64,000 bases of DNA from contig JAJEIP010000137.1 in assembly GCA_022827885.1 (NCBI GenBank), positions 62,001 to 126,000 on the forward strand, read 5' to 3'. Source of the stretch: Candidatus Poribacteria bacterium (GTDB taxonomy: Bacteria; Poribacteria; WGA-4E; WGA-3G). A program made the translations under genes and the position numbers. A model generated the notes under the pieces. That model was not told the origin of the DNA and searched no databases. It worked only from the letters and a program-made list of their open reading frames with translations. Shown piece by piece: positions 1 through 64,000 of the stretch. How positions within the stretch are numbered: the first letter of the stretch is position 1; every line of letters starts with the position of its first letter.

Positions 1-110
1 GCAGAGGTTGTGCAAAGGCGTTAAGGGAGATGAGGAGGCAGCAACAAAATAGAAAAACCCCGATGGAAGGCTTTTGGGTGGCAGAAAGGAAGAATGGAAG
101 GGGAGACACC

Positions 111-144
111 CCAACCTTCCAACCTTCCAACCTTCCAACCTTCC
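111..144. repeat. Tandem octamer repeat (AACCTTCC x4)
   Basis: Four head-to-tail copies of AACCTTCC (GGAAGGTT on the minus strand) lie downstream of the minus-strand oxidoreductase gene. The flanking 20..110 is also rich in GGAAG words. A looser region of the same composition lies at 27320..27425. An 80-codon frame crossing this stretch on the minus strand is low-complexity repeat translation and is not taken as a gene. Nothing else is visible in 1..195. Confidence 0.85.
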
Positions 145-195
145 ATTCCTGTGACTTCCATTTTCCTAATTGTAGGAACGAGCGAATCTGATTCA

Positions 196-1365
196 TCACT
201 TTTGGATCGGAATCCATCGATCCTCCTTCCATGAGGTTTGGATGGCAGTTTGCACGTCGGCAACTGCGGCGGCTTCCCGGAAACTTGGGTTTCCCTGTTT
301 TCCTGTGTGGATGGCTTGCAAAAACTGGTAAGCTTCGATTGTCTTCAGATCATCATAACCTAATCCAACGGCGGGACCCGGATTAAAATAACTGTGAAAC
401 GGGTGGCTCGGACCGCTTAATACGCGGGTGTATCCGTCCGGGTACCCCTCCTCGGCGGGTAGGTACACCTCAAGTTCATTCATCTGCTCAAAGTTCCAGC
501 GCAAGGCACCCGCTGTCCCGTGCACCTCAAACGCCATTTCGCATTTTGGACCGGTGATAACCCGACACGCCTCCAGTGAGCCTCTGGTCCCGTTCTCAAA
601 CCTGACCAATGCCCCGACATAATCTTCGTTCGTGACGGCAGCGGTTTCGCCATCTGTCCCGAGAGTGAAGTGTGTACCGGTACCTGCTGTTGCTACAGGA
701 CGTTCCGGGATAAAGGTCTCGTGTTGTGAGACGACGCTGTCAATACGACCCACGATGAAGTGTGCCATGTCGATGACGTGAGAAAGTAGATCCCCCAACG
801 TTCCCAATCCAGCGATTTCCTTCTGGAAACGCCATGAAAGGACTGCGCGTGGATGACTTGCGTAACCCGCGAAAAATCTACCGCGATAGTGGGTTAAAGT
901 GCCGAGTTTTCCCTCTGAAATCAATTGATGTGCGTATTGAACGACGGGTGCCCATCTGTAGTTATAGCCGACACAGGTAACTACACCTGCCCGCTGTGCG
1001 GCGGCGTAGATTGCTTTCGTTTCCGCTGGGTTTCGTCCGACGGGTTTCTCACAGAAGACGTGTTTTCCTGCGGCTGTCGCTGCCTCGACGATCTCAAGGT
1101 GCATGCTGTTCGGTGCGGCGATGTTGACTACCTGTACGTCTTCATGATCTATGACGGGTCGGTAGTCAGTCGTTGTATGTTGAAATCCGAAGCGTGTTTT
1201 TGCTTCGGTTGTACGTTCGACAACATCATCCGCACAGATGATGAGCTTAGGCTGGAGAGGACTGTCATGGAACCGGTCATTAATTTGTTGATATGCGCGA
1301 GCATGCGTCATACCCATCCATCCCATGCCGATGATGCCAATGCCAACTGTCTGCTTGGTCTCCAT
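196..1365 (-). CDS. Gfo/Idh/MocA family oxidoreductase
   Basis: A 389-residue NAD(P)-dependent sugar/cyclitol dehydrogenase-type protein, cytoplasmic. The N-terminal Rossmann fold starts with [11 protein letters not shown] (about residues 8-18). The EKP motif that carries the family's catalytic lysine is seen as [14 protein letters not shown] (about 104-117), followed by the C-terminal alpha/beta substrate domain. The length is typical for the family. The ATG is preceded by AAAGG. It lies 16 bp downstream of a secreted DUF1080-like protein gene in the same direction, so the two are probably co-transcribed; the same pairing recurs at 30423..32170. The substrate cannot be told from the sequence, but a sugar or sugar-derived polyol is likely. 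Confidence 0.9.
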
Positions 1366-1381
1366 TTTGTGTGTGCCTTTC

Positions 1382-2083
1382 TTATTTCCTCTTCAGATGT
1401 CCCCATGTGGTTGCGAGTTTGCCTCGTGGTGCAACGGGGCGTGCTTTTCCAGGACCACCATTCGGAATATTTGTCCCTGTGATTTCGACATCATCAAAAC
1501 GGGCTTGTCCATTTACAACAAAGAACCCAGCTTTTCCAGATTTCAATGGATTAGGATCGGTCACGGTAAACACTTGGTCATTAATTTGAAACTCAAGTGT
1601 GCGGCGTGAGACAGAGGCACTCAGTTCATACCACTTATTTGCCTTGGGGATGAAATCGAACTCTCCAAGTTTTACACTTCGGGCTGGGGGTGGAAGTAAT
1701 TTTTGAATTGTGATGAAACCGAATTCTTTCCAGTCCGAAACAATCTGAAATAGATATAGAGAATTCTCCGTGTCGTCATAATGGAGTACAAGCCCCAAAT
1801 GCGGAAATTGTTCCTTAACTTCTGTTAGCTTTGCCCGGCAAGATATAGTATAGTTCTGCCAGGCAACATCACCTGTCACCCAAGCACTGAGTATGTTGCG
1901 TTCTGATGCTTCACCGACAGCTTCACCCCGATCAATCCACCATTCTTTTAGGTCCTGTCCTAGGGCTTCCCATTCTTGAGTATTCTTGTCCTCAAAGCTA
2001 TCTTTCCAAGTGCCAGCGAACCCAGGTAGGTTCAAAGCAATACTGCAAACAACAAATCCGAGGATGAAAATTTTTTTGATCAT
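1382..2083 (-). CDS. Secreted DUF1080/LamG-like protein with LATTWG C-terminal tail
   Basis: 233 residues. An N-terminal signal peptide ([18 protein letters not shown], cleavage probably after GFA) is followed by a concanavalin/DUF1080-like beta-sandwich. This runs from [14 protein letters not shown] near residue 27 to [13 protein letters not shown] near 200, a pattern of extracellular sugar-hydrolase or lectin-like folds. The protein ends in a Gly/Pro/basic linker and the tail [12 protein letters not shown], shared with six other secreted proteins in this window. No catalytic residues can be assigned. It is a paralogue of the upstream gene at 2229..2930 (same [15 protein letters not shown] segment), suggesting tandem duplication. 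The ATG is preceded by AAAGGA. Co-directional with the Gfo/Idh gene downstream. Confidence 0.85.
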
Positions 2084-2184
2084 CGTTTTTTCCTTTGTAC
2101 GAGGAAAACGCGTCTCGCGTGCATTGTTGACACAGGGCGTTCAATTTTAAGAATTTTTAGGTTTTGAATGTTTGTTGGCGGTCC

Positions 2185-2206
2185 GGAGCGGTTAGGAAAC
2201 CGCTCC
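2185..2206. repeat. REP-like palindrome (GGAGCGGTT hairpin)
   Basis: A perfect 9-bp stem, GGAGCGGTT / AACCGCTCC, with a 4-nt loop (agga), lies in the 145-bp spacer between two paralogous secreted-protein genes. Neither side has a T-run, so it reads as a repetitive extragenic palindrome rather than a terminator. Similar GC-rich palindromes occur at 20354 and 36483. Confidence 0.75.
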
Positions 2207-2228
2207 TACCGAGCGCATGGGTCATGAC

Positions 2229-2930
2229 CTAATTTTTCTTAAGTTTCCCCCACGTAGTTGCGAGCTTGGTTTTCGGGTTGACAGGACGTGCCTTTCCGGG
2301 TCCCCCATTCTTGATATTCGGACCTGTGATTTCGACATCGTCAAAGTGGGCTTGCCCGTCTGCGACGACAAGTCCGGCTTGTCCGCCTTTCAAAGGATCG
2401 TCGTCAATGATACTGAATACTTCGTCGTTCACTTTAAATTCAAGTGTGCCGTCTTCGTAGACAGTGGCAGTGAGTTCATACCACGTATCGATTTCGGCAT
2501 CAAAAGCAAAGATGACGCTAGACCAGTCGTCTGGGAGTGCTTTGACGATTCTGGCGTTGCCGAAAATGTAGTCGATGAAAAAGAGGTAACGGGTATCTTC
2601 CTCACCCCTGTCGTGGAGTGTTAAGCCAATGCTTGGAGGTTCGTTTTTGTCTTCCACTAACTTTGCACGGCAGGAGAACGAATAGTTTTTCCATGTGAGT
2701 TCACCTGTTATCCAGAGGCTCATGAAACCGGGCAAAAATATTTCTCCGACGGCTTCGCCATTACTAACCCACCATTTTTCAACCTGTCGGTCGATGTTAA
2801 AGATTTTCCATTCACGGGTGTCTTTGTCTTCAAAATCGTCGCGCCACGTCCCTGCAAAGACAGGGTGCCATGCTTGGACTGAAAGGCAGATGATTGTAGT
2901 GATTGCGAGTATGGGTGTTAATTTTCTCAT
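2229..2930 (-). CDS. Secreted DUF1080/LamG-like protein with LATTWG C-terminal tail
   Basis: 233 residues from the ATG at 2930, chosen because GGAGG lies 9 bp upstream and a signal peptide (MRKLTPILAITTIICLSVQA) follows; a longer frame from 2990 would overlap the helicase gene. The mature protein is a beta-sandwich of the DUF1080/laminin-G type (FEDKDTREWKIF near the start, DDVEITGPNI near the end), then [10 protein letters not shown] and the tail KLATTWGKLKKN. It starts 5 bp after the helicase stop codon and belongs to the same minus-strand run. It is probably exported and may bind or process glycans; no active site is evident. Confidence 0.85.
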   Translation of the reverse strand: MRKLTPILAITTIICLSVQAWHPVFAGTWRDDFEDKDTREWKIFNIDRQVEKWWVSNGEAVGEIFLPGFMSLWITGELTWKNYSFSCRAKLVEDKNEPPSIGLTLHDRGEEDTRYLFFIDYIFGNARIVKALPDDWSSVIFAFDAEIDTWYELTATVYEDGTLEFKVNDEVFSIIDDDPLKGGQAGLVVADGQAHFDDVEITGPNIKNGGPGKARPVNPKTKLATTWGKLKKN

Positions 2931-2935
2931 TTTTT

Positions 2936-5900
2936 TTAAGCCTCCATGATTATGCACTGTCCATCTGAATCTGCATAAGGGCAGGCGCAACAGTGTTCGA
3001 GATTCTTTTCATAAACCCCGCGCTGCAGTGCTAAGATTCTTTTCTGCCACTGTTCTTGGAGTTCCTGCAATTGTGTTGGACTGAAGTGCCTCTGTTCCGA
3101 CTGACCGTGCTCGGTAAAAAAGATATTAATTGTCACGGTCGATTGATTTGGATAACACCGATGCAGGAGTAGACTGTAAAGTTCCATTTCTGGATCGGGT
3201 GTATCTAAATTTTGAGCCGCGTCGGTTTTAAAATTGATTATCTGATAGTTTCCTGTTTCGTCTTTAAAGAGTCTGTCGAACGTGCCGTCAATGATATGTC
3301 CGTTAATGTCTGCGTGAATGTGCTGATTAACCCGAACCGTGGATGCCGAGAATGCCGTTTCACCGAGTTCCGAGTTGATGAAATTGTTAACGTGCTGTAG
3401 GAGGGAACTCCGATTCCCGATTTTCGATTCAGTCGTTACTTCAGGATAATTCTCAAGTACTTGGTCGATTGTGGTGTCGAGCGCTTCTATGTCTGATTGT
3501 CGCCTGATGCGTGCCAGCGTGGAACGGAGCGCGGCATCTATCTCGTCTTCGTCCGCATCCGGTGCTTCTTGCCCGTTCGTTGGAATTTGTAGGACGTTTT
3601 GTAACTGATAGCGTAGCGGACACCGGGCATAGTTCGCGAGTTCAGAGACAGAGAAAGCTGCGGCAGTCCCAGTGAGTTCCAGTTTTCGGGGCAGCTCAGG
3701 GAAATCAACGGATGTTGTTTCATCAGGGATTTCATCTATGGATTCAGTCTCTGTAACCCCCTGATGGATCGGAATTTGGAGTTGGAAGGATTCAGTGTTT
3801 TTGCTGTTTCCTGCGAACACTTCCAATGTAACCGGTAGGCTCAGCGAATCATCTTCTTCACCGATGTTGAGATGTTTGTAGAGCCATTCAAGCATTTGTT
3901 GTGGTTTTCCGCTGGCTGAAAGAGTCCCTGATAAGATAAGCCGATCTTTTGCACGTGTCGTGCCGACATAAAACAGGCGTTTCTTTTCCGCGGTTTCTTT
4001 CTCGTTCGTCCGGTTTTTCATGTGTGTAACAATGTCTGGCTCAGTTTTGCTGTAGTCTTTATCGGGATTAAGGGGACTGAAACCGATACCGAATGCCTCA
4101 TCAATGAAAGGCTCTCTGTCTGTTTGCCCTTTCCGGTCAAGCCTTGGGAGAATGACGACTGGAAACTGTTTCCCTTTGGAGGCGTGGATGGTCATAATTT
4201 CTACTGCGCCACTGCTTGCCTCAATAGGTGCCTGTCCCTCCCGTCGCTCTTCCTCAATGAGAATATTCAGAAAATCGATAAAGTCTGGAAGAATTTGCTT
4301 GGTTTCATCGCCATCAAAGTTTCTGGCGTGTTCTAAGAGTTTTTGGTAGTTTACCCAGCGTTGTTGTCCCTGTTTCCCTGTTTTCAGTGTCCCAATCATC
4401 CCTGTTTCATTAACGATGGTTACGATGAGTTGGTTTACAGGCATTCGGCGCGCGAATTGCTTATGCTTTTTTAAAGTGGCTATCGCGGTGTGAAGATTAG
4501 GGGACTGATCTTTATAGTTCAGTGCTTGCTCCCAAAAATTTTCTCCTTTTTGGCATGAAATTTCGTAGAGTTCGGTGTCGGAGATACCGAAAGCAGGACC
4601 GCGTAGAACCGCAGCAAGAGATGTTTCGTTTTCTTTTGGATCGTTAAGGAAATTGAGATAGTTCCAGATGTCGTAGATTTCCTGTCGTTGATAGAAACCG
4701 ACACCCCCAGTGGTGAGATACGGGATGTCAGCTTCAAGTAAGGCGTTTTCGATATTCGGGAGATGTGTTCGAGTTTGAATGAGAATCGCGATGTCACCAT
4801 ATTCAATCGGATGTTCCGCTTCCTGTCCCCCGCCCTCTTCACTGGCACCTCGCTTATAGATGGTTTCTGCGTTTGCTATCATGCTCTTGATGTGCTGTGC
4901 GATAAGCGAGTATTCATCTGCTAAATCCTCATCCTGTTTTCCGAGCAGAATTTCAACGCTGCCGTTTGTGTTGACGGGTCGAGCTTGTGTAAGTGCTTCA
5001 TACACCACTTCAAATTCGGTCTCTTTTCCATCCCCCATCAAGTGATTGAAAAAGTAATTGACGAACCCGACGGTATCCCGTAAGGATCGGAAGTTCTCTG
5101 TGAGACGGATATCATCTCCTCCATTATCGACGATTTTTTCCTTCGTCTTTGTAAATACACGGACATCTGCGCCACGGAATGCGTAAATGCTCTGTTTTGG
5201 ATCACCGACGATAAAAAGATTCGCTGCTGTGAGCTCGTTCGTGAGCAGCATCACCAATTCGTACTGGAGTTCGTTTGTATCCTGGTATTCATCTACCATG
5301 TAGTACTTGTGCCGGGACACCAGTTTCTGTCGGATTTCTGCGTTGTTGCGAACGAGATCTCGGGTTTTCAGCTGCAGGTCCGTAAAATCGAGTTTGCCTT
5401 GAGAGAGTTTGGCGGTTCTGTACGCCTTTGAGATTCGGGTGTATAGTTTGAGTAGGTCGTGAATAGTGCTAAGCAGGAAATCATCATCGGTTTCGACTTC
5501 ATCTGCTGTATTTTTGTTGTCTTCGATAGGCGGTGCAGCTTTAATTTTTTTCGCAGTCGATACGAGAAAATTGATTTCAGCCTCAATACCTGTTGTTGTA
5601 ACGCGGTTCCCCAGAAAGTCTCTTTTCGCAATGTCATTGCGAGCCGTTGTTATGAGATATGCAGTATCTGTAAGTAAGTTCAACGCCCCAGATGGGTCTG
5701 AGTTTTGCCCATGTAGTGTTTCTAACTGTTGCGTCAAGTCTTTGACTGCCTCTGCATTTTTGCCACTTGCAATCTGCAAAACAGTATTTAAGCATCGGAT
5801 GAATTCAGGGATGTCAATTGTTGACATGAGTCTTTCCTGAATCTCCTGTTGTCTTTCGTGAACCCGTTTTTGTAAGGCTTCACGTATTTCTCTATCGTTT

Positions 5901-6481
5901 GGATGCCTATAGATTTCCTCCATGAGGTGTTCGAGGGCATCACGTTGATCTATCATAGTGGAGAGGAGATCGACCAGTTTCTGCTGCCCTCCGTAGCGTT
6001 GTAGCAAACGTGTAAACGCATCGCGATGTTCATCTCCCTCGTCTGTAGCAATGTCTCTGAGGGTCTTCTTCACGGTTTCCTGCAGTAAAAGTTTCTGATC
6101 GATGCCTTGTAGGATGCTGAAATTGGCTGGGACCCCCGCTTGGAAAGGGAATTCTCGTAGGATGCGTGAGCAGAACGCATGGATCGTTGAGATGTGTGCC
6201 GTGCTCATTTTTTCACGGAAACCTTGTAGCGGATCGTCTTGTTCTGAACGTTTGCGTTCTTCATGAAGTGACAGTTCTTCAATAATTCGCTCTTTCATCT
6301 CGGCGGCGGCTTTGTCAGTGAAAGTGATGGCGACAATCTCTTGCGGGTCGACGTTACCTTCACGCAAAATTTTGAGGTAACGTTCGACCAATACCGTGGT
6401 TTTTCCGGACCCGGCACCGGCGGTTACGCAGATGTGGTTTTCTATGTTAAGGGCTTGTCGTTGGCTCGGTGTAAATCGCAT
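2936..6481 (-). CDS. AddA/RecB-like UvrD helicase-nuclease
   Basis: 1181 residues. SF1A helicase with Walker A TAGAGSGKTTVLVERY near residue 20, motif II as DEYQDTN near 395, GDPKQSIYAFRGAD near 430, and a late SF1 motif TIHASKGKQFPVVILPRLD near 760. The C-terminal 200 residues form a PD-(D/E)XK nuclease: GTFDRLF then IINFKTD supply the catalytic Asp and Lys. Unlike classical AddA, a Cys in NYARCPLRYQ before the nuclease and three near the C-terminus (EHCCACPY and GQC) look like the 4Fe-4S iron staple known from AddB, Cas4 and Dna2. No addB is adjacent. Role: double-strand break end resection. The frame is intact. The ATG is preceded by an A/T-rich leader (CCATAAATTAAAATT) with no clear Shine-Dalgarno. 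Confidence 0.88.
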   Translation of the reverse strand: MRFTPSQRQALNIENHICVTAGAGSGKTTVLVERYLKILREGNVDPQEIVAITFTDKAAAEMKERIIEELSLHEERKRSEQDDPLQGFREKMSTAHISTIHAFCSRILREFPFQAGVPANFSILQGIDQKLLLQETVKKTLRDIATDEGDEHRDAFTRLLQRYGGQQKLVDLLSTMIDQRDALEHLMEEIYRHPNDREIREALQKRVHERQQEIQERLMSTIDIPEFIRCLNTVLQIASGKNAEAVKDLTQQLETLHGQNSDPSGALNLLTDTAYLITTARNDIAKRDFLGNRVTTTGIEAEINFLVSTAKKIKAAPPIEDNKNTADEVETDDDFLLSTIHDLLKLYTRISKAYRTAKLSQGKLDFTDLQLKTRDLVRNNAEIRQKLVSRHKYYMVDEYQDTNELQYELVMLLTNELTAANLFIVGDPKQSIYAFRGADVRVFTKTKEKIVDNGGDDIRLTENFRSLRDTVGFVNYFFNHLMGDGKETEFEVVYEALTQARPVNTNGSVEILLGKQDEDLADEYSLIAQHIKSMIANAETIYKRGASEEGGGQEAEHPIEYGDIAILIQTRTHLPNIENALLEADIPYLTTGGVGFYQRQEIYDIWNYLNFLNDPKENETSLAAVLRGPAFGISDTELYEISCQKGENFWEQALNYKDQSPNLHTAIATLKKHKQFARRMPVNQLIVTIVNETGMIGTLKTGKQGQQRWVNYQKLLEHARNFDGDETKQILPDFIDFLNILIEEERREGQAPIEASSGAVEIMTIHASKGKQFPVVILPRLDRKGQTDREPFIDEAFGIGFSPLNPDKDYSKTEPDIVTHMKNRTNEKETAEKKRLFYVGTTRAKDRLILSGTLSASGKPQQMLEWLYKHLNIGEEDDSLSLPVTLEVFAGNSKNTESFQLQIPIHQGVTETESIDEIPDETTSVDFPELPRKLELTGTAAAFSVSELANYARCPLRYQLQNVLQIPTNGQEAPDADEDEIDAALRSTLARIRRQSDIEALDTTIDQVLENYPEVTTESKIGNRSSLLQHVNNFINSELGETAFSASTVRVNQHIHADINGHIIDGTFDRLFKDETGNYQIINFKTDAAQNLDTPDPEMELYSLLLHRCYPNQSTVTINIFFTEHGQSEQRHFSPTQLQELQEQWQKRILALQRGVYEKNLEHCCACPYADSDGQCIIMEA

Positions 6482-6568
6482 AATTTTAATTTATGGTCAT
6501 CTGGGCCGCTCTCCATTTCATTACGAGCGGGTTTCTGGTGCGTTCGTGACTGAAATAAGGATATGTAC

Positions 6569-6596
6569 AGTATAGCGTCAAGAGCCAAGCCTGCAA
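6569..6596 (-). promoter_or_regulatory. Candidate sigma70 promoter for the helicase operon
   Basis: On the minus strand, TTGCAG (6591..6596), 16 bp, then TATACT (6569..6574), about 90 bp upstream of the helicase ATG. The -35 hexamer lies inside the hairpin end of the dispersed repeat at 6589, so the repeat may supply it. Seen by eye only. Confidence 0.5.
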
Positions 6597-6674
6597 CAAC
6601 GGCGCAGGCGGATATACGTCGAGGATCGTTGATTATTCAACCTTCCCTATCGAACCGCAAGGTATAATTAAAAA
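6589..6674 (+). repeat. Dispersed leader repeat, full copy (ends CCGCAAGG..AATTAAAA)
   Basis: It begins with a hairpin (GCCTGC aacaacgg cGCAGGC), continues GGATATACG..GAGGATCGTT, and ends CGAACCGCAAGGTATAATT followed by AAAAA. Here it points toward the 3' end of the opposing ABC ATPase gene, and its TTA (6668..6670) is that gene's TAA stop codon. Other copies lie at 15050, 32181, 32631 and 32753 on plus, and shorter ends directly upstream of ATGs at 7753, 51334, 53043 and 57326 on minus. Confidence 0.85.
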
Positions 6675-7753
6675 TTGGGCAGTGGGATAACTGCATCTGC
6701 TGATATTGATAGGTGCACAGTGTCTCCCGGCTTTTTCGTTTCTGTGCCGGGATTGTAGTGGACGGCTTTAAGGGGCAGGTCTTCGGAGACCATCAGTTGA
6801 TATTCCTCTACCCTGCCTAAATAGTTGACCGCAGTCACTTTCGCGGTTATCCTGTTTTCGATGGGGTTCCCACCATTCTGATCGTTATCAATCACGAGTG
6901 CCTCTGGTCGAATGGAGCACTGCACGGGTGTCCCTTGCGTGAGTTCGTGGTAAATGGTCGTAGAGTGGAGGGTTCCGGCGGATGTTTCTATAGTCGCACT
7001 CCCATTTGATGCCTGTTCGATCTTGCCTGAAATAAAATTCGTTTCCCCAACGAAGCTGGCAACAAAAGCATTTTTTGGAAACTGGTATACTTCGCGGGGG
7101 GTGCCGACCTGGATGACAACACCGTCCTGCATAATTGCCATCCGATCCGCCATAGAGAGGGCATCCACCTGATCGTGTGTGACGTAGAACATTGTAATAT
7201 TAGTGCGGTCGTGGATCTGCTTTATTTCGTCGCGCATTTGCTGTCGGAGTGCGGCATCGAGGTTGCTAATCGGTTCGTCGAGGAGTAGGACACTCGGTTC
7301 AATAACGAGGGCACGGGCGAGGGCAATACGCTGCTGTTGTCCACCTGAGAGGGTGTTGACGGCACGGTCCCGAAAATCTGCCATCTGGACCATTTCGAGT
7401 GCACGCTCGATTTTTTCGGTGCGTTCCGCTTTTTCGAGTTTCCGAAGCGTTAGCCCGTATTCGATGTTTTCGGCGACGGACATGTGGGGCCACAGGGCAT
7501 AGTTCTGGAATACCATCCCTGTGTTGCGTTGGTGTGGCGGCACGTCGTTCATGACGGTGTCGTCGAATCGGAGTTCACCGGTGTCGGGTTTATAGAATCC
7601 GGCGACGATTCGGAGAAAGGTGGATTTGCCGCATCCGGAGGGACCGAGAAGAAAAAAGAATTCGCCCTTCTCAATCTCCAAACTCACGTCATTAACCGCG
7701 ATTGTCGTGTCGAATGCCTTCGTAACATGGGTTAATTGAACTGCAACTGCCAT
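6668..7753 (-). CDS. ABC transporter ATP-binding protein (MalK/PotA/FbpC-like)
   Basis: 361 residues from the ATG at 7753, placed directly after AAGGAAAATTAAAAAT. An upstream extension to 7831 only translates the repeat. Walker A GPSGCGKST, Q-loop MVFQNYALWPHMS, signature LSGGQQQRIALARALV, Walker B LLLDEPISNLD and switch His in YVTHDQ are all present, followed by a TOBE-like regulatory domain of the importer (CUT1/polyamine/iron) subfamily. It would energise uptake of a sugar, polyamine or iron chelate. No permease or binding protein lies next to it, so partners must be elsewhere. The stop codon TAA lies inside a dispersed repeat. Confidence 0.9.
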   Translation of the reverse strand: MAVAVQLTHVTKAFDTTIAVNDVSLEIEKGEFFFLLGPSGCGKSTFLRIVAGFYKPDTGELRFDDTVMNDVPPHQRNTGMVFQNYALWPHMSVAENIEYGLTLRKLEKAERTEKIERALEMVQMADFRDRAVNTLSGGQQQRIALARALVIEPSVLLLDEPISNLDAALRQQMRDEIKQIHDRTNITMFYVTHDQVDALSMADRMAIMQDGVVIQVGTPREVYQFPKNAFVASFVGETNFISGKIEQASNGSATIETSAGTLHSTTIYHELTQGTPVQCSIRPEALVIDNDQNGGNPIENRITAKVTAVNYLGRVEEYQLMVSEDLPLKAVHYNPGTETKKPGDTVHLSISADAVIPLPNF

Positions 7754-7790
7754 ATTTTTAATTTTCCTTGCGGAGAAACAAGGCGGGTCA
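7754..7790 (-). repeat. Dispersed leader repeat end upstream of ABC ATPase start
   Basis: Read on minus, CCGCAAGGAAAATTAAAAAT runs straight into the ATG at 7753, and GGCGGATATAAG-like sequence lies further upstream. AAGGA serves as the Shine-Dalgarno. The rest of the 213-bp gap to 7967 holds a second degenerate end (CCGCAAGGAAAAATT, 7925..7940) and an AACTG..GGCAACC word, with no gene. Confidence 0.75.
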
Positions 7791-7966
7791 GAACTATCGG
7801 CTGCCTTTCTTATATCCGCCTTCCATTTCATTACAGGCTACGGGTTTTGAGGTTATCTTAAGAAGAACCCTGTATTAGACGAAAACTTCTTAGTCGCCTG
7901 CCAACTGCTGACCGGCAACCGTCAATTTTTCCTTGCGGGTAGATTGACGGGTGGCTACTCTTCTGT

Positions 7967-8776
7967 TTATGGGATGTCCTTCACACATCGAAATCCAATA
8001 GTACTTCCGGATGAGAGATGATACCATCGATCTGCAACTCGGAGATCTTCGGGACTTCCTCCCCAACCGCCGCCGCGTAGGATACGAAAGTTCTCCGTAT
8101 CTGGGGCGACTTCTCTGCCGAAGCGAGGGTTGTTTTGCGGACTGATGCTATAGAATTCGCTGTTGTATTCATCAAAGCACCACTCCCATGCATTGCCTGC
8201 CATATCGTAGAGATTATAGCCGTTGGGCGGGAAACTCCCAACCGGTGCTGTCCACTTCCATGTATCCGCTCCACCTATATTGCCGAAGTTGGCCTCTGCA
8301 TAAGTTATTATATCACCATTCGGGTATCGTTTACCAGTCAGACCGCCGCGTGCGGCGTATTCCCATTCTGCTTCGGTAGGCAGCCGTTTATTTGCCCACG
8401 CTGCGTATGCAGCAGCGTCGCGCCAATTCACCCGAACAACAGGCGTATCGGGGGCATTGAATCTTGGGTTATGCGACAGCGGCGGCTGCGGATAGCCTGT
8501 GCTCTGGACGAACTTCTGATAGCGGGCATTCGTTACCTCGTGGATGTCCATGTAAAATGCGTCAAGGGTGACGGTATGCACGGGGTGTTCATCGCTGTCC
8601 CCGATGGTAGAACCCATCTGAAACGTGCCTGCCGGAATCAGCACCATTGTCGCGCCATCGACTTCAGAGACGATTTCTGCTGCGTTTTCAGTGGTAGAGA
8701 AACCTTCTTCGCTTTGCCCGCAAGCGGACATGCCAACGCTGATGATACCAATGAGAAGGATCCCCACGGCTTTCAT
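7967..8776 (-). CDS. SUMF1/FGE-sulfatase-domain lipoprotein
   Basis: 269 residues from the ATG at 8776, which overlaps the selA stop as ATGA and suggests translational coupling. MKAVGILLIGIISVGMSAC ends in a lipobox, so it is probably a lipoprotein. The rest is a formylglycine-generating-enzyme-type fold: MVLIPAGTFQMGS, FYMDIHEVTNARYQKFV, RLPTEAEWEYAARGG, NAWEWCFDEY and RILRGGGWGG..GFRCV. The Cys pair of true FGE in the RGGS region is absent, so it is unlikely to activate sulfatases; such lipoproteins are usually binding or scaffold proteins of unknown role. The link to selA is positional only. Confidence 0.85.
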   Translation of the reverse strand: MKAVGILLIGIISVGMSACGQSEEGFSTTENAAEIVSEVDGATMVLIPAGTFQMGSTIGDSDEHPVHTVTLDAFYMDIHEVTNARYQKFVQSTGYPQPPLSHNPRFNAPDTPVVRVNWRDAAAYAAWANKRLPTEAEWEYAARGGLTGKRYPNGDIITYAEANFGNIGGADTWKWTAPVGSFPPNGYNLYDMAGNAWEWCFDEYNSEFYSISPQNNPRFGREVAPDTENFRILRGGGWGGSPEDLRVADRWYHLSSGSTIGFRCVKDIP

Positions 8777-10185
8777 AACGCCTTTGCAACCTGTGTAGCC
8801 GTCTCGACGATCCACGCCTGTTCTCTTTCATAAACTGTCCGCAGATCCAACCAGAAAAGACCCTCCTTGATTCTACCGATGATGGGGATTGTAGCGTTTC
8901 GGAACTGCGCAGCGAGCATTTCAGCGGAAACCTCCGAGGGTTCAAGGACAAGGGCGATACTCGGTAACGTCTCGACAGGAAGTGCCCCACTCCCGATCTG
9001 CCCATAGGTTTCGGAGACCTGAATATCCACTTTTTCTCCGAAGCGGGATTCTAACGCCGCTTTGAGCTCGGCTGCAAGGGTGTGGAGTGTCTCCATGGGT
9101 CGGGTATAGCGGTTGAGCATCGGAAACCGTTCCGTTAGGGTGTCGTCCGCTGTGAGATAGAGTTGCAACGTCGCTGACAAGCCAGCAATGATAAGTTTAT
9201 CGACTCGGAGTGCCCGCATCATCGGATTTTTACGCATCTTCTCGACCCATTCCGCTTTACCGACGATAATTCCGGCTTGGGGTCCACCGAGTAGCTTATC
9301 CCCGCTAAAGGTGACAATATCGACACCGCTGGCGATGCGTTCTCCGACGAGAGGTTCATGCGGGAGCCCATAAGTCGTCATGTCAATGAGCGCACCGCTC
9401 CCAAGGTCTTCCATCGTTGGGATGCCGTGCTGCGTCCCGAGTTCCGTCAGTTCTTCCATTGAAGGCGTTGACGTGAAACCGAGGATTTTGTAGTTGCTCG
9501 GATGCACCTTGAGTAAAAGTCCTGTGTTTTCATTGATAGCTTCGGCGTAATCTCGGAGATGGGTTCGGTTAGTAGTGCCGACTTCTCGGAGGATCGCACC
9601 ACTTGCCGCCATCACGTCAGGCACTCGAAATGCGCCACCGATTTCGATGAGTTCTCCACGCGAGACGATGACCTCTTTACCATGCGCCATCGTCTGAAGT
9701 GCGAGTAGAACCGCCGCGGCGTTATTGTTGACGACTGTGGATGCCTCGCAGCCGGTCAATTGCTGTAGGAGCGGTTCGGTGATCCTATCCCGATGCCCGC
9801 GTCTGCCTGTTGCGATGTCGTATTCGAGGTTGACGTAATTTTGTGCGGCTTGCTGGATGGCTTCACAGGTAGCCGTGCTTAACAGCGATCTGCCTAAGTT
9901 GGTGTGTGTAACCGTGCCTGTTGCGTTGACGACGGGACGCATACGCTCGCCTATCTTTTCCAGAATTTTCTGATGTGTCCGCTCGGCGTATTCCGCGTGT
10001 TCTGGGAGTTGCGTCTGGTTTCCGCTCAGGATGTCGTTTCGGATGTCGGCGACGACGGCGCGGAGTGCTTCCGTCACAACGGAACGCGCGTAGGTGGCTT
10101 GCAAGTCGAGCATTTCCTGCGTGTTCAGGAGTTTTTCGATGGCGGGCAGGTGCCGTAGAAGGTTTTTATGTGTGTTTGCGTTCAA
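8773..10185 (-). CDS. selA: L-seryl-tRNA(Sec) selenium transferase
   Basis: 470 residues using a TTG start at 10185 (GGAGA 6 bp upstream). This start fits the family's usual length (about 460) and first residues (NANTHKNLLRHLPAIEKLL), and it lies downstream of a strong promoter; a frame extended to the ATG at 10293 would begin upstream of that promoter. PLP fold-type I enzyme converting Ser-tRNA(Sec) to Sec-tRNA(Sec) with selenophosphate. Family motifs include VNATGTVTHTNLGRSLLS, ASTVVNNNAAAVLLAL, VSRGELIEIGGAFR and the PLP-lysine segment TFSGDKLLGGPQAGII. selB, selD and tRNA-Sec are not in the window. The likely Sec user in the window is the frame at 32266..32610. Confidence 0.93.
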   Translation of the reverse strand: MNANTHKNLLRHLPAIEKLLNTQEMLDLQATYARSVVTEALRAVVADIRNDILSGNQTQLPEHAEYAERTHQKILEKIGERMRPVVNATGTVTHTNLGRSLLSTATCEAIQQAAQNYVNLEYDIATGRRGHRDRITEPLLQQLTGCEASTVVNNNAAAVLLALQTMAHGKEVIVSRGELIEIGGAFRVPDVMAASGAILREVGTTNRTHLRDYAEAINENTGLLLKVHPSNYKILGFTSTPSMEELTELGTQHGIPTMEDLGSGALIDMTTYGLPHEPLVGERIASGVDIVTFSGDKLLGGPQAGIIVGKAEWVEKMRKNPMMRALRVDKLIIAGLSATLQLYLTADDTLTERFPMLNRYTRPMETLHTLAAELKAALESRFGEKVDIQVSETYGQIGSGALPVETLPSIALVLEPSEVSAEMLAAQFRNATIPIIGRIKEGLFWLDLRTVYEREQAWIVETATQVAKAL

Positions 10186-10224
10186 CCGCTGTCTCCATAA
10201 ATAGGTCTCTGGATTTTCGGGATT

Positions 10225-10253
10225 AGTATAGCATATTGTGGGAACGTTGTCAA
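10225..10253 (-). promoter_or_regulatory. Strong sigma70-type promoter of selA
   Basis: On minus, TTGACA (10248..10253), 17-bp spacer, TATACT (10225..10230). The predicted transcript starts near 10218, about 33 nt upstream of the TTG at 10185, consistent with that start codon. Confidence 0.8.
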
Positions 10254-10351
10254 ATGCACAAGACTTACTTTTCCATTTAAAATTTGACTGCATTCCCTCA
10301 ATTCTGGTAAACTTTACACGTTAGGACGCTAATTTATTCTAACAAGGAGCT

Positions 10352-10368
10352 GCACCCCGTAGGGGTGC
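10352..10368. repeat. GCACCCC-GTA-GGGGTGC hairpin between Shine-Dalgarno and ATG
   Basis: A perfect 7-bp inverted repeat with a 3-nt loop, between AAGGAG (10344..10349) and the ATG at 10381 of the small lipoprotein frame. When folded it would bring the Shine-Dalgarno close to the ATG. It looks like a mobile palindromic unit. Confidence 0.7.
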
Positions 10369-10380
10369 CATGTCTATAGA

Positions 10381-10671
10381 ATGAAAAGCCTATCATTGCT
10401 AACGCTGCTCTTCCTTATTGTAATCGGCATCATACGGTGTAGCGACACCGAAGATCCGCTTGAATCCGCAGACCTGACAGAAAACACCGCAACCGGTATC
10501 TTCACCGAATCAAAACACATCAAAGTCGTCCCCGCCGCACCCACCGCACCACAGACCCCCGGCACACCCTTCGTCAAAGAGGTCGGCTACTACAGCAACG
10601 CGCAACTCACCGAGCCGATTACCGAGTTGGTCAATAACAATAGGTTCAGGTTTTTGTGGAAGCCTTTTTAA
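10381..10671 (+). pseudogene. Truncated lipoprotein gene remnant
   Basis: 96 codons. MKSLSLLTLLFLIVIGIIRC is a lipoprotein signal with Cys at residue 20, then a Thr/Pro-rich linker (VVPAAPTAPQTPGTP) and FVKEVGYYSNAQLTEPITEL, which reads like the start of a larger extracellular beta-domain. The frame then changes character (NNNRFRFLWKPF) and stops. From about 10633 the sequence looks more coding on the minus strand (see the separate entry). I read it as the 5' remnant of a longer secreted-protein gene cut by a rearrangement; a genuine small lipoprotein is the alternative. Confidence 0.5.
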
Positions 10672-10782
10672 TGTTTCTTGTAAATACTTCAGTCCACGGT
10701 AGTGCGCTTTGAGATCTAAGACGCTAAAGTCAGTGTTTTGTATTGGTAAAGCGAGGAGAAAAACACGCGCAATGAATTGCAC
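10633..10782 (-). other. Possible foreign gene fragment, opposite strand
   Basis: On minus the frame from 10782 reads through FSVLDLKAHYRGLKYLQETL and KRLPQKPEPIVI, which looks like natural protein (amphipathic, no low complexity), then runs on as antisense of the lipoprotein remnant. It has no Shine-Dalgarno and no family I recognise. It may be the tail or middle of a gene brought in by the rearrangement that cut the 10381 frame. Confidence 0.3.
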
Positions 10783-10809
10783 TATTGCAAACCTAAGGAG
10801 GATATACGC

Positions 10810-11409
10810 ATGAAATATATGCGGTTGTTATTGATTCAATTTGTACTGCTTGTATTGGGATTGGTCGGTTATTGCATTGCTACTGAGATTGGCTTTGAGG
10901 CCGAAGACGCAGATGAAATTGTAGCAATCATGGAAATTTATGAAGATAAGAAAGCTTCAGGCGGTATGTATATCTCGGCGGGAAAGGGCGGGGGAGGTCG
11001 CCACCCCGGTAAAGCCGATTTCGTGATTAACGTTAGAACACCCGGTCAGTACACGATGTGGGGGCGGGTGATTGCCCAAGATACGGCGAAGGACTCTTTC
11101 CATGTCACAGTCGATCAGAAGAAAAGCCCACAACCGGGGGATGCCAACATGATCTGGGATACAGGTCAGCATCAGGAGTGGACGTGGTCAAAAGTAAAAT
11201 GGCGCGAAAAGAATCCGTTGACCTTTGATCTGAAACCGGGGAAACATACCGTTACATTTTGGTCTAGGGAAGGCGATACCCGTTTGGATGCCGTTTACAT
11301 GGCAATAGATCCCAACGCTGCCCCCAAACTACCGAATGAAATTGAGGGGTTTGCTGTGCATCCCCGGAATCGCTTAACGATAACTTGGGCGAAGCTAAAA
11401 AAACGGTAG
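10810..11409 (+). CDS. Secreted malectin/CBM-like protein with LTITWAKLK C-terminal tail
   Basis: 199 residues from the ATG at 10810, chosen for AAGGAGG 8 bp upstream and a signal peptide (MKYMRLLLIQFVLLVLGLVG). The body is a carbohydrate-binding beta-sandwich of the CBM6/malectin-like type: IGFEAEDAD near the mature N-terminus, FVINVRTPGQYTMWGRVIA, W.W..VKW, FDLKPGKHTVTFWSREGDTRLDAVYM. It ends VHPRNRLTITWAKLKKR, a divergent member of the tail shared with six other secreted proteins here. Probably exported and sugar-binding. It stands alone between a gene remnant and a convergent cytochrome gene. Confidence 0.8.
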   Translation: MKYMRLLLIQFVLLVLGLVGYCIATEIGFEAEDADEIVAIMEIYEDKKASGGMYISAGKGGGGRHPGKADFVINVRTPGQYTMWGRVIAQDTAKDSFHVTVDQKKSPQPGDANMIWDTGQHQEWTWSKVKWREKNPLTFDLKPGKHTVTFWSREGDTRLDAVYMAIDPNAAPKLPNEIEGFAVHPRNRLTITWAKLKKR

Positions 11410-11540
11410 GGCTGGACTCAAGCACTGTGACATCAGATGAATGACCCTGGTGGTTCATATTGAATCGTCATGTCTCTTTACCCCAACGCGTTTTATTGGG
11501 CGGCACAGGTTTTCGTTCAATTCAATCTGCGTGCTGGTGT

Positions 11541-14237
11541 TCACGGGTTGGGTAGCGGTTCATAACTGTTGGTGTGTTCGTGAATCCGTTGGCGTTCACG
11601 GTTGACATCCGGGTCTGCGCGGCGAGGGATCCCGGTGATTGCATCGACGGATTCGTCTGCCTTGAAGCGTAGGTAGAGTTTCTGCGATTTGGCGGCGAGC
11701 GAGGGGTTCTTGAGGGCACGGTAACACCGCATCATGTTGTAATGTGCGTCCAGATCTTCTGGGTTGACGGTGAGCGTCTTCTGGAATTCTGATAGCGCCG
11801 TTTCGTAGTTGCGTTTCAGGAAGTGCATACGTCCGAGTTTATTTCGGACACGGGTATCCCGCGGGAATTGCGAAGCAGCCTGCTGGAGATGTTCAATCGC
11901 TGTGTCGTAATTGCCATACGTCTCCTGAATGAGTGCGTAAAAGTAGTGGACCTTCGCGCGATGTGGGTTTTCAAGGGGCAATGTCTGCTGGATGTCAAAC
12001 GCCTTTTCAAGCATCACTTCTGCGCCTTGCATGTCTCCCTCTTGGATTCTAGCTCTTGCCACGTTTACCCATCCATCGAGGTATGTTGGTTCTATCTCGG
12101 TTACCTTTAAGAATGCGGTTTCTGCGGCTTTCAGATCGCCTTGTAGGAGTAACCCGATGCCGTAGTCGTTCCACCGTTCACGCGTATTTTCAGGTGGGGA
12201 TGACATAGAGCCTACATCGTCTACTTCGGCTGACGGCACAGGGACTGTGCCTGCTACTTTTAGGGTTGCTTTTGTAGATGCCATGACGACAATGGGTAGG
12301 TTTGGGATCTCCTTAATTTTTCCTGCGACATCCGAGGTGTCCCCTGTCCAGACCCATTTGCCGTCGTCGTAGCCTTTATCTACCTGAAAATCTGTGTCTT
12401 CTGGGTCGCGCACGCCAGCGTAAGCCCACTGTGTATGCCACCAATTGAATTTACGGTAATTGAGTTTCGCCTCCACTGTGAGCAGATTTCCACAATCGGA
12501 CGGGATTTCGAGTCGGTAGCGGGCGGTATCGGCGGCACCCGGCGGGATTGTGTTTGAATAGAGGACGGTTCGGGTTGCCCAAGCATTTCGTTTATTAATC
12601 AGGTTTCCGTGTGCATCCAGCATATAGGCACGATAAAAATGCGCGCCTGGGTCAACGGGTCCGTTTCCGTTCGGCGCGGCGATTCTGCCGTTCCAGAAGA
12701 CAATTTTACCGTTTTCGTCGGTGGCTTTCACTTCCAGCCAGATGTCGAATGCGTCGATGGTGCCAGTTGGAAAGCGGTGACCGACCCCCCGTGTGCGGAC
12801 GACGACATCGATCCGTGTGCTCTCACCTCTGACGATTTCAGGGTTTCCGTCACGTGGGATCGGTGCACCGTCTGCGAATAAATCTAACGTTACCACGTCA
12901 TCTTGCAAAAAGTCTGTTACAATTTTGAGTTGTTCTGGGTGTTGATTCACAAAGGGCAGTGCTGTGTTCGCGGCGGGGAATCGGTGGTTATGCACCTTTC
13001 CGTTGATATTCCCGGCATCTGTAGAGTCAACGAGTGGCATGTGGCAATCGACGCATTTCTTCGCCGTTTCGGGATAGTAGAAGGACAACGCACCTTGATG
13101 TGAGACCCCACTTTTCTGCCACTGATCGTAGTCGTTAAAACCGCGGAGCCATCGAAAGTTGTTGACCGGTTCGTCGAGATGCACTTTATGACAGGTTGAG
13201 CAGAATTCAGCGGTGTTTTCACGGTGGAACGGTTTGAGGAAGCTTTTCTTGTGAGGCTCCGGATCCAGTCGGATGAGGTAGTTGTGCAAATTGCGGATAA
13301 CAGGATTCTCGCTGGCGGCAATCTCGTGAAGGGGTGGGTATTTAATCACATACCCACTGTTACCCATCGTGTCTTTGACTTTTTCGATGGAATGGCATGC
13401 TGTGCAGGCGAGTCCTGCTTGAGCGGCGGGTGTATGGAGGTTTTCACGAATGGGTCTATCCATCACACCGTTGAGTAGGATTGCTGGGTCGTGGCATCCC
13501 CCGCACCATTTAGAGGGCTGGATACCGTTGACCTCCTGCATATAGATAATGGACTTGCGATACCACTGGTTATTGAAGGAGGAGAAATGGTGCGCGGATT
13601 CGTTCCACTGCCGATAGATATCTGGGTGGCAGCCCTTGGTAGCGCAGGTTTCCGATGTGAGAAAGAAGTCGGTTGGAATCAGACCGCCGGTCTCTGTTTC
13701 AACGGAGGCGGGGAAAAAATGACCGGTTGTGCCGCCACCTTCCTCATACATACTCGTGGGAGGGAGTGCGGGATTCTCGACGAGATATGTTTCATTGGGT
13801 AGATAGCGTTGTGCGAGTTTCGCGCCTATCGGGAAAAGGACGACAACAATTAGCACCCCGAGGCTAATTTTTTTGAATAATGGCGTGAGGCGTTCTTTGT
13901 CTCTTAAGAGGTGAATACAGAGGAGAAGACTCCCGACACTTACACTCACAATGTGTGTGATGAGTAGCCACCGATAGGGAGTTGTTGCACCGACAATCAT
14001 CAGATAGCCACCACTGATGATACCAACGACTATTCCGAGAATCCCTATTTGTCCGAGTGTTGAGAGGTGTCTGAATTGTCGGTAGACATAGATACTGAAT
14101 GGGATTATGAGAACAACACCGAGTCCAACGTGGAACAGGACGTTGAAAATATAAAAGAGCGTGGGTTCACCGAAGCTGAACAGGTACGCGCTGTTTATAA
14201 GTAGAATGAGGAAAGTAATCAGGAAAAGTTTTCGCAT
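11541..14237 (-). CDS. Membrane-anchored pentaheme cytochrome c with C-terminal TPRs
   Basis: 898 residues. The first 150 residues hold about five membrane helices (for example VLFHVGLGVVLIIPFSIYVY and IGILGIVVGIISGGYLMIVG). A periplasmic domain follows with heme-binding motifs CATKGCH (an unusual CX4CH), CGGCH, CTACH, CSTCH and CVDCH. A beta-rich segment comes next, then about five TPRs from residue 690 (AETAFLKVTEIEPTYLDGWV, YDTAIEHLQQAASQFPRDTR). The layout suggests quinol- or membrane-linked electron transfer with a protein-binding tail; the exact redox partner is unknown. It begins 2 bp after the SDR gene, probably one transcript. 11410..11540 holds no clear terminator. Confidence 0.85.
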   Translation of the reverse strand: MRKLFLITFLILLINSAYLFSFGEPTLFYIFNVLFHVGLGVVLIIPFSIYVYRQFRHLSTLGQIGILGIVVGIISGGYLMIVGATTPYRWLLITHIVSVSVGSLLLCIHLLRDKERLTPLFKKISLGVLIVVVLFPIGAKLAQRYLPNETYLVENPALPPTSMYEEGGGTTGHFFPASVETETGGLIPTDFFLTSETCATKGCHPDIYRQWNESAHHFSSFNNQWYRKSIIYMQEVNGIQPSKWCGGCHDPAILLNGVMDRPIRENLHTPAAQAGLACTACHSIEKVKDTMGNSGYVIKYPPLHEIAASENPVIRNLHNYLIRLDPEPHKKSFLKPFHRENTAEFCSTCHKVHLDEPVNNFRWLRGFNDYDQWQKSGVSHQGALSFYYPETAKKCVDCHMPLVDSTDAGNINGKVHNHRFPAANTALPFVNQHPEQLKIVTDFLQDDVVTLDLFADGAPIPRDGNPEIVRGESTRIDVVVRTRGVGHRFPTGTIDAFDIWLEVKATDENGKIVFWNGRIAAPNGNGPVDPGAHFYRAYMLDAHGNLINKRNAWATRTVLYSNTIPPGAADTARYRLEIPSDCGNLLTVEAKLNYRKFNWWHTQWAYAGVRDPEDTDFQVDKGYDDGKWVWTGDTSDVAGKIKEIPNLPIVVMASTKATLKVAGTVPVPSAEVDDVGSMSSPPENTRERWNDYGIGLLLQGDLKAAETAFLKVTEIEPTYLDGWVNVARARIQEGDMQGAEVMLEKAFDIQQTLPLENPHRAKVHYFYALIQETYGNYDTAIEHLQQAASQFPRDTRVRNKLGRMHFLKRNYETALSEFQKTLTVNPEDLDAHYNMMRCYRALKNPSLAAKSQKLYLRFKADESVDAITGIPRRADPDVNRERQRIHEHTNSYEPLPNP

Positions 14238-14239
14238 TT

Positions 14240-14989
14240 TTATCCGGCAGTGTAGCCGCCATCAATCGGTAAGGCGATGCCCGTAACGAAGGCAGACTCG
14301 TCGGAGGCAAGGTAGAGTGCACCGTAGGCGATCTCTTCGGGTTGCGCGAGCCTACGCATCGGATGTCTGTCTGCCAGCGTCTTGTATTCAGCTGGCGTTT
14401 TGATGACCCCCGCGACTAACGGCGTTTCAACGAAGCCGGGACAGATACAGTTAACCCGGATGTTCGCCTCGGCGTAGTCGAGTGCCATCCCACGGGTGAG
14501 GTTCGTCACACCCCCTTTGGAAGCGACATACGCTGCCCGAACGTCCGCCCCAACAAGCCCGTAGATAGAGGACAGATTGATAATGGAACCGCCACCATTT
14601 TCCAGCATGGCAGGGATCGCTGCTTTGGCACAGAGATAGACACCGGTGAGGTTCACATCTAAACACCGGCGCCAATCCTCCTCTGGCAAATCGCCGACAG
14701 GGAGTCGCATTGCAATGCCCGCACTGCTGAGCAGGATATCGAGTTTTCCGTAGGTGTTAAGGGTCTCGCGGACCATCCTTTCGGTATTGTCTGAAAGGGT
14801 CACATCGGTTTGGACATAGATCGCTTCGTTGCCTGCATCTCGAATAACGGCAACAGTCTGATTTGCACGGTCTTCATCGATATCGGCAACGACTATCTTC
14901 GCGCCGTGTTCGGCGAACAGGATCGCTGTGGCTTTTCCGATACCGGATGCAGCACCTGTAACGATGGCTACTTTGTCTTTGAGTCGCAT
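14240..14989 (-). CDS. SDR-family NAD(P)-dependent oxidoreductase
   Basis: 249 residues, classical SDR: cofactor motif TGAASGIGKA near residue 12, LLSSAGIA near 87, catalytic Ser in NLSSIYG near 139, YVASK near 152-156, and C-terminal FVTGIALPIDGGYT. This pattern is typical of FabG-like or glucose/cyclitol dehydrogenases; the substrate cannot be assigned. The ATG is preceded by CCATAAATTAAA, the same A/T-rich leader seen before the helicase gene, with no clear Shine-Dalgarno. It lies directly upstream of the multiheme cytochrome gene. Confidence 0.9.
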   Translation of the reverse strand: MRLKDKVAIVTGAASGIGKATAILFAEHGAKIVVADIDEDRANQTVAVIRDAGNEAIYVQTDVTLSDNTERMVRETLNTYGKLDILLSSAGIAMRLPVGDLPEEDWRRCLDVNLTGVYLCAKAAIPAMLENGGGSIINLSSIYGLVGADVRAAYVASKGGVTNLTRGMALDYAEANIRVNCICPGFVETPLVAGVIKTPAEYKTLADRHPMRRLAQPEEIAYGALYLASDESAFVTGIALPIDGGYTAG

Positions 14990-15049
14990 TTTAATTTATG
15001 GACCTCTGGATTGCCCTCCACGCTGTTAAGGGCAGGTTCTTGTTAGACT

Positions 15050-15141
15050 CAGCCGTAAGCGCAACTAACGGGCGCGCTGGATATACGCCGAGGATCGTTA
15101 TTCATTTAACCCGCCTCACCGATCCGCAAGGAAAAATTAAA
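15050..15141 (+). repeat. Dispersed leader repeat, full copy
   Basis: It contains GGATATACGCCGAGGATCG (also found in the copy at 6589, one base different) and ends CGATCCGCAAGGAAAAATT followed by AAAG. It sits at the 3' end of the opposing FAH-family gene, and its TTA (15137..15139) is that gene's stop codon. The hairpin end is degenerate here. Confidence 0.8.
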
Positions 15142-16066
15142 GCCCTTTTTCCGTCCATTCGGCGGGGTTCACTTCCGGTTCACCGATCTGGTTTCTGATC
15201 ATACCGATGTTTTCAACCTCAAGTTCAACGACATCGCCGGGTTGAATCCAGCGGTCGAGTTCCCACCCACACCCTTTTCCCACGGTGCCGGAACCTAAAA
15301 ACTCACCGGGATGGAGCGTCTCTGACTGCGAAACGAACGAAATCATTTCTTCAAATGAGTAATACATATCCGAGGTATTGCCGTCTGCCCAGACTTCGCC
15401 GTTGACTCTGGCGATCATTCGGAGGTTGTAGGGATCGCCGATTTCATCGGGTGTAACGAGGCAGGGGCCCATAATGTTGCTGTTATCAAAATCCTTGCCT
15501 TTGGCGGGACCGAGTGCCAGGGTCATGTGTCGGAATTGAATGTCCCGCGCACTGATGTCGTTGTAAATGGTATAACCCGCAATGTATTCGGAGGCTTCTG
15601 CTACAGGAATGTTTTTCCCGATTTTGCCGATATAGACACCCCACTCCAGTTCAAAATCGAGTTTTTGGGTGTAGTTGGGCCAGGTAACAACAGTTTCGTG
15701 TCCGGCAATGGAGGACGGACTCGTGCTGCCCCGGTAGTAGTTGGGGAGTTTGAACCATTCAGGTGAAATTTCTTTACCGGTAATCCGCGCAGCAGCGTCC
15801 ATGTGGGTTTTGAATACACCGAAATCCCGCAGGCTCGCAGGGCATGGAAACGGCGCGAGCAGCTGCACATCAGCAACGGGGACAGCGGTATTGGATAGGT
15901 CTGTGCGTTCAATGTACCCTTGCGCGTCGGCAAGGCAATTCTGTTCAAAGAATTGGGACATATCTGCGGCAACCTCGGTGAGGTCAACAATCCGGTCGCC
16001 ATCAATCCACGCACCGAGTTTGGGTAGGGTGTTCGTCGATTGGGTTTGAAAGGTAACAAGTTTCAT
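15137..16066 (-). CDS. Fumarylacetoacetate hydrolase (FAH) family protein
   Basis: 309 residues from the ATG at 16066; a frame extended to 16138 would run over the promoter. The start MKLVTFQTQ and the FAH-domain motifs are typical: LDFELEWGVYIGKIGKNIP (metal-binding E.E), AGYTIYNDISARDIQ, GKDFDNSNIMGPCLVTPDEI, and SGTVGKGCGWELDRWIQPGD near the end. Such enzymes cleave C-C bonds or decarboxylate in aromatic or sugar-acid catabolism with Mg2+; the substrate is unknown. Single gene with its own promoter. Its stop codon is provided by a dispersed repeat. Confidence 0.9.
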   Translation of the reverse strand: MKLVTFQTQSTNTLPKLGAWIDGDRIVDLTEVAADMSQFFEQNCLADAQGYIERTDLSNTAVPVADVQLLAPFPCPASLRDFGVFKTHMDAAARITGKEISPEWFKLPNYYRGSTSPSSIAGHETVVTWPNYTQKLDFELEWGVYIGKIGKNIPVAEASEYIAGYTIYNDISARDIQFRHMTLALGPAKGKDFDNSNIMGPCLVTPDEIGDPYNLRMIARVNGEVWADGNTSDMYYSFEEMISFVSQSETLHPGEFLGSGTVGKGCGWELDRWIQPGDVVELEVENIGMIRNQIGEPEVNPAEWTEKGL

Positions 16067-16120
16067 AATTATTTTTTTTCGGTGATTACGCCTCGCTGTT
16101 AAAATAGGTCTGTAACAGAG

Positions 16121-16149
16121 ATTATACGATAGATGCATTTAGAAATCAA
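16121..16149 (-). promoter_or_regulatory. Sigma70-type promoter of the FAH-family gene
   Basis: On minus, TTGATT (16144..16149), 17 bp, TATAAT (16121..16126). The predicted start is near 16114, giving a 5' leader of about 48 nt before the ATG at 16066. Confidence 0.75.
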
Positions 16150-16206
16150 TATTTTTTCGAGAAGAGATTTCCTTGCGTATGAGACGGAGATGTGGCATAA
16201 TTAGCC

Positions 16207-16218
16207 GTAAACGTTTAC
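16207..16218. promoter_or_regulatory. Palindrome GTAAACGTTTAC, LacI-family-like operator
   Basis: A perfect 12-bp palindrome with central CG, the style of operator bound by LacI/GalR-family repressors. It lies between the divergent FAH-family gene and the MNT-HEPN gene, 58 bp upstream of the latter's promoter--35 side of the FAH gene and 49 bp upstream of the MNT-HEPN ATG. No repressor gene is in the window. Confidence 0.5.
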
Positions 16219-16267
16219 CTGTAATCGCGATAAGTTCCTGTTGTAGATAGACCGAACAGCAGAGGAA

Positions 16268-17026
16268 ATGAACATGGTTACCCGGCAAGACATTCAATCG
16301 GTATGCGATGACATCGTGCGCGAATTCGCGCCGTTACAAGTGATGTTGTTCGGTTCTTATGCCTACGGCATGCCTACCGAGCGGTCGGATGTCGATCTGT
16401 TGGTGGTGATGCCGGTAGCGAAATCGGAAACCCGCCGACAAGAGATAGAGATTCGGGAACGTCTTGCGCGCCCTTTCCACCTGCATGTGCTCGTGCATTC
16501 GCCTGAAGACCTGGCATATCGCCTCGCTTATAACGACTGGTTCCTCCAAGAGATCACTGAAAAAGGCGAGGTGCTTTATGAAACTCCCAATTTTTTCTTG
16601 AAACCCGTAAAGAAGGAAACACACGTGATAAATCCATTGACAGAGGAATGGGTTCAAAAAGCGGAAGGCGATTATACTGTGGCGCAGCAAGTGCTTCAAG
16701 GACAGAATCCAGTAAACGATGCCATCTGTTTCCATGCCCAGCAATGTATTGAAAAGTATCTAAAGGCGTGGCTCCAGGAGGCGAACATCCCGTTTCCAAG
16801 GACCCACGATTTAAAAGAATTATTGGGACTAATTTTCCCGACTCGTCCGGATTGGGACGCGTGGCGGGAAGATTTTTCAAAGCTGTCGGAACATGCGGTG
16901 GATCCCCGTTACCCCGGAAAATTCGCGACCGACGACGAAGCGGCACACGCCATGCGTATCTGTGATGAGGTCCGACAAGCCGTGCGAGAGCAGTTAAAAC
17001 TACCCCTTGATAGGGCAAATAACTAA
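16268..17026 (+). CDS. MNT nucleotidyltransferase-HEPN fusion protein
   Basis: 252 residues. The N-terminal half is a minimal nucleotidyltransferase: VMLFGSYAYGMPTERSDVDL gives the GSx10DxD active site. The C-terminal half (from about residue 125) is a HEPN domain: WVQKAEGDYTVAQQVL, AICFHAQQCIEKYLKAWL, FPRTHDLKELL. The two domains are usually separate genes of an MNT/HEPN toxin-antitoxin pair, where MNT adenylylates (AMPylates) the HEPN RNase; here they form one chain. A strict HEPN RNase motif (Rx4-6H) is not evident, so the toxic activity may be absent. Met3 (16274) has the better spacing to AGAGGA and may be the real start. The stop overlaps the convergent peroxidase gene by 4 bp. Confidence 0.82.
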   Translation: MNMVTRQDIQSVCDDIVREFAPLQVMLFGSYAYGMPTERSDVDLLVVMPVAKSETRRQEIEIRERLARPFHLHVLVHSPEDLAYRLAYNDWFLQEITEKGEVLYETPNFFLKPVKKETHVINPLTEEWVQKAEGDYTVAQQVLQGQNPVNDAICFHAQQCIEKYLKAWLQEANIPFPRTHDLKELLGLIFPTRPDWDAWREDFSKLSEHAVDPRYPGKFATDDEAAHAMRICDEVRQAVREQLKLPLDRANN

Positions 17027-18294
17027 GGGAGTTTAGGTTTTAGTAGCAGATGTGGTGGTGGCGGTTCGCCTGTCAATGTCTCTAAAAACTCGACAAGATC
17101 CCTTTTTTCCTGTTCGCTGAGATGGAGCGGTTCCACTGGGACTCCGCGCCTACCTGCAAATTCGTTTGTGGTGCCGCCTGCGTCGTTGAATTCAATGACA
17201 GAGGCGAGTGTTGGAAATTCGCCAGTGTGGAAGTAGGGCGGCGTGAGTGCGACGTTACGGAGGGTTGGCGTTTTGAATTCGCCTTGGTGTTCCAGTCTTG
17301 GCTCCAGGAGATTCAGCGTGTTTGCAGCATCCACCCTTGAATCGCTATAAATGCCTGCACTGTTAAACGGATCGGCTAAGAGTTTCGCGATGCCTTGGAA
17401 ACGTCCGATATCTTCCGGTAACGGTCCTTGAGGTATCCCCAAGTTATGAAAATCGTCATCTCTGAAATGTGGGGTCCCGTGGCAGAGGACACAGACCCCT
17501 TTTCCGATGAATATCTTTAACCCGCGTTTCGCTTCAATTGTGATCGCCTCTTCATCGCCTGCCACATACCGATCAAACGGTGCGTCCCGACGGATCAAAA
17601 GGCGTTCGTAGGCTTCAATTGCCTTACCGATGTTTGCGAAGACGGTGTTCACAGCAATCTGATCCGCTTTGGACATGGTATCAAACGCTGCATCGCCGGG
17701 TTTACCCGTAGGTGGGAAACGTGCTGCCTCTTCAAGCGCCGGAAGTTCCCCGAAAACAGTTTCATATTCTGCTGCATAATGTCGTTTGATGAGGTGTGCG
17801 TACTGAAGTCGTGTGCCTGCTTGTTCTTCCGCCCCTTCGAATGCAAACAGTGCTTGTGCCCAGAGCGTCTCGGCACGTCCGTCCCAAAATTGCCACTTGT
17901 TATAGGCGGCATTGAGGACAGTTGGAGCGTTTCTTGTGCCGCGTTTATTACCCAATGAGGTGGCTTCAACATCAGCGAAGCCGTGGAACGGTGAGTGGCA
18001 GGTTGCACAGGAAATCGTGCCTTCCTTTGAGAAGCGAGCATCGAAGAAAAACATCTGCCCTAACTGCGCCGCGTCTGGATTATCAGCGAAGCGATTTGTG
18101 GGGCTGGGTGGGGGTTTGTCAGGTAACGGCGATAGGCTTTCAATCACCGCCCATTCGTTCTCGGTAAAGAGATTGTGCGTCTCTGTGAGGTGTTCTGGCT
18201 CAGATTCGGGGTGTATCTCCTCAATACTTTCCTCACCGCACCCAAAGAGAAGTAAGGCGATGCTGCCTATAATCCAGATGGTTATGAGACGCAT
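17023..18294 (-). CDS. Diheme cytochrome c peroxidase/MauG-family lipoprotein
   Basis: 423 residues. LITIWIIGSIALLLFGC is a lipoprotein signal (Cys near residue 19). Two c-type heme sites are visible: CATCH in SCATCHSPFHGFAD (about residue 96) and CVLCH in GKGVCVLCHGTPHFRDD (about 270). RGTRNAPTVLNAAYNKWQFWDGRA is the CCP/MauG signature region. Such proteins reduce H2O2 or oxidise protein side chains in the periplasm using cytochrome or cupredoxin electrons. Single gene, tail-to-tail with the MNT-HEPN gene. The pentaheme cytochrome at 11541 is a possible but unproven partner. Confidence 0.9.
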   Translation of the reverse strand: MRLITIWIIGSIALLLFGCGEESIEEIHPESEPEHLTETHNLFTENEWAVIESLSPLPDKPPPSPTNRFADNPDAAQLGQMFFFDARFSKEGTISCATCHSPFHGFADVEATSLGNKRGTRNAPTVLNAAYNKWQFWDGRAETLWAQALFAFEGAEEQAGTRLQYAHLIKRHYAAEYETVFGELPALEEAARFPPTGKPGDAAFDTMSKADQIAVNTVFANIGKAIEAYERLLIRRDAPFDRYVAGDEEAITIEAKRGLKIFIGKGVCVLCHGTPHFRDDDFHNLGIPQGPLPEDIGRFQGIAKLLADPFNSAGIYSDSRVDAANTLNLLEPRLEHQGEFKTPTLRNVALTPPYFHTGEFPTLASVIEFNDAGGTTNEFAGRRGVPVEPLHLSEQEKRDLVEFLETLTGEPPPPHLLLKPKLP

Positions 18295-18334
18295 ATTGAC
18301 GCTTCCAAAGGATGAGATGGGCAGATAGCATGCG

Positions 18335-19309
18335 CTATACCGTCAAGGACAGGAACAGTTCCTCAAGAGACATTTCAGTCGTGTGCATTTCAAGCAATTG
18401 CCACCCGCGTTTGACGACGGTCGCTGCGACTGCTGAACGGATGTCACTCGCCAGTGTATAGTAAAGGTGGAACGTCGCTGTGTCATCTGTATCTGTATCG
18501 ATCTGCTCGACTTGAATCACGTTGGGTATGTCGTGGAGGACGGCGGATATATCGTCTGCCGATGCGCCTGCTACCTCAACTGCGAGAATGGAGGCAGCAG
18601 CTTGCAAATTCTCTGGGCTGCTGGTAGATTCATCGTCTTGTCTGGGGACAGCGCGTCCGTCTTTCAAAAGGACATCACCCGTAATTTTACCGCGGCTGAT
18701 GATAATCAACCGTTCGCATGTGAGACTGGCTTCGGGTAAGATATGCGTGCTGAACAGGATGGTCCGTTCCGTGCCGAGCGCTTTGATTAATTCACGAATT
18801 TCGACAATCTGCCGTGGGTCTAATCCAGAAGTAGGTTCATCGAGAATTAGGACATCCGGTTCGTGAATGAGTGCTTGTGCTAAGCCAACGCGTTGTCGGA
18901 AACCGCGAGAGAGTTGCCCAATAATCTGGTGTCGGCGTTCCGTAAGACCACATGCCTCGATAGCAGTATCCAGTTGCCTGTTAATAGTGCTACGCGGGAC
19001 GCTCCGGATCTTTGCCATATACGTCAAGTACTTCGTCACCGTCATTTCCGGATAGAGCGGAACGTTTTCGGGGAGGTAACCGATGCGTTTCCGCACCTCT
19101 CGCGATTCTTTAAAAACATCATATCCGGCGACGGTAACGCGTCCGCTACTCGCTGGCATAAAACAGGTGAGGATTCGCATTGTCGTTGTTTTTCCTGCGC
19201 CATTGGGACCGAGGAAGCCGACAATTTGTCCCTTGTCTACTTGGAAGGAGATGTCCTTGAGTGCTTGGAACGGACCATAGTTTTTGGTAATATTTTGAAC
19301 GTCAATCAT
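18335..19309 (-). CDS. ABC-2 type transporter ATP-binding protein (GldA/CcmA-like)
   Basis: 324 residues. Walker A FLGPNGAGKTTTMRILTC, signature LSRGFRQRVGLAQALIHEPD, Walker B VLILDEPTSGLDP and switch His STHIL. A C-terminal extension of about 90 residues ends with EMSLEELFLSLT, as in ABC-2 exporters of the gliding/Nos/drug type. The usual membrane partner (ABC-2 permease, often with a GldG-like protein) is not beside it: the next genes are a peroxidase and a phosphoesterase. Confidence 0.9.
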   Translation of the reverse strand: MIDVQNITKNYGPFQALKDISFQVDKGQIVGFLGPNGAGKTTTMRILTCFMPASSGRVTVAGYDVFKESREVRKRIGYLPENVPLYPEMTVTKYLTYMAKIRSVPRSTINRQLDTAIEACGLTERRHQIIGQLSRGFRQRVGLAQALIHEPDVLILDEPTSGLDPRQIVEIRELIKALGTERTILFSTHILPEASLTCERLIIISRGKITGDVLLKDGRAVPRQDDESTSSPENLQAAASILAVEVAGASADDISAVLHDIPNVIQVEQIDTDTDDTATFHLYYTLASDIRSAVAATVVKRGWQLLEMHTTEMSLEELFLSLTV

Positions 19310-19430
19310 CTTTTAACTTGACCCTGACGGGAATTATCGGGTGAAACTTGGCATTCACGGTTTTTTCAAAAACCCGCATCGCGCCGATGTTGCGATGCTG
19401 CCTCCAGGGGTTAAGGTTTTTTCAATTCCT

Positions 19431-20315
19431 CTAAAGGAAATCGTTCCGTTGAATACTGAAATTAAGATCCCGATCTCTGCCCAGTAGATACATATTGTTA
19501 TCTGGATTAACGGCTTCTGATGCAGCGACGACATCCGGTAAGTCAACCGGTACTGACTTCACATCAAATCTGTCGGGATATACCAGGACCTGTCGCCACA
19601 TCATCGGATAACAGATAATGCCAGAGGAGACGATACACAGCATGCCTTGTTCTCTGAAGACGCGATTGAGATGCAGATGTCCACAGAAAAATGCCAAAAT
19701 TTGTCTCTCAAAGGGGGCGGTAATTTCGAGGACCTCTGCGGAGTTGGCGACTCTTGAGCCAATTCCTTGGAATTCGACGTTCGGAAACGGGAGTTGATGT
19801 GAAAAGATGAAAACCTCTTGGTTGTAATCACGGGCTCTTTTCAATTCGCGCTCTGCCCACGCCAGTTGGTTCGTGCTGATGTACCCGTGTGTGAGGTCTT
19901 CGGGAACCTCCTGTGAATCGAGGAGGATAAATCGGATATTTTCGTGCACAAAACTGATGGAACCCATGCCGTTGGTGCTGAAGTGTGCCAAGTAGGGGTC
20001 TTTGGAACCGGTTTCGGGATGCAAATCATGGTTGCCCGGGATGTAATAGCAGGGGGCATTTAGGCGTTGCCCGAGTTCTTGTGCGCCATTGAGTGTGGCT
20101 TCGAATTCTGCTGCGGACATGCCGAAACTTTGACCACCACACACAACGTCCCCACCGTGAATGACAAAGGCAGGCGCAAACGCGTTCAGTTGTTCGACCA
20201 ACTTTTCGTAAAGTTGCAGACTCTTTTTTTGTTGCTGGAGTCCGCTGGCGAAATTTCTTGGGGCGTTTAGGTACAAATGTGTGTCCGTAATAAAGGCAAA
20301 TTTAAAAAGTATCAT
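19431..20315 (-). CDS. Calcineurin-like metallophosphoesterase
   Basis: 294 residues with all the metal-ligand motifs of the family in order: FAFITDTHLY (residue 6 on), FVIHGGDVV, CYYIPGNHDLHP, IFSHQLPFP and FFCGHLHLNR. This is the pattern of cAMP-phosphodiesterase-like or phosphatase-type cytoplasmic enzymes (a dinuclear metal centre); no signal peptide is seen. The substrate is unknown. The 121-bp gap to the ABC ATPase gene downstream holds no recognised element. Confidence 0.88.
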   Translation of the reverse strand: MILFKFAFITDTHLYLNAPRNFASGLQQQKKSLQLYEKLVEQLNAFAPAFVIHGGDVVCGGQSFGMSAAEFEATLNGAQELGQRLNAPCYYIPGNHDLHPETGSKDPYLAHFSTNGMGSISFVHENIRFILLDSQEVPEDLTHGYISTNQLAWAERELKRARDYNQEVFIFSHQLPFPNVEFQGIGSRVANSAEVLEITAPFERQILAFFCGHLHLNRVFREQGMLCIVSSGIICYPMMWRQVLVYPDRFDVKSVPVDLPDVVAASEAVNPDNNMYLLGRDRDLNFSIQRNDFL

Positions 20316-20353
20316 GACATATCTCGTCTTTCGATAAAGCTTCCTATCTGTAC

Positions 20354-20372
20354 GGGCTGGGTAACCCAGCCC
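20354..20372. repeat. REP-like palindrome (GGGCTGGGT..ACCCAGCCC)
   Basis: Near-perfect palindrome in the 154-bp gap between the phosphoesterase and methyltransferase genes. The same word with changes (GGTTGGGTTGCCCAGCCC) occurs inside the signal-peptide region of the TPR gene at 36409..36430. Confidence 0.7.
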
Positions 20373-20469
20373 CTACGGTAACACAGATGTTCTTGACGGA
20401 CGAGGTTTCCTGGTGGAAATACCCAGGCAAAACAACTCACCGGCGCCGCGCCGACCGACACTATGATAA

Positions 20470-21213
20470 TCAAGAAAGCGGACGTTTAGATAAAATTGCG
20501 ACATACGTCGGTGTATTGGCTGCGTCAATATAGCGTTCAACCCGCCACGCTGTTCCGTCAAGGATGTCTTCGATCTCCGACTTTGAAACAAACAGATAAT
20601 CAAACCACGGCGTGGTATATTGTCGGTAACGGATTCGTAGTTTTAACTGGCCGCTCATTCGTCCTCTGTCTCGGTTGAATTGGTGATAGGCTAAGTGGCA
20701 AGGCTCCTCTGTTTGATAAGGATCCAATGTCTCAGCGATAATTTTCGCGGTACCTGTTGTCATGGCGGCAAAGCGTTTCAAGAGCCACTGTGCTCTTTTG
20801 TAACTTCCCATGAGTCCGAAATTGTGGCCCATCATGAGAATCGTGTCAAAGATGCCGATTTTGGAACTCAACTGCGTAACAGGCGTGACAAGCGCGTTTT
20901 TGAGCCCGCGGCTTTGACAGGTCTCGATGGCTAAGGGTGAGATGTCGGTACCTAAGACCTCAAGACCCTGTTCCTGAAGATAGATGGAATGTCGTCCTGC
21001 GCCACATCCGATATCCAAGACGCTGCCTGTAGCGTGTGCTATTCCGGTTTTTTGGTGTTCAGCCCAGTCGTTATGTTCAGCGAAGTAGTTAAAAGGTCCC
21101 AAACGGCTTACATCAATGAACCCGTCTTCTCTCTCCACAATTTCAACGTTTTCTCTGCCGTTATGATAATCTGAAAGCAGGTGCCCGTAGGCATCTTGCG
21201 TATCGGTTAGCAT
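20470..21213 (-). CDS. Class I SAM-dependent methyltransferase
   Basis: 247 residues from the ATG at 21213, chosen for AAGGAG 8 bp upstream and because it begins 1 bp after the sulfatase stop. The SAM-binding motif is VLDIGCGAGRHSIYLQEQG near residue 68, then LGTDISPLAIE. FDTILMMGHNFGLMG is the later strand region, and YHQFNRDRGRMSGQLKLRIR is the C-terminal sheet. The substrate is unknown. Last gene of a comM-sulfatase-methyltransferase run. Confidence 0.85.
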   Translation of the reverse strand: MLTDTQDAYGHLLSDYHNGRENVEIVEREDGFIDVSRLGPFNYFAEHNDWAEHQKTGIAHATGSVLDIGCGAGRHSIYLQEQGLEVLGTDISPLAIETCQSRGLKNALVTPVTQLSSKIGIFDTILMMGHNFGLMGSYKRAQWLLKRFAAMTTGTAKIIAETLDPYQTEEPCHLAYHQFNRDRGRMSGQLKLRIRYRQYTTPWFDYLFVSKSEIEDILDGTAWRVERYIDAANTPTYVAILSKRPLS

Positions 21214-21214
21214 A

Positions 21215-22567
21215 TTACCGCTCCTTGACGTAACCGGTTGTCCCGTTCGGATTGACCCATTCTGTCTCCCAATGCGTTTCAATACCTTCACGCCATGTTT
21301 GGGCGGCTTCCGTCAATTCGGTGGTGACTTCTGGGTGTTCATCTTTCAGGTTTTCCGTTTCACCCATGTCGGTATCAAGGTTTGCGAGATGTACATCGTC
21401 TTCTGGGGGTGCGCCTTCTACCAATTGACCGTTGAGGACCAATTTCCAGTTACCACGCCGCACGGCGGTCTGCTTACCCATCTCCCAATAAATTTCACGA
21501 TGTGGCGTGGATTCATCGGTTGTCACCATAGGTAGGACATCGAGTCCATCGAGTTCGTACTCGGAAGGATCTCCACCTGCCGCTGCGAGAAAGGTCGGAA
21601 ATACATCCATTGCTGCGCCGATCTCATTGATGACCTGTCCTGCAGGGATTCGCTGGGGCCAGTTCATGATTCCAGGGGAACGGATACCCCCTTCATAGAG
21701 GCTAAATTTATGTCCTTTCAGTTTACCCGCAGTGCCGCCGTAATACGGATCCTGCGTGCCATCTAACCAATTTCGGGTTTCACGTGAGGGACCGTTGTCG
21801 CTTTGGAAGTAAGAGAAGGTGTTTTCTGCGAGTCCGAGTCTCTCCAGTTCGGCAAAAATTTCGCCAACACTATCGTCAACGGCACTGAGCATCGCCGCCA
21901 TAATCTGTCTGTCCCAAGGCAAATTTGGGAACCGATCTACATATTTTTCTGGTGCGTGCATCGGATAGTGCGGGGCGTTGTAAGGCACGTAAAGGAAAAA
22001 GGGTTTGCCGAGTTCAACGGACTTTCGGATATATCTGATGGCGTATTCGGTGATGAGTTCTGTGAAGTATTCACCGTTCCGATATATCTCTTCGCCGTTT
22101 TCCCAGAGGTCATGGGTCTGGTCGATGCCGGGTTGTCCTAACCCCCAATAGAAGATGTGTGAGAAGAAATCGATGCATCCTGCCATGAACCCGAACCAAT
22201 CGTCGAATCCGTGGTGTTCCGGACGCGAGCCTTCTGCGAGCCCGAGATGCCATTTTCCAGACATCGCCGTGTAATAGCCGCGCCCCTTCAATGCCGTTGC
22301 GAGTGACGGCACGGAAGGCGGTAACCCTGTAGCAGTGCGATGCCCTGCTAAAATGGAGCGTACCCCCGCATGGCACGGGTATCGTCCTGTCAGTACTGCT
22401 GCGCGCGAAGGAGAACAGACGGGTGAATTTGAGTACCAATCCGTGAAGCGTGCTCCCTCTGTCGCCATTCTGTCAAGATGTGGCGTTTTGAAATCAGTCG
22501 CACCCATGCAGGACAGGTCGCCGTATCCTTGGTCATCGGTTAGGAAAATAATAAAGTTAGGTTGCAT
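21215..22567 (-). CDS. Cys-type arylsulfatase-family sulfatase
   Basis: 450 residues. NFIIFLTDDQGYGDLSCMG gives the N-terminal metal Asp pair. The maturation motif CSPSRAAVLTGR (Cys about residue 51) marks a Cys converted to formylglycine. MSGKWHLG, the downstream DNGP segment and the C-terminal sheet are normal. No signal peptide is visible, since it starts directly MQPNFIIFLTDD, so it may act in the cytoplasm or have lost export. Substrates of this family are sulfated glycans or aryl sulfates. It needs an FGE or anSME; the SUMF1 lipoprotein at 7967 lacks the FGE cysteines and is not a good candidate. 20 bp after comM. Confidence 0.92.
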   Translation of the reverse strand: MQPNFIIFLTDDQGYGDLSCMGATDFKTPHLDRMATEGARFTDWYSNSPVCSPSRAAVLTGRYPCHAGVRSILAGHRTATGLPPSVPSLATALKGRGYYTAMSGKWHLGLAEGSRPEHHGFDDWFGFMAGCIDFFSHIFYWGLGQPGIDQTHDLWENGEEIYRNGEYFTELITEYAIRYIRKSVELGKPFFLYVPYNAPHYPMHAPEKYVDRFPNLPWDRQIMAAMLSAVDDSVGEIFAELERLGLAENTFSYFQSDNGPSRETRNWLDGTQDPYYGGTAGKLKGHKFSLYEGGIRSPGIMNWPQRIPAGQVINEIGAAMDVFPTFLAAAGGDPSEYELDGLDVLPMVTTDESTPHREIYWEMGKQTAVRRGNWKLVLNGQLVEGAPPEDDVHLANLDTDMGETENLKDEHPEVTTELTEAAQTWREGIETHWETEWVNPNGTTGYVKER

Positions 22568-22587
22568 TTTTCCTCTTCTCTATAGGG

Positions 22588-24126
22588 TTACTTTTTCCAG
22601 AAACTTCGGTCGAGACTTCGATATTGTATGGCTTCAGAGACATGAACTGCCTCTATATGCGGGTTCCTGTCTAAGTCAGCGATGGTGCGGGCTACCTTCA
22701 AAATTCGATCGTATGCACGTGCGCTGAGTCCTAATTGGTTAATCGCGACCCGTAGCAGCTCTTGTGCTTGGGAATCAATTTTGCAGTATTCTCGTATCTG
22801 CTTAGATGCCATGCTTGCGTTGGCGTGTATTGCCGTGTCTGCGAAGCGCTGCTGTTGAATGTGTCGTGCCTTTTCAACCCGTTCTTGGACCTGTGCCGAG
22901 GGTTCACCGGTTGTTTCGTTAGCAAGCTCTGCGTATTTCACCGCTGGCACTTCAACTTGGATGTCGATTCTATCTAAGAGCGGTCCGGAGATACGGGAGA
23001 CGTAGTTTTGAATCTGAGTGGGTGAACACTTGCAATCTCTGGCCGGATCGCTGAAAAATCCGCACGGACAGGGGTTCATGGCGGCCACGAGCATGAAGTT
23101 CGCGGGATAGGTGAGGGATGCGGAGGCGCGGGAGATGGTGACTTGCCGATCCTCAAGCGGTTGCCGCATGACTTCAAGGACGTTTCGTCGGAATTCAGGG
23201 AGTTCATCTAAAAAGAGGACACCGTTGTGTGCGAGACTCACCTCACCGGGACGCGGTATCCTTCCACCGCCGATTAAACCTGCGTCTGAAATCGTATGGT
23301 GGGGTGAACGGTAGGGACGCGTCACAACCAAAGGGGTGTCGTTCGGTAGAATACCGATGATACTTTGGATTTTCGTGGTTTCTAAGGATTCCTCCATAGA
23401 CAGTTTCGGCAGAATCGATGGAATTCGCTTCGCTATCATGGTCTTTCCAGAACCGGGGGGTCCCATCATGATGAGGTTATGCCCGCCTGCAGCGGCGACT
23501 TCGATGGCGCGTTTAACATGTTCCTGCCCTTTCACATCGAGCAGATCAAGAAGTGCGTCAGGATGTTTCGTGTGTCCGTGAGTGCCAAGTGTGTGTGGTT
23601 CTCGTGCGATCTCTTTCTCCGAATTGAGGAATGCAGCAGCTTCTGCTAAGCTTGTAACCGGATAGACGTTCACACCTTCCACAATCGCAGCTTCTTTCGC
23701 GTTTTCGGCTGGCAAGATGAGGTCTTGAATGCCATTCTCTTTTGCCGCAATAGCGATCGGGAGGCCACCTTGTATCCCGCGAATGCTGCCGTCAAGTGCG
23801 AGTTCGCCTAAAATTATTGCGTTTTCAAGGCTCGCGAGGTTTACTTGATTGGTAGCTGCCATAACCCCGATTGCGATGGGAAGGTCAAACGCCGATCCTG
23901 CTTTTCGGATGTCCGCAGGTGCTAAGTTCGCCGTGATTCGGGTAGGTGGGAAGTAGAAGCCGGAGTTCTTAATGGCGGCGGTCACCCGATCCCGACTCTC
24001 TTTGATGGCGTTGTCCGGTAAGCCAACAGTACTGAAAGCCGGCATTCCACCTGAGACATCTACCTCAACTTTCACGATGTAAGCATCGATTCCCAGCATT
24101 GCACTGCTGAGGACGGTTGCGAGCAT
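22588..24126 (-). CDS. comM: ComM/YifB-like Mg-chelatase-type AAA+ ATPase
   Basis: 512 residues from the ATG at 24126 (AAGGAAA upstream); the frame 18 bp longer has no advantage. Order: ChlI/Lon-like N-terminal domain (AMLGIDAYIVKVEVDVSGG), AAA+ core with Walker A MMGPPGSGKTMIAKRIPSIL, FRSPHH-like YRSPHHTISDAGLIGGG, Walker B GVLFLDELPEF, a Cys cluster (NPCPCGFFSDPARDCKC), and the C-terminal Mg_chelatase_C (LGLSARAYDRILKVARTIAD). In competent bacteria ComM is a helicase extending branch migration during transformation. Own promoter at 24237. Confidence 0.92.
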   Translation of the reverse strand: MLATVLSSAMLGIDAYIVKVEVDVSGGMPAFSTVGLPDNAIKESRDRVTAAIKNSGFYFPPTRITANLAPADIRKAGSAFDLPIAIGVMAATNQVNLASLENAIILGELALDGSIRGIQGGLPIAIAAKENGIQDLILPAENAKEAAIVEGVNVYPVTSLAEAAAFLNSEKEIAREPHTLGTHGHTKHPDALLDLLDVKGQEHVKRAIEVAAAGGHNLIMMGPPGSGKTMIAKRIPSILPKLSMEESLETTKIQSIIGILPNDTPLVVTRPYRSPHHTISDAGLIGGGRIPRPGEVSLAHNGVLFLDELPEFRRNVLEVMRQPLEDRQVTISRASASLTYPANFMLVAAMNPCPCGFFSDPARDCKCSPTQIQNYVSRISGPLLDRIDIQVEVPAVKYAELANETTGEPSAQVQERVEKARHIQQQRFADTAIHANASMASKQIREYCKIDSQAQELLRVAINQLGLSARAYDRILKVARTIADLDRNPHIEAVHVSEAIQYRSLDRSFWKK

Positions 24127-24236
24127 ATATGTGTTTCCTTCCAATTTGCAATAGTTTAAGAATGTATTGCGATATTGTGTTGTGTGAGCGTGTCTTTTTC
24201 AGCGGTGAGATTCAATGTCCAGTAGATTTTGACACT

Positions 24237-24265
24237 ATTATATCACGCGGAAGATAACAGGTCAA
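24237..24265 (-). promoter_or_regulatory. Strong sigma70-type promoter of the comM operon
   Basis: On minus, TTGACC (24260..24265), 17 bp, TATAAT (24237..24242), giving a start near 24230 and a leader of about 100 nt to the comM ATG. Confidence 0.8.
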
Positions 24266-24275
24266 CGCTTTTCCG

Positions 24276-25295
24276 CTAACTTGAATCTCCAGTGAGTTTG
24301 TGCAATGTTTGTAACTGCTTCTGGTTGGCGATGACCAGCAAAGCGTCACCGGCTGCAATCTTCTTATCTCCAGGAGGATTATAGAGGAACGTTCCATCGT
24401 TATCATGGATTGCGATAACAACTAAACCGGTTTGTTCGTGGATACTGGCGGCTTTGAGTAAGATCCCATCCAGAGCGGCGCCTTCTTGAATGATGGATTC
24501 AGTGAACTGCGCACCGTCTCGGTTTTGGGTGATATTTTCTAAGAACCCTACGAGTTGTGGTTGGAGGATGCCGGAGGCGAGGCGGAGTCCACCGATGTGA
24601 TCCGGTAGGACGACCTCATCTGCGCCTGCAGTGATGAGTTTTCCGGGAGAATTGTCTTCGACGGCTTTAGAGGCGATCCTTAACCGTGGATTGATTTTTC
24701 TTGCGGAAATGACTACGAACAGATTGTCTTGGTCACGGCTGAGACATGTGACAAGCCCTTTGGCACGTTCGATCCCCGCCCGTATGAGCAATTCGTCATC
24801 GGTTGCGTCGCCGTGGAGGTATAGAAAGTCTCGTGTGTCAGAGAGGTGGAGGAGTCGTTCTTCCTCGAATTCGATACCGACGAAATCTACTTCTGCCTTT
24901 AGCATCTCGTCAAGCACATGTACGCCGGTATCACCGAGTCCACAGACAATATAGTGGTTTGTTAATTTATCGACAGTTCGAACCATTTTTTGTTGTCGGA
25001 AAAAACTTTGTAGTTGCCCTTCAATTAGGAATGCGGTGGCGATCGTAACACTATAGGTGAACACGCCGAACCCACCAATGAGTAGAAATAGGGTGAAAAT
25101 TCGTCCAGCATCGCTCATCCCCATGTTCTCATAACCGACGGTTGTTAGGGTGATGACGGTCATATAGATTGCATCGAGAAGTTGCCACTCCCCTTGGGGA
25201 TTATCCCCTTCAAGCAATAGGTAGCCGACCGTCCCTGTCCCGATCAAGCCGATGAGCAGTGCCAAGGCAAAGAGAATCTTGCGTTGATAATTCAT
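24276..25295 (-). CDS. Potassium channel with RCK (TrkA-N/TrkA-C) domains
   Basis: 339 residues. A first membrane helix (ILFALALLIGLIGTGTVGYL), a pore helix with the selectivity filter TLTTVGYENMG near residue 50, and a second helix (LFLLIGGFGVFTYSVTIATA) form a two-TM pore. The RCK_N domain starts at HYIVCGLGDTGVHVLDEML (GxGxxG, about residue 115) and a TrkA-C domain ends the protein (GTFLYNPPGDKKIAAGDALL). It would conduct K+ under cytoplasmic nucleotide or cation control. It starts 26 bp after the ART-like/HEAT gene, probably one transcript. Confidence 0.9.
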   Translation of the reverse strand: MNYQRKILFALALLIGLIGTGTVGYLLLEGDNPQGEWQLLDAIYMTVITLTTVGYENMGMSDAGRIFTLFLLIGGFGVFTYSVTIATAFLIEGQLQSFFRQQKMVRTVDKLTNHYIVCGLGDTGVHVLDEMLKAEVDFVGIEFEEERLLHLSDTRDFLYLHGDATDDELLIRAGIERAKGLVTCLSRDQDNLFVVISARKINPRLRIASKAVEDNSPGKLITAGADEVVLPDHIGGLRLASGILQPQLVGFLENITQNRDGAQFTESIIQEGAALDGILLKAASIHEQTGLVVIAIHDNDGTFLYNPPGDKKIAAGDALLVIANQKQLQTLHKLTGDSS

Positions 25296-25321
25296 TCTCG
25301 CTTTTGGTTTTAATTCTAATA

Positions 25322-26371
25322 CTACTTTTTAGCGCTGCGTTTGACAGCAGGATTTGGGTCGTGCCGTGCGATGTCGAAGAGCGTGCGGTATTCGATCCTA
25401 TCGAGCATCGGTAAAAGTCTTGCCACTTCCATCCGGACGCATGCCTCGGAGTCTTTAAGGCCCCGCTCGAACCAGCGTTCAGCATCATCAGAATCATGTT
25501 TTGCGAGTGCTGCGAGTGCGCTTGCCCGAATGCGTTTATTCTGAGATCCAGCATGTGCCAGAATAGGAGCGATGTAGCCGTCATCACAGCGTTGCATAAT
25601 TCGCAGGGCGTTGCATACCACGTCCACCGATTCGTCTTCAAGATGCAGGACACACCAATCGAATAAGTCTTCAGTTCCGATTTTTTCAAGGAATTGAAGT
25701 CCACGTATCTGTCGTTTCGGATGCTGATCAGAAATGTCGGTTATTGCTTTGGTGTAGTGTGTATCAACTTTCACCGGCTGGACCGGTTTTTCCTGCGTGT
25801 CTGGGTACAGCACGGTAACTTCAATAGTGTCATTCTGAAGATGCTGAATGGGGAGGCCTTCCGGACTGAAGGGAATCCTATCAAAGAACGCGGGCAACCA
25901 CTGTTTGCCTTTTAGAAAAAAATCTTGTCGGTTGATACGGTTTCCGGTTCCCGATTGCATTCGATTATTCATCCAGTGTGCCAACCGGACGACGCCCCAA
26001 TGGTTTTGACTCACGCCGTTGTGGGAGTAGAGCCCCAATTGACGATTGATCCATTGTGAGAGTGCTACCGGACACGCCAGCAACTCAAAAAGGTTGGATT
26101 GTAGGAGTTGAACGGATAGATGTTCGTTAACGGCTATAATGCCACCCCTTATTTGAACTTTGCCCGAACTGAGATGCGTGCGCAGGTGTTGGGCATCCAA
26201 CTCGGTTTTGATGACGACTGGGCGCCCACTTCTCCGTCGTGCCTTTTGTTCGGCGCGATTTCTCGCATAACTTCGATGATTTGTGAACCAGACGGCGCCG
26301 CCGCGCGGACGGAACCCGTTTTCAATGATCCCTCTTGCACTGCTTAACGTTGTGCCGTGGTAGAATTCCAT
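25322..26371 (-). CDS. ART-like N-terminal domain fused to HEAT repeats
   Basis: 349 residues; ATG with AAGGAG upstream. The first 90 residues (EFYHGTTLSSARGIIENGF, VWFTNHRSYARNRAEQKA, PVVIKTELD, GGIIAVNEHL) have the order of an ADP-ribosyltransferase-like fold: a His in YHGT, a Tyr in SYA and a Glu in VNEHL as a possible H-Y-E triad. A middle segment of about 120 residues is unassigned. The last 140 residues are HEAT-type helical pairs (RIRASALAALAKHD, ACVRMEVARLLPMLD, DPNPAVKRSAKK). Such a fusion suggests a protein or nucleic-acid-modifying enzyme on a docking scaffold. The ART call is by motif only and needs structure comparison. Confidence 0.6.
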   Translation of the reverse strand: MEFYHGTTLSSARGIIENGFRPRGGAVWFTNHRSYARNRAEQKARRRSGRPVVIKTELDAQHLRTHLSSGKVQIRGGIIAVNEHLSVQLLQSNLFELLACPVALSQWINRQLGLYSHNGVSQNHWGVVRLAHWMNNRMQSGTGNRINRQDFFLKGKQWLPAFFDRIPFSPEGLPIQHLQNDTIEVTVLYPDTQEKPVQPVKVDTHYTKAITDISDQHPKRQIRGLQFLEKIGTEDLFDWCVLHLEDESVDVVCNALRIMQRCDDGYIAPILAHAGSQNKRIRASALAALAKHDSDDAERWFERGLKDSEACVRMEVARLLPMLDRIEYRTLFDIARHDPNPAVKRSAKK

Positions 26372-26476
26372 AGATGATTCTCCTTAAGCGTTTAAGGGAG
26401 TTAATCTAATTTACGGCAGATCCTTCATAAAAACCGACAGTGTTGAGGTGTGTCTCAGTGATGACTGAACCTTCGA

Positions 26477-26842
26477 TTAAGATGGATTTTCAATGTTTTC
26501 CGTGGAGACCTCTTCCTCGATTTCTTCCGTGTGCCCCTCTTGCTGTGTGACTGTTTCTTGTCTATTGATGGCACGGACATAGCCCATTCTGAGTTCATAG
26601 AGGGTATTTGCCAAGAAGTTGGCTTCTGGGGCAGTGAGGTTCCCCTTCGTCTTTTCCTCAAGCATCTCAATCGTATCAATAATATGTTTCACGAGCGGGA
26701 GGTTCGTAACGACCTCGTCGGTTTCGGGATTCGGGATTCCCTCTAAGTAGAGCCGTCCTGTTTCTACAAGGTTGGCAAGATAACTAATAAAATCGACAGG
26801 GGGAATTTGTTGAGCTTCCGCCTGAGCCGCAGTTTCTTCCAT
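26477..26842 (-). CDS. DUF1844 family protein
   Basis: 121 residues; AGGAGG 5 bp upstream of the ATG. The core PPVDFISYLANLVETGRLYL, ..LPLVKHIIDTIEMLEEKTKG and APEANFLANTLYELRMGYV match the DUF1844 pattern, a small helical cytoplasmic family of unknown function. An acidic tail (EGHTEEIEEEVSTENIE) follows. 60-bp spacing from the lectin-like gene downstream on the same strand. Confidence 0.85.
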   Translation of the reverse strand: MEETAAQAEAQQIPPVDFISYLANLVETGRLYLEGIPNPETDEVVTNLPLVKHIIDTIEMLEEKTKGNLTAPEANFLANTLYELRMGYVRAINRQETVTQQEGHTEEIEEEVSTENIENPS

Positions 26843-26902
26843 ATGGTCCTCCTGATTCCGATTCGCCCCGTATAGGCGGTGGTGTTTATACGACGGATTT
26901 CC

Positions 26903-27274
26903 CTATTCGTCATCAAAGATGATGATTTGTGCGAGTAAACTTCCTGCTTGATTATTGTTGTTTGGGCTTTCGTTCATTGCAAGAAAAATAACACCATCAG
27001 CGGGAGCGGGATTGTCGTAGCGTGAGCCAACAGCGAAGACAACATCTCCGATCTTAGCGATGAGTGCACCGATATTCGTGCCGGGAAGCAGGTAATCGCT
27101 GGAACCCGGGGTCTTTGGGACACCGTCTCCACCGCACCATCCGGTCCGATTTTGCAAATCTGGTGACCACGCACCTTCACCATCAATAACGAGTCGTTGT
27201 CCTTTTCTCACACGTACGTAGCTCTCCTGCCAAACGGGACTTGGACGCGCCGTGCGGATAACTGTTAATGCCAT
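26903..27274 (-). CDS. LecA/PA-IL-like galactose-binding-type lectin
   Basis: 123 residues from the ATG at 27274, chosen for AAGGAGG 5 bp upstream; a longer frame only adds translated GGAAG-rich spacer. The pattern VRKGQRLVIDGEGAWSPD, NIGALIAKIGDVVFAVGSRY, ADGVIFLAMNESPNNNNQAG follows PA-IL of Pseudomonas: a beta-sandwich with Ca2+ and sugar bound by the loop near the C-terminal Asn-rich segment. There is no signal peptide, as in PA-IL itself. Which sugar it binds is unknown. The 160-bp region to the cyclophilin gene upstream is GGAAG-rich and has no gene. Confidence 0.75.
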   Translation of the reverse strand: MALTVIRTARPSPVWQESYVRVRKGQRLVIDGEGAWSPDLQNRTGWCGGDGVPKTPGSSDYLLPGTNIGALIAKIGDVVFAVGSRYDNPAPADGVIFLAMNESPNNNNQAGSLLAQIIIFDDE

Positions 27275-27433
27275 AGATGCCTCCTTGTTGTAGTTCTGAA
27301 GTGTGCCTTTAAAGACCACACTGGTGGAAAGTTGGAAGACTGGAAGGGAATTGGGTTGGATGGAAGGATGGTACCTACTCTTCCGTTGTTCCGTTCCAGT
27401 TTCTTCCACGCTTCCCGTTTTCTTACCATTCCT

Positions 27434-28048
27434 TTACTCAGCGGACATTCCCTTGTCTCGGATGGTAATGTTCGTAATTACGTCATCGACTACGATGCTG
27501 TCAACCACGTCCATCCCACTGGTAACTGTTCCGAAAATGGTGTAATCACTGTCGAGGATCGCGTCCCCTCGGCAGATAAAGAATTCCGATGCGTAGGAAA
27601 CGCTTGCCCCCTCCTCTTTTGCCATAGCGACAACGCCCCGCGACATCTCTTGCGAACCGTTCTCAATGGGGAGTGTATCTCCAGCGGCAAGTTTTGAGCC
27701 TGCTTGGATGAGGAGTTCTTCTGCACGATTAAACTTCTCACCTTTGTAATACATCACCTGCGCGTTTTTGATGAAGTTCTTGGAAGTTTCCGGTGCTTCG
27801 GCTGCGAGAAATTCAAATTCAATGGTCCCCTTTGCCGTTTCAACGACTGCGACGACCGTTGCGGGATCAATCTGCGGTTTTGCCGCGGTTGTTGCGGTGC
27901 CTGTACCCGCGCGACGGGCACGCGGAACGGGGGCTGGCTTATCTTCTTGTGCGCAACTCAGCACAAAAGTAGCGAAGAATGTCGCTAAAATAAAAAGTGC
28001 TGCGGATGCGAACTGCCGATGTTGCTTATTCTGCTGTTGCCTGAACAT
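27434..28048 (-). CDS. Cyclophilin-type peptidyl-prolyl isomerase lipoprotein (second of two)
   Basis: 204 residues. The N-terminal segment FILATFFATFVLSC is a lipoprotein signal (Cys about residue 32). A linker rich in Pro/Ala/Arg precedes a compact cyclophilin domain: VAVVETAKGTIEFEFLAAEA, SKNFIKNAQVMYYKGEKFNR, SQEMSRGVVAMAKEE, SEFFICRGDAILDSDYTIFG and VVDSIVVDDVI. The catalytic Arg region (F-N-R) is present, but several loops are shorter than in PpiA. It overlaps the upstream cyclophilin gene by 23 bp, so the two are probably translationally coupled. Periplasmic or outer-membrane folding factor. Confidence 0.88.
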   Translation of the reverse strand: MFRQQQNKQHRQFASAALFILATFFATFVLSCAQEDKPAPVPRARRAGTGTATTAAKPQIDPATVVAVVETAKGTIEFEFLAAEAPETSKNFIKNAQVMYYKGEKFNRAEELLIQAGSKLAAGDTLPIENGSQEMSRGVVAMAKEEGASVSYASEFFICRGDAILDSDYTIFGTVTSGMDVVDSIVVDDVITNITIRDKGMSAE

Positions 28049-28631
28049 ATTTTGACTTCGCCTCCAATCGGATTTTTGTCATGACATCGCCGATTGATAA
28101 CTGATCGACGATATCTATCCCTTGAATTACACCACCGAAGGTAGTGTAGTTTCCGTCAAGATGGGGTTGGGGTTTCAAGCAGATATAGAATTGACTCCCG
28201 GCTGAGTCTGGCGCGGAGGGCCGAGCCATTGCCACTGTGCCTCTGGCATGTGGGCGTTGGTTCGGATTTGTGTACTCGTCGACAATAGTCCAACCGGGCC
28301 CACCTGTTCCATCGCCTTTTGGACACCCGCCCTGAATGATATTCAAACCGGGGGCATCGACTTTTCGATGAAATGTTAAGCCATCGTAAAACTTCTGATT
28401 AATCAGTTTGATGAAATTATCCACTGCCACAGGGGCAGCATCGGGATAGAACTCGAGCACAAACGTGCCTTTGTCGGTTGTGACGACTGCGACCTGTTCT
28501 TCAGGCGTTAGGTTCTGACTGAAGGGAAGCGCGCAGCCGATTACGGTCAGTAGTAACAGAAAAAACGTTGGACTTTTATAAAGCAGATTTTGGTGCGTGA
28601 ACTGCGCCAACAGATGGCGTGTTACTTTCAT
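28026..28631 (-). CDS. Cyclophilin-type peptidyl-prolyl isomerase lipoprotein (first of two)
   Basis: 201 residues from the ATG at 28631 (AAAGGAGG just upstream). FFLLLLTVIGC gives a lipobox with Cys near residue 34. The cyclophilin domain is more complete than in its neighbour: VVTTDKGTFVLEFYPDAAPV, DNFIKLINQKFYDGLTFHRK (catalytic Arg), IIQGGCPKGDGTGGPGW, RGTVAMARPSAPDSAGSQFY and TTFGGVIQGIDIVDQL. It follows the LamG gene by 10 bp, so LamG-cyclophilin-cyclophilin form one operon. It may help fold exported beta-sandwich proteins such as those encoded nearby. Confidence 0.92.
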   Translation of the reverse strand: MKVTRHLLAQFTHQNLLYKSPTFFLLLLTVIGCALPFSQNLTPEEQVAVVTTDKGTFVLEFYPDAAPVAVDNFIKLINQKFYDGLTFHRKVDAPGLNIIQGGCPKGDGTGGPGWTIVDEYTNPNQRPHARGTVAMARPSAPDSAGSQFYICLKPQPHLDGNYTTFGGVIQGIDIVDQLSIGDVMTKIRLEAKSKYVQATAE

Positions 28632-28641
28632 TAACCCTCCT

Positions 28642-29403
28642 TTATTGTACGGATTCATCGGTTTTGAGACGTGCCCAAACGGTTGTCAGTTTGTCCTGTG
28701 CGTCAACATGCAGTGTGACAGGCTCTTCCATATCTTTGAGCAGCGCTGCCTTGGTTAAGGCATAGTTGTACACTTTGATTTCATCTAAGGCACCGGTGAG
28801 AAAACGGCCACTTCCGCCCCGGGCACCGATAAAGAGCGGATCGTCATTGGGCTTTAGTTCACCCTTACACGGCATCTCTGCTTCAAGCTCGCCATCAATG
28901 TAAAGTAGAATATCGTCACCATCCCATGTTCCGGCGAGGAAATGCCATTCTCCATCTTGGATACTCGGACCGATATTATCGTCGTTACACGGTTCCGGTA
29001 AGTCGAAGAATTGAAGGATTGTTCCGCCATTATACAGGGCTGCAAGGTTATACAACCCAGAGACCCAAGCGACTCCTTTTTCAACGCCGCTCTGAATTGC
29101 CTCACCGCCTTTAACGATCACCCAAAATTCAATGGTAATTCCGTCAACGATATCAAGGCTCGCATGATCGGGGATTTGACCGGAGGTTTTTCCGTCGAAT
29201 TCCAATGCTTTTCCGAAAACGCCGTCAATCAATTTCGGTTTGCCTTTAAAAGTCGCGTCATTCCCAAATTCGGACAGATCCTTTGCAACGTCCCCATTTA
29301 ATTCATCGAAGGAAAGATGCAAAACCAACTCTTGCGCACTGCAAACCGCTGAAACGCTTATCAAAATGAGAGCGAGTAACCCAAATATAGCACGTTGTTT
29401 CAA
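28642..29403 (-). CDS. Secreted LamG-domain protein with LTTVWARLK C-terminal tail
   Basis: 253 residues, TTG start at 29403 (AGGAG 8 bp upstream, promoter 22 bp further up). Signal peptide MKQRAIFGLLALILISVSAV. The LamG/concanavalin-like fold has LVLHLSFDELNGDVAKDLSE, GKALEFDG, ITIEFWVIVKGGE, GEWHFLAGTWDGDDILLYID and GALDEIKVYNYALT. The tail ends VDAQDKLTTVWARLKTDESV, a divergent form of the shared C-terminal motif. Extracellular, probably glycan- or matrix-binding. A LamG paralogue lies at 36520. Head of the operon with two cyclophilins. Confidence 0.87.
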   Translation of the reverse strand: MKQRAIFGLLALILISVSAVCSAQELVLHLSFDELNGDVAKDLSEFGNDATFKGKPKLIDGVFGKALEFDGKTSGQIPDHASLDIVDGITIEFWVIVKGGEAIQSGVEKGVAWVSGLYNLAALYNGGTILQFFDLPEPCNDDNIGPSIQDGEWHFLAGTWDGDDILLYIDGELEAEMPCKGELKPNDDPLFIGARGGSGRFLTGALDEIKVYNYALTKAALLKDMEEPVTLHVDAQDKLTTVWARLKTDESVQ

Positions 29404-29424
29404 ACTTTGATCTCCTAAAGTTGA

Positions 29425-29453
29425 ATTATAAGCGACATCCTTACGGGTGTCAA
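29425..29453 (-). promoter_or_regulatory. Consensus sigma70 promoter of the LamG-cyclophilin operon
   Basis: On minus, TTGACA (29448..29453), 17 bp, TATAAT (29425..29430): a full-consensus promoter with a start near 29418. On the other strand a weaker TTGAAA (29535)-20 bp-TATAAT (29561) precedes the divergent F5/8-type gene. Confidence 0.85.
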
Positions 29454-29600
29454 CAAAAATTGAAAATTTCTAAACGGTTCATACAATTTTAAGATAACAA
29501 CAGTCAAAAAAAAAGTCAAGGGATAACCGTTTTCTTGAAACAATTTTTCACTTGTGTTAATATAATGGTAAGTACTACTGCAAAGATGGAGGAATGGAGA

Positions 29601-30314
29601 ATGAGATGGACAAAGTATTGCTGGCTTGTGATAGTAGCGATGTTAATCAGCACGCTTGCTGTCTTCGCAGTCCATGACGAAGCGAAGGGACCTGAGAAGT
29701 TCGGACGTTACGAGTTTAAGGCGCAGGACAAAAAAGCGGCAACGGATGAATGCGATGCCGGCGGTAAACCAGGACCAGAATTTGTGCCGACGGTTCGAGA
29801 CAAAGAACCCAACTTGGCACTCCTCAAAGATGCGAAACCGGAAGCCTCTTCGCAGCTCGAGGGATGGTGTCCGCGTAGACACTGTGTCGAATACCTCAAT
29901 GACGGTTTTTACAACAATTGTCGGAGCTGGATTATCGGTGCGATACCCGGTTGGGCGCAGATTGATATGGGGGATGTGGCGAATGTGAACCGTGTCTACT
30001 TTGGTAGCGATCATTCGCAGGGATTTGTTGACAGGACGACTGCTGACTTTGATATCTTGGTCGCAACCACGAAAGCGGATCCAAACTCCGATGCGAATAC
30101 GTGGACGAAGGTTTATACGCACAAGGGTGATCCGATTAGTGAAACCACTGAGTTTACCTTCAAAGATGTAGAGGCACGGTGGTTACGTCTCCATATTCGC
30201 ACGAATGGTGGGGCTCGCGTTGATGAAATCGAAATTTACGGCGGCAAAGATCCGATGGCTGTTGAGCCGGACGGGAAGGCTGCCACAACGTGGGGAGAAA
30301 TTAAGACAGAATAA
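29601..30314 (+). CDS. Secreted F5/8 type C (discoidin) domain protein with ATTWG C-terminal tail
   Basis: 237 residues from the ATG at 29601 (GGAGG 8 bp upstream); Met of the longer frame at 29535 overlaps the promoter. Signal peptide MRWTKYCWLVIVAMLISTLA. The body is a galactose-binding-like discoidin fold: NLALLKDAKPEASSQLEG, ..LNDGFYNNCRSWIIGAIPGW, AQIDMGDVANVNRVYFGSDH, RWLRLHIRTNGGARVDEIEI. Tail: VEPDGKAATTWGEIK. Probably a surface or secreted glycan-binding protein. Divergent from the LamG operon and 108 bp upstream of a second tailed protein on the same strand. Confidence 0.87.
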   Translation: MRWTKYCWLVIVAMLISTLAVFAVHDEAKGPEKFGRYEFKAQDKKAATDECDAGGKPGPEFVPTVRDKEPNLALLKDAKPEASSQLEGWCPRRHCVEYLNDGFYNNCRSWIIGAIPGWAQIDMGDVANVNRVYFGSDHSQGFVDRTTADFDILVATTKADPNSDANTWTKVYTHKGDPISETTEFTFKDVEARWLRLHIRTNGGARVDEIEIYGGKDPMAVEPDGKAATTWGEIKTE

Positions 30315-30422
30315 CCCTATCGGTTGTAGGCACAGTTTAGGACATTTCGCTAATGCCCAAATTGTGCCTACAAAAGACAAGTGTTACACCGTAGCAAGAA
30401 GATGGGAGGGTGGAACGCACGT

Positions 30423-31166
30423 ATGAAAGCCTATACATGGTCCACTACTCTAATTATCATGCTGATGTTGTGTGTCGGCATCAGTTATGCTGAGGTTTTG
30501 TTTCATGACGACTTTGAGCGTTCCGAAATTGATCTCGACAGATGGGCACCGCAAGTGAGTTGGGGTATTAAAGACCATGACACCCGACACGATGTGCTTG
30601 GAAGGAGAGTGCTTGACGTATGGGGCGGTGGTGCTGGGCTCAGTCTCACCGATCTTCCCGAAGAATTTGATTACTACGCCGATTTCAATGCCAAAAATGG
30701 CGGTTCATTGGGATTTGTTTTCCACGCGAAGGATGACGATAACTTCTACATGCACGAAATTTCAATCCTCGGTTCTAAACACCCACCGCAACATATCGGA
30801 TGGCACCGAAAAGAAGGTGGCGCGTGGGATTTTGAAGTAAGTCGTTTCGCGGACGAGAAAAAACGTAAACAGAACATTTGGTATCGCGTGAAGTTTGAAG
30901 TTCGCGAAAATTCCGAATTTAAGGTATACCTCGGTAAGGTCGGTGCTAAATGGAATAATCTCGTTTTTATCGGAGAATGGACCGATGGTGAAAAGAAGTT
31001 TGAAAACGGCAAAACTGGCTTCTATACGCGCGGCGGCAATCGGGGTGCTGCTGCGCATTACGCACAATTTGATAACATTTTCGTTACTACCCCAGGCTTC
31101 AACATCTTTCCCGTTGAGCCGAAAGGGAAACTCGCAGTAACGTGGGGAAACCTCAAGATACAATGA
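30423..31166 (+). CDS. Secreted DUF1080-like protein with LAVTWG C-terminal tail
   Basis: 247 residues from the ATG at 30423, where the signal peptide MKAYTWSTTLIIMLMLCVGI begins (GGGAGG lies about 13 bp upstream). The DUF1080/3-keto-disaccharide-hydrolase-like beta-sandwich shows VLFHDDFERSEIDLDRW, GSLGFVFHAKDDDNFYM, RYRVKFEV-like WYRVKFEVRENSEFKVYL and GKTGFYTRGG..AQFDNIFV. Tail: VEPKGKLAVTWGNLKIQ. Its TGA stop overlaps the ATG of the next Gfo/Idh gene (ATGA), so the secreted protein and oxidoreductase are made together, as at 1382/1365. Confidence 0.87.
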   Translation: MKAYTWSTTLIIMLMLCVGISYAEVLFHDDFERSEIDLDRWAPQVSWGIKDHDTRHDVLGRRVLDVWGGGAGLSLTDLPEEFDYYADFNAKNGGSLGFVFHAKDDDNFYMHEISILGSKHPPQHIGWHRKEGGAWDFEVSRFADEKKRKQNIWYRVKFEVRENSEFKVYLGKVGAKWNNLVFIGEWTDGEKKFENGKTGFYTRGGNRGAAAHYAQFDNIFVTTPGFNIFPVEPKGKLAVTWGNLKIQ

Positions 31167-32170
31167 ACGTTCAAAAACCGTTAGCAATAGGCATCATCGG
31201 TGCTGGCAATATGGGAAGACATCATCAGGGGGCGATAACCAATTACGGTGCGCAGGTTGTTGCCGTCCATGATGCAAGACTTGAGGCGGCGCGCGAACTC
31301 GCAGCGCATACCGAATCAGCACTTGCCACGACCGCGTTGGCTGCCTTTTTCGATGTAGACATGGACGGCGTGGTTATCACGACACCCCCTCCTATCCGAC
31401 TTGAACCGATCCAAATGGCATGCGACCGCGGTATCCCTGTGATGGTTGAAAAACCGCCCGCCTTGAACATGGCTGAAGGCAGAAAATGCCTCGCATGCAT
31501 TGAGAAAGCGGATGTCATTGCTGCGGTTGGGTTCCAACTCCGCTATCATCCACTCTATGAACGGCTGAAAGCATTGATCTCTTCGGAAACGGTGCATCTT
31601 GTGCGAACGGTGTGTACCGTTAATTATTACCTGAGTTTCCGGATGTCGCCTTGGTTTTTACAATATGATATAAGCGGGGGTCCCTTGCCGGAACAGGCGG
31701 TGCACGTGTTGGATTGTGCACGTTTTGTGATGGGAAATCCGAAACCTGTGCAGGCACATGCCCTCGCCGCTAAAAACATGGCGTTGGAACGCACCGAATT
31801 CGATGCCGAAAATGCCATTCAGATGACCTATCAACTGGACAACGGCGTTTTCGGAACACACATGAATCACTGTGGCACCGAGGGGTTTAGTTTTGAGGTT
31901 GAAGTCGTCGGACCCCATCTGCGATTACAAGCGAAGATGACGGATAACGTTATCTGTGGATACCTTAACGGTGAGGCCGTCAACGAATCAGGGACTTCCG
32001 AAAACAGTCTGGGTTTAGACAAATCCGGAGCGTGGTTGCGTGCCATTGAAACAGGCGATAGAACGCTCATTCGTTCGCCATTCGCGGATGCAATTGAGAC
32101 CCTTGCCCTGATTGATGCCGCGGTCCAAAGTCGGGGCACCGGCAGATTTATTAACGTTGAGGACCTGTAA
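31163..32170 (+). CDS. Gfo/Idh/MocA family oxidoreductase
   Basis: 335 residues from the ATG at 31163, overlapping the previous stop by ATGA. Rossmann motif AIGIIGAGNMGRHH, VITTPPPIRL, catalytic-lysine motif VMVEKPPALNMAEGRK (EKP) and substrate-domain segments GPLPEQAVHVLDCARFVMG (with the conserved His of the family) and FGTHMNHCGTEGFSFEVEVV. NAD(P)-dependent sugar or polyol dehydrogenase; substrate unknown. It is translationally coupled to a secreted glycan-binding-type protein, suggesting a carbohydrate unit. Confidence 0.9.
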   Translation: MNVQKPLAIGIIGAGNMGRHHQGAITNYGAQVVAVHDARLEAARELAAHTESALATTALAAFFDVDMDGVVITTPPPIRLEPIQMACDRGIPVMVEKPPALNMAEGRKCLACIEKADVIAAVGFQLRYHPLYERLKALISSETVHLVRTVCTVNYYLSFRMSPWFLQYDISGGPLPEQAVHVLDCARFVMGNPKPVQAHALAAKNMALERTEFDAENAIQMTYQLDNGVFGTHMNHCGTEGFSFEVEVVGPHLRLQAKMTDNVICGYLNGEAVNESGTSENSLGLDKSGAWLRAIETGDRTLIRSPFADAIETLALIDAAVQSRGTGRFINVEDL

Positions 32171-32180
32171 TTTAATTGTA

Positions 32181-32265
32181 GCCTGCAACATCGGTGCAGG
32201 CGGGACTACGGGAAGGAACACTATCTCCCCAAGGTCCTAATCGAACCGCAAGGAATAATTAAAAA
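32181..32265 (+). repeat. Dispersed leader repeat, full copy at the selenoprotein start
   Basis: It starts GCCTGCAACATCGGTGCAGGC (hairpin) and ends CGAACCGCAAGGAATAATT plus AAAAA directly before the ATG at 32266. AAGGA is the Shine-Dalgarno of the TGA-containing frame, so translation of that frame starts at the repeat edge. Confidence 0.85.
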
Positions 32266-32610
32266 ATGATAGATTGGATTTATTCTCGGAGTAGCTGAAA
32301 CTCCTGTAAAAAAGTTCAAGAGTTTCTTGACGAACACGGATTACAAATAGAAAGTCGGACGGATGCCCGAAAAGAGCGAATGGATGCAACAGCGGTCTGG
32401 GATTTAATGGGCAGCGCGGCGCAAATCATTGTTGCGAAAGGGCAGCGCGTGGAAACCTTTGTGCCAACCGCAGACACACAGGAACCAATCCTGAAAGCCG
32501 TGATGGGACGGAGCGGTAGCCTGCGCGCGCCTACAGTGCGAAGTGGGGATAGTTTCTTTGTCGGATTTAACAACGCGCTCTATGCGCAGATAATGCCACC
32601 TGCACCCTGA
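32266..32610 (+). CDS. ArsC/Spx-like thioredoxin-fold protein, in-frame TGA read as selenocysteine (candidate)
   Basis: 114 residues if the TGA at 32296..32298 is read as Sec (U). AAGGA lies 11 bp before the ATG. MIDWIYSRSSU-NSCKKVQEFL puts U at residue 11, where ArsC/Spx proteins have their catalytic Cys (their CxxC or CxTS position), with a resolving Cys three residues on: UxxC. The rest follows the ArsC/Spx fold: ERMDATAVWDLM, cis-Pro region SGSLRAPTVRSGDSFFVGF, then NNALYAQI. Directly after the TGA, GAAACTC (32297..32303) pairs with GAGTTTC (32320..32326) around a loop holding GT, as in a bacterial SECIS. A pseudogene with a Cys-to-stop change is the alternative, but the remaining frame is intact and conserved-looking, and selA is in the window. 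Predicted redox enzyme (arsenate-reductase-like or thiol oxidoreductase). Confidence 0.75.
32297..32326 (+). promoter_or_regulatory. Candidate bacterial SECIS stem-loop
   Basis: The 7-bp stem GAAACTC/GAGTTTC starts within the TGA codon, with a 16-nt loop in which TG (32305..32306) can pair with CA (32317..32318). The loop G of GTT (32314) lies 16 nt after the TGA, inside the range usual for SelB-binding elements (about 16-37). It also encodes protein. Confidence 0.6.
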
Positions 32611-32630
32611 AACGTGTAGAGTAAGGTCGT

Positions 32631-32709
32631 CTCGCCGCTACAGAGCGGATATACGGAGAAGTCCTTCAAATGTTGAACTCACCTGATCGAACCGCAAGGA
32701 AAATTAAAA
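32631..32709 (+). repeat. Dispersed leader repeat, tandem copy 1
   Basis: Shares CGGATATACGGAGAAGTCCT, the segment TTGAACTCACCTGATCGAAC and the end CCGCAAGGAAAATTAAAA with copy 2 at 32753; differences are few. It opens a 22-codon frame with no likely product. The 177-bp region 32611..32787 is essentially these two copies. Confidence 0.85.
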
Positions 32710-32752
32710 GTATTTGCAGAGGCGTGTTCTTTTCATGATTGTAGCCTGCAAC

Positions 32753-32828
32753 AGCGGCGCAGGCGGATATACGGAGAAGTCCTTCACATGCTGAACTCAC
32801 CTGACCGAACCGCAAGGAAAATTAAAAA
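32753..32828 (+). repeat. Dispersed leader repeat, tandem copy 2 at the epimerase start
   Basis: It begins GCCTGCAACAGCGGCGCAGGC and ends CCGCAAGGAAAATTAAAAA at the edge of the epimerase coding sequence. The ATG at 32788 used for the epimerase lies inside the repeat. Confidence 0.85.
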
Positions 32829-33579
32829 GATTTTGATTACGGGTGCGAATGGGTATCTGGCACAATTTGTTATTGATCGGTTGTGTGGTGCGTATGACCT
32901 CACGCTCACGGATATCGTTGAATTGGATCGGACGGTTTCAGGCACAACTTTTATCAAGGCAGATGTGACAAATGCTGCCGAAATTCAGGCAGTGTGTGCG
33001 GATCAAGATGCTGTCGTCCATCTCGTTGCGCTGGTCCGGGGACGGTCTGATAAACCCGCCTCACTGTTTGCGGATGTTATGGTGAAAGGGACATGGAACG
33101 TCGCGGAAGCCTGTGTAAAGCAGGGCGTTAAAAAGTTGGTTAACATCTCAAGTATTTCGGCATGCCCGCCTGCGCCAAGCGCACAATTGCCTTACGAGGT
33201 GGACGATGACTTCCAGTTCGGTCCGGGAGATCTTTACTACGCGTTGGCGAAGTACCTCGGCGAGCGAATCGGTGCGGCGTATCATCAAGCCTACGGGTTA
33301 GACGTGATCCATGTCCGCCCGGGGGTGATAGATGGAGATGGACAGAATCCGGGACCTGCAGCGCCTGAAATTGTGACGGATCCTTGGTTCGTTTACGTGG
33401 ATCCGAGGGATGTCGCACAGTGTGTCGCACGCGCCATTGAAACAGAGACGGTGAAGTATGGCGCGTATAACGCCGTCGCCGGTCGCGCGGATTCCCGTTT
33501 CGCGTGGCGACCCGCAGAGACGGATTTAGGGTATTCACCGGAACACAATTGGCCCGAGATCCCTGGCGATGATACGTAG
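32788..33579 (+). CDS. NAD-dependent epimerase/dehydratase family protein
   Basis: 263 residues. Extended-SDR fold: KILITGANGYLAQFVIDRL gives the NAD motif, VVHLVALVRGR the second strand, SSISACPPAP the Ser region, and YYALAKYLGERI the catalytic YxxxK. It lacks the longer C-terminal domain, being short for the family (about 300-340), so it resembles atypical extended SDRs. Substrate unknown, probably a nucleotide sugar. The ATG at 32788 lies within a repeat; the conserved part begins at KILITG, where an ATT (32830) or TTG (32833) lies at the spacing from AAGGA used by other repeat-led genes, so the true start may be non-ATG. Convergent with the FG-GAP gene. Confidence 0.82.
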   Translation: MLNSPDRTARKIKKILITGANGYLAQFVIDRLCGAYDLTLTDIVELDRTVSGTTFIKADVTNAAEIQAVCADQDAVVHLVALVRGRSDKPASLFADVMVKGTWNVAEACVKQGVKKLVNISSISACPPAPSAQLPYEVDDDFQFGPGDLYYALAKYLGERIGAAYHQAYGLDVIHVRPGVIDGDGQNPGPAAPEIVTDPWFVYVDPRDVAQCVARAIETETVKYGAYNAVAGRADSRFAWRPAETDLGYSPEHNWPEIPGDDT

Positions 33580-33585
33580 ATGTCC

Positions 33586-35289
33586 TTATTGAATAATCGT
33601 TTTTTGCCTGTTAATAATCCCGTGCCCCTCTTTAATGTGGAGAATTTGATTCGATTTCACGTTAGAAAACCGCTCTGTAAGCCCGCTCTGCCAGTGAATT
33701 TCCAGGACTTCCACTGCTAAATGCTTTCCCAATCCAAAATGGACACGCAGATCGCTTTGTGACAGGTAACTCGCACCGCTCCGTGCTTCTTTGGTAAAAG
33801 ACAACTTCCCCACTTTCACAACTATTTTTGTACCGATACCGGACGTGTTGCTTCGGGTACCGATGGGTTGGACTGTCAGCCAATGATTGCTGTTACCTCC
33901 CTCGTTTCGGAGAAGCATTGCGGGTTGATTGGAGTTATTGAGAAAAATATCGATATCCCCGTCATTGTCATAGTCCCCAAATGCCGCGGCGCGGCTGACT
34001 TTTTTGGGGAGTTCTGCCAATCCGACCTCGGTAGACGTATCGGTGAAATGATGTGTGCCGTTCTGTCTACGCACGTTGCGGAAAACCAAATCCATCTGCG
34101 GATAGGTGCTCTCCGAAAAAAGCGAGATGTTCTCCTGAAGATGTCCATTCGCAACAAATAGGTCCAGCAAACCGTCGTTGTCATAGTCTAAGAATTCGAC
34201 TGCCCATTTAAAATACGGGAGCGTCCCTGCTCCAATTCCTGAAACAAAAGAGACATCGGTAAAAAACGCGGCGTTTTCGTTTTGATAGAGAAGTGCGGGC
34301 AGTCCAGAGGCATTGCTGACGACGAGATCCAGATAACCGTCGTTATTGTAATCACCGAATGCGTTTCCCATACCACTGCCGGGGAAGCCGTTTTCATCAT
34401 ATCCTGTTCCGGTGAGATCAGCGGTTTCCGTAAAGGTGCCATCGCCGTTGTTGTGGTAAAAGAGGTCTGCTTCCATATCGTTAGCGATGTGCAGGTCCGG
34501 ATAACCGTCATTATCGTAATCTCCGACTGCGACAGCGAGACCGAGGGCACGATGTGAGATACCTGCAGCTTTGGTGACATCTGTGAAGGTGCCGTTGCCG
34601 TTATTGCGATAGAGGATATCTGGCTCGCTTACAAAATGGCTGCCAGCAATCTGATCCGTCGGGCTACAATAGGTCCTAATCCCTTGCGTTTCCCACCATT
34701 CATTTTCCGCGACGGAAAATTTCATGTAATTGACGACGTATAGGTCAACATACCCGTCTAAATCGTAATCCAGAAAGGCACAACTTGTGCCCCAGCGTTC
34801 ATCGCCGACGCCCGCTTTTTGCGTCACATCTGTAAAGGTGCCATCGCCATTGTTGGAATAGAGGCGATTCGGTCCATAGTTGGTTACATAAATTTCGGGA
34901 TAGCCGTCATTGTTGATATCGGCGGCTGCGCATCCGACGCCATAGCCGGTATCTCCAACGCCTGCGCTGCCTGTAATATCAGTAAAGGTGCCGTTGCCGT
35001 TATTTCGATAGAGTCTGTTTCGTGGGGCTTGTGTCTGAGGCGTTTTTTCAGGGGCTGGCGGGGGGATGTGTGTAGCGTTCACTACATAGAGATCCAATGC
35101 CCCATCAACATCAAAGTCGAAAAAGACTGCCCCGGATCCAAGAGTTTCGAGGAGATACTTCTCACCGGTTCTGCCATCGACATGCCGAAATGTGATTCCT
35201 GCAGCAGCGGTCGCGTCAACGAATTGGACTTCTGCGGAAGTGGATAGACTCAGAAGGAAGAAGAGAGTAATATAGCAGAAGCATTTCAT
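33586..35289 (-). CDS. Secreted FG-GAP/VCBS repeat protein with ASPIC/UnbV domain (CRTAC1-like)
   Basis: 567 residues from the ATG at 35289, which overlaps the TPR stop (ATGA); a longer frame to 35394 lies inside the TPR gene. Signal peptide MKCFCYITLFFLLSLSTSA. At least six FG-GAP/VCBS beta-propeller repeats follow (YRNNGNGTFTDVT, GDYDNDGYPDLHIANDM, FLDYDNDGLLDLFVANG), with DxDxDG-type calcium loops. The ASPIC/UnbV domain closes it (HWLTVQPIGTRSN, SQSDLRVHFGLGKHLAVEVL, IHWQSG). Extracellular calcium-binding protein as in CRTAC1. It does not carry the LATTWG tail. Made with a secreted TPR protein. Confidence 0.9.
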   Translation of the reverse strand: MKCFCYITLFFLLSLSTSAEVQFVDATAAAGITFRHVDGRTGEKYLLETLGSGAVFFDFDVDGALDLYVVNATHIPPPAPEKTPQTQAPRNRLYRNNGNGTFTDITGSAGVGDTGYGVGCAAADINNDGYPEIYVTNYGPNRLYSNNGDGTFTDVTQKAGVGDERWGTSCAFLDYDLDGYVDLYVVNYMKFSVAENEWWETQGIRTYCSPTDQIAGSHFVSEPDILYRNNGNGTFTDVTKAAGISHRALGLAVAVGDYDNDGYPDLHIANDMEADLFYHNNGDGTFTETADLTGTGYDENGFPGSGMGNAFGDYNNDGYLDLVVSNASGLPALLYQNENAAFFTDVSFVSGIGAGTLPYFKWAVEFLDYDNDGLLDLFVANGHLQENISLFSESTYPQMDLVFRNVRRQNGTHHFTDTSTEVGLAELPKKVSRAAAFGDYDNDGDIDIFLNNSNQPAMLLRNEGGNSNHWLTVQPIGTRSNTSGIGTKIVVKVGKLSFTKEARSGASYLSQSDLRVHFGLGKHLAVEVLEIHWQSGLTERFSNVKSNQILHIKEGHGIINRQKTIIQ

Positions 35290-36464
35290 TGTTCGATAGT
35301 GTATTTTTCCTGTCCTTTCGTTGAACGGGCACGTGCGTGTCGCGCCTCGCTTTCCAACCCAAGAGCGGTGCAAACTTGCGAAAGCGTATCCCAATAGTTC
35401 GATGCCGTCGGGACCAGACGAACAGCGGTTCGGGCATGAGAGAGTGCTTGATGCAAATCTATCCCCGATTCTATGTAGCAGACAGCGACATTATTATGCG
35501 CAATCGCGAGGGTGGTGTCGAGGGTGAGTGCTTGTTTGTAAGCCGCAATCGCGAGGTTCATTTTTCCTTGCTTATGGTAGGCATGCCCTAAATTGTAGTG
35601 CGCAGTGGCTAAATCGGGAGCAAGAGAAATGGCGCGTTTGTAGTTCGCAATAGCATCCTCAGGACGACGACGTGCAAGATAAACAATACCGAGATTATTA
35701 TAACCTCTTGCGTCGTTGGGATGTCTTTTCACCCATATTTCGGCTTCTTTGAGGAGCGGATCTGTTTGGCGAAGAACTTTGAAAAATGCCATCGCTGCGG
35801 TGGCTTTTTTCTTTTCGCCGCATTTGATATAAATTTGAGCGAGTTGATAATGTGCTTCTGTGTTATCCGCTTGGATTTCAATGGCCTTTTCAACCGCGAT
35901 GATGGCATCCTCCCAACGTTCCTGCCTTGCATAAACCTTACCTAATCCCAAAATGGCACTCGGATTTCCGTTTGGATTCAGACGCGTGGCTTGTTTATAG
36001 GCGCGAATAGCTTGTCCGAAATCACCTTGTTTCAAGTAGACCTCGCCGAGTCCAGTATACGCATCTCCCCATTCTGGGTCAATAGCAATCGCGCGCTTAA
36101 ACGCTTTGCGGGCACGTGGGAGATCGCCTTTCTTGAGATAAACCAGCCCTATATTATAGTGCGGTTCAGCCGTCATAGGAGACAACGCAAGTGATCTCTG
36201 ATAGGCATCAAGGGCGGCATCGTATTGCTTCAGTTCGGAATATGCGACGCCGAGTCTATTGAAAATGATGGGGGAATTTGGATTCAGCGCGATGGCTTTT
36301 CTGTATTCGGAGATGGCACGCTCGAATTCTCCGAGATCGTGATAGGTTGTAGCACTCTTATAATACGCTTCGGCAGGTGAAGTGTCGGCTAAAGCAATAT
36401 TTATGAAAGCCGGGCTGGGCAACCCAACCGCTGCGAGGATGAATAGAGTGATATATTTTCGCAT
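35286..36464 (-). CDS. Secreted/periplasmic TPR protein
   Basis: 392 residues. Signal peptide MRKYITLFILAAVGLPSPAF, then about nine TPRs of 34 residues (FERAISEYRKAIALNPNSPI, YDAALDAYQRSLALSPMTAE, FGQAIRAYKQATRLNPNGNP, MNLAIAAYKQALTLDTTLAI). The consensus is strong and continuous. It has an ATGA overlap with the CRTAC1-like gene downstream, so the pair probably acts together outside the cytoplasm as a scaffold. Part of the signal peptide (VGLPSPAF) is encoded by a sequence matching a palindromic repeat of the genome. Confidence 0.9.
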   Translation of the reverse strand: MRKYITLFILAAVGLPSPAFINIALADTSPAEAYYKSATTYHDLGEFERAISEYRKAIALNPNSPIIFNRLGVAYSELKQYDAALDAYQRSLALSPMTAEPHYNIGLVYLKKGDLPRARKAFKRAIAIDPEWGDAYTGLGEVYLKQGDFGQAIRAYKQATRLNPNGNPSAILGLGKVYARQERWEDAIIAVEKAIEIQADNTEAHYQLAQIYIKCGEKKKATAAMAFFKVLRQTDPLLKEAEIWVKRHPNDARGYNNLGIVYLARRRPEDAIANYKRAISLAPDLATAHYNLGHAYHKQGKMNLAIAAYKQALTLDTTLAIAHNNVAVCYIESGIDLHQALSHARTAVRLVPTASNYWDTLSQVCTALGLESEARHARARSTKGQEKYTIEQ

Positions 36465-36482
36465 ACGCTTTCTCTCGGGTGT

Positions 36483-36506
36483 AAGGGCGGCGTTGGAACC
36501 GCCCTT
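36483..36506. repeat. REP-like palindrome (AAGGGCGG..CCGCCCTT)
   Basis: A perfect 8-bp stem with an 8-nt loop between the TPR start and the LamG stop. There is no T-run on either strand, so it reads as a palindromic repeat and not a clear terminator. Confidence 0.65.
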
Positions 36507-36519
36507 GTCAAGCGTATTT

Positions 36520-37296
36520 TTAATCGCGATCCGCCTTAATGCTGCCCCATGTCGTCGCGAGTTTCTCTGCGGGTTCTACTGGTAGAAATTCGCCATCCAT
36601 AATTTCGCTGATTTCTGCCTCGGTGATGATCCGGTTGAAAAGAAACACCTCGTCAATGACGCCTGTGAAAAATTCTTGACCCGGATGGCGGGCACCCACC
36701 ATTATAGAACCATCAATTTCATCAACAGGTGGCGGTTTCGCGCCACCACCGGCTTCTTTCCCGTCGTTGTAAATAACGACTTTTGATTTGGTGTCATGTG
36801 TGACTGCCATGTGCACCCAGTCTTCGGGTTGAACATCGGTGCTGACGGCTTTCTGTGCCCAAGTACCCCCCGATGTTGACCAGAAAAAGGTTTTGCTACT
36901 ACCGTTCTGAAAAATTGTTGCCCATTTCAAGGAGCCGGCTGCGACCATGTAATTCCAGTCCCGAATTTGAGCTTTGCCCCGCTTAACCCAGAAAGCGATA
37001 GAGAACTGTTCTCTTAGCTGTAAAGTGTCATTGATAGGCACGATTACATGTTCTCCCTTGGTTCCATCGAATTCCAACGCTTTGCCGAATTGTCCATCGA
37101 CCCATGTGGGATTCTGGACAAATTCACCATCGTGACCATATATGGAACCATCAGCGACTGTCCCGCCCTTTCCTTCGTCAAAAGAGAGGTATAAAACGAG
37201 AGATTTGTCCTCTAACCCGGCATGTAAAGGTGTCGTAAAGGCAAACAGGACGCATATTGCGGCGAGTCCACCTATAAATTTTTCAAATTTGTGCAC
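36520..37296 (-). CDS. Secreted LamG-domain protein with LATTWG C-terminal tail
   Basis: 258 residues using the GTG at 37296 (AAGGAGG 8 bp upstream); the longer frame to 37380 adds residues unlike a signal. The signal peptide runs through GGLAAICVLFAFTTPLHA. LamG fold: LVLYLSFDEGKGGTVADGS, GKALEFDGTKGEHVIVPIN, EQFSIAFWVKRGKAQIRDW, DWVHMAVTHDTKSKVVIYND, FFTGVIDEVFLFNRIIT. Tail: LPVEPAEKLATTWGSIKADR. Close to the LamG protein at 28642 in its N-terminal half. Located between the radical SAM gene and the TPR gene on the same strand. Confidence 0.87.
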   Translation of the reverse strand: MHKFEKFIGGLAAICVLFAFTTPLHAGLEDKSLVLYLSFDEGKGGTVADGSIYGHDGEFVQNPTWVDGQFGKALEFDGTKGEHVIVPINDTLQLREQFSIAFWVKRGKAQIRDWNYMVAAGSLKWATIFQNGSSKTFFWSTSGGTWAQKAVSTDVQPEDWVHMAVTHDTKSKVVIYNDGKEAGGGAKPPPVDEIDGSIMVGARHPGQEFFTGVIDEVFLFNRIITEAEISEIMDGEFLPVEPAEKLATTWGSIKADRD

Positions 37297-37380
37297 AGTG
37301 GATTCCTCCTTTTTATGGTTACCACTTAAAGAGAACGCTGGTTCAACGGATTCACCTCTTAACTGACGACTGATAACCAA

Positions 37381-39105
37381 TTAGCAAGCACCACACTTCT
37401 TACAAACGGTCGTATCGCATTCACTCGTCGTGAACCCTTTTTCGTGCTTGTGGAACTCAAGTTGTAGGAATTGCGGTTTAACGTTAAGGTCAAGGTGGTC
37501 CCAGGGATTGATTTCGTGCAGCGGGCGTTGACGTGTCGCGTAAAAATGTGGGACTAATTCGTGTTTGCGGAAGGCTTGGTTCCATGGCATCCCGTGTGCA
37601 AGCTCGAGGATGACTTTTCCGAGTCGCCGATCGCCGCGTGCGAAAACAGCCTCTTGGTGAGCGAGTCTGGCACTGGCGGAACCAACTTTGATGCTACCGA
37701 GTTGATTAATTTCGCGTTTCAGAAAATCAAGTTTTCGGGAGATGGTTTTCGGCGGTTCCATCGCTACCCACTGGAAAGGTGTATGCGGTTTTGGCACCAT
37801 GGGTGAAATTGTAAAGTGGATACGGGCTATTTTTCCTGTTCGTTTCGCGTGGGGGAGAACTATGGTTCGCATCTCCCTTGCCATATCGGCAATGGCTTCC
37901 ACATCTGCTGGTGTTTCTTGAGGGACACCGATGAGGAAGTATAGGCGAAGGTTGAGAATATCACGTTTCAATGCCTCCTCAAACACATAGTAGAGGCGTT
38001 CACGTGGAATCGCTTTATTAACAACCTTTTGGAGTTCTTCCGTCGCAACTTCTGGCGCAATGGTGATGGTCCCTTGGTCACTGTCTGCGAGTGCGTCGAG
38101 CAGCGGCGTGCGAACTGTTTCGGCGCGTAGTGAGGCGCAGGAGATCCGAAAACCACGTTCGACGAGACCTGTAGCGATTTCATCGATGTGCGGATGATCA
38201 GAAATGGAGGCACCGACGAGTCCGATCCTGTCTGTAATGCCGCGTGCGCGTTCTGCAAGCGCCAGCGTACTTTCTACAGAACGATGTCTTGGCCATCGAC
38301 GGGCATAATCTGCAACACAGAAACGGCACTGCCTACCGCACCCACGCACAATTTCAATGAGATGTGCATTTGCGAATTCGGTGTTCGGGGTGTGGATGTG
38401 CGTGCAGGTTTCGACGTCATCGAGTTTTGGAACGGCTCCCGCGCGAATCTGAGCCGATACACCGGGCTTTGGGGAGACGGCATCGATCGTCCCGTCTTCG
38501 CGATAGGTTACGTCGTAAAAATCTGGGACGTAAAGCCCTGGAACAGTTGCGAGTGTTTCGAGTAATTCGCGCTTCGGTGCACCGGATCTTTTCCACGCAT
38601 CGAAATGTGCCATGAGTTGGTGGATAATAAGTTCGGCTTCCCCGACGACGAAAACGTCAACAAAATCGGCAATCGGTTCTGGATTATAGGAGATATTAAT
38701 GCCACCCGCAATAACGAGTGGATCCCATTCCGTTCGTGCTTCGACAAGGGGAGGGATGTTCGCCAATTCTAACGCGCGCGGAATGTTCACATAATCTGAT
38801 TCAAAGGAGACTGAAAACCCAATGATGTCAAATTGGTTCAAAGGGGTCTGCGTTTCAAACGAGAAAAGCGCCTTTTTTTGAGAGGCAAGTTTCCGCAGAT
38901 AATTAGGTTCAGGGATAAAAACGCGTTCACAAGCCGTGTCTGGCCGGCTGTTAAGCGTCGCGTACATAACCTGCACACCGAGACTTGACATACCGAGGGC
39001 ATACGTGCTCGGATAGACAAGCGCGAATTTGTTAGGTTTTCTGAAGTTGTTATGTGCGCCGTGTTCTTCACTGCGCAGGTGTTGATAATGTTGATGTAGA
39101 TTCAC
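37381..39105 (-). CDS. Radical SAM protein, YgiQ-like with N-terminal cobalamin-type domain (TIGR03960-like)
   Basis: 574 residues using the GTG at 39105 (GAGG about 6 bp upstream); a frame extended to 39195 crosses the upstream terminator. N-terminal alpha/beta segment KFALVYPSTYALGMSSLGVQ is like B12-binding-type radical SAM proteins. The 4Fe-4S motif is CGRQCRFC (CxxxCxxC, about residues 252-259), with GLVGASISDHP and LNLRLYFLIGVPQETPADVE later. The C-terminus ends CDTTVCKKCGAC, an extra Cys cluster. The family is of unknown function, often paired with a TIGR03936-type protein that is absent here. It lies just past the dcw terminator. Confidence 0.85.
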   Translation of the reverse strand: MNLHQHYQHLRSEEHGAHNNFRKPNKFALVYPSTYALGMSSLGVQVMYATLNSRPDTACERVFIPEPNYLRKLASQKKALFSFETQTPLNQFDIIGFSVSFESDYVNIPRALELANIPPLVEARTEWDPLVIAGGINISYNPEPIADFVDVFVVGEAELIIHQLMAHFDAWKRSGAPKRELLETLATVPGLYVPDFYDVTYREDGTIDAVSPKPGVSAQIRAGAVPKLDDVETCTHIHTPNTEFANAHLIEIVRGCGRQCRFCVADYARRWPRHRSVESTLALAERARGITDRIGLVGASISDHPHIDEIATGLVERGFRISCASLRAETVRTPLLDALADSDQGTITIAPEVATEELQKVVNKAIPRERLYYVFEEALKRDILNLRLYFLIGVPQETPADVEAIADMAREMRTIVLPHAKRTGKIARIHFTISPMVPKPHTPFQWVAMEPPKTISRKLDFLKREINQLGSIKVGSASARLAHQEAVFARGDRRLGKVILELAHGMPWNQAFRKHELVPHFYATRQRPLHEINPWDHLDLNVKPQFLQLEFHKHEKGFTTSECDTTVCKKCGAC

Positions 39106-39162
39106 TGTTGCCTCAAGTATAGTAGAGTTTACTTGAAATATGTTCGTGAGCAAAAGGTCAAT

Positions 39163-39221
39163 GCTAAAAAAGTAAAAAAGCGATGTACGCCGCACGCTGG
39201 TATGAAAACACGGTGCGGCGT
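39163..39221 (-). terminator. Rho-independent terminator after ftsZ
   Basis: On minus, stem ACGCCGCAC (39213..39221 side) with GTGCGGCGT (39187..39195 side), 17-nt loop, then a T-rich tract (TTTTTTACTTTTTTAG). It closes the dcw cluster transcript, 92 bp past the ftsZ stop. Confidence 0.8.
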
Positions 39222-39313
39222 TAGTGTTTAAGGAATCTCAATCAAAAGGTTTCAGGACTGCGAACCCCTCCGACAAAAATCAGAAGCGATAGGAGTTGGT
39301 ATAGGCGTCGTTC

Positions 39314-40615
39314 CTATTTATCGTTCCCACGTCTTTTTTGAACGCGCAGAAAAGCCGGAATTTCCCAATCTGTGTCACGCTGCCGCGAGCCTTGGGCTCT
39401 GCCTCGGGCGGGTTTCTGCGGGTTATTTTGGGGTCGGTTATTCTCCTCTATAGGGGCTTCAACATTTGCGCTTGCCCCACGCCTCGGGATCCTGGGTCTA
39501 TCGGATTGTGTTCTGGCGATCCTTGATCTTGCCCTGCTTGGACTGGCTCCACGCTGTTCAGAAGTCCCTTGGGGGTGCCTTTGATAGGTCTCTGGCTCAT
39601 CATATCGTGCGGCTGTGCTTCTGTCGTCGATGCCGTAGCCTCCGCCTTCAGCGGAATCAAATCCTGTTGCAATGACGGTTACAAGGACTTCATCGCCGAG
39701 TTCCAATTCATCTTTATAAACGAGTCCAAAAATAATTTGTGCCTCGGGAGCTGTATCTTGAATAACCCCCATAGCGTCATCGAGTTCGTGCATCATGAAA
39801 TCCGGCGGTGCGGTTATATTCACAATCATACCGACAGCACCTGCAATATTCGTTTGCTCAAGGAGAGGCGAGCTGATGGCTTGTTCTGCGGCAATTTGGG
39901 CGCGGTTGTCTCCGGTCGCGTGCCCCATGCCCATCAAGGCACTGCCTGCGTTTCGCATGATAGATTCAACGTCGGCAAAGTCAACGTTAATTTCGCCGGA
40001 TTCCGTAACGATATCAGATATACTTTTAACGCCATGTAAAAGAATCTGGTCTCCCATGCGAAATGCTTCTCGAATTGGAAGTTTCCTGTCCATAGTATCG
40101 ATGAGACGCTGGTTTGGTACGACGATTACAGAATCAGCAGCAGCTCGGAGTTCTTCGAGTCCTTCTTCGGCGGTAGCTGCGCGGCGTTGTCCCTCAAAGT
40201 TGAAAGGACGTGTCACGACCCCGATCGTCAGCGCGCCACGTTCTTTTGCTTGTGTAGCAATGATGGGTGCTGCGCCTGTGCCGGTTCCACCGCCCATACC
40301 TGCGGTGATGAAGACCATATTTGCATTCTCTACGATAGTTTGGAGATGTTCTCTGTCCTCCTCTGCGGCTTTTCTGCCAATGTCGGGGTTTGCACCGGAA
40401 CCTAAACCTTCGGTCGTGTTAACACCAATCTGGATTTGCGTCGCACCCCGGCAGGTCACGAGTGCTTGTTGATCTGTATTGACGGCATAAAATTCTATGC
40501 CGGTCAGTCCTGCTTCAATCATACGTTTGACAGCATTTCCACCTGCTCCACCGACTCCAATGACTTTAATCCTGGCACGTAGACTTTCAAATTCTTCCTG
40601 TTCAAATTCTATCAT
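39314..40615 (-). CDS. ftsZ: Cell division protein FtsZ
   Basis: 433 residues. The tubulin-like GTPase domain has IKVIGVGGAGGNAVKRM near residue 16, GGGTGTGAAP (signature) near 108, and the T7-loop region NVDFADVESIMRNAG with the catalytic Asp pair. A disordered, Arg/Pro-rich linker of about 90 residues leads to the conserved C-terminal peptide WEIPAFLR that binds FtsA. Polymerises at mid-cell. Last gene of the dcw cluster, with its own strong promoter upstream (40734..40762). The linker is somewhat long and basic. Confidence 0.97.
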   Translation of the reverse strand: MIEFEQEEFESLRARIKVIGVGGAGGNAVKRMIEAGLTGIEFYAVNTDQQALVTCRGATQIQIGVNTTEGLGSGANPDIGRKAAEEDREHLQTIVENANMVFITAGMGGGTGTGAAPIIATQAKERGALTIGVVTRPFNFEGQRRAATAEEGLEELRAAADSVIVVPNQRLIDTMDRKLPIREAFRMGDQILLHGVKSISDIVTESGEINVDFADVESIMRNAGSALMGMGHATGDNRAQIAAEQAISSPLLEQTNIAGAVGMIVNITAPPDFMMHELDDAMGVIQDTAPEAQIIFGLVYKDELELGDEVLVTVIATGFDSAEGGGYGIDDRSTAARYDEPETYQRHPQGTSEQRGASPSRARSRIARTQSDRPRIPRRGASANVEAPIEENNRPQNNPQKPARGRAQGSRQRDTDWEIPAFLRVQKRRGNDK

Positions 40616-40733
40616 GTTGAATTTCAGTTGCTATATGCAATGAGACAACAACCTAATTCCTCCTATCATTATAGCCTCAATCTCCAGACCGAGGTTCCTT
40701 ATTAACTTTCATGAATTCGCTTTTTCACATTAA

Positions 40734-40762
40734 ATTATACGCTATTAGCAAGGTTAAGTCAA
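40734..40762 (-). promoter_or_regulatory. Strong sigma70-type promoter of ftsZ
   Basis: On minus, TTGACT (40757..40762), 17 bp, TATAAT (40734..40739), start near 40727, about 112 nt before the ftsZ ATG. The -10 is full consensus and the -35 has five of six bases. Confidence 0.85.
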
Positions 40763-40775
40763 GCGTCGCTAATAG
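40742..40775. promoter_or_regulatory. Inverted repeat CTATTAGC-N18-GCTAATAG over the ftsZ promoter
   Basis: The 8-bp arms (40742..40749 and 40768..40775) flank the -35 hexamer; one arm lies in the spacer and the other just upstream. The placement would let a dimeric regulator cover the -35. No regulator can be named. Confidence 0.5.
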
Positions 40776-40820
40776 TTTGATATAAGACGGGGTTACCCTC
40801 TTGAATAATGTGGAGAACGT

Positions 40821-42047
40821 TTAATATCCAAACCATTCTTTGACACGCTGCAGGAATGATCCAAAGGCATTTCCTTTATGACGTGCGTTGTGGTCCCGTT
40901 CTAACTGTCGCAAAGTCTCACCGTAAAGAGCGAGTCCTATTCCTGTGGAGTATATTGGATGGTTCACTCGGTCAGTCAAGCCTTGCAAGCCGCGTGGGTA
41001 TCCGATCTGGACGCGCAATTGGAGCATGGCTTCAGCGAGTTCCTGCAAACCATCCATCAGCGCAGTACCCCCGGTGAGGACGAGTCCACCTGGAAGTGGA
41101 ATATGACCTAATTCATCACCGATCGCCTCCAAGATTTCAGCCATACGGTACTCAATAATTTGGGCAAGTTCAATCCGGTCAATGAAACGCGGTGGCGTTG
41201 AATCGCCGGCGACTGGAATGGATCTGGCTTCATCAGGGTCAATTAATTCTGTCCACGCGCAGCCGCGGTGAAGTTTAAGTGCCTCCGCTTCTGGAAGGGT
41301 GACTTTTAAGTATTGCGCAATATCGTTGGTAACGTGCTGGCCGCCAACAGGAATTACGGCTGTATGTTCAATAGAATCCTCTTTGTAAATGATAATTTCA
41401 GTTGTTCCGTCACCGATATCAACGAGTGCAATGCCGACTTCACGCTCATCCTTTGAGATAGTGGCTTGCGTTGCTGCGAGCGGTGCGGCGACAAGCGTTT
41501 CAACTATAGGCACGCCTGCTTTTTCGATGCTGTTCAGCAGATTCTGAATAGCTGTTGTGCCACCTGTAATAATGTAGGCGTAAGCTTCAAGACGGGCGCC
41601 GGACATACCGACAGGTTCCCGAATACGACTCTGGGCATCAACGACGAAATTCTGTTGGAGTACATGCAGTATTTCCCTATCTGCGGGAATGGAGATTGCC
41701 TTCGCAGCTATCATCGCTCGGTCAACATCGTCCTGCGAAATCTCGGTATTTGCTACAGAGACAACCCCGTGTGACGTTTGTCCGATAACATGTTCACCGG
41801 AAATACCGACGCAGACGGCGTCTATTTTTACGCCCGCCATCAATTCAGCACTGGAGATGGCTTTACGAATGGCCTCGGCTGTTTGGTTGATGTCAACGAC
41901 CACTCCCCTCCGAAGGCCTTCCGACGGGGCATGCCCCACGCCGATAATTCCTATTTTTGGGCTCTCGCCGTGCAGTGTATTCCCAACAACCACCGAAATT
42001 TTGCTTGAACCGATATCAAGCCCTGCGATAATATTTTGTTTTGGCAT
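40821..42047 (-). CDS. ftsA: Cell division protein FtsA
   Basis: 408 residues. Actin-like fold with phosphate-1 motif AGLDIGSSKISVVVG, the FtsA-specific 1C subdomain (RRGVVVDINQTAEAIRKAI), VALVDIGDGTTEIIIYKED as phosphate-2, and GLVLTGGTALMDGLQELAE as the adenosine motif. The C-terminal amphipathic helix SFLQRVKEWFGY anchors it to the membrane. It tethers FtsZ. The region 40616..40820 before ftsZ carries the ftsZ promoter and operator-like repeat. Confidence 0.96.
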   Translation of the reverse strand: MPKQNIIAGLDIGSSKISVVVGNTLHGESPKIGIIGVGHAPSEGLRRGVVVDINQTAEAIRKAISSAELMAGVKIDAVCVGISGEHVIGQTSHGVVSVANTEISQDDVDRAMIAAKAISIPADREILHVLQQNFVVDAQSRIREPVGMSGARLEAYAYIITGGTTAIQNLLNSIEKAGVPIVETLVAAPLAATQATISKDEREVGIALVDIGDGTTEIIIYKEDSIEHTAVIPVGGQHVTNDIAQYLKVTLPEAEALKLHRGCAWTELIDPDEARSIPVAGDSTPPRFIDRIELAQIIEYRMAEILEAIGDELGHIPLPGGLVLTGGTALMDGLQELAEAMLQLRVQIGYPRGLQGLTDRVNHPIYSTGIGLALYGETLRQLERDHNARHKGNAFGSFLQRVKEWFGY

Positions 42048-42123
42048 TTAAATGTTTTCACCTCCTTCTTTAAATATCAAGGGGAACCGTAAACAGGTGC
42101 GGAATCGTGCTATGAGGATAAGA

Positions 42124-43101
42124 CTACCTGCTTTTGGCATACCCTCCTAAGTAGAGTGTATCTTGGTACCGAACGTCCAGATACGGCTTTTTGTCACTCA
42201 GACTCTTACCAATAAGTTCAAGAATCTGAGTTCTATGCTGTTTTAAAAGCAGGGCAGTATGATGAAGCCCGGATTCGAGGGCATCTCCAGCAAGCCATAC
42301 GGGTATCGGCAGCGCATCAATCTGTAGCTTAATTTTTTGGAAATCATTTGCGTCAATAATCCGTATTTGTGCCGCAAGTGCTGGTTCCTGAAGTAGCACG
42401 GTTTTTAAAAGTGTTAATCCTAATTGAACCTCGCTGCTTTGAACGATACTACCAATTTTCGGTGGTTCATTGCTCACTACCAAAAGTATCACCGTTTCTT
42501 CAGGTATCCCTTCAGACCTCCATTGACCTGTTTCTTTATTTACCTCTATATTTTTTAACACATGTCCTGCGCTATCTATCAAAAAAAACGAAATATCACC
42601 ATTGCGTAGCGCACTTACAGTGAAGGGTTGATTTCCGAATGTATGTTCCTTGAGCATGTCCGCTTGCGAAGCGTTACTGACCCCCAAGAGAGCGAAAGGT
42701 TCACGTTCAGTGACTTCGATGGTGAGTACCCGCTTCATTACATGTTTAACGACATGAACTTCTTTAATGTAACTTAAATTTTCCTTTAGATAACGGGCTG
42801 TTTGTTCTTCGGAAGCTGTGACGATATTTTCTAACTTCTCGCCTAATACATCATAGATTTGTACATCAGTATAGTGCATATTTCCTGAAAGTTCAAGTGA
42901 AACGTATTCGGCACTAAAAAAACCGAGCACTATTTTTCCCGCAAACGATAGGGTAACGATAATCGCGATGACGAGAATTATACGCCGCCATACGTATATT
43001 TTGGCGTTTGGATGTTTACCAAGCCGTCGCGCAGGCATAGAAGTCTGCCATGTATATCCATTCCGCTTTTTACCAATTTTTAAATGATTGAATCTGGTCA
43101 T
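42124..43101 (-). CDS. ftsQ: Cell division protein FtsQ/DivIB
   Basis: 325 residues. Basic N-terminus, one membrane helix (ILVIAIIVTLSFAGKIVLGF), then a POTRA domain (YVSLELSGNMHYTDVQIYDV and VVKHVMKRVLTIEVTEREPF) and a beta domain (VWLAGDALESGLHHTALLLK) as in FtsQ. It lies directly between murC and ftsA, with spacing of 88 bp and 76 bp. In many bacteria murB lies between murC and ftsQ; here it is absent. Confidence 0.85.
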   Translation of the reverse strand: MTRFNHLKIGKKRNGYTWQTSMPARRLGKHPNAKIYVWRRIILVIAIIVTLSFAGKIVLGFFSAEYVSLELSGNMHYTDVQIYDVLGEKLENIVTASEEQTARYLKENLSYIKEVHVVKHVMKRVLTIEVTEREPFALLGVSNASQADMLKEHTFGNQPFTVSALRNGDISFFLIDSAGHVLKNIEVNKETGQWRSEGIPEETVILLVVSNEPPKIGSIVQSSEVQLGLTLLKTVLLQEPALAAQIRIIDANDFQKIKLQIDALPIPVWLAGDALESGLHHTALLLKQHRTQILELIGKSLSDKKPYLDVRYQDTLYLGGYAKSR

Positions 43102-43189
43102 TTTTTAATGTATTGGCTTCTGAACGTTATTCCCCTATAAACCTGCCAACCCTACGAGGTCCAAAAATGTAATGGAACGATACCCAGCG

Positions 43190-44554
43190 TTAATCGTTTA
43201 AAAGTCTATTTAAAAATTCGCGTCCTACTTTACTAATGTCCCCGGCTCCGAGTGTAATGACAATATCTTCTGGTTGTGTTATTTTCATCAAGAGGTCCGG
43301 AACTTCATCTGTATCTGGTACATAGAAGACATGACGATGCCCGTGTGATTGTATTGCTTCTGCCAGTTTTTCAGCCGTGACGTTTTCAATAGGTGCCTCA
43401 CCAGCACTATAGATTGAAGTGACAATGAGCACGTCTGCCTGATAAAAAGAGCGAGAGAACTCATCTGCTAAATCTCTGACGCGCTGGTATCGGTGCGGTT
43501 GAAAAACTGCGACGATACGCCGCTTATAACCTTCGCGTGCACCGCTTAATGCGGCTTTCAACTTCGCTGGATTGTGTGCATAATCGTCAACAACGATGAT
43601 GTTATTCGCTTCACCAAGAACTTCAAAGCGGCGATGGACTCCCTGAAATGACTCAAGCCGCTCCCGGATTTGATCGAACGGAATATCAAGTTCAAGTCCA
43701 ACGGCTATCGCTGCCAAAGAGTTAGAAATATTATGGCGCCCTGGCATTTTGAGGTGAATTTCGCCATATAGGTGTCCGTTTTTGCGAACTCGGTAACGGG
43801 AGGTTGGACCTTCTACGGTAATGCCTTCAGCCGTCACATCCGCTCGCGTTTCAAGACCATAAGTAATATAACGCTTTTTAACCCGCGGGATAAACCGCTG
43901 GATGTTCTCAGCATCTAAACAGAGGACTGCGGTCCCGTAGAACGGAACCTTATTGATAAATTTGAGGAAGGTTTCACCAATCTCGTCAACGCTACGGTAA
44001 TAATCCAGATGGTCAGCATCGACTGACGTAACAACAGCGACAGTGGGGTAAAACATCTCAATAGAGCCGTATGCCTCGTCTGCTTCGATCACCATAACGT
44101 CACCTTTGCCACTTCGCGCATGACTGCCATTCATGAATTTCCCACCTACAACGACCGTCGGATCAAGACTGGCAAGGACTGTTGCAGTCATCGCTGTTGT
44201 GGTTGTTTTTCCATGTGTTCCGCTGACGGCAATGCTATAACGCATGCGAGTAATTTCATTTAGCATCTCCGCGCCCCTGACGATTGGGATATTCTGCGTT
44301 TCTGCAGCGAGGAGTTCTGGATTGTCAGGTGGAATCGCCGGAGACATAACGATGACATCGGCACCTTGTATCTGTGAGGCTGCATGCTCATAATGGATGG
44401 TTGCCCCGCGTTCGCGCAAGTGTTCCGTCGTATATGATTTTTGGATATCTGAACCTGTTACGTGGAATCCAAGGTCCAGCAGTATCTCAGTGATGCCACT
44501 TAAGCCAGCGCCACCGATGCCAATGATATGGATGTGTCGTGTTTTTCCAAACAT
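43190..44554 (-). CDS. murC: UDP-N-acetylmuramate--L-alanine ligase
   Basis: 454 residues. N-terminal UDP-binding motif HIIGIGGAGLSGITEIL, the ATP loop AVSGTHGKTTTTAM near residue 108, Mur-ligase VIEADEAYGS and VTSVDADHLDYY, central GRHNISNSLAAIAVGLEL, and C-terminal VVDDYAHNPAKLKAAL. It adds L-Ala to UDP-MurNAc. Its leader (44570..44670) holds a 50-bp repeat and reads CCTTGCGAATAATTAAAAG just before the ATG, a rearranged form of the leader repeat. Confidence 0.96.
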   Translation of the reverse strand: MFGKTRHIHIIGIGGAGLSGITEILLDLGFHVTGSDIQKSYTTEHLRERGATIHYEHAASQIQGADVIVMSPAIPPDNPELLAAETQNIPIVRGAEMLNEITRMRYSIAVSGTHGKTTTTAMTATVLASLDPTVVVGGKFMNGSHARSGKGDVMVIEADEAYGSIEMFYPTVAVVTSVDADHLDYYRSVDEIGETFLKFINKVPFYGTAVLCLDAENIQRFIPRVKKRYITYGLETRADVTAEGITVEGPTSRYRVRKNGHLYGEIHLKMPGRHNISNSLAAIAVGLELDIPFDQIRERLESFQGVHRRFEVLGEANNIIVVDDYAHNPAKLKAALSGAREGYKRRIVAVFQPHRYQRVRDLADEFSRSFYQADVLIVTSIYSAGEAPIENVTAEKLAEAIQSHGHRHVFYVPDTDEVPDLLMKITQPEDIVITLGAGDISKVGREFLNRLLND

Positions 44555-44614
44555 CTTTTAATTATTCGCAAGGCGTTAAACCCAGCGGTTGGGTTCATAA
44601 CGGTTGTTGCTGCG

Positions 44615-44664
44615 GAGTCGCCTGCGTGTTTTTGCTTGGGCGTTTCTGCGTATTGTTGCAGGCT
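44615..44664. repeat. 50-bp dispersed repeat upstream of murC
   Basis: Near-identical (49 of 50 positions, G/A at one site) to 53103..53152 upstream of murF. On minus it reads AGCCTGCAACAATACGCAG.. to GCAGGCGACTC, with GCCTGC and GCAGGC as hairpin arms, the same ends as the long leader repeats. Region 44555..44810 has no gene. Confidence 0.9.
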
Positions 44665-44745
44665 GCCGTCATTTTTTATTCGTATTGGAAGTTAAAAACC
44701 TTTTACAACCTGAAATATGCACATAACTTAGAAGGGAACCACTGC

Positions 44746-44800
44746 GAAATGAAATTATGCCTTAAATGGCATAATTTGTCTTTGCTTTACATTTGGAGCA
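44746..44800 (+). repeat. Second dispersed repeat in the murG-murC spacer
   Basis: Contains CTTAAATGGCATAATTTGTC and then TTTGCTTTACATTTGGAGC. An inverted near-copy lies at 57398..57456 upstream of ftsI. The inner ATTATGCC..GGCATAAT is itself palindromic. Confidence 0.8.
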
Positions 44801-44810
44801 GTGCCCAGAT

Positions 44811-46019
44811 TCAATTAATTGAAAAAATCGACTTGGCAATGGCATCGCTGGCGTCCGGTTTGCCAAGTGCTCGACTTGCGGTTACCATCCGTTCGCGTGT
44901 ATTTCCGTCCAGGGTCATATTCGTTAGGTTTTTCACTAATGTCTCTACTGTGAAAGTGCCTTGTTCAAGGACAACAGCCGCCCCGGCTTCTGCCACGGTG
45001 TGAGCGTTTAAGACTTGGTTGTTTCCGGTTTGCGAAGGTAAGGGTATGAAGATTGCGGGGATACCGCATGCAGTAACCTCGGCAATAGTCATTCCTCCTG
45101 CTCTGCACACCATAACGTCTGCGATGCTATAGATTTCCTCAACAGTATCGAAAAAAGGTTTAACACAGTATAGGAATCCCGAAGCGAGTATCTGATCATA
45201 CAAGTTTTGAACCTTTTCTACTTCCATAGCGCCCGTTTGATGAACTATCTGGATCTGATCGGCATGTTCGACTAAGTGTGGCAACGCGGCTACCATTGTT
45301 TCATTGATCGCATGGGCACCCTGACTTCCACCCATCACAAAGATCGTTTTCCGATCTGGGTGCAACCCGAATTTTCTATAGGTTTCTTCGCACCTCGGGA
45401 ATGCAGCGATTGCTGGACGAATCGGATTTCCTGTTATCTCTATACGTGTGGTTTGTCGAAACGCATTACTCACGCGAACTGATTCCATAGCAAGGTAGGC
45501 GACATCTGCCCATCGTGCCAATATACCGTTTGTTAAGCCGACAGAAGCATTCTGTTCTTGGATAGCAATCGGAATCTGGCACAGAAGACCCGCTAACAGA
45601 ACCGGACCTGAAACATATCCGCCCGTTCCTATAACGATGTCTGGTTTCAACGCCTTCATATATCGCAATGACTGAATAAGTCCATGAAACGTCTTCCAAA
45701 GAGTTGGCAGCCACTGTAAAGTAAGCCGACGCGGAAACCCTGCAGCCGAAATAGGCAAGAAACGGAAGCCGTGTTGTGGGATAAGCGTTGCTTCCAACTT
45801 GTCCGAACCCCCAATGAACGCGATGTCTACGGTGGCATCCAAGCGTTGGAGTGCCTGAGCAATACCGATAGCCGGATAGATGTGCCCACCTGTCCCGCCC
45901 CCCGCGATAACGATTTTTTTCTGGGTCACATGCCGTTGCGGTGCCAATAAACTGCGGTCCTCGGTTTCTGATATTTTTAATTTTTCTTGCGATTCGATGA
46001 GATGTGTCTGGGATTTCAT
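44811..46019 (-). CDS. murG: Lipid II synthase MurG (UDP-GlcNAc transferase)
   Basis: 402 residues as drawn. The GT-B N-domain begins KKIVIAGGGTGGHIYPAIGI at residue 33, with QEQNASVGLTNGILARWADV and MGGSQGAHAIN. The UDP-sugar region VMVCRAGGMTIAEVTACGIP is intact. The 30 residues before KKIVIA are unusual for MurG; DNA encoding ESQEKLKIS matches the CGCAAGAAAAATTAAAAAT leader repeat in degenerate form. The true start may be the GTG at 45929 (VTQKKIVIAGG), giving 372 residues. It transfers GlcNAc to lipid I at the inner membrane face. Confidence 0.93.
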   Translation of the reverse strand: MKSQTHLIESQEKLKISETEDRSLLAPQRHVTQKKIVIAGGGTGGHIYPAIGIAQALQRLDATVDIAFIGGSDKLEATLIPQHGFRFLPISAAGFPRRLTLQWLPTLWKTFHGLIQSLRYMKALKPDIVIGTGGYVSGPVLLAGLLCQIPIAIQEQNASVGLTNGILARWADVAYLAMESVRVSNAFRQTTRIEITGNPIRPAIAAFPRCEETYRKFGLHPDRKTIFVMGGSQGAHAINETMVAALPHLVEHADQIQIVHQTGAMEVEKVQNLYDQILASGFLYCVKPFFDTVEEIYSIADVMVCRAGGMTIAEVTACGIPAIFIPLPSQTGNNQVLNAHTVAEAGAAVVLEQGTFTVETLVKNLTNMTLDGNTRERMVTASRALGKPDASDAIAKSIFSIN

Positions 46020-46067
46020 GGTCTATTTCGTAGATACGCCTTCCACTTGGTGTTTTGGATCTCGATT

Positions 46068-47333
46068 TTATTCATCTGTGTTTTGAATGTTGCTACGTGA
46101 TATATTCAACAGGATCCCAACGCTTACCAGACTCAGAACAATTGATGAACCCCCGTAACTGATAAATGGCAATGTGATCCCTTTTGTCGGCAGCAAGCCC
46201 GTCACAACACCAATGTTAATGAATGCTTGTAGCCCGATGAGTGTCGTAATTCCGACGGCAAGCAAAGAAGCAAAGAGGTCGCTCGCATGTCGGGCAATGT
46301 GGAGGCCTCGCCATACAAAAAGCATAAAAATAAAAGTCACAGTCACGGCACCGATAAATCCGAATTCCTCACCTAACACTGCGAAAATAAAATCTGTGTG
46401 TGGATACGGCAGACGCGATATTTTCTGAAGGCTGCTATCGATGCCTAAACCGAGAAGTCCACCACTTTCGAGGGCGTCGAGTGAGCGTGTTAACTGGTAG
46501 TTCGTTGCATCAGGAGATTTCAACATTGCCAAGTAATCCATGAGTCGTTTGAGTTTATAGGAATCCCGGATTATCAGTAAACTGACAAGCCCGCTGCCTA
46601 CCCCGCCAAGTGCCACCACATGCCAAATACGCATACCGCCGACAAATAGCACGGTGCATACTGTTACGACTAATAGGGCCGCCGACCCGAAATCCGGTTG
46701 GATGTATACGAGACCAAAAGCAGCACCTACAATTAAGATATTCGGAAGTACGCCGTTGAAAAAACTCTTGACACGTTCTGGGTTGCGACTGATGAAGTTT
46801 GCCACATGTATCACCAACGCTATTTTTGCAAATTCCACAGGCTGAAAATTGATAGGCAATCCTATGTTGATCCAGCGTTTAAATCTACCGCCTTCTGCGC
46901 CTTGCACGCTTGTTCCTAAACCTGGGACGAAAACCAATAATAATCCAATAAAGGAGAGTATCAAAAAAAGATTTGCGAACTTCGCATAAAATCGGTAGGG
47001 TAGATGGGAACTAAAGAACATCCCCACTAAACCGATCCCACAAGCGATAATGTGTATCTGTAGATAGCGGTAACTATACCCGCCATAGTGTCTTGAGGAG
47101 AGAAGATGGCTTGCACTGTATACCATCAGAATGCCTATCGCAATCAGACAAAGCGTAAGCGCGATCAACCCTCTATCCATTCGTCCCGATCTTGGTGGCG
47201 GGGGTGCTTCTATCTGTTTCTGCTGTTCCTCTACGACGGAATAGACGCGCGTGTTTGTCCATTTGAACCCAGATTTTGGTTTGGATTTACGATTCTTATT
47301 GCTACGGGTAGAGTTTTGATAATTGCGTCCCAT
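46068..47333 (-). CDS. ftsW: Lipid II polymerase/flippase-family SEDS protein FtsW
   Basis: 421 residues. A basic, low-complexity N-terminal extension of about 50 residues is followed by ten membrane helices (LIALTLCLIAIGILMVYSAS, LVSLLIIRD..., FAVLGEEFGFIGAVTVTFIF). The SEDS motif region PVEFAKIALVIHVANF and the late DFIFAVLGEEFGFIG/GLLPTKGITLPFISYGGSS match FtsW/RodA. It polymerises glycan with FtsI at the septum. Located between murD and murG as in most bacteria. Confidence 0.93.
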   Translation of the reverse strand: MGRNYQNSTRSNKNRKSKPKSGFKWTNTRVYSVVEEQQKQIEAPPPPRSGRMDRGLIALTLCLIAIGILMVYSASHLLSSRHYGGYSYRYLQIHIIACGIGLVGMFFSSHLPYRFYAKFANLFLILSFIGLLLVFVPGLGTSVQGAEGGRFKRWINIGLPINFQPVEFAKIALVIHVANFISRNPERVKSFFNGVLPNILIVGAAFGLVYIQPDFGSAALLVVTVCTVLFVGGMRIWHVVALGGVGSGLVSLLIIRDSYKLKRLMDYLAMLKSPDATNYQLTRSLDALESGGLLGLGIDSSLQKISRLPYPHTDFIFAVLGEEFGFIGAVTVTFIFMLFVWRGLHIARHASDLFASLLAVGITTLIGLQAFINIGVVTGLLPTKGITLPFISYGGSSIVLSLVSVGILLNISRSNIQNTDE

Positions 47334-47383
47334 TTTTTTTTACTGTTATAACAGCCCCGGCGTGTACCGATACTGCCTTCGGG

Positions 47384-48817
47384 TTAAAGGGCATCAACTG
47401 CTTCTTTAAAGTCAGTGCCTCTTGCTTTATAATCGGAATACATGTCAAAACTTGCATTTGCCGGAGACAACAGCACGACATCGCCCGGCACCGCGTGTTT
47501 ATGTGCCATCTGCACAGCCTCTGTCATTGTTTTCGCTTTCATTATTTTCGTTGTATTGGCGAGGGTCTTTTCAATCTGTTGGGTGTACTCGCCAAGCATT
47601 ACTGCGCCTTTAACCCGGGTTTGAACGATTTCACGCAGCGGTGTGTAATCGTTCCCCTTGTCGTATCCTCCCATTATGAGTAGAACTTGCGTGTCTGCTA
47701 ATGATTCAAGGGCTGCTTTGACGGCTGCTACGTTTGTTGCTTTTGAGTCATTTATAAATCGAACACCTTTTAAGGTCCGCACCATCTCAAAAGCATGGGA
47801 TAAGGCAGGATGTGATCGATCAAAGCATTGAAGTGCTTCTCGAATTTCTGCCCCTGTTACACCAAATATCCGCCCGACAGCGATGGCAGCGAGGACGTTC
47901 TGGACGTTGTGCGCCCCTGGGAGTGGAATGTCCGCGATGTTACATATTTTCTCGCGTATGCCATGCTGCTGCACGAAAAGTTCCGAACCCGCTCTAAATG
48001 TTCCTAAGAACGTCGGATTTTCGGGGACACCTTTGTCGGTAAAATAGATGGCTTTCGCTGATGTTGATGCTGCGAAATCCTTGACAGATGCCTCTGAATC
48101 ATTGAGGATTATCCAATCTTCACTTGTTTGATTTTCAGAGATTTTCTGTTTTGCGGCGCGATAGGCGGACATTGTTCCGTGTCTGTCTAAGTGGTCGCGG
48201 GACAGGTTAAGCACGACGCTAACCTTTGGATGAAATGTCACGGTGCTCTCCAACTGAAAACTGCTTGCTTCAACAACGACTATATCTCGACTTGTCAGGT
48301 TTTGAACTTCCGCGGCTAACGGGACACCGATGTTGCCCGCAACGCAAACATTTCGGAATCTACCACCCGCTTTTAGGATGGCAGCCGTGAGGAGTGTCGT
48401 TGTTGATTTACCTTTCGTGCCTGTGATGGCGACGATTGTTGCCGGACATACACTCGCAGCGACTTCCAATTCTGCAAGGATTGGAAGGTTTCTCAATCGC
48501 GCATCGCACAGGATCGGAATGTCAAGCGGCACCCCCGGAGAAACTACGATAAGGGCTGCATCTGTAATGCATTCCAAAGGGTGCCCACCGAAATATGTTT
48601 GATACGGATTACAGGTGTTTGAAAGTCTGCCGTTAGCGGTCTGTGATTTGCTGGGTTCAGGTGGCGCAGTGAGCGCAGCAATTTCTGCTGATAACGCTTC
48701 ACGCGCGCGTGTATCTGTAACCGTAACAACTGCACCCTGTGAATAGAGTAATTTCGCTGCAGCGATCCCGCTCCGATTCAAACCAAAAACTGTGACGTGC
48801 TTTCCATGTAATTGCAT
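47384..48817 (-). CDS. murD: UDP-N-acetylmuramoyl-L-alanine--D-glutamate ligase
   Basis: 477 residues, longer than the usual 440-450 because of an insertion near residues 50-75 (TAPPEPSKSQTANGRLSNTC). VFGLNRSGIAAAKLLYSQGA is the N-terminal motif, VAITGTKGKSTTTLLTAAIL the ATP loop, SFQLESTVTFHPKVSVVLNL follows, DHLDRHGTMSAY the Mur-ligase His, and RFINDSKATNVAAVKAALES the C-terminal motif. It adds D-Glu. Cytoplasmic. Confidence 0.95.
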   Translation of the reverse strand: MQLHGKHVTVFGLNRSGIAAAKLLYSQGAVVTVTDTRAREALSAEIAALTAPPEPSKSQTANGRLSNTCNPYQTYFGGHPLECITDAALIVVSPGVPLDIPILCDARLRNLPILAELEVAASVCPATIVAITGTKGKSTTTLLTAAILKAGGRFRNVCVAGNIGVPLAAEVQNLTSRDIVVVEASSFQLESTVTFHPKVSVVLNLSRDHLDRHGTMSAYRAAKQKISENQTSEDWIILNDSEASVKDFAASTSAKAIYFTDKGVPENPTFLGTFRAGSELFVQQHGIREKICNIADIPLPGAHNVQNVLAAIAVGRIFGVTGAEIREALQCFDRSHPALSHAFEMVRTLKGVRFINDSKATNVAAVKAALESLADTQVLLIMGGYDKGNDYTPLREIVQTRVKGAVMLGEYTQQIEKTLANTTKIMKAKTMTEAVQMAHKHAVPGDVVLLSPANASFDMYSDYKARGTDFKEAVDAL

Positions 48818-48827
48818 TTTTTTCTGG

Positions 48828-48897
48828 GTTATCGGTATTCAGTTACAAGTGGGTTTGGTTAAATCATATCCGTCTTTAAACTGATAACTGACAACCA
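48828..48897. repeat. MITE-like spacer element between mraY and murD
   Basis: The 83-bp spacer is bounded by inverted ends: GGTTATCGGTATTCAGTT (48828..48845) and AACTGATAACTGACAACC (48880..48897). The same ends, in longer tandem form, bound the ddl-mraY spacer at 50010..50105, and a partial copy lies at 37361..37380. Confidence 0.7.
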
Positions 48898-48900
48898 AAA

Positions 48901-50004
48901 TTACCGAAGTTTCAGTGTACTTAAGGCGATTAAGACCAAAATAAGCCCGACAATCCAAAATCGGATGACAACTTTGGACTCTTTCCACCCTGAGAGCAGA
49001 AAGTGATAGTGGATAGGAGACATCTTGAACACACGTTTACCAAATGTACGGAATGACCAGACTTGGATAATAACCGATAAGACTTCAGCGACGAAAATAG
49101 CACCGACTATCACGAGTAGAAATTCTTGCTTTATAAGCACTGCCACCGTTCCAAGTGTAGCACCGAGTGCCAGCGATCCGGTATCTCCCATAAAGACTTG
49201 GGCAGGATGTCCATTATACCATAAAAATCCCAAACCTGCCCCGACTAACGCTGCACAGAAAACAGTAGCAACTTCTCCGCCTACTGGTAGATGAAAGATG
49301 TTCAAATACGCTGCGATCTCACTGTGGCTCGTCATGTACCCGACTATGCCTAAGGTCCCCGCAACAAATAGGGTACATCCAATTGCTAATCCATCCATGC
49401 CATCTGTGAGATTGACGGCGTTAGAGGCGCCAACGATGACAAACGTTGCGAACGGGATAAACAGGATCCCTAAGTTTGGGTGAACATCTTTGAAAAAAGG
49501 GAGTGCCAGCGATGTTCGTGTTGTTATATCTCCCGTATGCGCGGGACCCCACTGGTAAAGGTAAACAGCAATCACTAAGGCGCCTACTGTTTGAAGTCCA
49601 ATCTTATGCCACCCTCGAAGTCCTAAGGATTGTTGTTTTACCAATTTGCTGTAATCATCTAAGAATCCAAGTCCACCGAACCAGAGAGTTGTTAGAATCA
49701 GCAAATAGATATAGGGTTGATCCAAACGCGACCAGAACACTACCGATATCAGCACAGAAACGATAATAAGCACGCCTCCCATTGTTGGGGTACCTGCTTT
49801 GCTCTGGTAGTCTTTGGGTCCCTCTTCGCGTATGTGTTCGCCGATCCGCAGTTGTTTGAGCCGATTTATCATGAACGGTCCCAAAACAAGCGCGATAATC
49901 AGCGATGTTGCCGTTGCATAAATTGCTCGGATACTGATATAGCGAAAAATGTTGAATGGCGAAAAGACTTCAACGAGATTCTCATATAGCAGATGGTAAA
50001 ACAT
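48901..50004 (-). CDS. mraY: Phospho-N-acetylmuramoyl-pentapeptide transferase
   Basis: 367 residues, ten predicted membrane helices. Catalytic motifs: GPKDYQSKAGTPTMGGVLII, the DDxxK-type FLDDYSKL, NAVNLTDGMDGLAIG, and GHPAQVFMGDTGSLALGATL; a C-terminal HYHFLLSGWKESKVVIRFWI as in MraY. It makes lipid I from UDP-MurNAc-pentapeptide and undecaprenyl phosphate. Both spacers beside it are repeat elements. Confidence 0.97.
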   Translation of the reverse strand: MFYHLLYENLVEVFSPFNIFRYISIRAIYATATSLIIALVLGPFMINRLKQLRIGEHIREEGPKDYQSKAGTPTMGGVLIIVSVLISVVFWSRLDQPYIYLLILTTLWFGGLGFLDDYSKLVKQQSLGLRGWHKIGLQTVGALVIAVYLYQWGPAHTGDITTRTSLALPFFKDVHPNLGILFIPFATFVIVGASNAVNLTDGMDGLAIGCTLFVAGTLGIVGYMTSHSEIAAYLNIFHLPVGGEVATVFCAALVGAGLGFLWYNGHPAQVFMGDTGSLALGATLGTVAVLIKQEFLLVIVGAIFVAEVLSVIIQVWSFRTFGKRVFKMSPIHYHFLLSGWKESKVVIRFWIVGLILVLIALSTLKLR

Positions 50005-50009
50005 TTTTA

Positions 50010-50105
50010 GTCGTCAGTCGTCAGTTGTCAGTTATCGGTTAAGAGCAGTTTATGGTATTCAAAACTATTGCAGCTGCCACGCTTTCTCCTGACAACCGAT
50101 AACCA
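50010..50105. repeat. MITE-like spacer element with tandem heptamers between ddl and mraY
   Basis: The left part is heptamers (TCGTCAG TCGTCAG) continuing TTGTCAG TTATCGG TTA; the right end is CCTGACAACCGATAACC (50088..50104), its inverted counterpart. The middle has no gene. Confidence 0.7.
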
Positions 50106-50107
50106 TT

Positions 50108-51334
50108 TTACAGCGTGCCTCCTAACTTGTCACCTTTCTTCAATTTGGCAAAGCTCGCCCCTGCTTGGCTTAGGAGGTTCGTCGTATATGTATAGGTTAA
50201 CGCATTTTTCTCTGCGTGTACCGTTAGTGCTAAATCGATGAGATCTGATACGAGTTGCGGAAACGCAATGCCTTGATGCGTCCACAAGTAGTAACTATAT
50301 GATCCCGGAATGGTGTTGATTTCATTCACGTAAACGTTCTCGTTTGCATCTATGAGAAAATCGATACGTGCGACACCCGCGCAATCTAAAACCTGAAAGG
50401 TCTGTATTGCCAGATTTTGTATATGTAACGTCAATTTTTCTGAAATGGGTGCAGGAATTTTTCTGTCTGCACCTGCCATTCCTGAAGATTCACCATTTTG
50501 ATGGATGTATTTGTCGTCAAAACTGAGAAAGTTGGTTCCCTGTGTCACAGGCTGCTCGCAAACAGACGGGGTTGGGTCATCTGTGCCCATTACAGCACAG
50601 TTGATTTCGAGTGGATTCTCGACCGCTTTCTCGACGAGAATCCTGCGCGAATAATGCCCCGCAACTTCCGCAGCAGCGCAAAGTTCATCTCGATTTTTAA
50701 CATGGCTGACCCCAATACTTGAGCCGCTCATCGCAGGTTTCACAAACAGTGGATAAGACAGTGATGTTTCTACCCTTTTGATGAGTTCGCCACGGCGCGT
50801 TTCCCAATCATGATGGGTCCAACATAAATACGGGAGTATTGGCAGCCCGTTTTCGCTGAGAATCGCCTTCATCATGATTTTATCCATACCGACAGCAGCA
50901 CCGACAACTCGCGCGCCAACGTAAGGCAGATTCATCAGTTCAAGTAGACCTTGAAGCGTTCCATCTTCGCCGTGCATACCGTGTATTGATGGAAACACGA
51001 CATCTACCGGAAGGACCGTTCTTTTCTGAATGTTTTGACCGAGCCAATGTTTTGCGGTAACAACAAATTGCGGGTTCGGATGAAATTCAACGCTGACTTT
51101 GTCGAAGTCGGTTGGATGTGGCAGATTTCCATCGGTAAAGGTGGACAAATCGCGAAGGGCATCCCCGGTTAACCACTCGCCATTTTTTGTGACATAAATC
51201 GGGATAACGTGATGCCCGCCCGATTCACCACTGAGGTCTTGTAGGGCAAGGCAAACCTGATGGGCGGTTACGATTGAGACTTCATGTTCAGGTGTGCATC
51301 CGCCAAATATAACGGCTACATTGTATTTTGACAT
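50108..51334 (-). CDS. ddl: D-alanine--D-alanine ligase
   Basis: 408 residues. N-terminal VAVIFGGCTPEHEVSIVTA, the ATP-grasp segments (SIHGMHGEDGTLQGLLEL, FVKPAMSGSSIGVSHV) and INEINTIPGSYSYYLW with the metal-binding Asn/Glu. It is longer than E. coli Ddl and ends in a helical tail of about 40 residues. The position between murF and mraY is unusual; ddl more often lies after murB near ftsQ. AAGGAAAAATTAA directly before the ATG comes from a dispersed repeat end. Confidence 0.92.
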   Translation of the reverse strand: MSKYNVAVIFGGCTPEHEVSIVTAHQVCLALQDLSGESGGHHVIPIYVTKNGEWLTGDALRDLSTFTDGNLPHPTDFDKVSVEFHPNPQFVVTAKHWLGQNIQKRTVLPVDVVFPSIHGMHGEDGTLQGLLELMNLPYVGARVVGAAVGMDKIMMKAILSENGLPILPYLCWTHHDWETRRGELIKRVETSLSYPLFVKPAMSGSSIGVSHVKNRDELCAAAEVAGHYSRRILVEKAVENPLEINCAVMGTDDPTPSVCEQPVTQGTNFLSFDDKYIHQNGESSGMAGADRKIPAPISEKLTLHIQNLAIQTFQVLDCAGVARIDFLIDANENVYVNEINTIPGSYSYYLWTHQGIAFPQLVSDLIDLALTVHAEKNALTYTYTTNLLSQAGASFAKLKKGDKLGGTL

Positions 51335-51356
51335 TTAATTTTTCCTTGCGGTTCGG
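51335..51356 (-). repeat. Dispersed leader repeat end upstream of ddl
   Basis: Read on minus, CGAACCGCAAGGAAAAATTA then A and ATG. AAGGA is the ddl Shine-Dalgarno. CTGACCGAACCGC matches the copy at 32753. Confidence 0.8.
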
Positions 51357-51405
51357 TCAGGGGCATCTGAACTTTCGGCGTTCCTTTCCGTTTATTAAAA
51401 AACTG

Positions 51406-53043
51406 TTAACCGGTAGCCGACTGCTGTTCCTCATTATAACTGTCCGGGAGGTCGTTTTCAAAAAGAACAACATCACCGGCTCGAACCTGTGTTGCTAAAT
51501 GTTGTTTGACTTCTTCCAAATTGAGTGCGACAATGATTTGTTGGTTCGGATATTGGACGGCTTTCAAACCGTCTAAAATCGGAGTCGTCCGCTTGGGACC
51601 CACTAAAATGACCAAATCACAGACATCGGCTGCGTGTTCTCCGAGACGTTTATTTTCTTCGTATTCCCTTTCGCCGAGTTCTACCATCCCAGGTGTCACT
51701 AAAACTTTTTTACCACCTTGGATTTCAGTGAGAACTTCAAGAGCCGCTTTCGCGCCGACCGGGTTCGAGTTGAAACTATCGTCAATGATGGTTACGTTGC
51801 CTTCGCTGGCGGTCAGTTGCAAGCGGTGGGGGACGGGTTCAACATTGGCGATTGCTACCCGAATTTCCGCAAGCGTCATTCCACATTCTACTGCAACTGC
51901 CGTTGCAGCGAGGATATTGGATACGTTATGCCGCCCCAAAAGTCGGGTCTGAATTTCGGTTTCCGTATCGTCGGATGTGTGTATTGTGAAAGCGAGCCCT
52001 TCGTCGGTGTGTTGGATGTTCCTGGCGGTTAACGCAGCACGTTCAGCAGCCGCGGCTACCGGAAAGGGTTCTGTGGCGTACCGAAGCACTGGATTTCCAT
52101 CTTGTTCCCTTCTATCGGCAAGTCCAGCGCAGATTTCATTATCGCAGTTGAAAACTGCAAGTCCACCCGAGGGGAGGGACTCTATCAACTCATATTTCGT
52201 TTTAGCAATATTCTCTATACTTTTGAATCGTTCTAAGTGCTGAGGTCCAACAGCGGTGAGAATGCCGATTTGAGGGGAGGCTAAGTTACACAACTCTCGG
52301 ATGTCGCCACGTTTATAAGCCCCCATTTCAACAATAAATATCTCATGTTCGGCGGTAAGGTCCCCGCGGATGACTTTGCAAATACCCATGGGTGTATTGT
52401 AACTGTCGGGTGTCATCAATGCGTTAAATTTTTGAGACAAAATCTGATGTAAAATATATTTTGTGCTTGTCTTACCGTAACTTCCTGTGATTCCGATAAC
52501 TTTGGGTTGGAGCGTCTTGATTCGCTTTTTCGCTGACAGGAAATACGCGCCGTGTATGGTCCGCTCCAAAGGATAGAGGAGAAGATTCGCGATTGTTAAA
52601 TTAATGATAGTTACTTCGCTAAAGAGGAGGATTGCAATTCGCCACGGACTCGTCTGTGCTATAAGCACGAGTATTGTCGCAATACCAACAAGCAAGCAGA
52701 TTGAGAGTCCAAACACCCGTTTCGCGCGTGCCGTGTAAACGAGCGGTTTTTTTGCTTCGACCTGTTTCCGTCGCGTGATCATATAGATTTGGAACCCACC
52801 CCACGCCAAACACAGCACAGGGAACAGCCATGTATCACTGTATTGTGGATAGAACGCCGTCAGGATGAGAAGTCCGCCAATAGTGAGAATCTCCTTAATT
52901 TCAAAACAATTCCTCAGATGCTGACCTATCCACTTCAGGTATCGACCTGTCTTATAGCCATCGAGTTGGAGGATATGGAGGCCACGCGTGGTCCTGACAA
53001 CAGCCCTTACTAAACAGGTTAGCGTCGCGAAGTAGAAAAACAT
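51406..53043 (-). CDS. murF: MurF-type ligase with N-terminal membrane domain
   Basis: 545 residues. The first 165 residues carry three to four membrane helices (FATLTCLVRAVV, LTIGGLLILTAFY, WLFPVLCLAWGGFQIYMI, VFGLSICLLVGIATILVLIA) in place of MurF domain 1. The soluble part is a Mur ligase: ATP loop VIGITGSYGKTSTKYIL, DSYNTPMGICKVIRGDL, EIFIVEMGAYKRGDI, ILTAVGPQHLERF, VSNILAATAVAVECG, and the C-terminal VTIIDDSFNSNPVGAKAALE. The HILQLDGYKTGRYLKWI stretch before the second helix is distinctive. It should add D-Ala-D-Ala to UDP-MurNAc-tripeptide. As the only MurF-like gene in the cluster, it probably does so at the membrane. Confidence 0.85.
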   Translation of the reverse strand: MFFYFATLTCLVRAVVRTTRGLHILQLDGYKTGRYLKWIGQHLRNCFEIKEILTIGGLLILTAFYPQYSDTWLFPVLCLAWGGFQIYMITRRKQVEAKKPLVYTARAKRVFGLSICLLVGIATILVLIAQTSPWRIAILLFSEVTIINLTIANLLLYPLERTIHGAYFLSAKKRIKTLQPKVIGITGSYGKTSTKYILHQILSQKFNALMTPDSYNTPMGICKVIRGDLTAEHEIFIVEMGAYKRGDIRELCNLASPQIGILTAVGPQHLERFKSIENIAKTKYELIESLPSGGLAVFNCDNEICAGLADRREQDGNPVLRYATEPFPVAAAAERAALTARNIQHTDEGLAFTIHTSDDTETEIQTRLLGRHNVSNILAATAVAVECGMTLAEIRVAIANVEPVPHRLQLTASEGNVTIIDDSFNSNPVGAKAALEVLTEIQGGKKVLVTPGMVELGEREYEENKRLGEHAADVCDLVILVGPKRTTPILDGLKAVQYPNQQIIVALNLEEVKQHLATQVRAGDVVLFENDLPDSYNEEQQSATG

Positions 53044-53064
53044 TTTTTAATTTTTCCTTGCGGA
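53044..53064 (-). repeat. Dispersed leader repeat end upstream of murF
   Basis: On minus, CCGCAAGGAAAAATTAAAAA then ATG. AAGGA supplies the Shine-Dalgarno at 11 bp. Confidence 0.8.
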
Positions 53065-53102
53065 TAAGTAACGGTATTTGTAACGTGAGGCTTTTCGTAT
53101 TT

Positions 53103-53152
53103 GAGTCGCCTGCGTGTTTTTGCTTGGGCATTTCTGCGTATTGTTGCAGGCT
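53103..53152. repeat. 50-bp dispersed repeat upstream of murF
   Basis: Same 50 bp as 44615..44664 with one difference, in the same orientation relative to the downstream Mur ligase gene. The 204-bp gap 53044..53247 otherwise holds no gene. Confidence 0.9.
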
Positions 53153-53247
53153 TAGTTTTTGATGCTACGTTTCCATACATATTCTTATTTCACTTTCGGC
53201 CTGACCAGAAACCTGCGTGTAAGCGAAGTGGAACGTAGGACGAAAAC

Positions 53248-54027
53248 CTAATAATTCAAAAAACTTGCGACAATTCGGCAGAACTGCGGGAACTGATCAA
53301 GGTACGAAAAATGTCCTGCTTCCTTGAGGACAACCAATCCGGCATCAGGTATTTCTTTTTCCATAATTCGTCCGAAAGCCACGGGTGTATCCTTATCGTC
53401 TTCCCCCCAGATGAGCAGGGTTGACGCGGTTATCCGTGGCAAGAATGCGCGCAGATCTTGATTCACGACTTTGACGAGTGTGGCACGCATATCCCCAGCG
53501 TTCTGGTAATCTTTAGAGCCGGTACGTGCGGACATCGCGTTTGCAATGATAACACCATATCTGCCGCATCGACGAAGCAATTTACCGATTTTTGCCAAAC
53601 CTACACGAAGATGGTATTTGGTAGTTCGAGGCGGTATGATTCCCGCGCTGTCAACTAAAATAAGTTTATCGACTTTTTCAGGGTACTCCGCTGAGACGAT
53701 AATCGAAATTCTACCGCCAAACGAGTGACCGATGAAGTGCGCCTTTGGAATGCCAAGTTTCTCCATGAATGCTATAACGAACTGTGCATAGTCGGAGCTG
53801 TTCCACGCTGTAGGTGGAATTTGACTCTCGCCGAACCCTGGCAAATCGAGTGCGTAGACTTTGTGAGATTGGGCAAGCCAATCGAAGACAGGTTGAAAAC
53901 TCGCTGCTTCTCCACCCCAGCCGTGCAGGAGGAGAACGCCGTCGCCCGCTCCGGCAACCTGATATGAGATTTTTAAACTATTGAGTACGAGCTGCTGCGT
54001 GCTTCGTCCTTGCCGATTTTGAATCAT
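53248..54027 (-). CDS. Alpha/beta hydrolase within the dcw cluster
   Basis: 259 residues. Oxyanion-hole motif LLHGWGGEAASF near residue 33, nucleophile elbow IGHSFGGRISI (Ser near 100), acid region STLLIWGEDDKDTPV and catalytic His in EAGHFSYLDQFP. It is typical of the Abhydrolase_1 esterase/lyase group with no signal peptide; the substrate is unknown. It sits between murE and murF, with 30 bp to murE, so it is probably co-transcribed with cell-wall genes. This is not a standard dcw gene. Confidence 0.88.
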   Translation of the reverse strand: MIQNRQGRSTQQLVLNSLKISYQVAGAGDGVLLLHGWGGEAASFQPVFDWLAQSHKVYALDLPGFGESQIPPTAWNSSDYAQFVIAFMEKLGIPKAHFIGHSFGGRISIIVSAEYPEKVDKLILVDSAGIIPPRTTKYHLRVGLAKIGKLLRRCGRYGVIIANAMSARTGSKDYQNAGDMRATLVKVVNQDLRAFLPRITASTLLIWGEDDKDTPVAFGRIMEKEIPDAGLVVLKEAGHFSYLDQFPQFCRIVASFLNY

Positions 54028-54057
54028 CAGAATTCTTCGGGAAACCTGAAACCCCGC

Positions 54058-55545
54058 TCAGACAGAATCGCTTAAAAAATCTGAAGCCACAACCCTATCG
54101 TCAAAGGGAAATCTTTTGCCATTAATTTCCTGGTAATCTTCATGTCCTTTACCCGCGATTACAACGACATCACCGGATTTTGCGGTCGTGATTGCGTGGT
54201 GGATAGCGTCACGTCTCTCTGGAATGCACACATATTTGGTGTCATGTGGTAAATTTGACACAATTTGCGTGATGATTTCATCAGGGTCCTCAGTGCGCGG
54301 ATTGTCGGACGTAATCACGCTATAATCCGCAATGTGTGCGGAAATATTTCCCATCTTCGGACGCTTGCTGTTATCCCTATCGCCGCCGCATCCGAAAACA
54401 CAAATTAAATTACGTTCGGCGACGCGCTTGGCGGCAGTCAATACATTTTCTAAGCCATCCGGTGTGTGTGCATAATCAACAATGACAGCGAAATCCTGTC
54501 CTCGATCAATAAGTTCAAACCGTCCAGGAACGACAGTCGCGGCGAGACCTTCCTGGATCGCTGGGATCGGACAATCGTAACGGAGCCCGACAGCGATGGC
54601 GGCAAGAGCGTTGTAAAGGTTATATTCTCCGAGTAGACGCAACTTCGCCGGAATCCGTCCAGCTGGCGTAACGGCTGTAAACGTCAATTGATTATGAGAA
54701 AAATTAATATCCTCTGCGTATAGGTCTGATTTTTCACCGAGGCCGTATGTCAAAGGTTTCCGCAGATCAGCGCAAATGTGGACAATACGCTCTGCTACCG
54801 GTGAATCGCTGTTCAAAATAGCAACACCTTCCTTGTCGAGTTGCTCGAACAGCATCAGTTTCGCCTTTAAATATGCTTCCATCGTTTGATGGTAATCAAG
54901 GTGGTCCTGGGTGAAGTTGGTGAAAACCGCGGTATCAAAGGTAAGTCCTGCGAGTCGTTGGAGTGCTAACCCTTGCGAGGAAGTTTCCATCGTAACGGAC
55001 TCGACATTGTCCTTCGTAAACTGCTTGAAAAGCGCGTGGAGTGCGAACGCATCGGGCGTCGTAAGAGAAGCGGGGAATATTTTCTCCGTGCCTTGGGCGT
55101 TGGTGTACTGGTGCCCGACTGTTCCGATGAGTGCTGTTTTCTGCCCGCTTGCCTTGAATATAGCGTGTATGAGGTGTGCTGTTGAGGTTTTACCGTTGGT
55201 GCCTGTAATACCGATGAGTTTAAGGTGTTTGGCAGGGTTCCCGTGCCAATTGGCAGCAATCAAGGACATCGCTTGACGTCCACAGGGAACTTGCAGGTAT
55301 GGGATTGGAAATCTTCCTTGTGTCTCTATCGCTGTTATCGGTTTTTCACCAATGACGACTGCTGCTCCTTTTTGAAGCGCATCTGGAATGAAGGCGTGGC
55401 TATCCACATGGATGCCTTGATAACAGACGAAAGCATTACCCGGTTCGAGGTTCCGATTGTCGCTGACAACACCGGTAACATCAATATCCGGCGATCCAGA
55501 ACTTGTGGTAATGTTAAGTCCACGAAGCAGTTTATGAAGCCTCAC
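54058..55545 (-). CDS. murE: UDP-MurNAc-L-Ala-D-Glu--meso-DAP ligase
   Basis: 495 residues, GTG start at 55545 whose G-TGA overlaps the ftsI stop. ATP loop LIGITGTNGKTSTAHLIH, METSSQGLALQRL, NFTQDHLDYH, NLYNALAAIAVGLRY, and the specificity motif SDNPRTEDP (DNPR), the known mark of meso-diaminopimelate-adding MurE. The third position of the peptide stem is therefore predicted to be meso-DAP, as in Gram-negatives. Confidence 0.96.
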   Translation of the reverse strand: MRLHKLLRGLNITTSSGSPDIDVTGVVSDNRNLEPGNAFVCYQGIHVDSHAFIPDALQKGAAVVIGEKPITAIETQGRFPIPYLQVPCGRQAMSLIAANWHGNPAKHLKLIGITGTNGKTSTAHLIHAIFKASGQKTALIGTVGHQYTNAQGTEKIFPASLTTPDAFALHALFKQFTKDNVESVTMETSSQGLALQRLAGLTFDTAVFTNFTQDHLDYHQTMEAYLKAKLMLFEQLDKEGVAILNSDSPVAERIVHICADLRKPLTYGLGEKSDLYAEDINFSHNQLTFTAVTPAGRIPAKLRLLGEYNLYNALAAIAVGLRYDCPIPAIQEGLAATVVPGRFELIDRGQDFAVIVDYAHTPDGLENVLTAAKRVAERNLICVFGCGGDRDNSKRPKMGNISAHIADYSVITSDNPRTEDPDEIITQIVSNLPHDTKYVCIPERRDAIHHAITTAKSGDVVVIAGKGHEDYQEINGKRFPFDDRVVASDFLSDSV

Positions 55546-57326
55546 AGCCCCTCTCCTTTCAGCGTTGGTGATTGTTTTGTCACAACAGATGAAAAGTCGG
55601 GGGGCTTTTGAAGTTCGGGTCCGAAGAACTCAGTTTGCTTCAAATATTGCATTGTTTGGGCAGCGATTTGTTGGAAAAGCGGTCCTGCGATTTGTCCGCT
55701 AAAACGTGCGCCTTTCGGTTCATCGAGCATGACGATTATGGATACCATTGGATTCTCTGCGGGTAGGAATCCCATAAAAGACATGATCTCTTTGCCAGCG
55801 TAGCCTTTACCGTCTTTTTCAGCCTTTTGAGCTGTTCCTGTTTTTCCTGCTACGCGATAGCCTTCAACACGTGCCCGTCTGCCACTCCCATCTTCAACGA
55901 CCCCGACGAGTATCTCTGCCATCTGTTTTGCGACTCTCGGGCGGATTACCTGGCGAACATCAATGGCGTATTTCTTTTCAATCACCTTTCCATTACTGTC
56001 CCGAATTTCTCGGGTAATATGTGGGCGGAGGAGTTTTCCATCGTTCGCAATGACGTTTAAAGCGCTCACCATCTGAAGCGGGGTCACCATAATCCCTTGT
56101 CCAAACGGGACAGAGCCAAGAGAGTGCGTATCCCAGTGCTTTACGGCATAAAGACTGCCCTTGTGCTCATAAGGTAGGTCTACACCGGTTGCTTTTCCAA
56201 AGCCGTATTTTTCGATGTAGGTACTAAGGTTCTCATGCCCCAGTTCCTTGACGATTTTAATCATACCGATATTACTGGATTTGTGGAGGACTTCTTCTAA
56301 GGTAAGCCATCCTTTCCCGGATACGTCTCGGATGATTCTACCGTTTGGGAGTCGGTACCGTCCGTTTTCGCAAAAAACCGTTGACTCAGGGCTCATAATG
56401 CCCTCGTTCAAAACCGCAGAGGATGCAATGATTTTAAAAATCGAACCGGGTTCATACGCGAACCAAACACCGAGATTCCTTTTTGCTTGCTCGCTGCCGA
56501 GGGTATAATGATTCAAATCATACGTGGGGTAGCTTGCGAGTGCCAATATCTCTGCCGTTTTTGATGCCAAGACGATGGCGGTCCCGCGTGGCGCTTTCCA
56601 TTTTTGACACGCTGCTGCTAATTCCTTCTCGGCGATGTACTGAATATATTCGTCAAGTGTCAGAACCACGCTATACCCATAATCGTCGGTAGAATCGCCC
56701 TTGGTTAACAAGTTTATGGGTTCATTACGGGCGGCTTCTGCCCGCCGCGCTGCTTGTCGCTCCCGCGCGTTCAAAAGGTAATTGTTGTACTGGTACTCAA
56801 TGCCCTCACCCATATTTTGGTCGTTTATATGTCCAATAACTTGGGCGGCGAGTTTCCCTTTCGGATAGGTGCGTTGCTGTTCGACCTCATGTTTTATGCC
56901 ACGGATGTCTTTCTCAATTGCTCGAATTTCGTCCAGTAACCCGTAATCTATATCCTTTTTGAGCCATACAAACCGTTTATCTTTGCGGCGAAGTTTGGTA
57001 AGCAATTCGGATTCGGGAACCCCTAAAACCGGGGCGAGTCTCTGCGCAGCGGCACTCGGATCGACTTTCATATACGTCGGATCCGCATAGACGGAGAGGC
57101 TGTGACGGCTCAAGGCGAAAACATTCCCATGTCTGTCCAAAATTTTGCCGCGTTTTACCGCTGCTGTGCGCGTAGAACCCCAAGGGTGTCCAGAGGGGCC
57201 TTGGTGGATGGCATCGTTGGAGAGTTGGACGTTGAACAGTTTACCGACCAATAACAGGAAACCCACCTGCAGTATAATCAGCACGAAAACCAATCGGCGA
57301 ATGGATAAATGTGAATTGTTTTTCAT
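55542..57326 (-). CDS. ftsI: Peptidoglycan D,D-transpeptidase FtsI (PBP class B)
   Basis: 594 residues. One membrane helix (RRLVFVLIILQVGFLLLVGK), the PBP dimer domain (AVKRGKILDRHGNVFALSRH) and a transpeptidase domain with SxxK as SIFK in YEPGSIFKII, SxN as SSN in LHKSSNIGMI, and KTG as AGKTGTAQK. It cross-links septal peptidoglycan and works with FtsW. The ATG is preceded by an AATTAAAAATTAAAAA tract from the repeat end at 57327. The stop overlaps the murE GTG. Confidence 0.95.
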   Translation of the reverse strand: MKNNSHLSIRRLVFVLIILQVGFLLLVGKLFNVQLSNDAIHQGPSGHPWGSTRTAAVKRGKILDRHGNVFALSRHSLSVYADPTYMKVDPSAAAQRLAPVLGVPESELLTKLRRKDKRFVWLKKDIDYGLLDEIRAIEKDIRGIKHEVEQQRTYPKGKLAAQVIGHINDQNMGEGIEYQYNNYLLNARERQAARRAEAARNEPINLLTKGDSTDDYGYSVVLTLDEYIQYIAEKELAAACQKWKAPRGTAIVLASKTAEILALASYPTYDLNHYTLGSEQAKRNLGVWFAYEPGSIFKIIASSAVLNEGIMSPESTVFCENGRYRLPNGRIIRDVSGKGWLTLEEVLHKSSNIGMIKIVKELGHENLSTYIEKYGFGKATGVDLPYEHKGSLYAVKHWDTHSLGSVPFGQGIMVTPLQMVSALNVIANDGKLLRPHITREIRDSNGKVIEKKYAIDVRQVIRPRVAKQMAEILVGVVEDGSGRRARVEGYRVAGKTGTAQKAEKDGKGYAGKEIMSFMGFLPAENPMVSIIVMLDEPKGARFSGQIAGPLFQQIAAQTMQYLKQTEFFGPELQKPPDFSSVVTKQSPTLKGEGL

Positions 57327-57356
57327 TTTTTAATTTTTAATTATACCTTGCGGTTA
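57327..57356 (-). repeat. Dispersed leader repeat end upstream of ftsI
   Basis: On minus, ACCGCAAGGTATAATTAAAA then ATTAAAAA and ATG, matching the copy at 6589 in the GGTATAATT variant. A separate repeat occupies 57398..57456 further upstream. Confidence 0.8.
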
Positions 57357-57397
57357 AACGTCATGGGTTGGCGTTTTAACGTTCGTTCCTCGAATCC

Positions 57398-57456
57398 GCT
57401 CTCCAAATGTAAAACTAAGACAAATTATGCCATTTAAGGAAACCTAATTTCATTAC
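57398..57456 (-). repeat. Dispersed repeat in the ftsL-ftsI spacer
   Basis: On minus it reads GTAATGAAATTAGG.., then TTAAATGGCATAATTTGTC and TTTTACATTTGGAGAGC. Near-copy, in inverse orientation, of 44746..44800. The TAATGAAAT word also occurs in the leaders at 6500 and 7830. Confidence 0.8.
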
Positions 57457-57494
57457 AAGTTACGCGCTTTGTTCTATAAAGATAGGCACTTCCA

Positions 57495-57842
57495 CTATTT
57501 ATCCCAAACGACTTGCGAGGTTTCGGTGGGTTCAACCATTCCGAGTTCGGTCGCGATTTGCCGAATCCTTTGCACACCCGTTAAGGTTGATTCTTTCAAT
57601 TCGAGTCGATGAATTTCGTCCTGAATTTGGCGTTTCTGCCGCTCGTAAGTGGGCTGTCGTTGCAAAGCAACCTTCTTCGCGTAAGATGAGAACCAGATGC
57701 TGCCAGCGAAGGTACAGAAAGATAGCACCAGAACAATATATGCTAACGGGAATCTCTTTTTCGGTTTTGGGTCTTCTTTTTTGGTAATGCGTGTTGAATG
57801 ACTATTATGTAATGTTTGCATAGGGGGCACCACAGGTGGCAA
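57495..57842 (-). CDS. ftsL: Cell division protein FtsL-like
   Basis: 115 residues: basic N-terminus, one membrane helix (AYIVLVLSFCTFAGSIWFSS) and a coiled-coil segment (YERQKRQIQDEIHRLELKES) ending RIRQIATELGMVEPT, which is the FtsL/DivIC pattern. Low sequence conservation, but the position between rsmH and ftsI is diagnostic. It would join the FtsQLB complex. Confidence 0.85.
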   Translation of the reverse strand: MPPVVPPMQTLHNSHSTRITKKEDPKPKKRFPLAYIVLVLSFCTFAGSIWFSSYAKKVALQRQPTYERQKRQIQDEIHRLELKESTLTGVQRIRQIATELGMVEPTETSQVVWDK

Positions 57843-57921
57843 AAGTTCTCTTTTTTAAACGTTGAATACCGTGTTTAAGATACATTTTTTCTTTTATGGC
57901 GGAAAATGGAGATACCTTACC

Positions 57922-58878
57922 CTACAATTTGCGAGCGACGCGTAGTTTAGCACTTCGTGCTCGCGGGTTGTGTTGAACTTCAACCGCGTCTGGTGATATA
58001 GGACGCTTCGTGAGAACTTCCAAAGATGCGGTGTGTTCACAAATACAGATCGGCGTTTTCGGGGGACAAATACACGCTCGTGCGCATTTCTGAAAACAGT
58101 GTTTGACAATTCTGTCTTCAAGCGAGTGAAACGTGATAATACATAGACAACTGCCCTGTCTCAAAAGTTGTATTGCAACGTCTAAACCCGTTTTGAGATT
58201 TTCCAATTCGGCGTTGATATGAATGCGAAGTGCCTGAAATACACGGGTCGCAGGATGGATTTTGGAGACGCCTTTCGGGACAGCGCGCTTGACAATCTCT
58301 GCGAGTTGCGTTGTTGTCATTATCGGCGTTTCTTGTCTCGTCTGAAGAATCCGATGGGCAATCCGTCTCGCGAATCGTTCTTCGCCATACCGCTTGAAAA
58401 TATCAACAAGGGCATCCATTGGACTGTCGTTGACGATCTGCATGGCTGTAAGATCCGTTTCCCGTTCGCTATTTAACATCTGCCGCGCATTCATGCGCAT
58501 ATCTAACGGACCGGTATGGTTGAAACTGAAACCTCGGTCGGGTGTGTCAAGCTGCAGGGACGACACACCTAAGTCAAGCAGGATACCGTCTACAGCATGA
58601 ATCGAGTGTCCGGTTTCTAATAAGACATCCATTTCAGCAAAATTACCGTTAATGAGAGAAAAACGCTCCGCGAAGACGTGTAATCTACTTTCTGCGATGC
58701 TGAGAGCCTCAACATCTAAATCGATGCCGATCACGCGTCCGTTAGGTGCCGAGGTCTCTAAAATAGCAGCACTGTGCCCCCCTAATCCAACAGTGCCATC
58801 TATGTAAACACCATCCGATTTTGGACTGAGAAAATCAATCACTTTATCACATAAAACGGGTATGTGGTGTGTATCCAT
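57922..58878 (-). CDS. rsmH: 16S rRNA (cytosine(1402)-N(4))-methyltransferase
   Basis: 318 residues. HHIPVLCDKVIDFLSP at the start, SAM motif YIDGTVGLGGHSAAILE, DGILLDLGVSSLQLDTPDRG, FSFNHTGPLDMRMN, ALRIHINAELENLKTGLDVA and ITFHSLEDRIVKH, all conserved in MraW/RsmH. The C-terminal segment has a cluster of six Cys (CFQKCARACICPP, CICEH), more than usual. First gene of the dcw cluster; mraZ, usually just upstream, is absent. Confidence 0.96.
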   Translation of the reverse strand: MDTHHIPVLCDKVIDFLSPKSDGVYIDGTVGLGGHSAAILETSAPNGRVIGIDLDVEALSIAESRLHVFAERFSLINGNFAEMDVLLETGHSIHAVDGILLDLGVSSLQLDTPDRGFSFNHTGPLDMRMNARQMLNSERETDLTAMQIVNDSPMDALVDIFKRYGEERFARRIAHRILQTRQETPIMTTTQLAEIVKRAVPKGVSKIHPATRVFQALRIHINAELENLKTGLDVAIQLLRQGSCLCIITFHSLEDRIVKHCFQKCARACICPPKTPICICEHTASLEVLTKRPISPDAVEVQHNPRARSAKLRVARKL

Positions 58879-58950
58879 AGCGTTGTGAGTGACCTACCAT
58901 TACAACATCTATAGCAAGAAACATGCCAATTTATTTTACATGCTGGCTGT

Positions 58951-59916
58951 TCACACATCTATCCGATTTTGATAGATAGCTGCGACGAGTTCCATCGTCT
59001 TGACTGCGTCCGCGAAACAGGTTAACGGTTGCTGGTTCTGCTGGATACAGTCGACAAAATGTCTGCTCTCTCCATAAAATCCGTAGGCTCTGTGTGTAGC
59101 GTCAGATCCTGCGGCTTCTTCAGGGGTAATTTCGGTTATACCCTTGGGTGTGTGCAGGATGGCGCGTCCGCCGGGATCCGGATTGATATAGGCGGAAATC
59201 TCACGCGCATGCATCTCAAATGTATGGATACGTCCGCCGACTGCCCAGTTGGTAGACAGATACCCTGAGGCACCGCTGCTGAATTTAACAAGGGCATTGA
59301 AACTGTTTTCGCGCTCGGAATAGAAACTGTTGATGTCGCTCGCGACGGCTTTCACGTCACCACCGCCGAGCCATCGGAGTGCGTCCACGGCGTGGATCGC
59401 ATCACATGTTAGAACGTCTATCACGCCGTCGTAATAGCGTGCATCCGGTGTATTTTTGTGGAAGGTTGACATGCACTGAAGGATCGGACCCTGCTTTTCA
59501 ACGATCGTTTTGACCTCTCGCAGGAGAGGGATAAAGCGACGGTTGAACCCTACCATTGACTTGCAGTCGTTTTTCTCTGCAGCGCGCGCCATTTCCTTGG
59601 TTTGATGAAGCGTAACGCCGGGGGGTTTCTCAATAAAAACGTGGTGCTGCTGCGACAGACAGTGGATGACGAGCGGAAATAGATGTTGCGGTGGCATGAG
59701 GATATACACCGCATCGGGACTCGTCTTCTCAAGCATCCGTTTATAGTCAGTGAATGTGTCCTCAATCTCGAAGCGTTCGGCTGTTGCCTGAAGTTTTGAT
59801 GGGATCACGTCACACAATCCAACAAGATTCACATCTTCACACTCTCTGAGCGATGGATAATGGACACCGTTTGCCATCCCACCCGCGCCGATGAGCGCAA
59901 TGTTGACTTTTTTCAT
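58951..59916 (-). CDS. Gfo/Idh/MocA family oxidoreductase
   Basis: 321 residues. Rossmann motif ALIGAGGMANGVHYP, VFIEKPPGVTLHQTKEM (EKP), VDVLTCDAIHAVDALRWLG with the family His. GGAGG is 7 bp upstream of the ATG. It also carries TATAAT (59949..59954 on minus) near a degenerate repeat end, probably its promoter. No secreted tailed protein is adjacent here. Divergent from the hyuB gene. NAD(P)-dependent; the substrate is unknown. Confidence 0.9.
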   Translation of the reverse strand: MKKVNIALIGAGGMANGVHYPSLRECEDVNLVGLCDVIPSKLQATAERFEIEDTFTDYKRMLEKTSPDAVYILMPPQHLFPLVIHCLSQQHHVFIEKPPGVTLHQTKEMARAAEKNDCKSMVGFNRRFIPLLREVKTIVEKQGPILQCMSTFHKNTPDARYYDGVIDVLTCDAIHAVDALRWLGGGDVKAVASDINSFYSERENSFNALVKFSSGASGYLSTNWAVGGRIHTFEMHAREISAYINPDPGGRAILHTPKGITEITPEEAAGSDATHRAYGFYGESRHFVDCIQQNQQPLTCFADAVKTMELVAAIYQNRIDV

Positions 59917-60029
59917 TTGGAGTCCTCCTAACGAATCTTTCCTTGCATATTATAGGAGCGGATGTTAAAATGCAACTAACTTCTAAATATTGACGCTACT
60001 AATGAACCAACGCAGGTATCGAAAACACA

Positions 60030-61610
60030 ATGAATACAGATCCTATCAAACTTGAGCTTTACAAGAATATGCTGACCTCGGTTGCCGAGGAGATGGGCGT
60101 AACGCTGCAACGCACGGCGTTCTCACCGAATATCAAGGAACGCCTTGATTTTTCGTGTGCCGTGTTTGATAACACGGGTAAGATGGTTGCACAGGCGGCG
60201 CATATCCCTGTGCATCTCGGTTCCATGCCCCTTTCGGTTCTCGCTGCGATTGACGCTATGGAGATGATGCCCGGCGATATGATTGCCCTTAATGATCCCT
60301 ATCGCGGTGGCACCCACCTACCGGATATTACGCTCGTCGCGCCTGTCTTCTCAGATGAGAATAAGAGCGCATCGGGAAATAGACCGGTCTTTTTTGTCGC
60401 GAATCGCGCACATCACGCCGATGTGGGCGGGATGACCCCCGGTTCCATGCCAATCGCGACGAGTGTCATTCAAGAAGGGATCCGAATTCCACCCATTAAA
60501 CTCATCCGAGGCGGAGAATTGGACACCGACCTTTGGGAATTCATTCTCGCGAATGTCCGCACGCCTGAGGAACGCCGCGGCGATATGGAAGCGCAGCTCG
60601 CTGCGAACCGTGTCGGTGAACGGCGACTCCGGGAGATGATGGACAAGTATGGCGCGCCGGAGATTACGCAATACATGCAGGAGCTCTGTGCGTATGCGAG
60701 TCGGATGGTCAGGGCACGCCTTCAGGAAATCCCGAATGGACGCTACACATACACGGATGTGCTTGATAATGACGGTATTACCGATGAACCTATTGAGATA
60801 CGGGTGGCGATTGAGATCGAAGATGACACCGCAGTGGTTGATTTCACAGGCACGGCGGAGCAGGTTCGAGGTTCAGTTAACGCGATTTACGCGATTACGC
60901 TCTCCGCTGTTTTTTATGCCTTTCGGTGTATCGCCGGAGCAGATGTGCCTGCGAATGCTGGGTGTTTGGAACCGATTCAGGTCATTGCGCCAGAGGGAAC
61001 CGTTGTGAACGCAAAATTTCCGGCAGCAGTTGCAGGGGGGAATGTCGAAACATCGCAGCGTATTGTTGATGTGCTGCTCGGGGCATTGGCGAAAGCCTGT
61101 CCGGATCAGATTCCCGCTGCGAGTTCTGGGACCATGAATAACCTCACGATAGGGGGGTATGATGTTTCGCGCGGGAAGGACTTTACTTATTATGAAACGA
61201 TTGCGGGCGGAATGGGCGCACGTCCAAATCGGGACGGAATTGATGCTATCCACACACACATGACGAATACGATGAATACACCTATAGAGGCGATTGAGAC
61301 GAACTATCCGATGCAGGTAGCGGCATACGCAATTCGACGTGGAACAGGCGGAGCAGGGAAGTTCCGAGGGGGAGCAGGCGTCATTCGGGCACTGCGACTT
61401 CTTACAGAGGCGGAGATCACCATCCTTTCAGAGCGGCGAAAGCGAGGTCCCTACGGCTTGCAGGGCGGTGAACCCGGAACACCGGGACGTAACGTGCTAA
61501 TTTCTGGTGAAGAAGAACGTCCATTGCCTGGCAAGGTCTCCATTTCTACGCGCGAAGGAGATATGATTCGAATAGAAACGCCGGGCGGTGGTGGATTTTT
61601 ATCTGAGTAG
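60030..61610 (+). CDS. Hydantoinase B/oxoprolinase-family protein (HyuB)
   Basis: 526 residues, typical for HyuB/N-methylhydantoinase B. It starts NTDPIKLELYKNMLTSVAEE and carries FSPNIKERLDFSCAVFD, GDMIALNDPYRGGTHLPDIT and FFVANRAHHADVGGMTPGSM (family His/Asp), then NAIYAITLSAVFYAFR and GGTGGAGKFRGGAG-type C-terminal glycine-rich segments. Normally it works with HyuA in ATP-dependent ring opening (hydantoin, 5-oxoproline, acetophenone carboxylase-like). No hyuA is in the window. 10 bp upstream of the next gene. Confidence 0.88.
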   Translation: MNTDPIKLELYKNMLTSVAEEMGVTLQRTAFSPNIKERLDFSCAVFDNTGKMVAQAAHIPVHLGSMPLSVLAAIDAMEMMPGDMIALNDPYRGGTHLPDITLVAPVFSDENKSASGNRPVFFVANRAHHADVGGMTPGSMPIATSVIQEGIRIPPIKLIRGGELDTDLWEFILANVRTPEERRGDMEAQLAANRVGERRLREMMDKYGAPEITQYMQELCAYASRMVRARLQEIPNGRYTYTDVLDNDGITDEPIEIRVAIEIEDDTAVVDFTGTAEQVRGSVNAIYAITLSAVFYAFRCIAGADVPANAGCLEPIQVIAPEGTVVNAKFPAAVAGGNVETSQRIVDVLLGALAKACPDQIPAASSGTMNNLTIGGYDVSRGKDFTYYETIAGGMGARPNRDGIDAIHTHMTNTMNTPIEAIETNYPMQVAAYAIRRGTGGAGKFRGGAGVIRALRLLTEAEITILSERRKRGPYGLQGGEPGTPGRNVLISGEEERPLPGKVSISTREGDMIRIETPGGGGFLSE

Positions 61611-61620
61611 GAGAACGACA

Positions 61621-62547
61621 ATGAAAAAACTGGCGCACTCAGCGTTTCAGAGAGCGAAGAACTTTATAATGGATCAGGGGAGAGCGTTGGACCAAAAGCG
61701 TTTTGAATTTCATTTTGAAGATGGGTCCGCTGATGCCGTCCTTGCCGCCCTAACACCTTATCAAAACGACGACGGGGGTTTCGGCCACAGTCTGGAACCT
61801 GACCTCCGAACACCGTTTTCGTCTGCGATTGCGACCACGGTAGGTTTCCAGATTCTCAGAGAGATTCGAGCCCCTGCAAGTCACGCATTGGTCCGAAAAG
61901 GAATCCAGTATTTTATCGCCACCTATGAGGTGTCGCAGCAGGTATGGCCTATCGTTCCCCCTGAAGTGAATGATGCGCCTCACGCGCCTTGGTGGCATTA
62001 TAAAAAGAGTACTGAAACTTTCGGTCGGTTTCTGGTCAATCCCCGCGCGGAGATCGTCGGATATTTGCACGAATTTAGTGAAGGCGTGCCAACGGAATTG
62101 CTGAAAACATTAACAGCCGCCGTTCTGGAGCATTTGGAGTCTCTGCCTGACGAAATGGAGATGCACGATTCCCTCTGTTTCGTGAGGCTCGCGGAGACGG
62201 AAGCTCTGTCGAGCAGGGATAAGGTCTGGGCGAAACTCGCGCGAGCGGCGGCACCGGGTGTTGCCCGGAACGCCGAGCAGTTGACTGGCTATGTCCTCAA
62301 ACCGCTGTGGTTGGTGCCCTCTCCAGAATCCCCTTTAGCTGCTGGACTCAAAGATGAAGTGGAGATGAATTTGGACTTTGAAATCGAACAGCAGGGCGAG
62401 GACGGCGCTTGGTCCCCGAATTTCTCCTGGGGCGATCAATATCCAGAGGCATGGCGAGTCGCCAAGCGGGAATGGCAATCGAGATTCACAGTCGATACTT
62501 TGAAAACATTGAGAGATTTTGGTCGCATTGCGCAAATAGATGCTTAG
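61621..62547 (+). CDS. Terpenoid-cyclase/prenyltransferase-fold protein of unknown function
   Basis: 308 residues; ATG chosen for AGGAG 8 bp upstream (a frame 33 bp longer overlaps hyuB). It is an alpha-alpha barrel of the squalene-hopene-cyclase/prenyltransferase fold, judged by QW-like segments LAALTPYQNDDGGFGHSLEP near residue 43 and IEQQGEDGAWSPNFSWGDQY near 259. No DXDD catalytic motif of cyclases is seen. Cytoplasmic; function unknown. Probably co-transcribed with hyuB. Confidence 0.75.
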   Translation: MKKLAHSAFQRAKNFIMDQGRALDQKRFEFHFEDGSADAVLAALTPYQNDDGGFGHSLEPDLRTPFSSAIATTVGFQILREIRAPASHALVRKGIQYFIATYEVSQQVWPIVPPEVNDAPHAPWWHYKKSTETFGRFLVNPRAEIVGYLHEFSEGVPTELLKTLTAAVLEHLESLPDEMEMHDSLCFVRLAETEALSSRDKVWAKLARAAAPGVARNAEQLTGYVLKPLWLVPSPESPLAAGLKDEVEMNLDFEIEQQGEDGAWSPNFSWGDQYPEAWRVAKREWQSRFTVDTLKTLRDFGRIAQIDA

Positions 62548-62620
62548 AAGGTAGATAGGCGTATGATATCTTCGACCTGCCGTTTATAAGTCCTACGACA
62601 GCCACTGAGTATTAAAACAA

Positions 62621-63118
62621 AAAACTTGAGTTGAGAATAAGCCGGATTCTGTATATGATGATCATTCATCTGGGATGGATGTTACCATCCACCTCAAGCG
62701 GTTACCTGGGGACGAGACGGGCACGCCTATATATGTCCCCCATTTACCTTGCTCCAGACGGGGTTTACCAAGCTCCATAAGTCACCTTATGGACTGGTGC
62801 GCTTTTACCGCACCGTTTCACCTGTACAACGTGCTTTCACCTACGCGCCAACTTCCTCACCTTCGTCTGAAGGTGATCTGCTTTAAAATCAACAGTCCCA
62901 CCATTTGTAGGACATATCACTTGATTTTAACGCAACCCATTTTTTGACAACGTCAAAAAATGATCAAGAAGGCCCATAGTTAAAAAAACGTTGTAGTCTA
63001 CTCTCTGTTGCACTTTCCATAGCGTCGCCGCTCCTGGGTGTTACCCAGCATCCTGCCCTGTGGAGTCCGGACTTTCCTCATCCCGATGGGACGCGACCAT
63101 CTACTCAACTCAAGCCTC
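62621..63118 (-). ncRNA. rnpB: RNase P RNA, bacterial type A
   Basis: On minus the transcript begins GAGGCTTGAGTTGAG and pairs with CTCAACTCAAG at the other end (P1). Universally conserved segments are present: GAGGAAAGTCCGGACTCC, GGGCAGGATGCTGGGTAACA, AGAGAGTAGACTACAACG, and ACAGAATCCGGCTTAT near the 3' end. A T-rich tract (TTTTTTGTTTT) follows. At about 498 nt it is longer than most type A RNAs (350-450), so one helix is expanded. Ends are estimated by pairing. Catalyses 5' maturation of tRNAs. Confidence 0.93.
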
Positions 63119-63121
63119 TCT

Positions 63122-63150
63122 ATTATAACCTATCTGTCAACTTAAAACAA
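63122..63150 (-). promoter_or_regulatory. rnpB promoter
   Basis: On minus, TATAAT (63122..63127) 17 bp after a weak TTGTTT (63145..63150); the predicted start near 63116 matches the RNA's 5' end. Confidence 0.6.
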
Positions 63151-63174
63151 TAAAATCAAAGCGAGGTTGCGTTG

Positions 63175-63210
63175 AAAAGAAAAAAAGAGGCGCGCCTGCA
63201 AAGCGCGCCT
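63175..63210 (-). terminator. Rho-independent terminator of nrdJ
   Basis: On minus, AGGCGCGC (63203..63210 side), loop tttgcag, GCGCGCCT (63188..63195 side), then CTTTTTTTCTTTTC. It ends the reductase transcript 25 bp past the stop codon, just ahead of the rnpB promoter. Confidence 0.88.
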
Positions 63211-63234
63211 GCAATTTTTTCTTCATACAAAAAA

Positions 63235-64000
63235 TTAAGAACATCCACTCGTTGATCCACAATTTGTGCAGCGATAGCAGACGCCGCTTCTCACCATAAG
63301 GGAGCCGCATTCAAGACACGGCGGCGCATCTGCATGTTGAAGCGAAATTTGCTTCTCATGTTCCGACCACGAGTCGGTTTCACCGTTGCTACCGTGTCCG
63401 TAGGGATGGAGTTCCTCAGGAGGTACCATCTCTTCATCCATATCTATCATGTTCCCTGCTTGTGGTTCCTGCGTGAGAAACTGTGTGCCGAGCCACCGGA
63501 AAACGTAATCTATAATCGACTTCGCCATCGGAATGTCAGGATTCGATGTAAAGCCTGACGGTTCAAATCGGACATGGCTGAACTTATTAACGAGCGACTC
63601 TAACGGCACGCCATACTGCAACGCAATAGAGGTGAGGACCGCTACAGAGTCCATCAGTCCAGAGACGGCTGTTCCTTCTTTGCTCATACGGAGGAAAACT
63701 TCTCCGGGGCTACCATCTTCATAGAACCCAACGTGGATGTAGCCTTCATGACCGCCCACGCTAAATTTGTGGGTCATAGAGGAACGCGTGTCAGAGAGAC
63801 GTTTCCTGATGGGACGTTCAGTAGAAGTTTCAGCGATAGCCTCATCGGTTTCACTCTCTGCATCCGGTTGGCTGCGGGTTGAAAGCGGTTGGCTACCTTT
63901 GCTGCCATCACGGTAAACGGCGAGACATTTGACACCGCGCCGCCACGCTTCCACGTATAGGGTTTTGATGTCATCCACCGTTGCGTCGTGTGGGACATTG
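63235..64000 (-). CDS. nrdJ: B12-dependent ribonucleoside-diphosphate reductase, C-terminal part (partial)
   Basis: The open frame continues past the window edge (NVPHDATVDDIKTLYVEAWR), so the 5' part lies outside. Visible: AWRRGVKCLAVYRDGSKGSQ, the class II tail of NrdJ, the linker with RKRLSDTRSSMTHKFSVGG, then GEVFLRMSKEGTAVSGLMDS and LESLVNKFSHVRFEPSGFT. The protein ends with a zinc-type Cys cluster, CLECGSLMVRSGVCYRCTNC. Class II reductase using adenosylcobalamin, making dNDPs with or without oxygen. The usual C-terminal domain is complete. Confidence 0.9.
   Translation of the reverse strand, partial: NVPHDATVDDIKTLYVEAWRRGVKCLAVYRDGSKGSQPLSTRSQPDAESETDEAIAETSTERPIRKRLSDTRSSMTHKFSVGGHEGYIHVGFYEDGSPGEVFLRMSKEGTAVSGLMDSVAVLTSIALQYGVPLESLVNKFSHVRFEPSGFTSNPDIPMAKSIIDYVFRWLGTQFLTQEPQAGNMIDMDEEMVPPEELHPYGHGSNGETDSWSEHEKQISLQHADAPPCLECGSLMVRSGVCYRCTNCGSTSGCS

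Follow-up and report, generated by a model that had tools for sequence, protein, structure and literature searches.

Does a poribacterial ArsC/Spx-like frame contain a selenocysteine codon?

The window, a stretch of 64,000 nucleotides from a Candidatus Poribacteria genome of 5.1 Mb, contains a small ArsC/Spx-like reading frame that is interrupted by a TGA near its start. Is this TGA a stop, or is it the codon for selenocysteine (Sec)? The frame starts with ATG at 32266 and reads MIDWIYSRSS-U-NSCKKVQEFL, in which U stands for the TGA at 32296-32298; 103 sense codons follow before the frame ends with a TGA at 32608-32610. A first-pass annotation had described exactly this frame, and had noted correctly that ordinary ORF calling loses the N-terminal part and keeps 32380-32610 only. 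From the base composition, the chance of 102 open codons is about 0.8%, and the open frame alone is weak evidence. However, translated with Sec, the protein matches the NCBIfam model NF041106, "ArsC family (seleno)protein", over its full length (profile 1-107 of 107) with 121.7 bits at a cut-off of 85, a cut-off that was passed by all 28 aligned members (E <= 1e-5). This match and the TGA in 75 of 75 matching genomes settle that the frame is genuine. The TGA at 32296-32298 is almost certainly read as Sec: the earlier proposal of a selenoprotein is borne out by the family match, the conserved TGA, a complete Sec machinery and a conserved hairpin. The features are compiled in Table 1.

Table 1. 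Positions in the window of the predicted selenoprotein gene and of the features discussed with it
Feature	Position	Strand	Evidence
ArsC/Spx-like predicted selenoprotein gene, 114 residues, Sec11, U-x-x-C	32266..32610	+	NF041106, 121.7 bits; homologues in 75 genomes
In-frame TGA, almost certainly Sec codon 11	32296..32298	+	TGA at the identical codon in 91/91 translated loci; Cys in L147
Putative SECIS hairpin	32314..32331	+	core CAAGA 32317-32321, loop GUU 32322-32324, UCUUG 32325-32329
Dispersed repeat copy with Shine-Dalgarno AAGGA	32242..32263	+	repeat search
Further repeat copies	32688-32709, 32806-32827, 51334-51355, 7756-7776, 15120-15141, 45975-45995		
Gfo/Idh/MocA oxidoreductase	31142..32170	+	Pfam; upstream neighbour, conserved among genomes of the same family
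NAD-dependent epimerase	32788..33579	+	Pfam; downstream neighbour, conserved among genomes of the same family
selA, L-seryl-tRNA(Sec) selenium transferase	8800..10158	-	TIGR00474, 601 bits; PF03841

Conservation of the TGA

With the window protein as query, 194 genomes were searched and a homologue was found in 75, each match with exactly one in-frame TGA. These genomes comprise 71 of the 73 of the same order, none of the 12 others of the class and phylum, and four from other phyla or lineages. Plain ORF calling shortens this conserved redox gene throughout the order, whose members are uncultured bacteria associated with sponges. A profile search in the phylum of one of the distant matches revealed a member in 60 of 95 genomes, nearly all of them with the TGA.

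The first-pass annotation had placed the TGA at the catalytic Cys of the family, leaving a UxxC motif; the position and the motif were confirmed. U11 and C14 are invariant, and the one clear natural Cys form in the wider sample, L147 (136 bits to NF041106), has CNTC aligned there. Its genome (99% complete, one contig) has neither SelB (best 166 vs 242 bits) nor tRNA-Sec (best 45.3 vs 47 bits) over the cut-off. It should be mentioned that one TGA-bearing genome with a fragmented assembly, G109, also gave no tRNA-Sec over the cut-off (43.1 bits); SelB is present there with 313.8 bits. Cys forms of the NF041106-type family look rare among the sampled genomes, which makes the family a clean case for studying why Sec is kept.

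Comparison of the homologues revealed that changes downstream of the TGA are mostly at third codon positions; the remaining frame is conserved and has not decayed. One poribacterial copy, L098, retains TGA and hairpin and its frame ends after about half of the protein; either this copy is decaying or the assembly is wrong there.

The ArsC-like proteins L139-L143, L145, L146 and L153 form a sister group. It has a TGA at the same site, in the motifs UPTC, UPGC or UPSC, and USGC in L153, and shares the hairpin, often as CGAGGGA-GUU-UCUCUCG. Three scanned or typical proteins of this group reached 54-58 bits to NF041106 (cut-off 85) and passed no other NCBIfam cut-off; by sequence, the group is possibly an unnamed selenoprotein subfamily. 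Its relatives L137 and L138 have CDCPSS instead of UPTC and no stop; apparently, the Sec site was replaced and the motif shifted.

The machinery for Sec decoding

As noted in the first pass, selA lies 22 kb from the gene. The other components that were to be looked for, selB, selD and tRNA-Sec, are all present in the genome: selB at C136:16392-18287, with tRNA-Sec about 60 nt downstream, and selD (L102) at G000:C144:60983-61906. The latter carries one in-frame TGA, and the SelD of this genome is therefore probably a selenoprotein itself. In a study of sponge symbionts, SelA is reported together with SelB for the majority of the bins (PMC5649159).

A putative SECIS hairpin

Which structure in the mRNA could direct Sec insertion? 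The published model of the bacterial SECIS has a loop of 3-9 nt with G in its first two positions, located 16-37 nt after the UGA, a stem of 4-16 bp and a minimum free energy of <= -7.5 kcal/mol. The hairpin CAAGA-GUU-UCUUG (32317-32329) fits this model in loop, stem and spacing, with a GUU loop that starts with G 23 nt after the UGA and a stem of 5-6 bp; the free energy of the 51 nt after the UGA is modest and borderline, with -6.6 kcal/mol vs the criterion of -7.5. Below the core, U32316 pairs with A32330 and, past a bulged U, G32314 with C32331. Most poribacterial copies extend the stem at its base, past a bulged A, by the pairs GUG/CAC or GCG/CGC; for the window copy, the bulged U is the better reading.

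Conservation of the pairs was compared with random draws of synonymous recoding of the same proteins; the draws treat codons as independent and do not model the tree, and exact probabilities are not claimed. In a set of 70 distinct sequences, of which five do not belong to the order, the core pairs of CAAGA/UCUUG are kept to 96.6%, compared with a mean of 73.5% and a maximum of 79.4% in 1000 draws. Outside the order (36 distinct sequences), the 7-bp form of the hairpin keeps 93.7% (null 66.7%, maximum 74.2%), the loop starts with G in 36/36, and the stem covaries by two-sided changes such as C-G to A-U or A-U to G-C or C-G. The Cys homologue L147 keeps only 2 of 7 pairs and the hairpin is absent. 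In this large alignment, a bacterial SECIS can be recognised from conservation and covariation, and not from energy alone. Within 32200-32900, Rfam gave no match.

The first-pass annotation had proposed another stem, GAAACTC/GAGTTTC, as the SECIS. This pairing is indeed possible: when the 61-mer is folded in isolation, it gives the lowest energy, although not better than that of shuffled sequences (z -0.29), and the fold that includes the UGA reaches -8.5 kcal/mol, but in this competing stem. However, its first two bases are inside the UGA, and it is mutually exclusive with the CAAGA/UCUUG hairpin. Its pairs are kept to 85.9% in the 70 distinct sequences (null 62.1%), that is, 86% vs 97% for CAAGA/UCUUG; that it stays above its own null is partly because it shares nucleotides with that hairpin. 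Outside the order, 61.5% of the pairs are kept vs 57.3% in the null (36 distinct sequences). Less conserved, overlapping the UGA and near the null in other phyla, this stem was rejected as the SECIS. From the pattern of sequence conservation, the predicted SECIS is the CAAGA-GUU-UCUUG hairpin rather than GAAACTC/GAGTTTC.

Could the TGA have another meaning?

It could be argued that the TGA is a nonsense codon in a Cys gene, that is, a pseudogene or a sequencing or assembly error, and that only the fragment from 32380 is made; this is what plain ORF calling yields. But the identical TGA is found in 75 genomes across phyla, the sequence downstream of it is under a purifying pattern, the hairpin is conserved and the Sec machinery is complete. 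The conservation of the TGA rules this explanation out, and we consider its probability to be negligible. That the TGA is read as an amino acid other than Sec, by suppression or by a changed genetic code, is hardly more credible. The frame would be open under any sense reading of the TGA, but TGA also serves as the true stop of the same gene, the genome encodes SelB and a tRNA specific for Sec, Cys is aligned in the genome that lacks SelB and tRNA-Sec over the cut-off, and the hairpin matches the bacterial SECIS model. Reassignment of the code was rejected because of the conservation and because the gene itself ends with TGA.

Start codon and a dispersed repeat

The AAGGA of the repeat copy in front of the gene stands 11 nt before the ATG. 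The first-pass annotation had assumed that the repeat supplies both the Shine-Dalgarno sequence and the ATG. This holds for the former, but the ATG at 32266 is outside the repeat and is missing at that place from the other copies in the window. The sequence CGCAAGGA is found at the start in 19/71 loci; some others have a variant and others a different GGAGG. The start at 32266 is supported by this comparison of homologous loci.

With up to 2 mismatches allowed, 126 copies of the repeat, GAACCGCAAGGAAAATTAAAA (21 bases), were counted in the genome, and none for the reversed pattern. Copies are located just before the start at 32266, just before a 361-codon ORF at 7756 and, with the copy that ends at 32827, before a 248-codon frame; other copies have no start nearby. 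Since a start codon follows directly on several of the copies, the repeat seems to supply ribosome-binding sites. The ORF list begins the epimerase within the repeat at 32788-32832, where MLNSPDRTARKIKK is repeat sequence; a start with TTG at 32833, after the AAGGA of the repeat, is likelier.

Gene neighbourhood

The order Gfo/Idh/MocA oxidoreductase, selenoprotein gene and epimerase, all on the same strand, is found in the window and in contigs of 11 relatives. This arrangement is not found in the contigs L050-L054, which belong to more distant relatives. Distant members of the family have genes for threonyl-tRNA synthetase, a DCC1-like thiol-disulfide oxidoreductase, an ABC transporter and an HDOD protein as neighbours, which have nothing in common that points to a substrate. 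It is tempting to speculate that the near-universal single-copy Sec protein of the order, as a Spx/Grx-like redox switch or reductant, is dedicated to the sugar-dehydrogenase/epimerase cluster where its gene is conserved, and that it is decoded via a bulged SECIS that is particular to the order, but we regard this as improbable.

Fold and function

The predicted structure has a glutaredoxin-like Spx/ArsC fold (pLDDT 93). Invariant in the alignment are W4, R8, U11, C14, G59, G81, G84, L86, R87, P89 and G100, and the LRAP loop (R87-P89) is, in the model, likely the cis-Pro loop. Pfam gave PF00462 (Glutaredoxin) just above the cut-off, and PHROGs gave thioredoxin-like matches only, which are weak.

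According to our model, which builds on the sequence data and established biology, SelB and Sec-tRNA would bind the hairpin 23 nt downstream of the UGA, and UGA 11 would be decoded as Sec. The protein would then adopt the glutaredoxin-like Spx/ArsC fold with the U-x-x-C motif where helix 1 begins, and Sec11 and Cys14 may act as a redox pair in thiol-disulfide (selenenylsulfide) exchange. We are highly confident that the gene encodes a selenoprotein of 114 residues with Sec11 decoded via the hairpin, most likely a small Sec11-Cys14 thiol-disulfide oxidoreductase; fold and motif suggest the glutaredoxin/Spx type.

The sequence-profile search (E about 1e-6) and the structural comparison (TM about 0.57) both gave Spx as the best match, and U11xxC14 coincides with the CxxC redox switch of Spx. 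The protein could then be a redox sensor that binds RNA polymerase and not an oxidoreductase. However, the TM-score is only about 0.57, the Spx models are far from their cut-offs (TIGR01617, 25 vs 75.05 bits; NF009885, 19.5 vs 152), and the window protein has Ala (LRAP), as do nearly all members of the family, where Spx has the Arg beside Pro (LRRP). We therefore consider a function as sensor unlikely. Even less likely is an arsenate reductase, as which the protein might be taken from a weak match to Pfam ArsC PF03960 (0.0091) and from the term arsenate reductase-like that a review uses for the family (PMC13188914). The Pfam match is below the cut-off (16.7 vs 24 bits) and no arsenic gene was found among the neighbours examined. 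ArsC uses an Arg next to Pro (R94), and this catalytic Arg of the RP loop is replaced by the Ala of LRAP. Of the first-pass designation "ArsC/Spx-like", the fold family thus stands, with Spx as the closest solved fold, but arsenate reduction is unsupported. The most likely function remains that of a small oxidoreductase with a Sec-Cys pair.

Comparison with known systems

The kind of gene described here is already known, since NF041106 has been described as a selenoprotein family: a 2026 review includes it, as the arsenate reductase-like selenoprotein with UxxC, among its high-confidence predictions (PMC13188914), and an ArsC family with UxxC was present in the Global Ocean Sampling survey of 2008 (PMC2398784), which the review cites. 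The window gene is an additional member of this family. It agrees with it in the full-length match above the cut-off and in Sec in UxxC at the equivalent place, and nothing sets it apart; in Poribacteria, a single base usually bulges out beneath the upper stem of the putative SECIS. Spx (PDB 3ihq, 3gfk, 7f75) is the closest solved fold and has its CxxC redox motif at the matching place, but in the window protein Sec replaces the first Cys, Ala replaces the Arg beside Pro, and the Spx models stay below their cut-offs. Glutaredoxin and NrdH-redoxin (PDB 3ic4, 7c10) resemble its glutaredoxin-like N-terminal half with CxxC or UxxC, whereas the window protein is longer and has the ArsC/Spx middle segment. 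The Sec-containing arsenate reductase with UxxS, which corresponds to TIGR00014 (PMC13188914), a model absent among the NCBIfam models matched by the window protein, shares the ArsC fold family and the N-terminal catalytic Sec; the window protein has UxxC instead.
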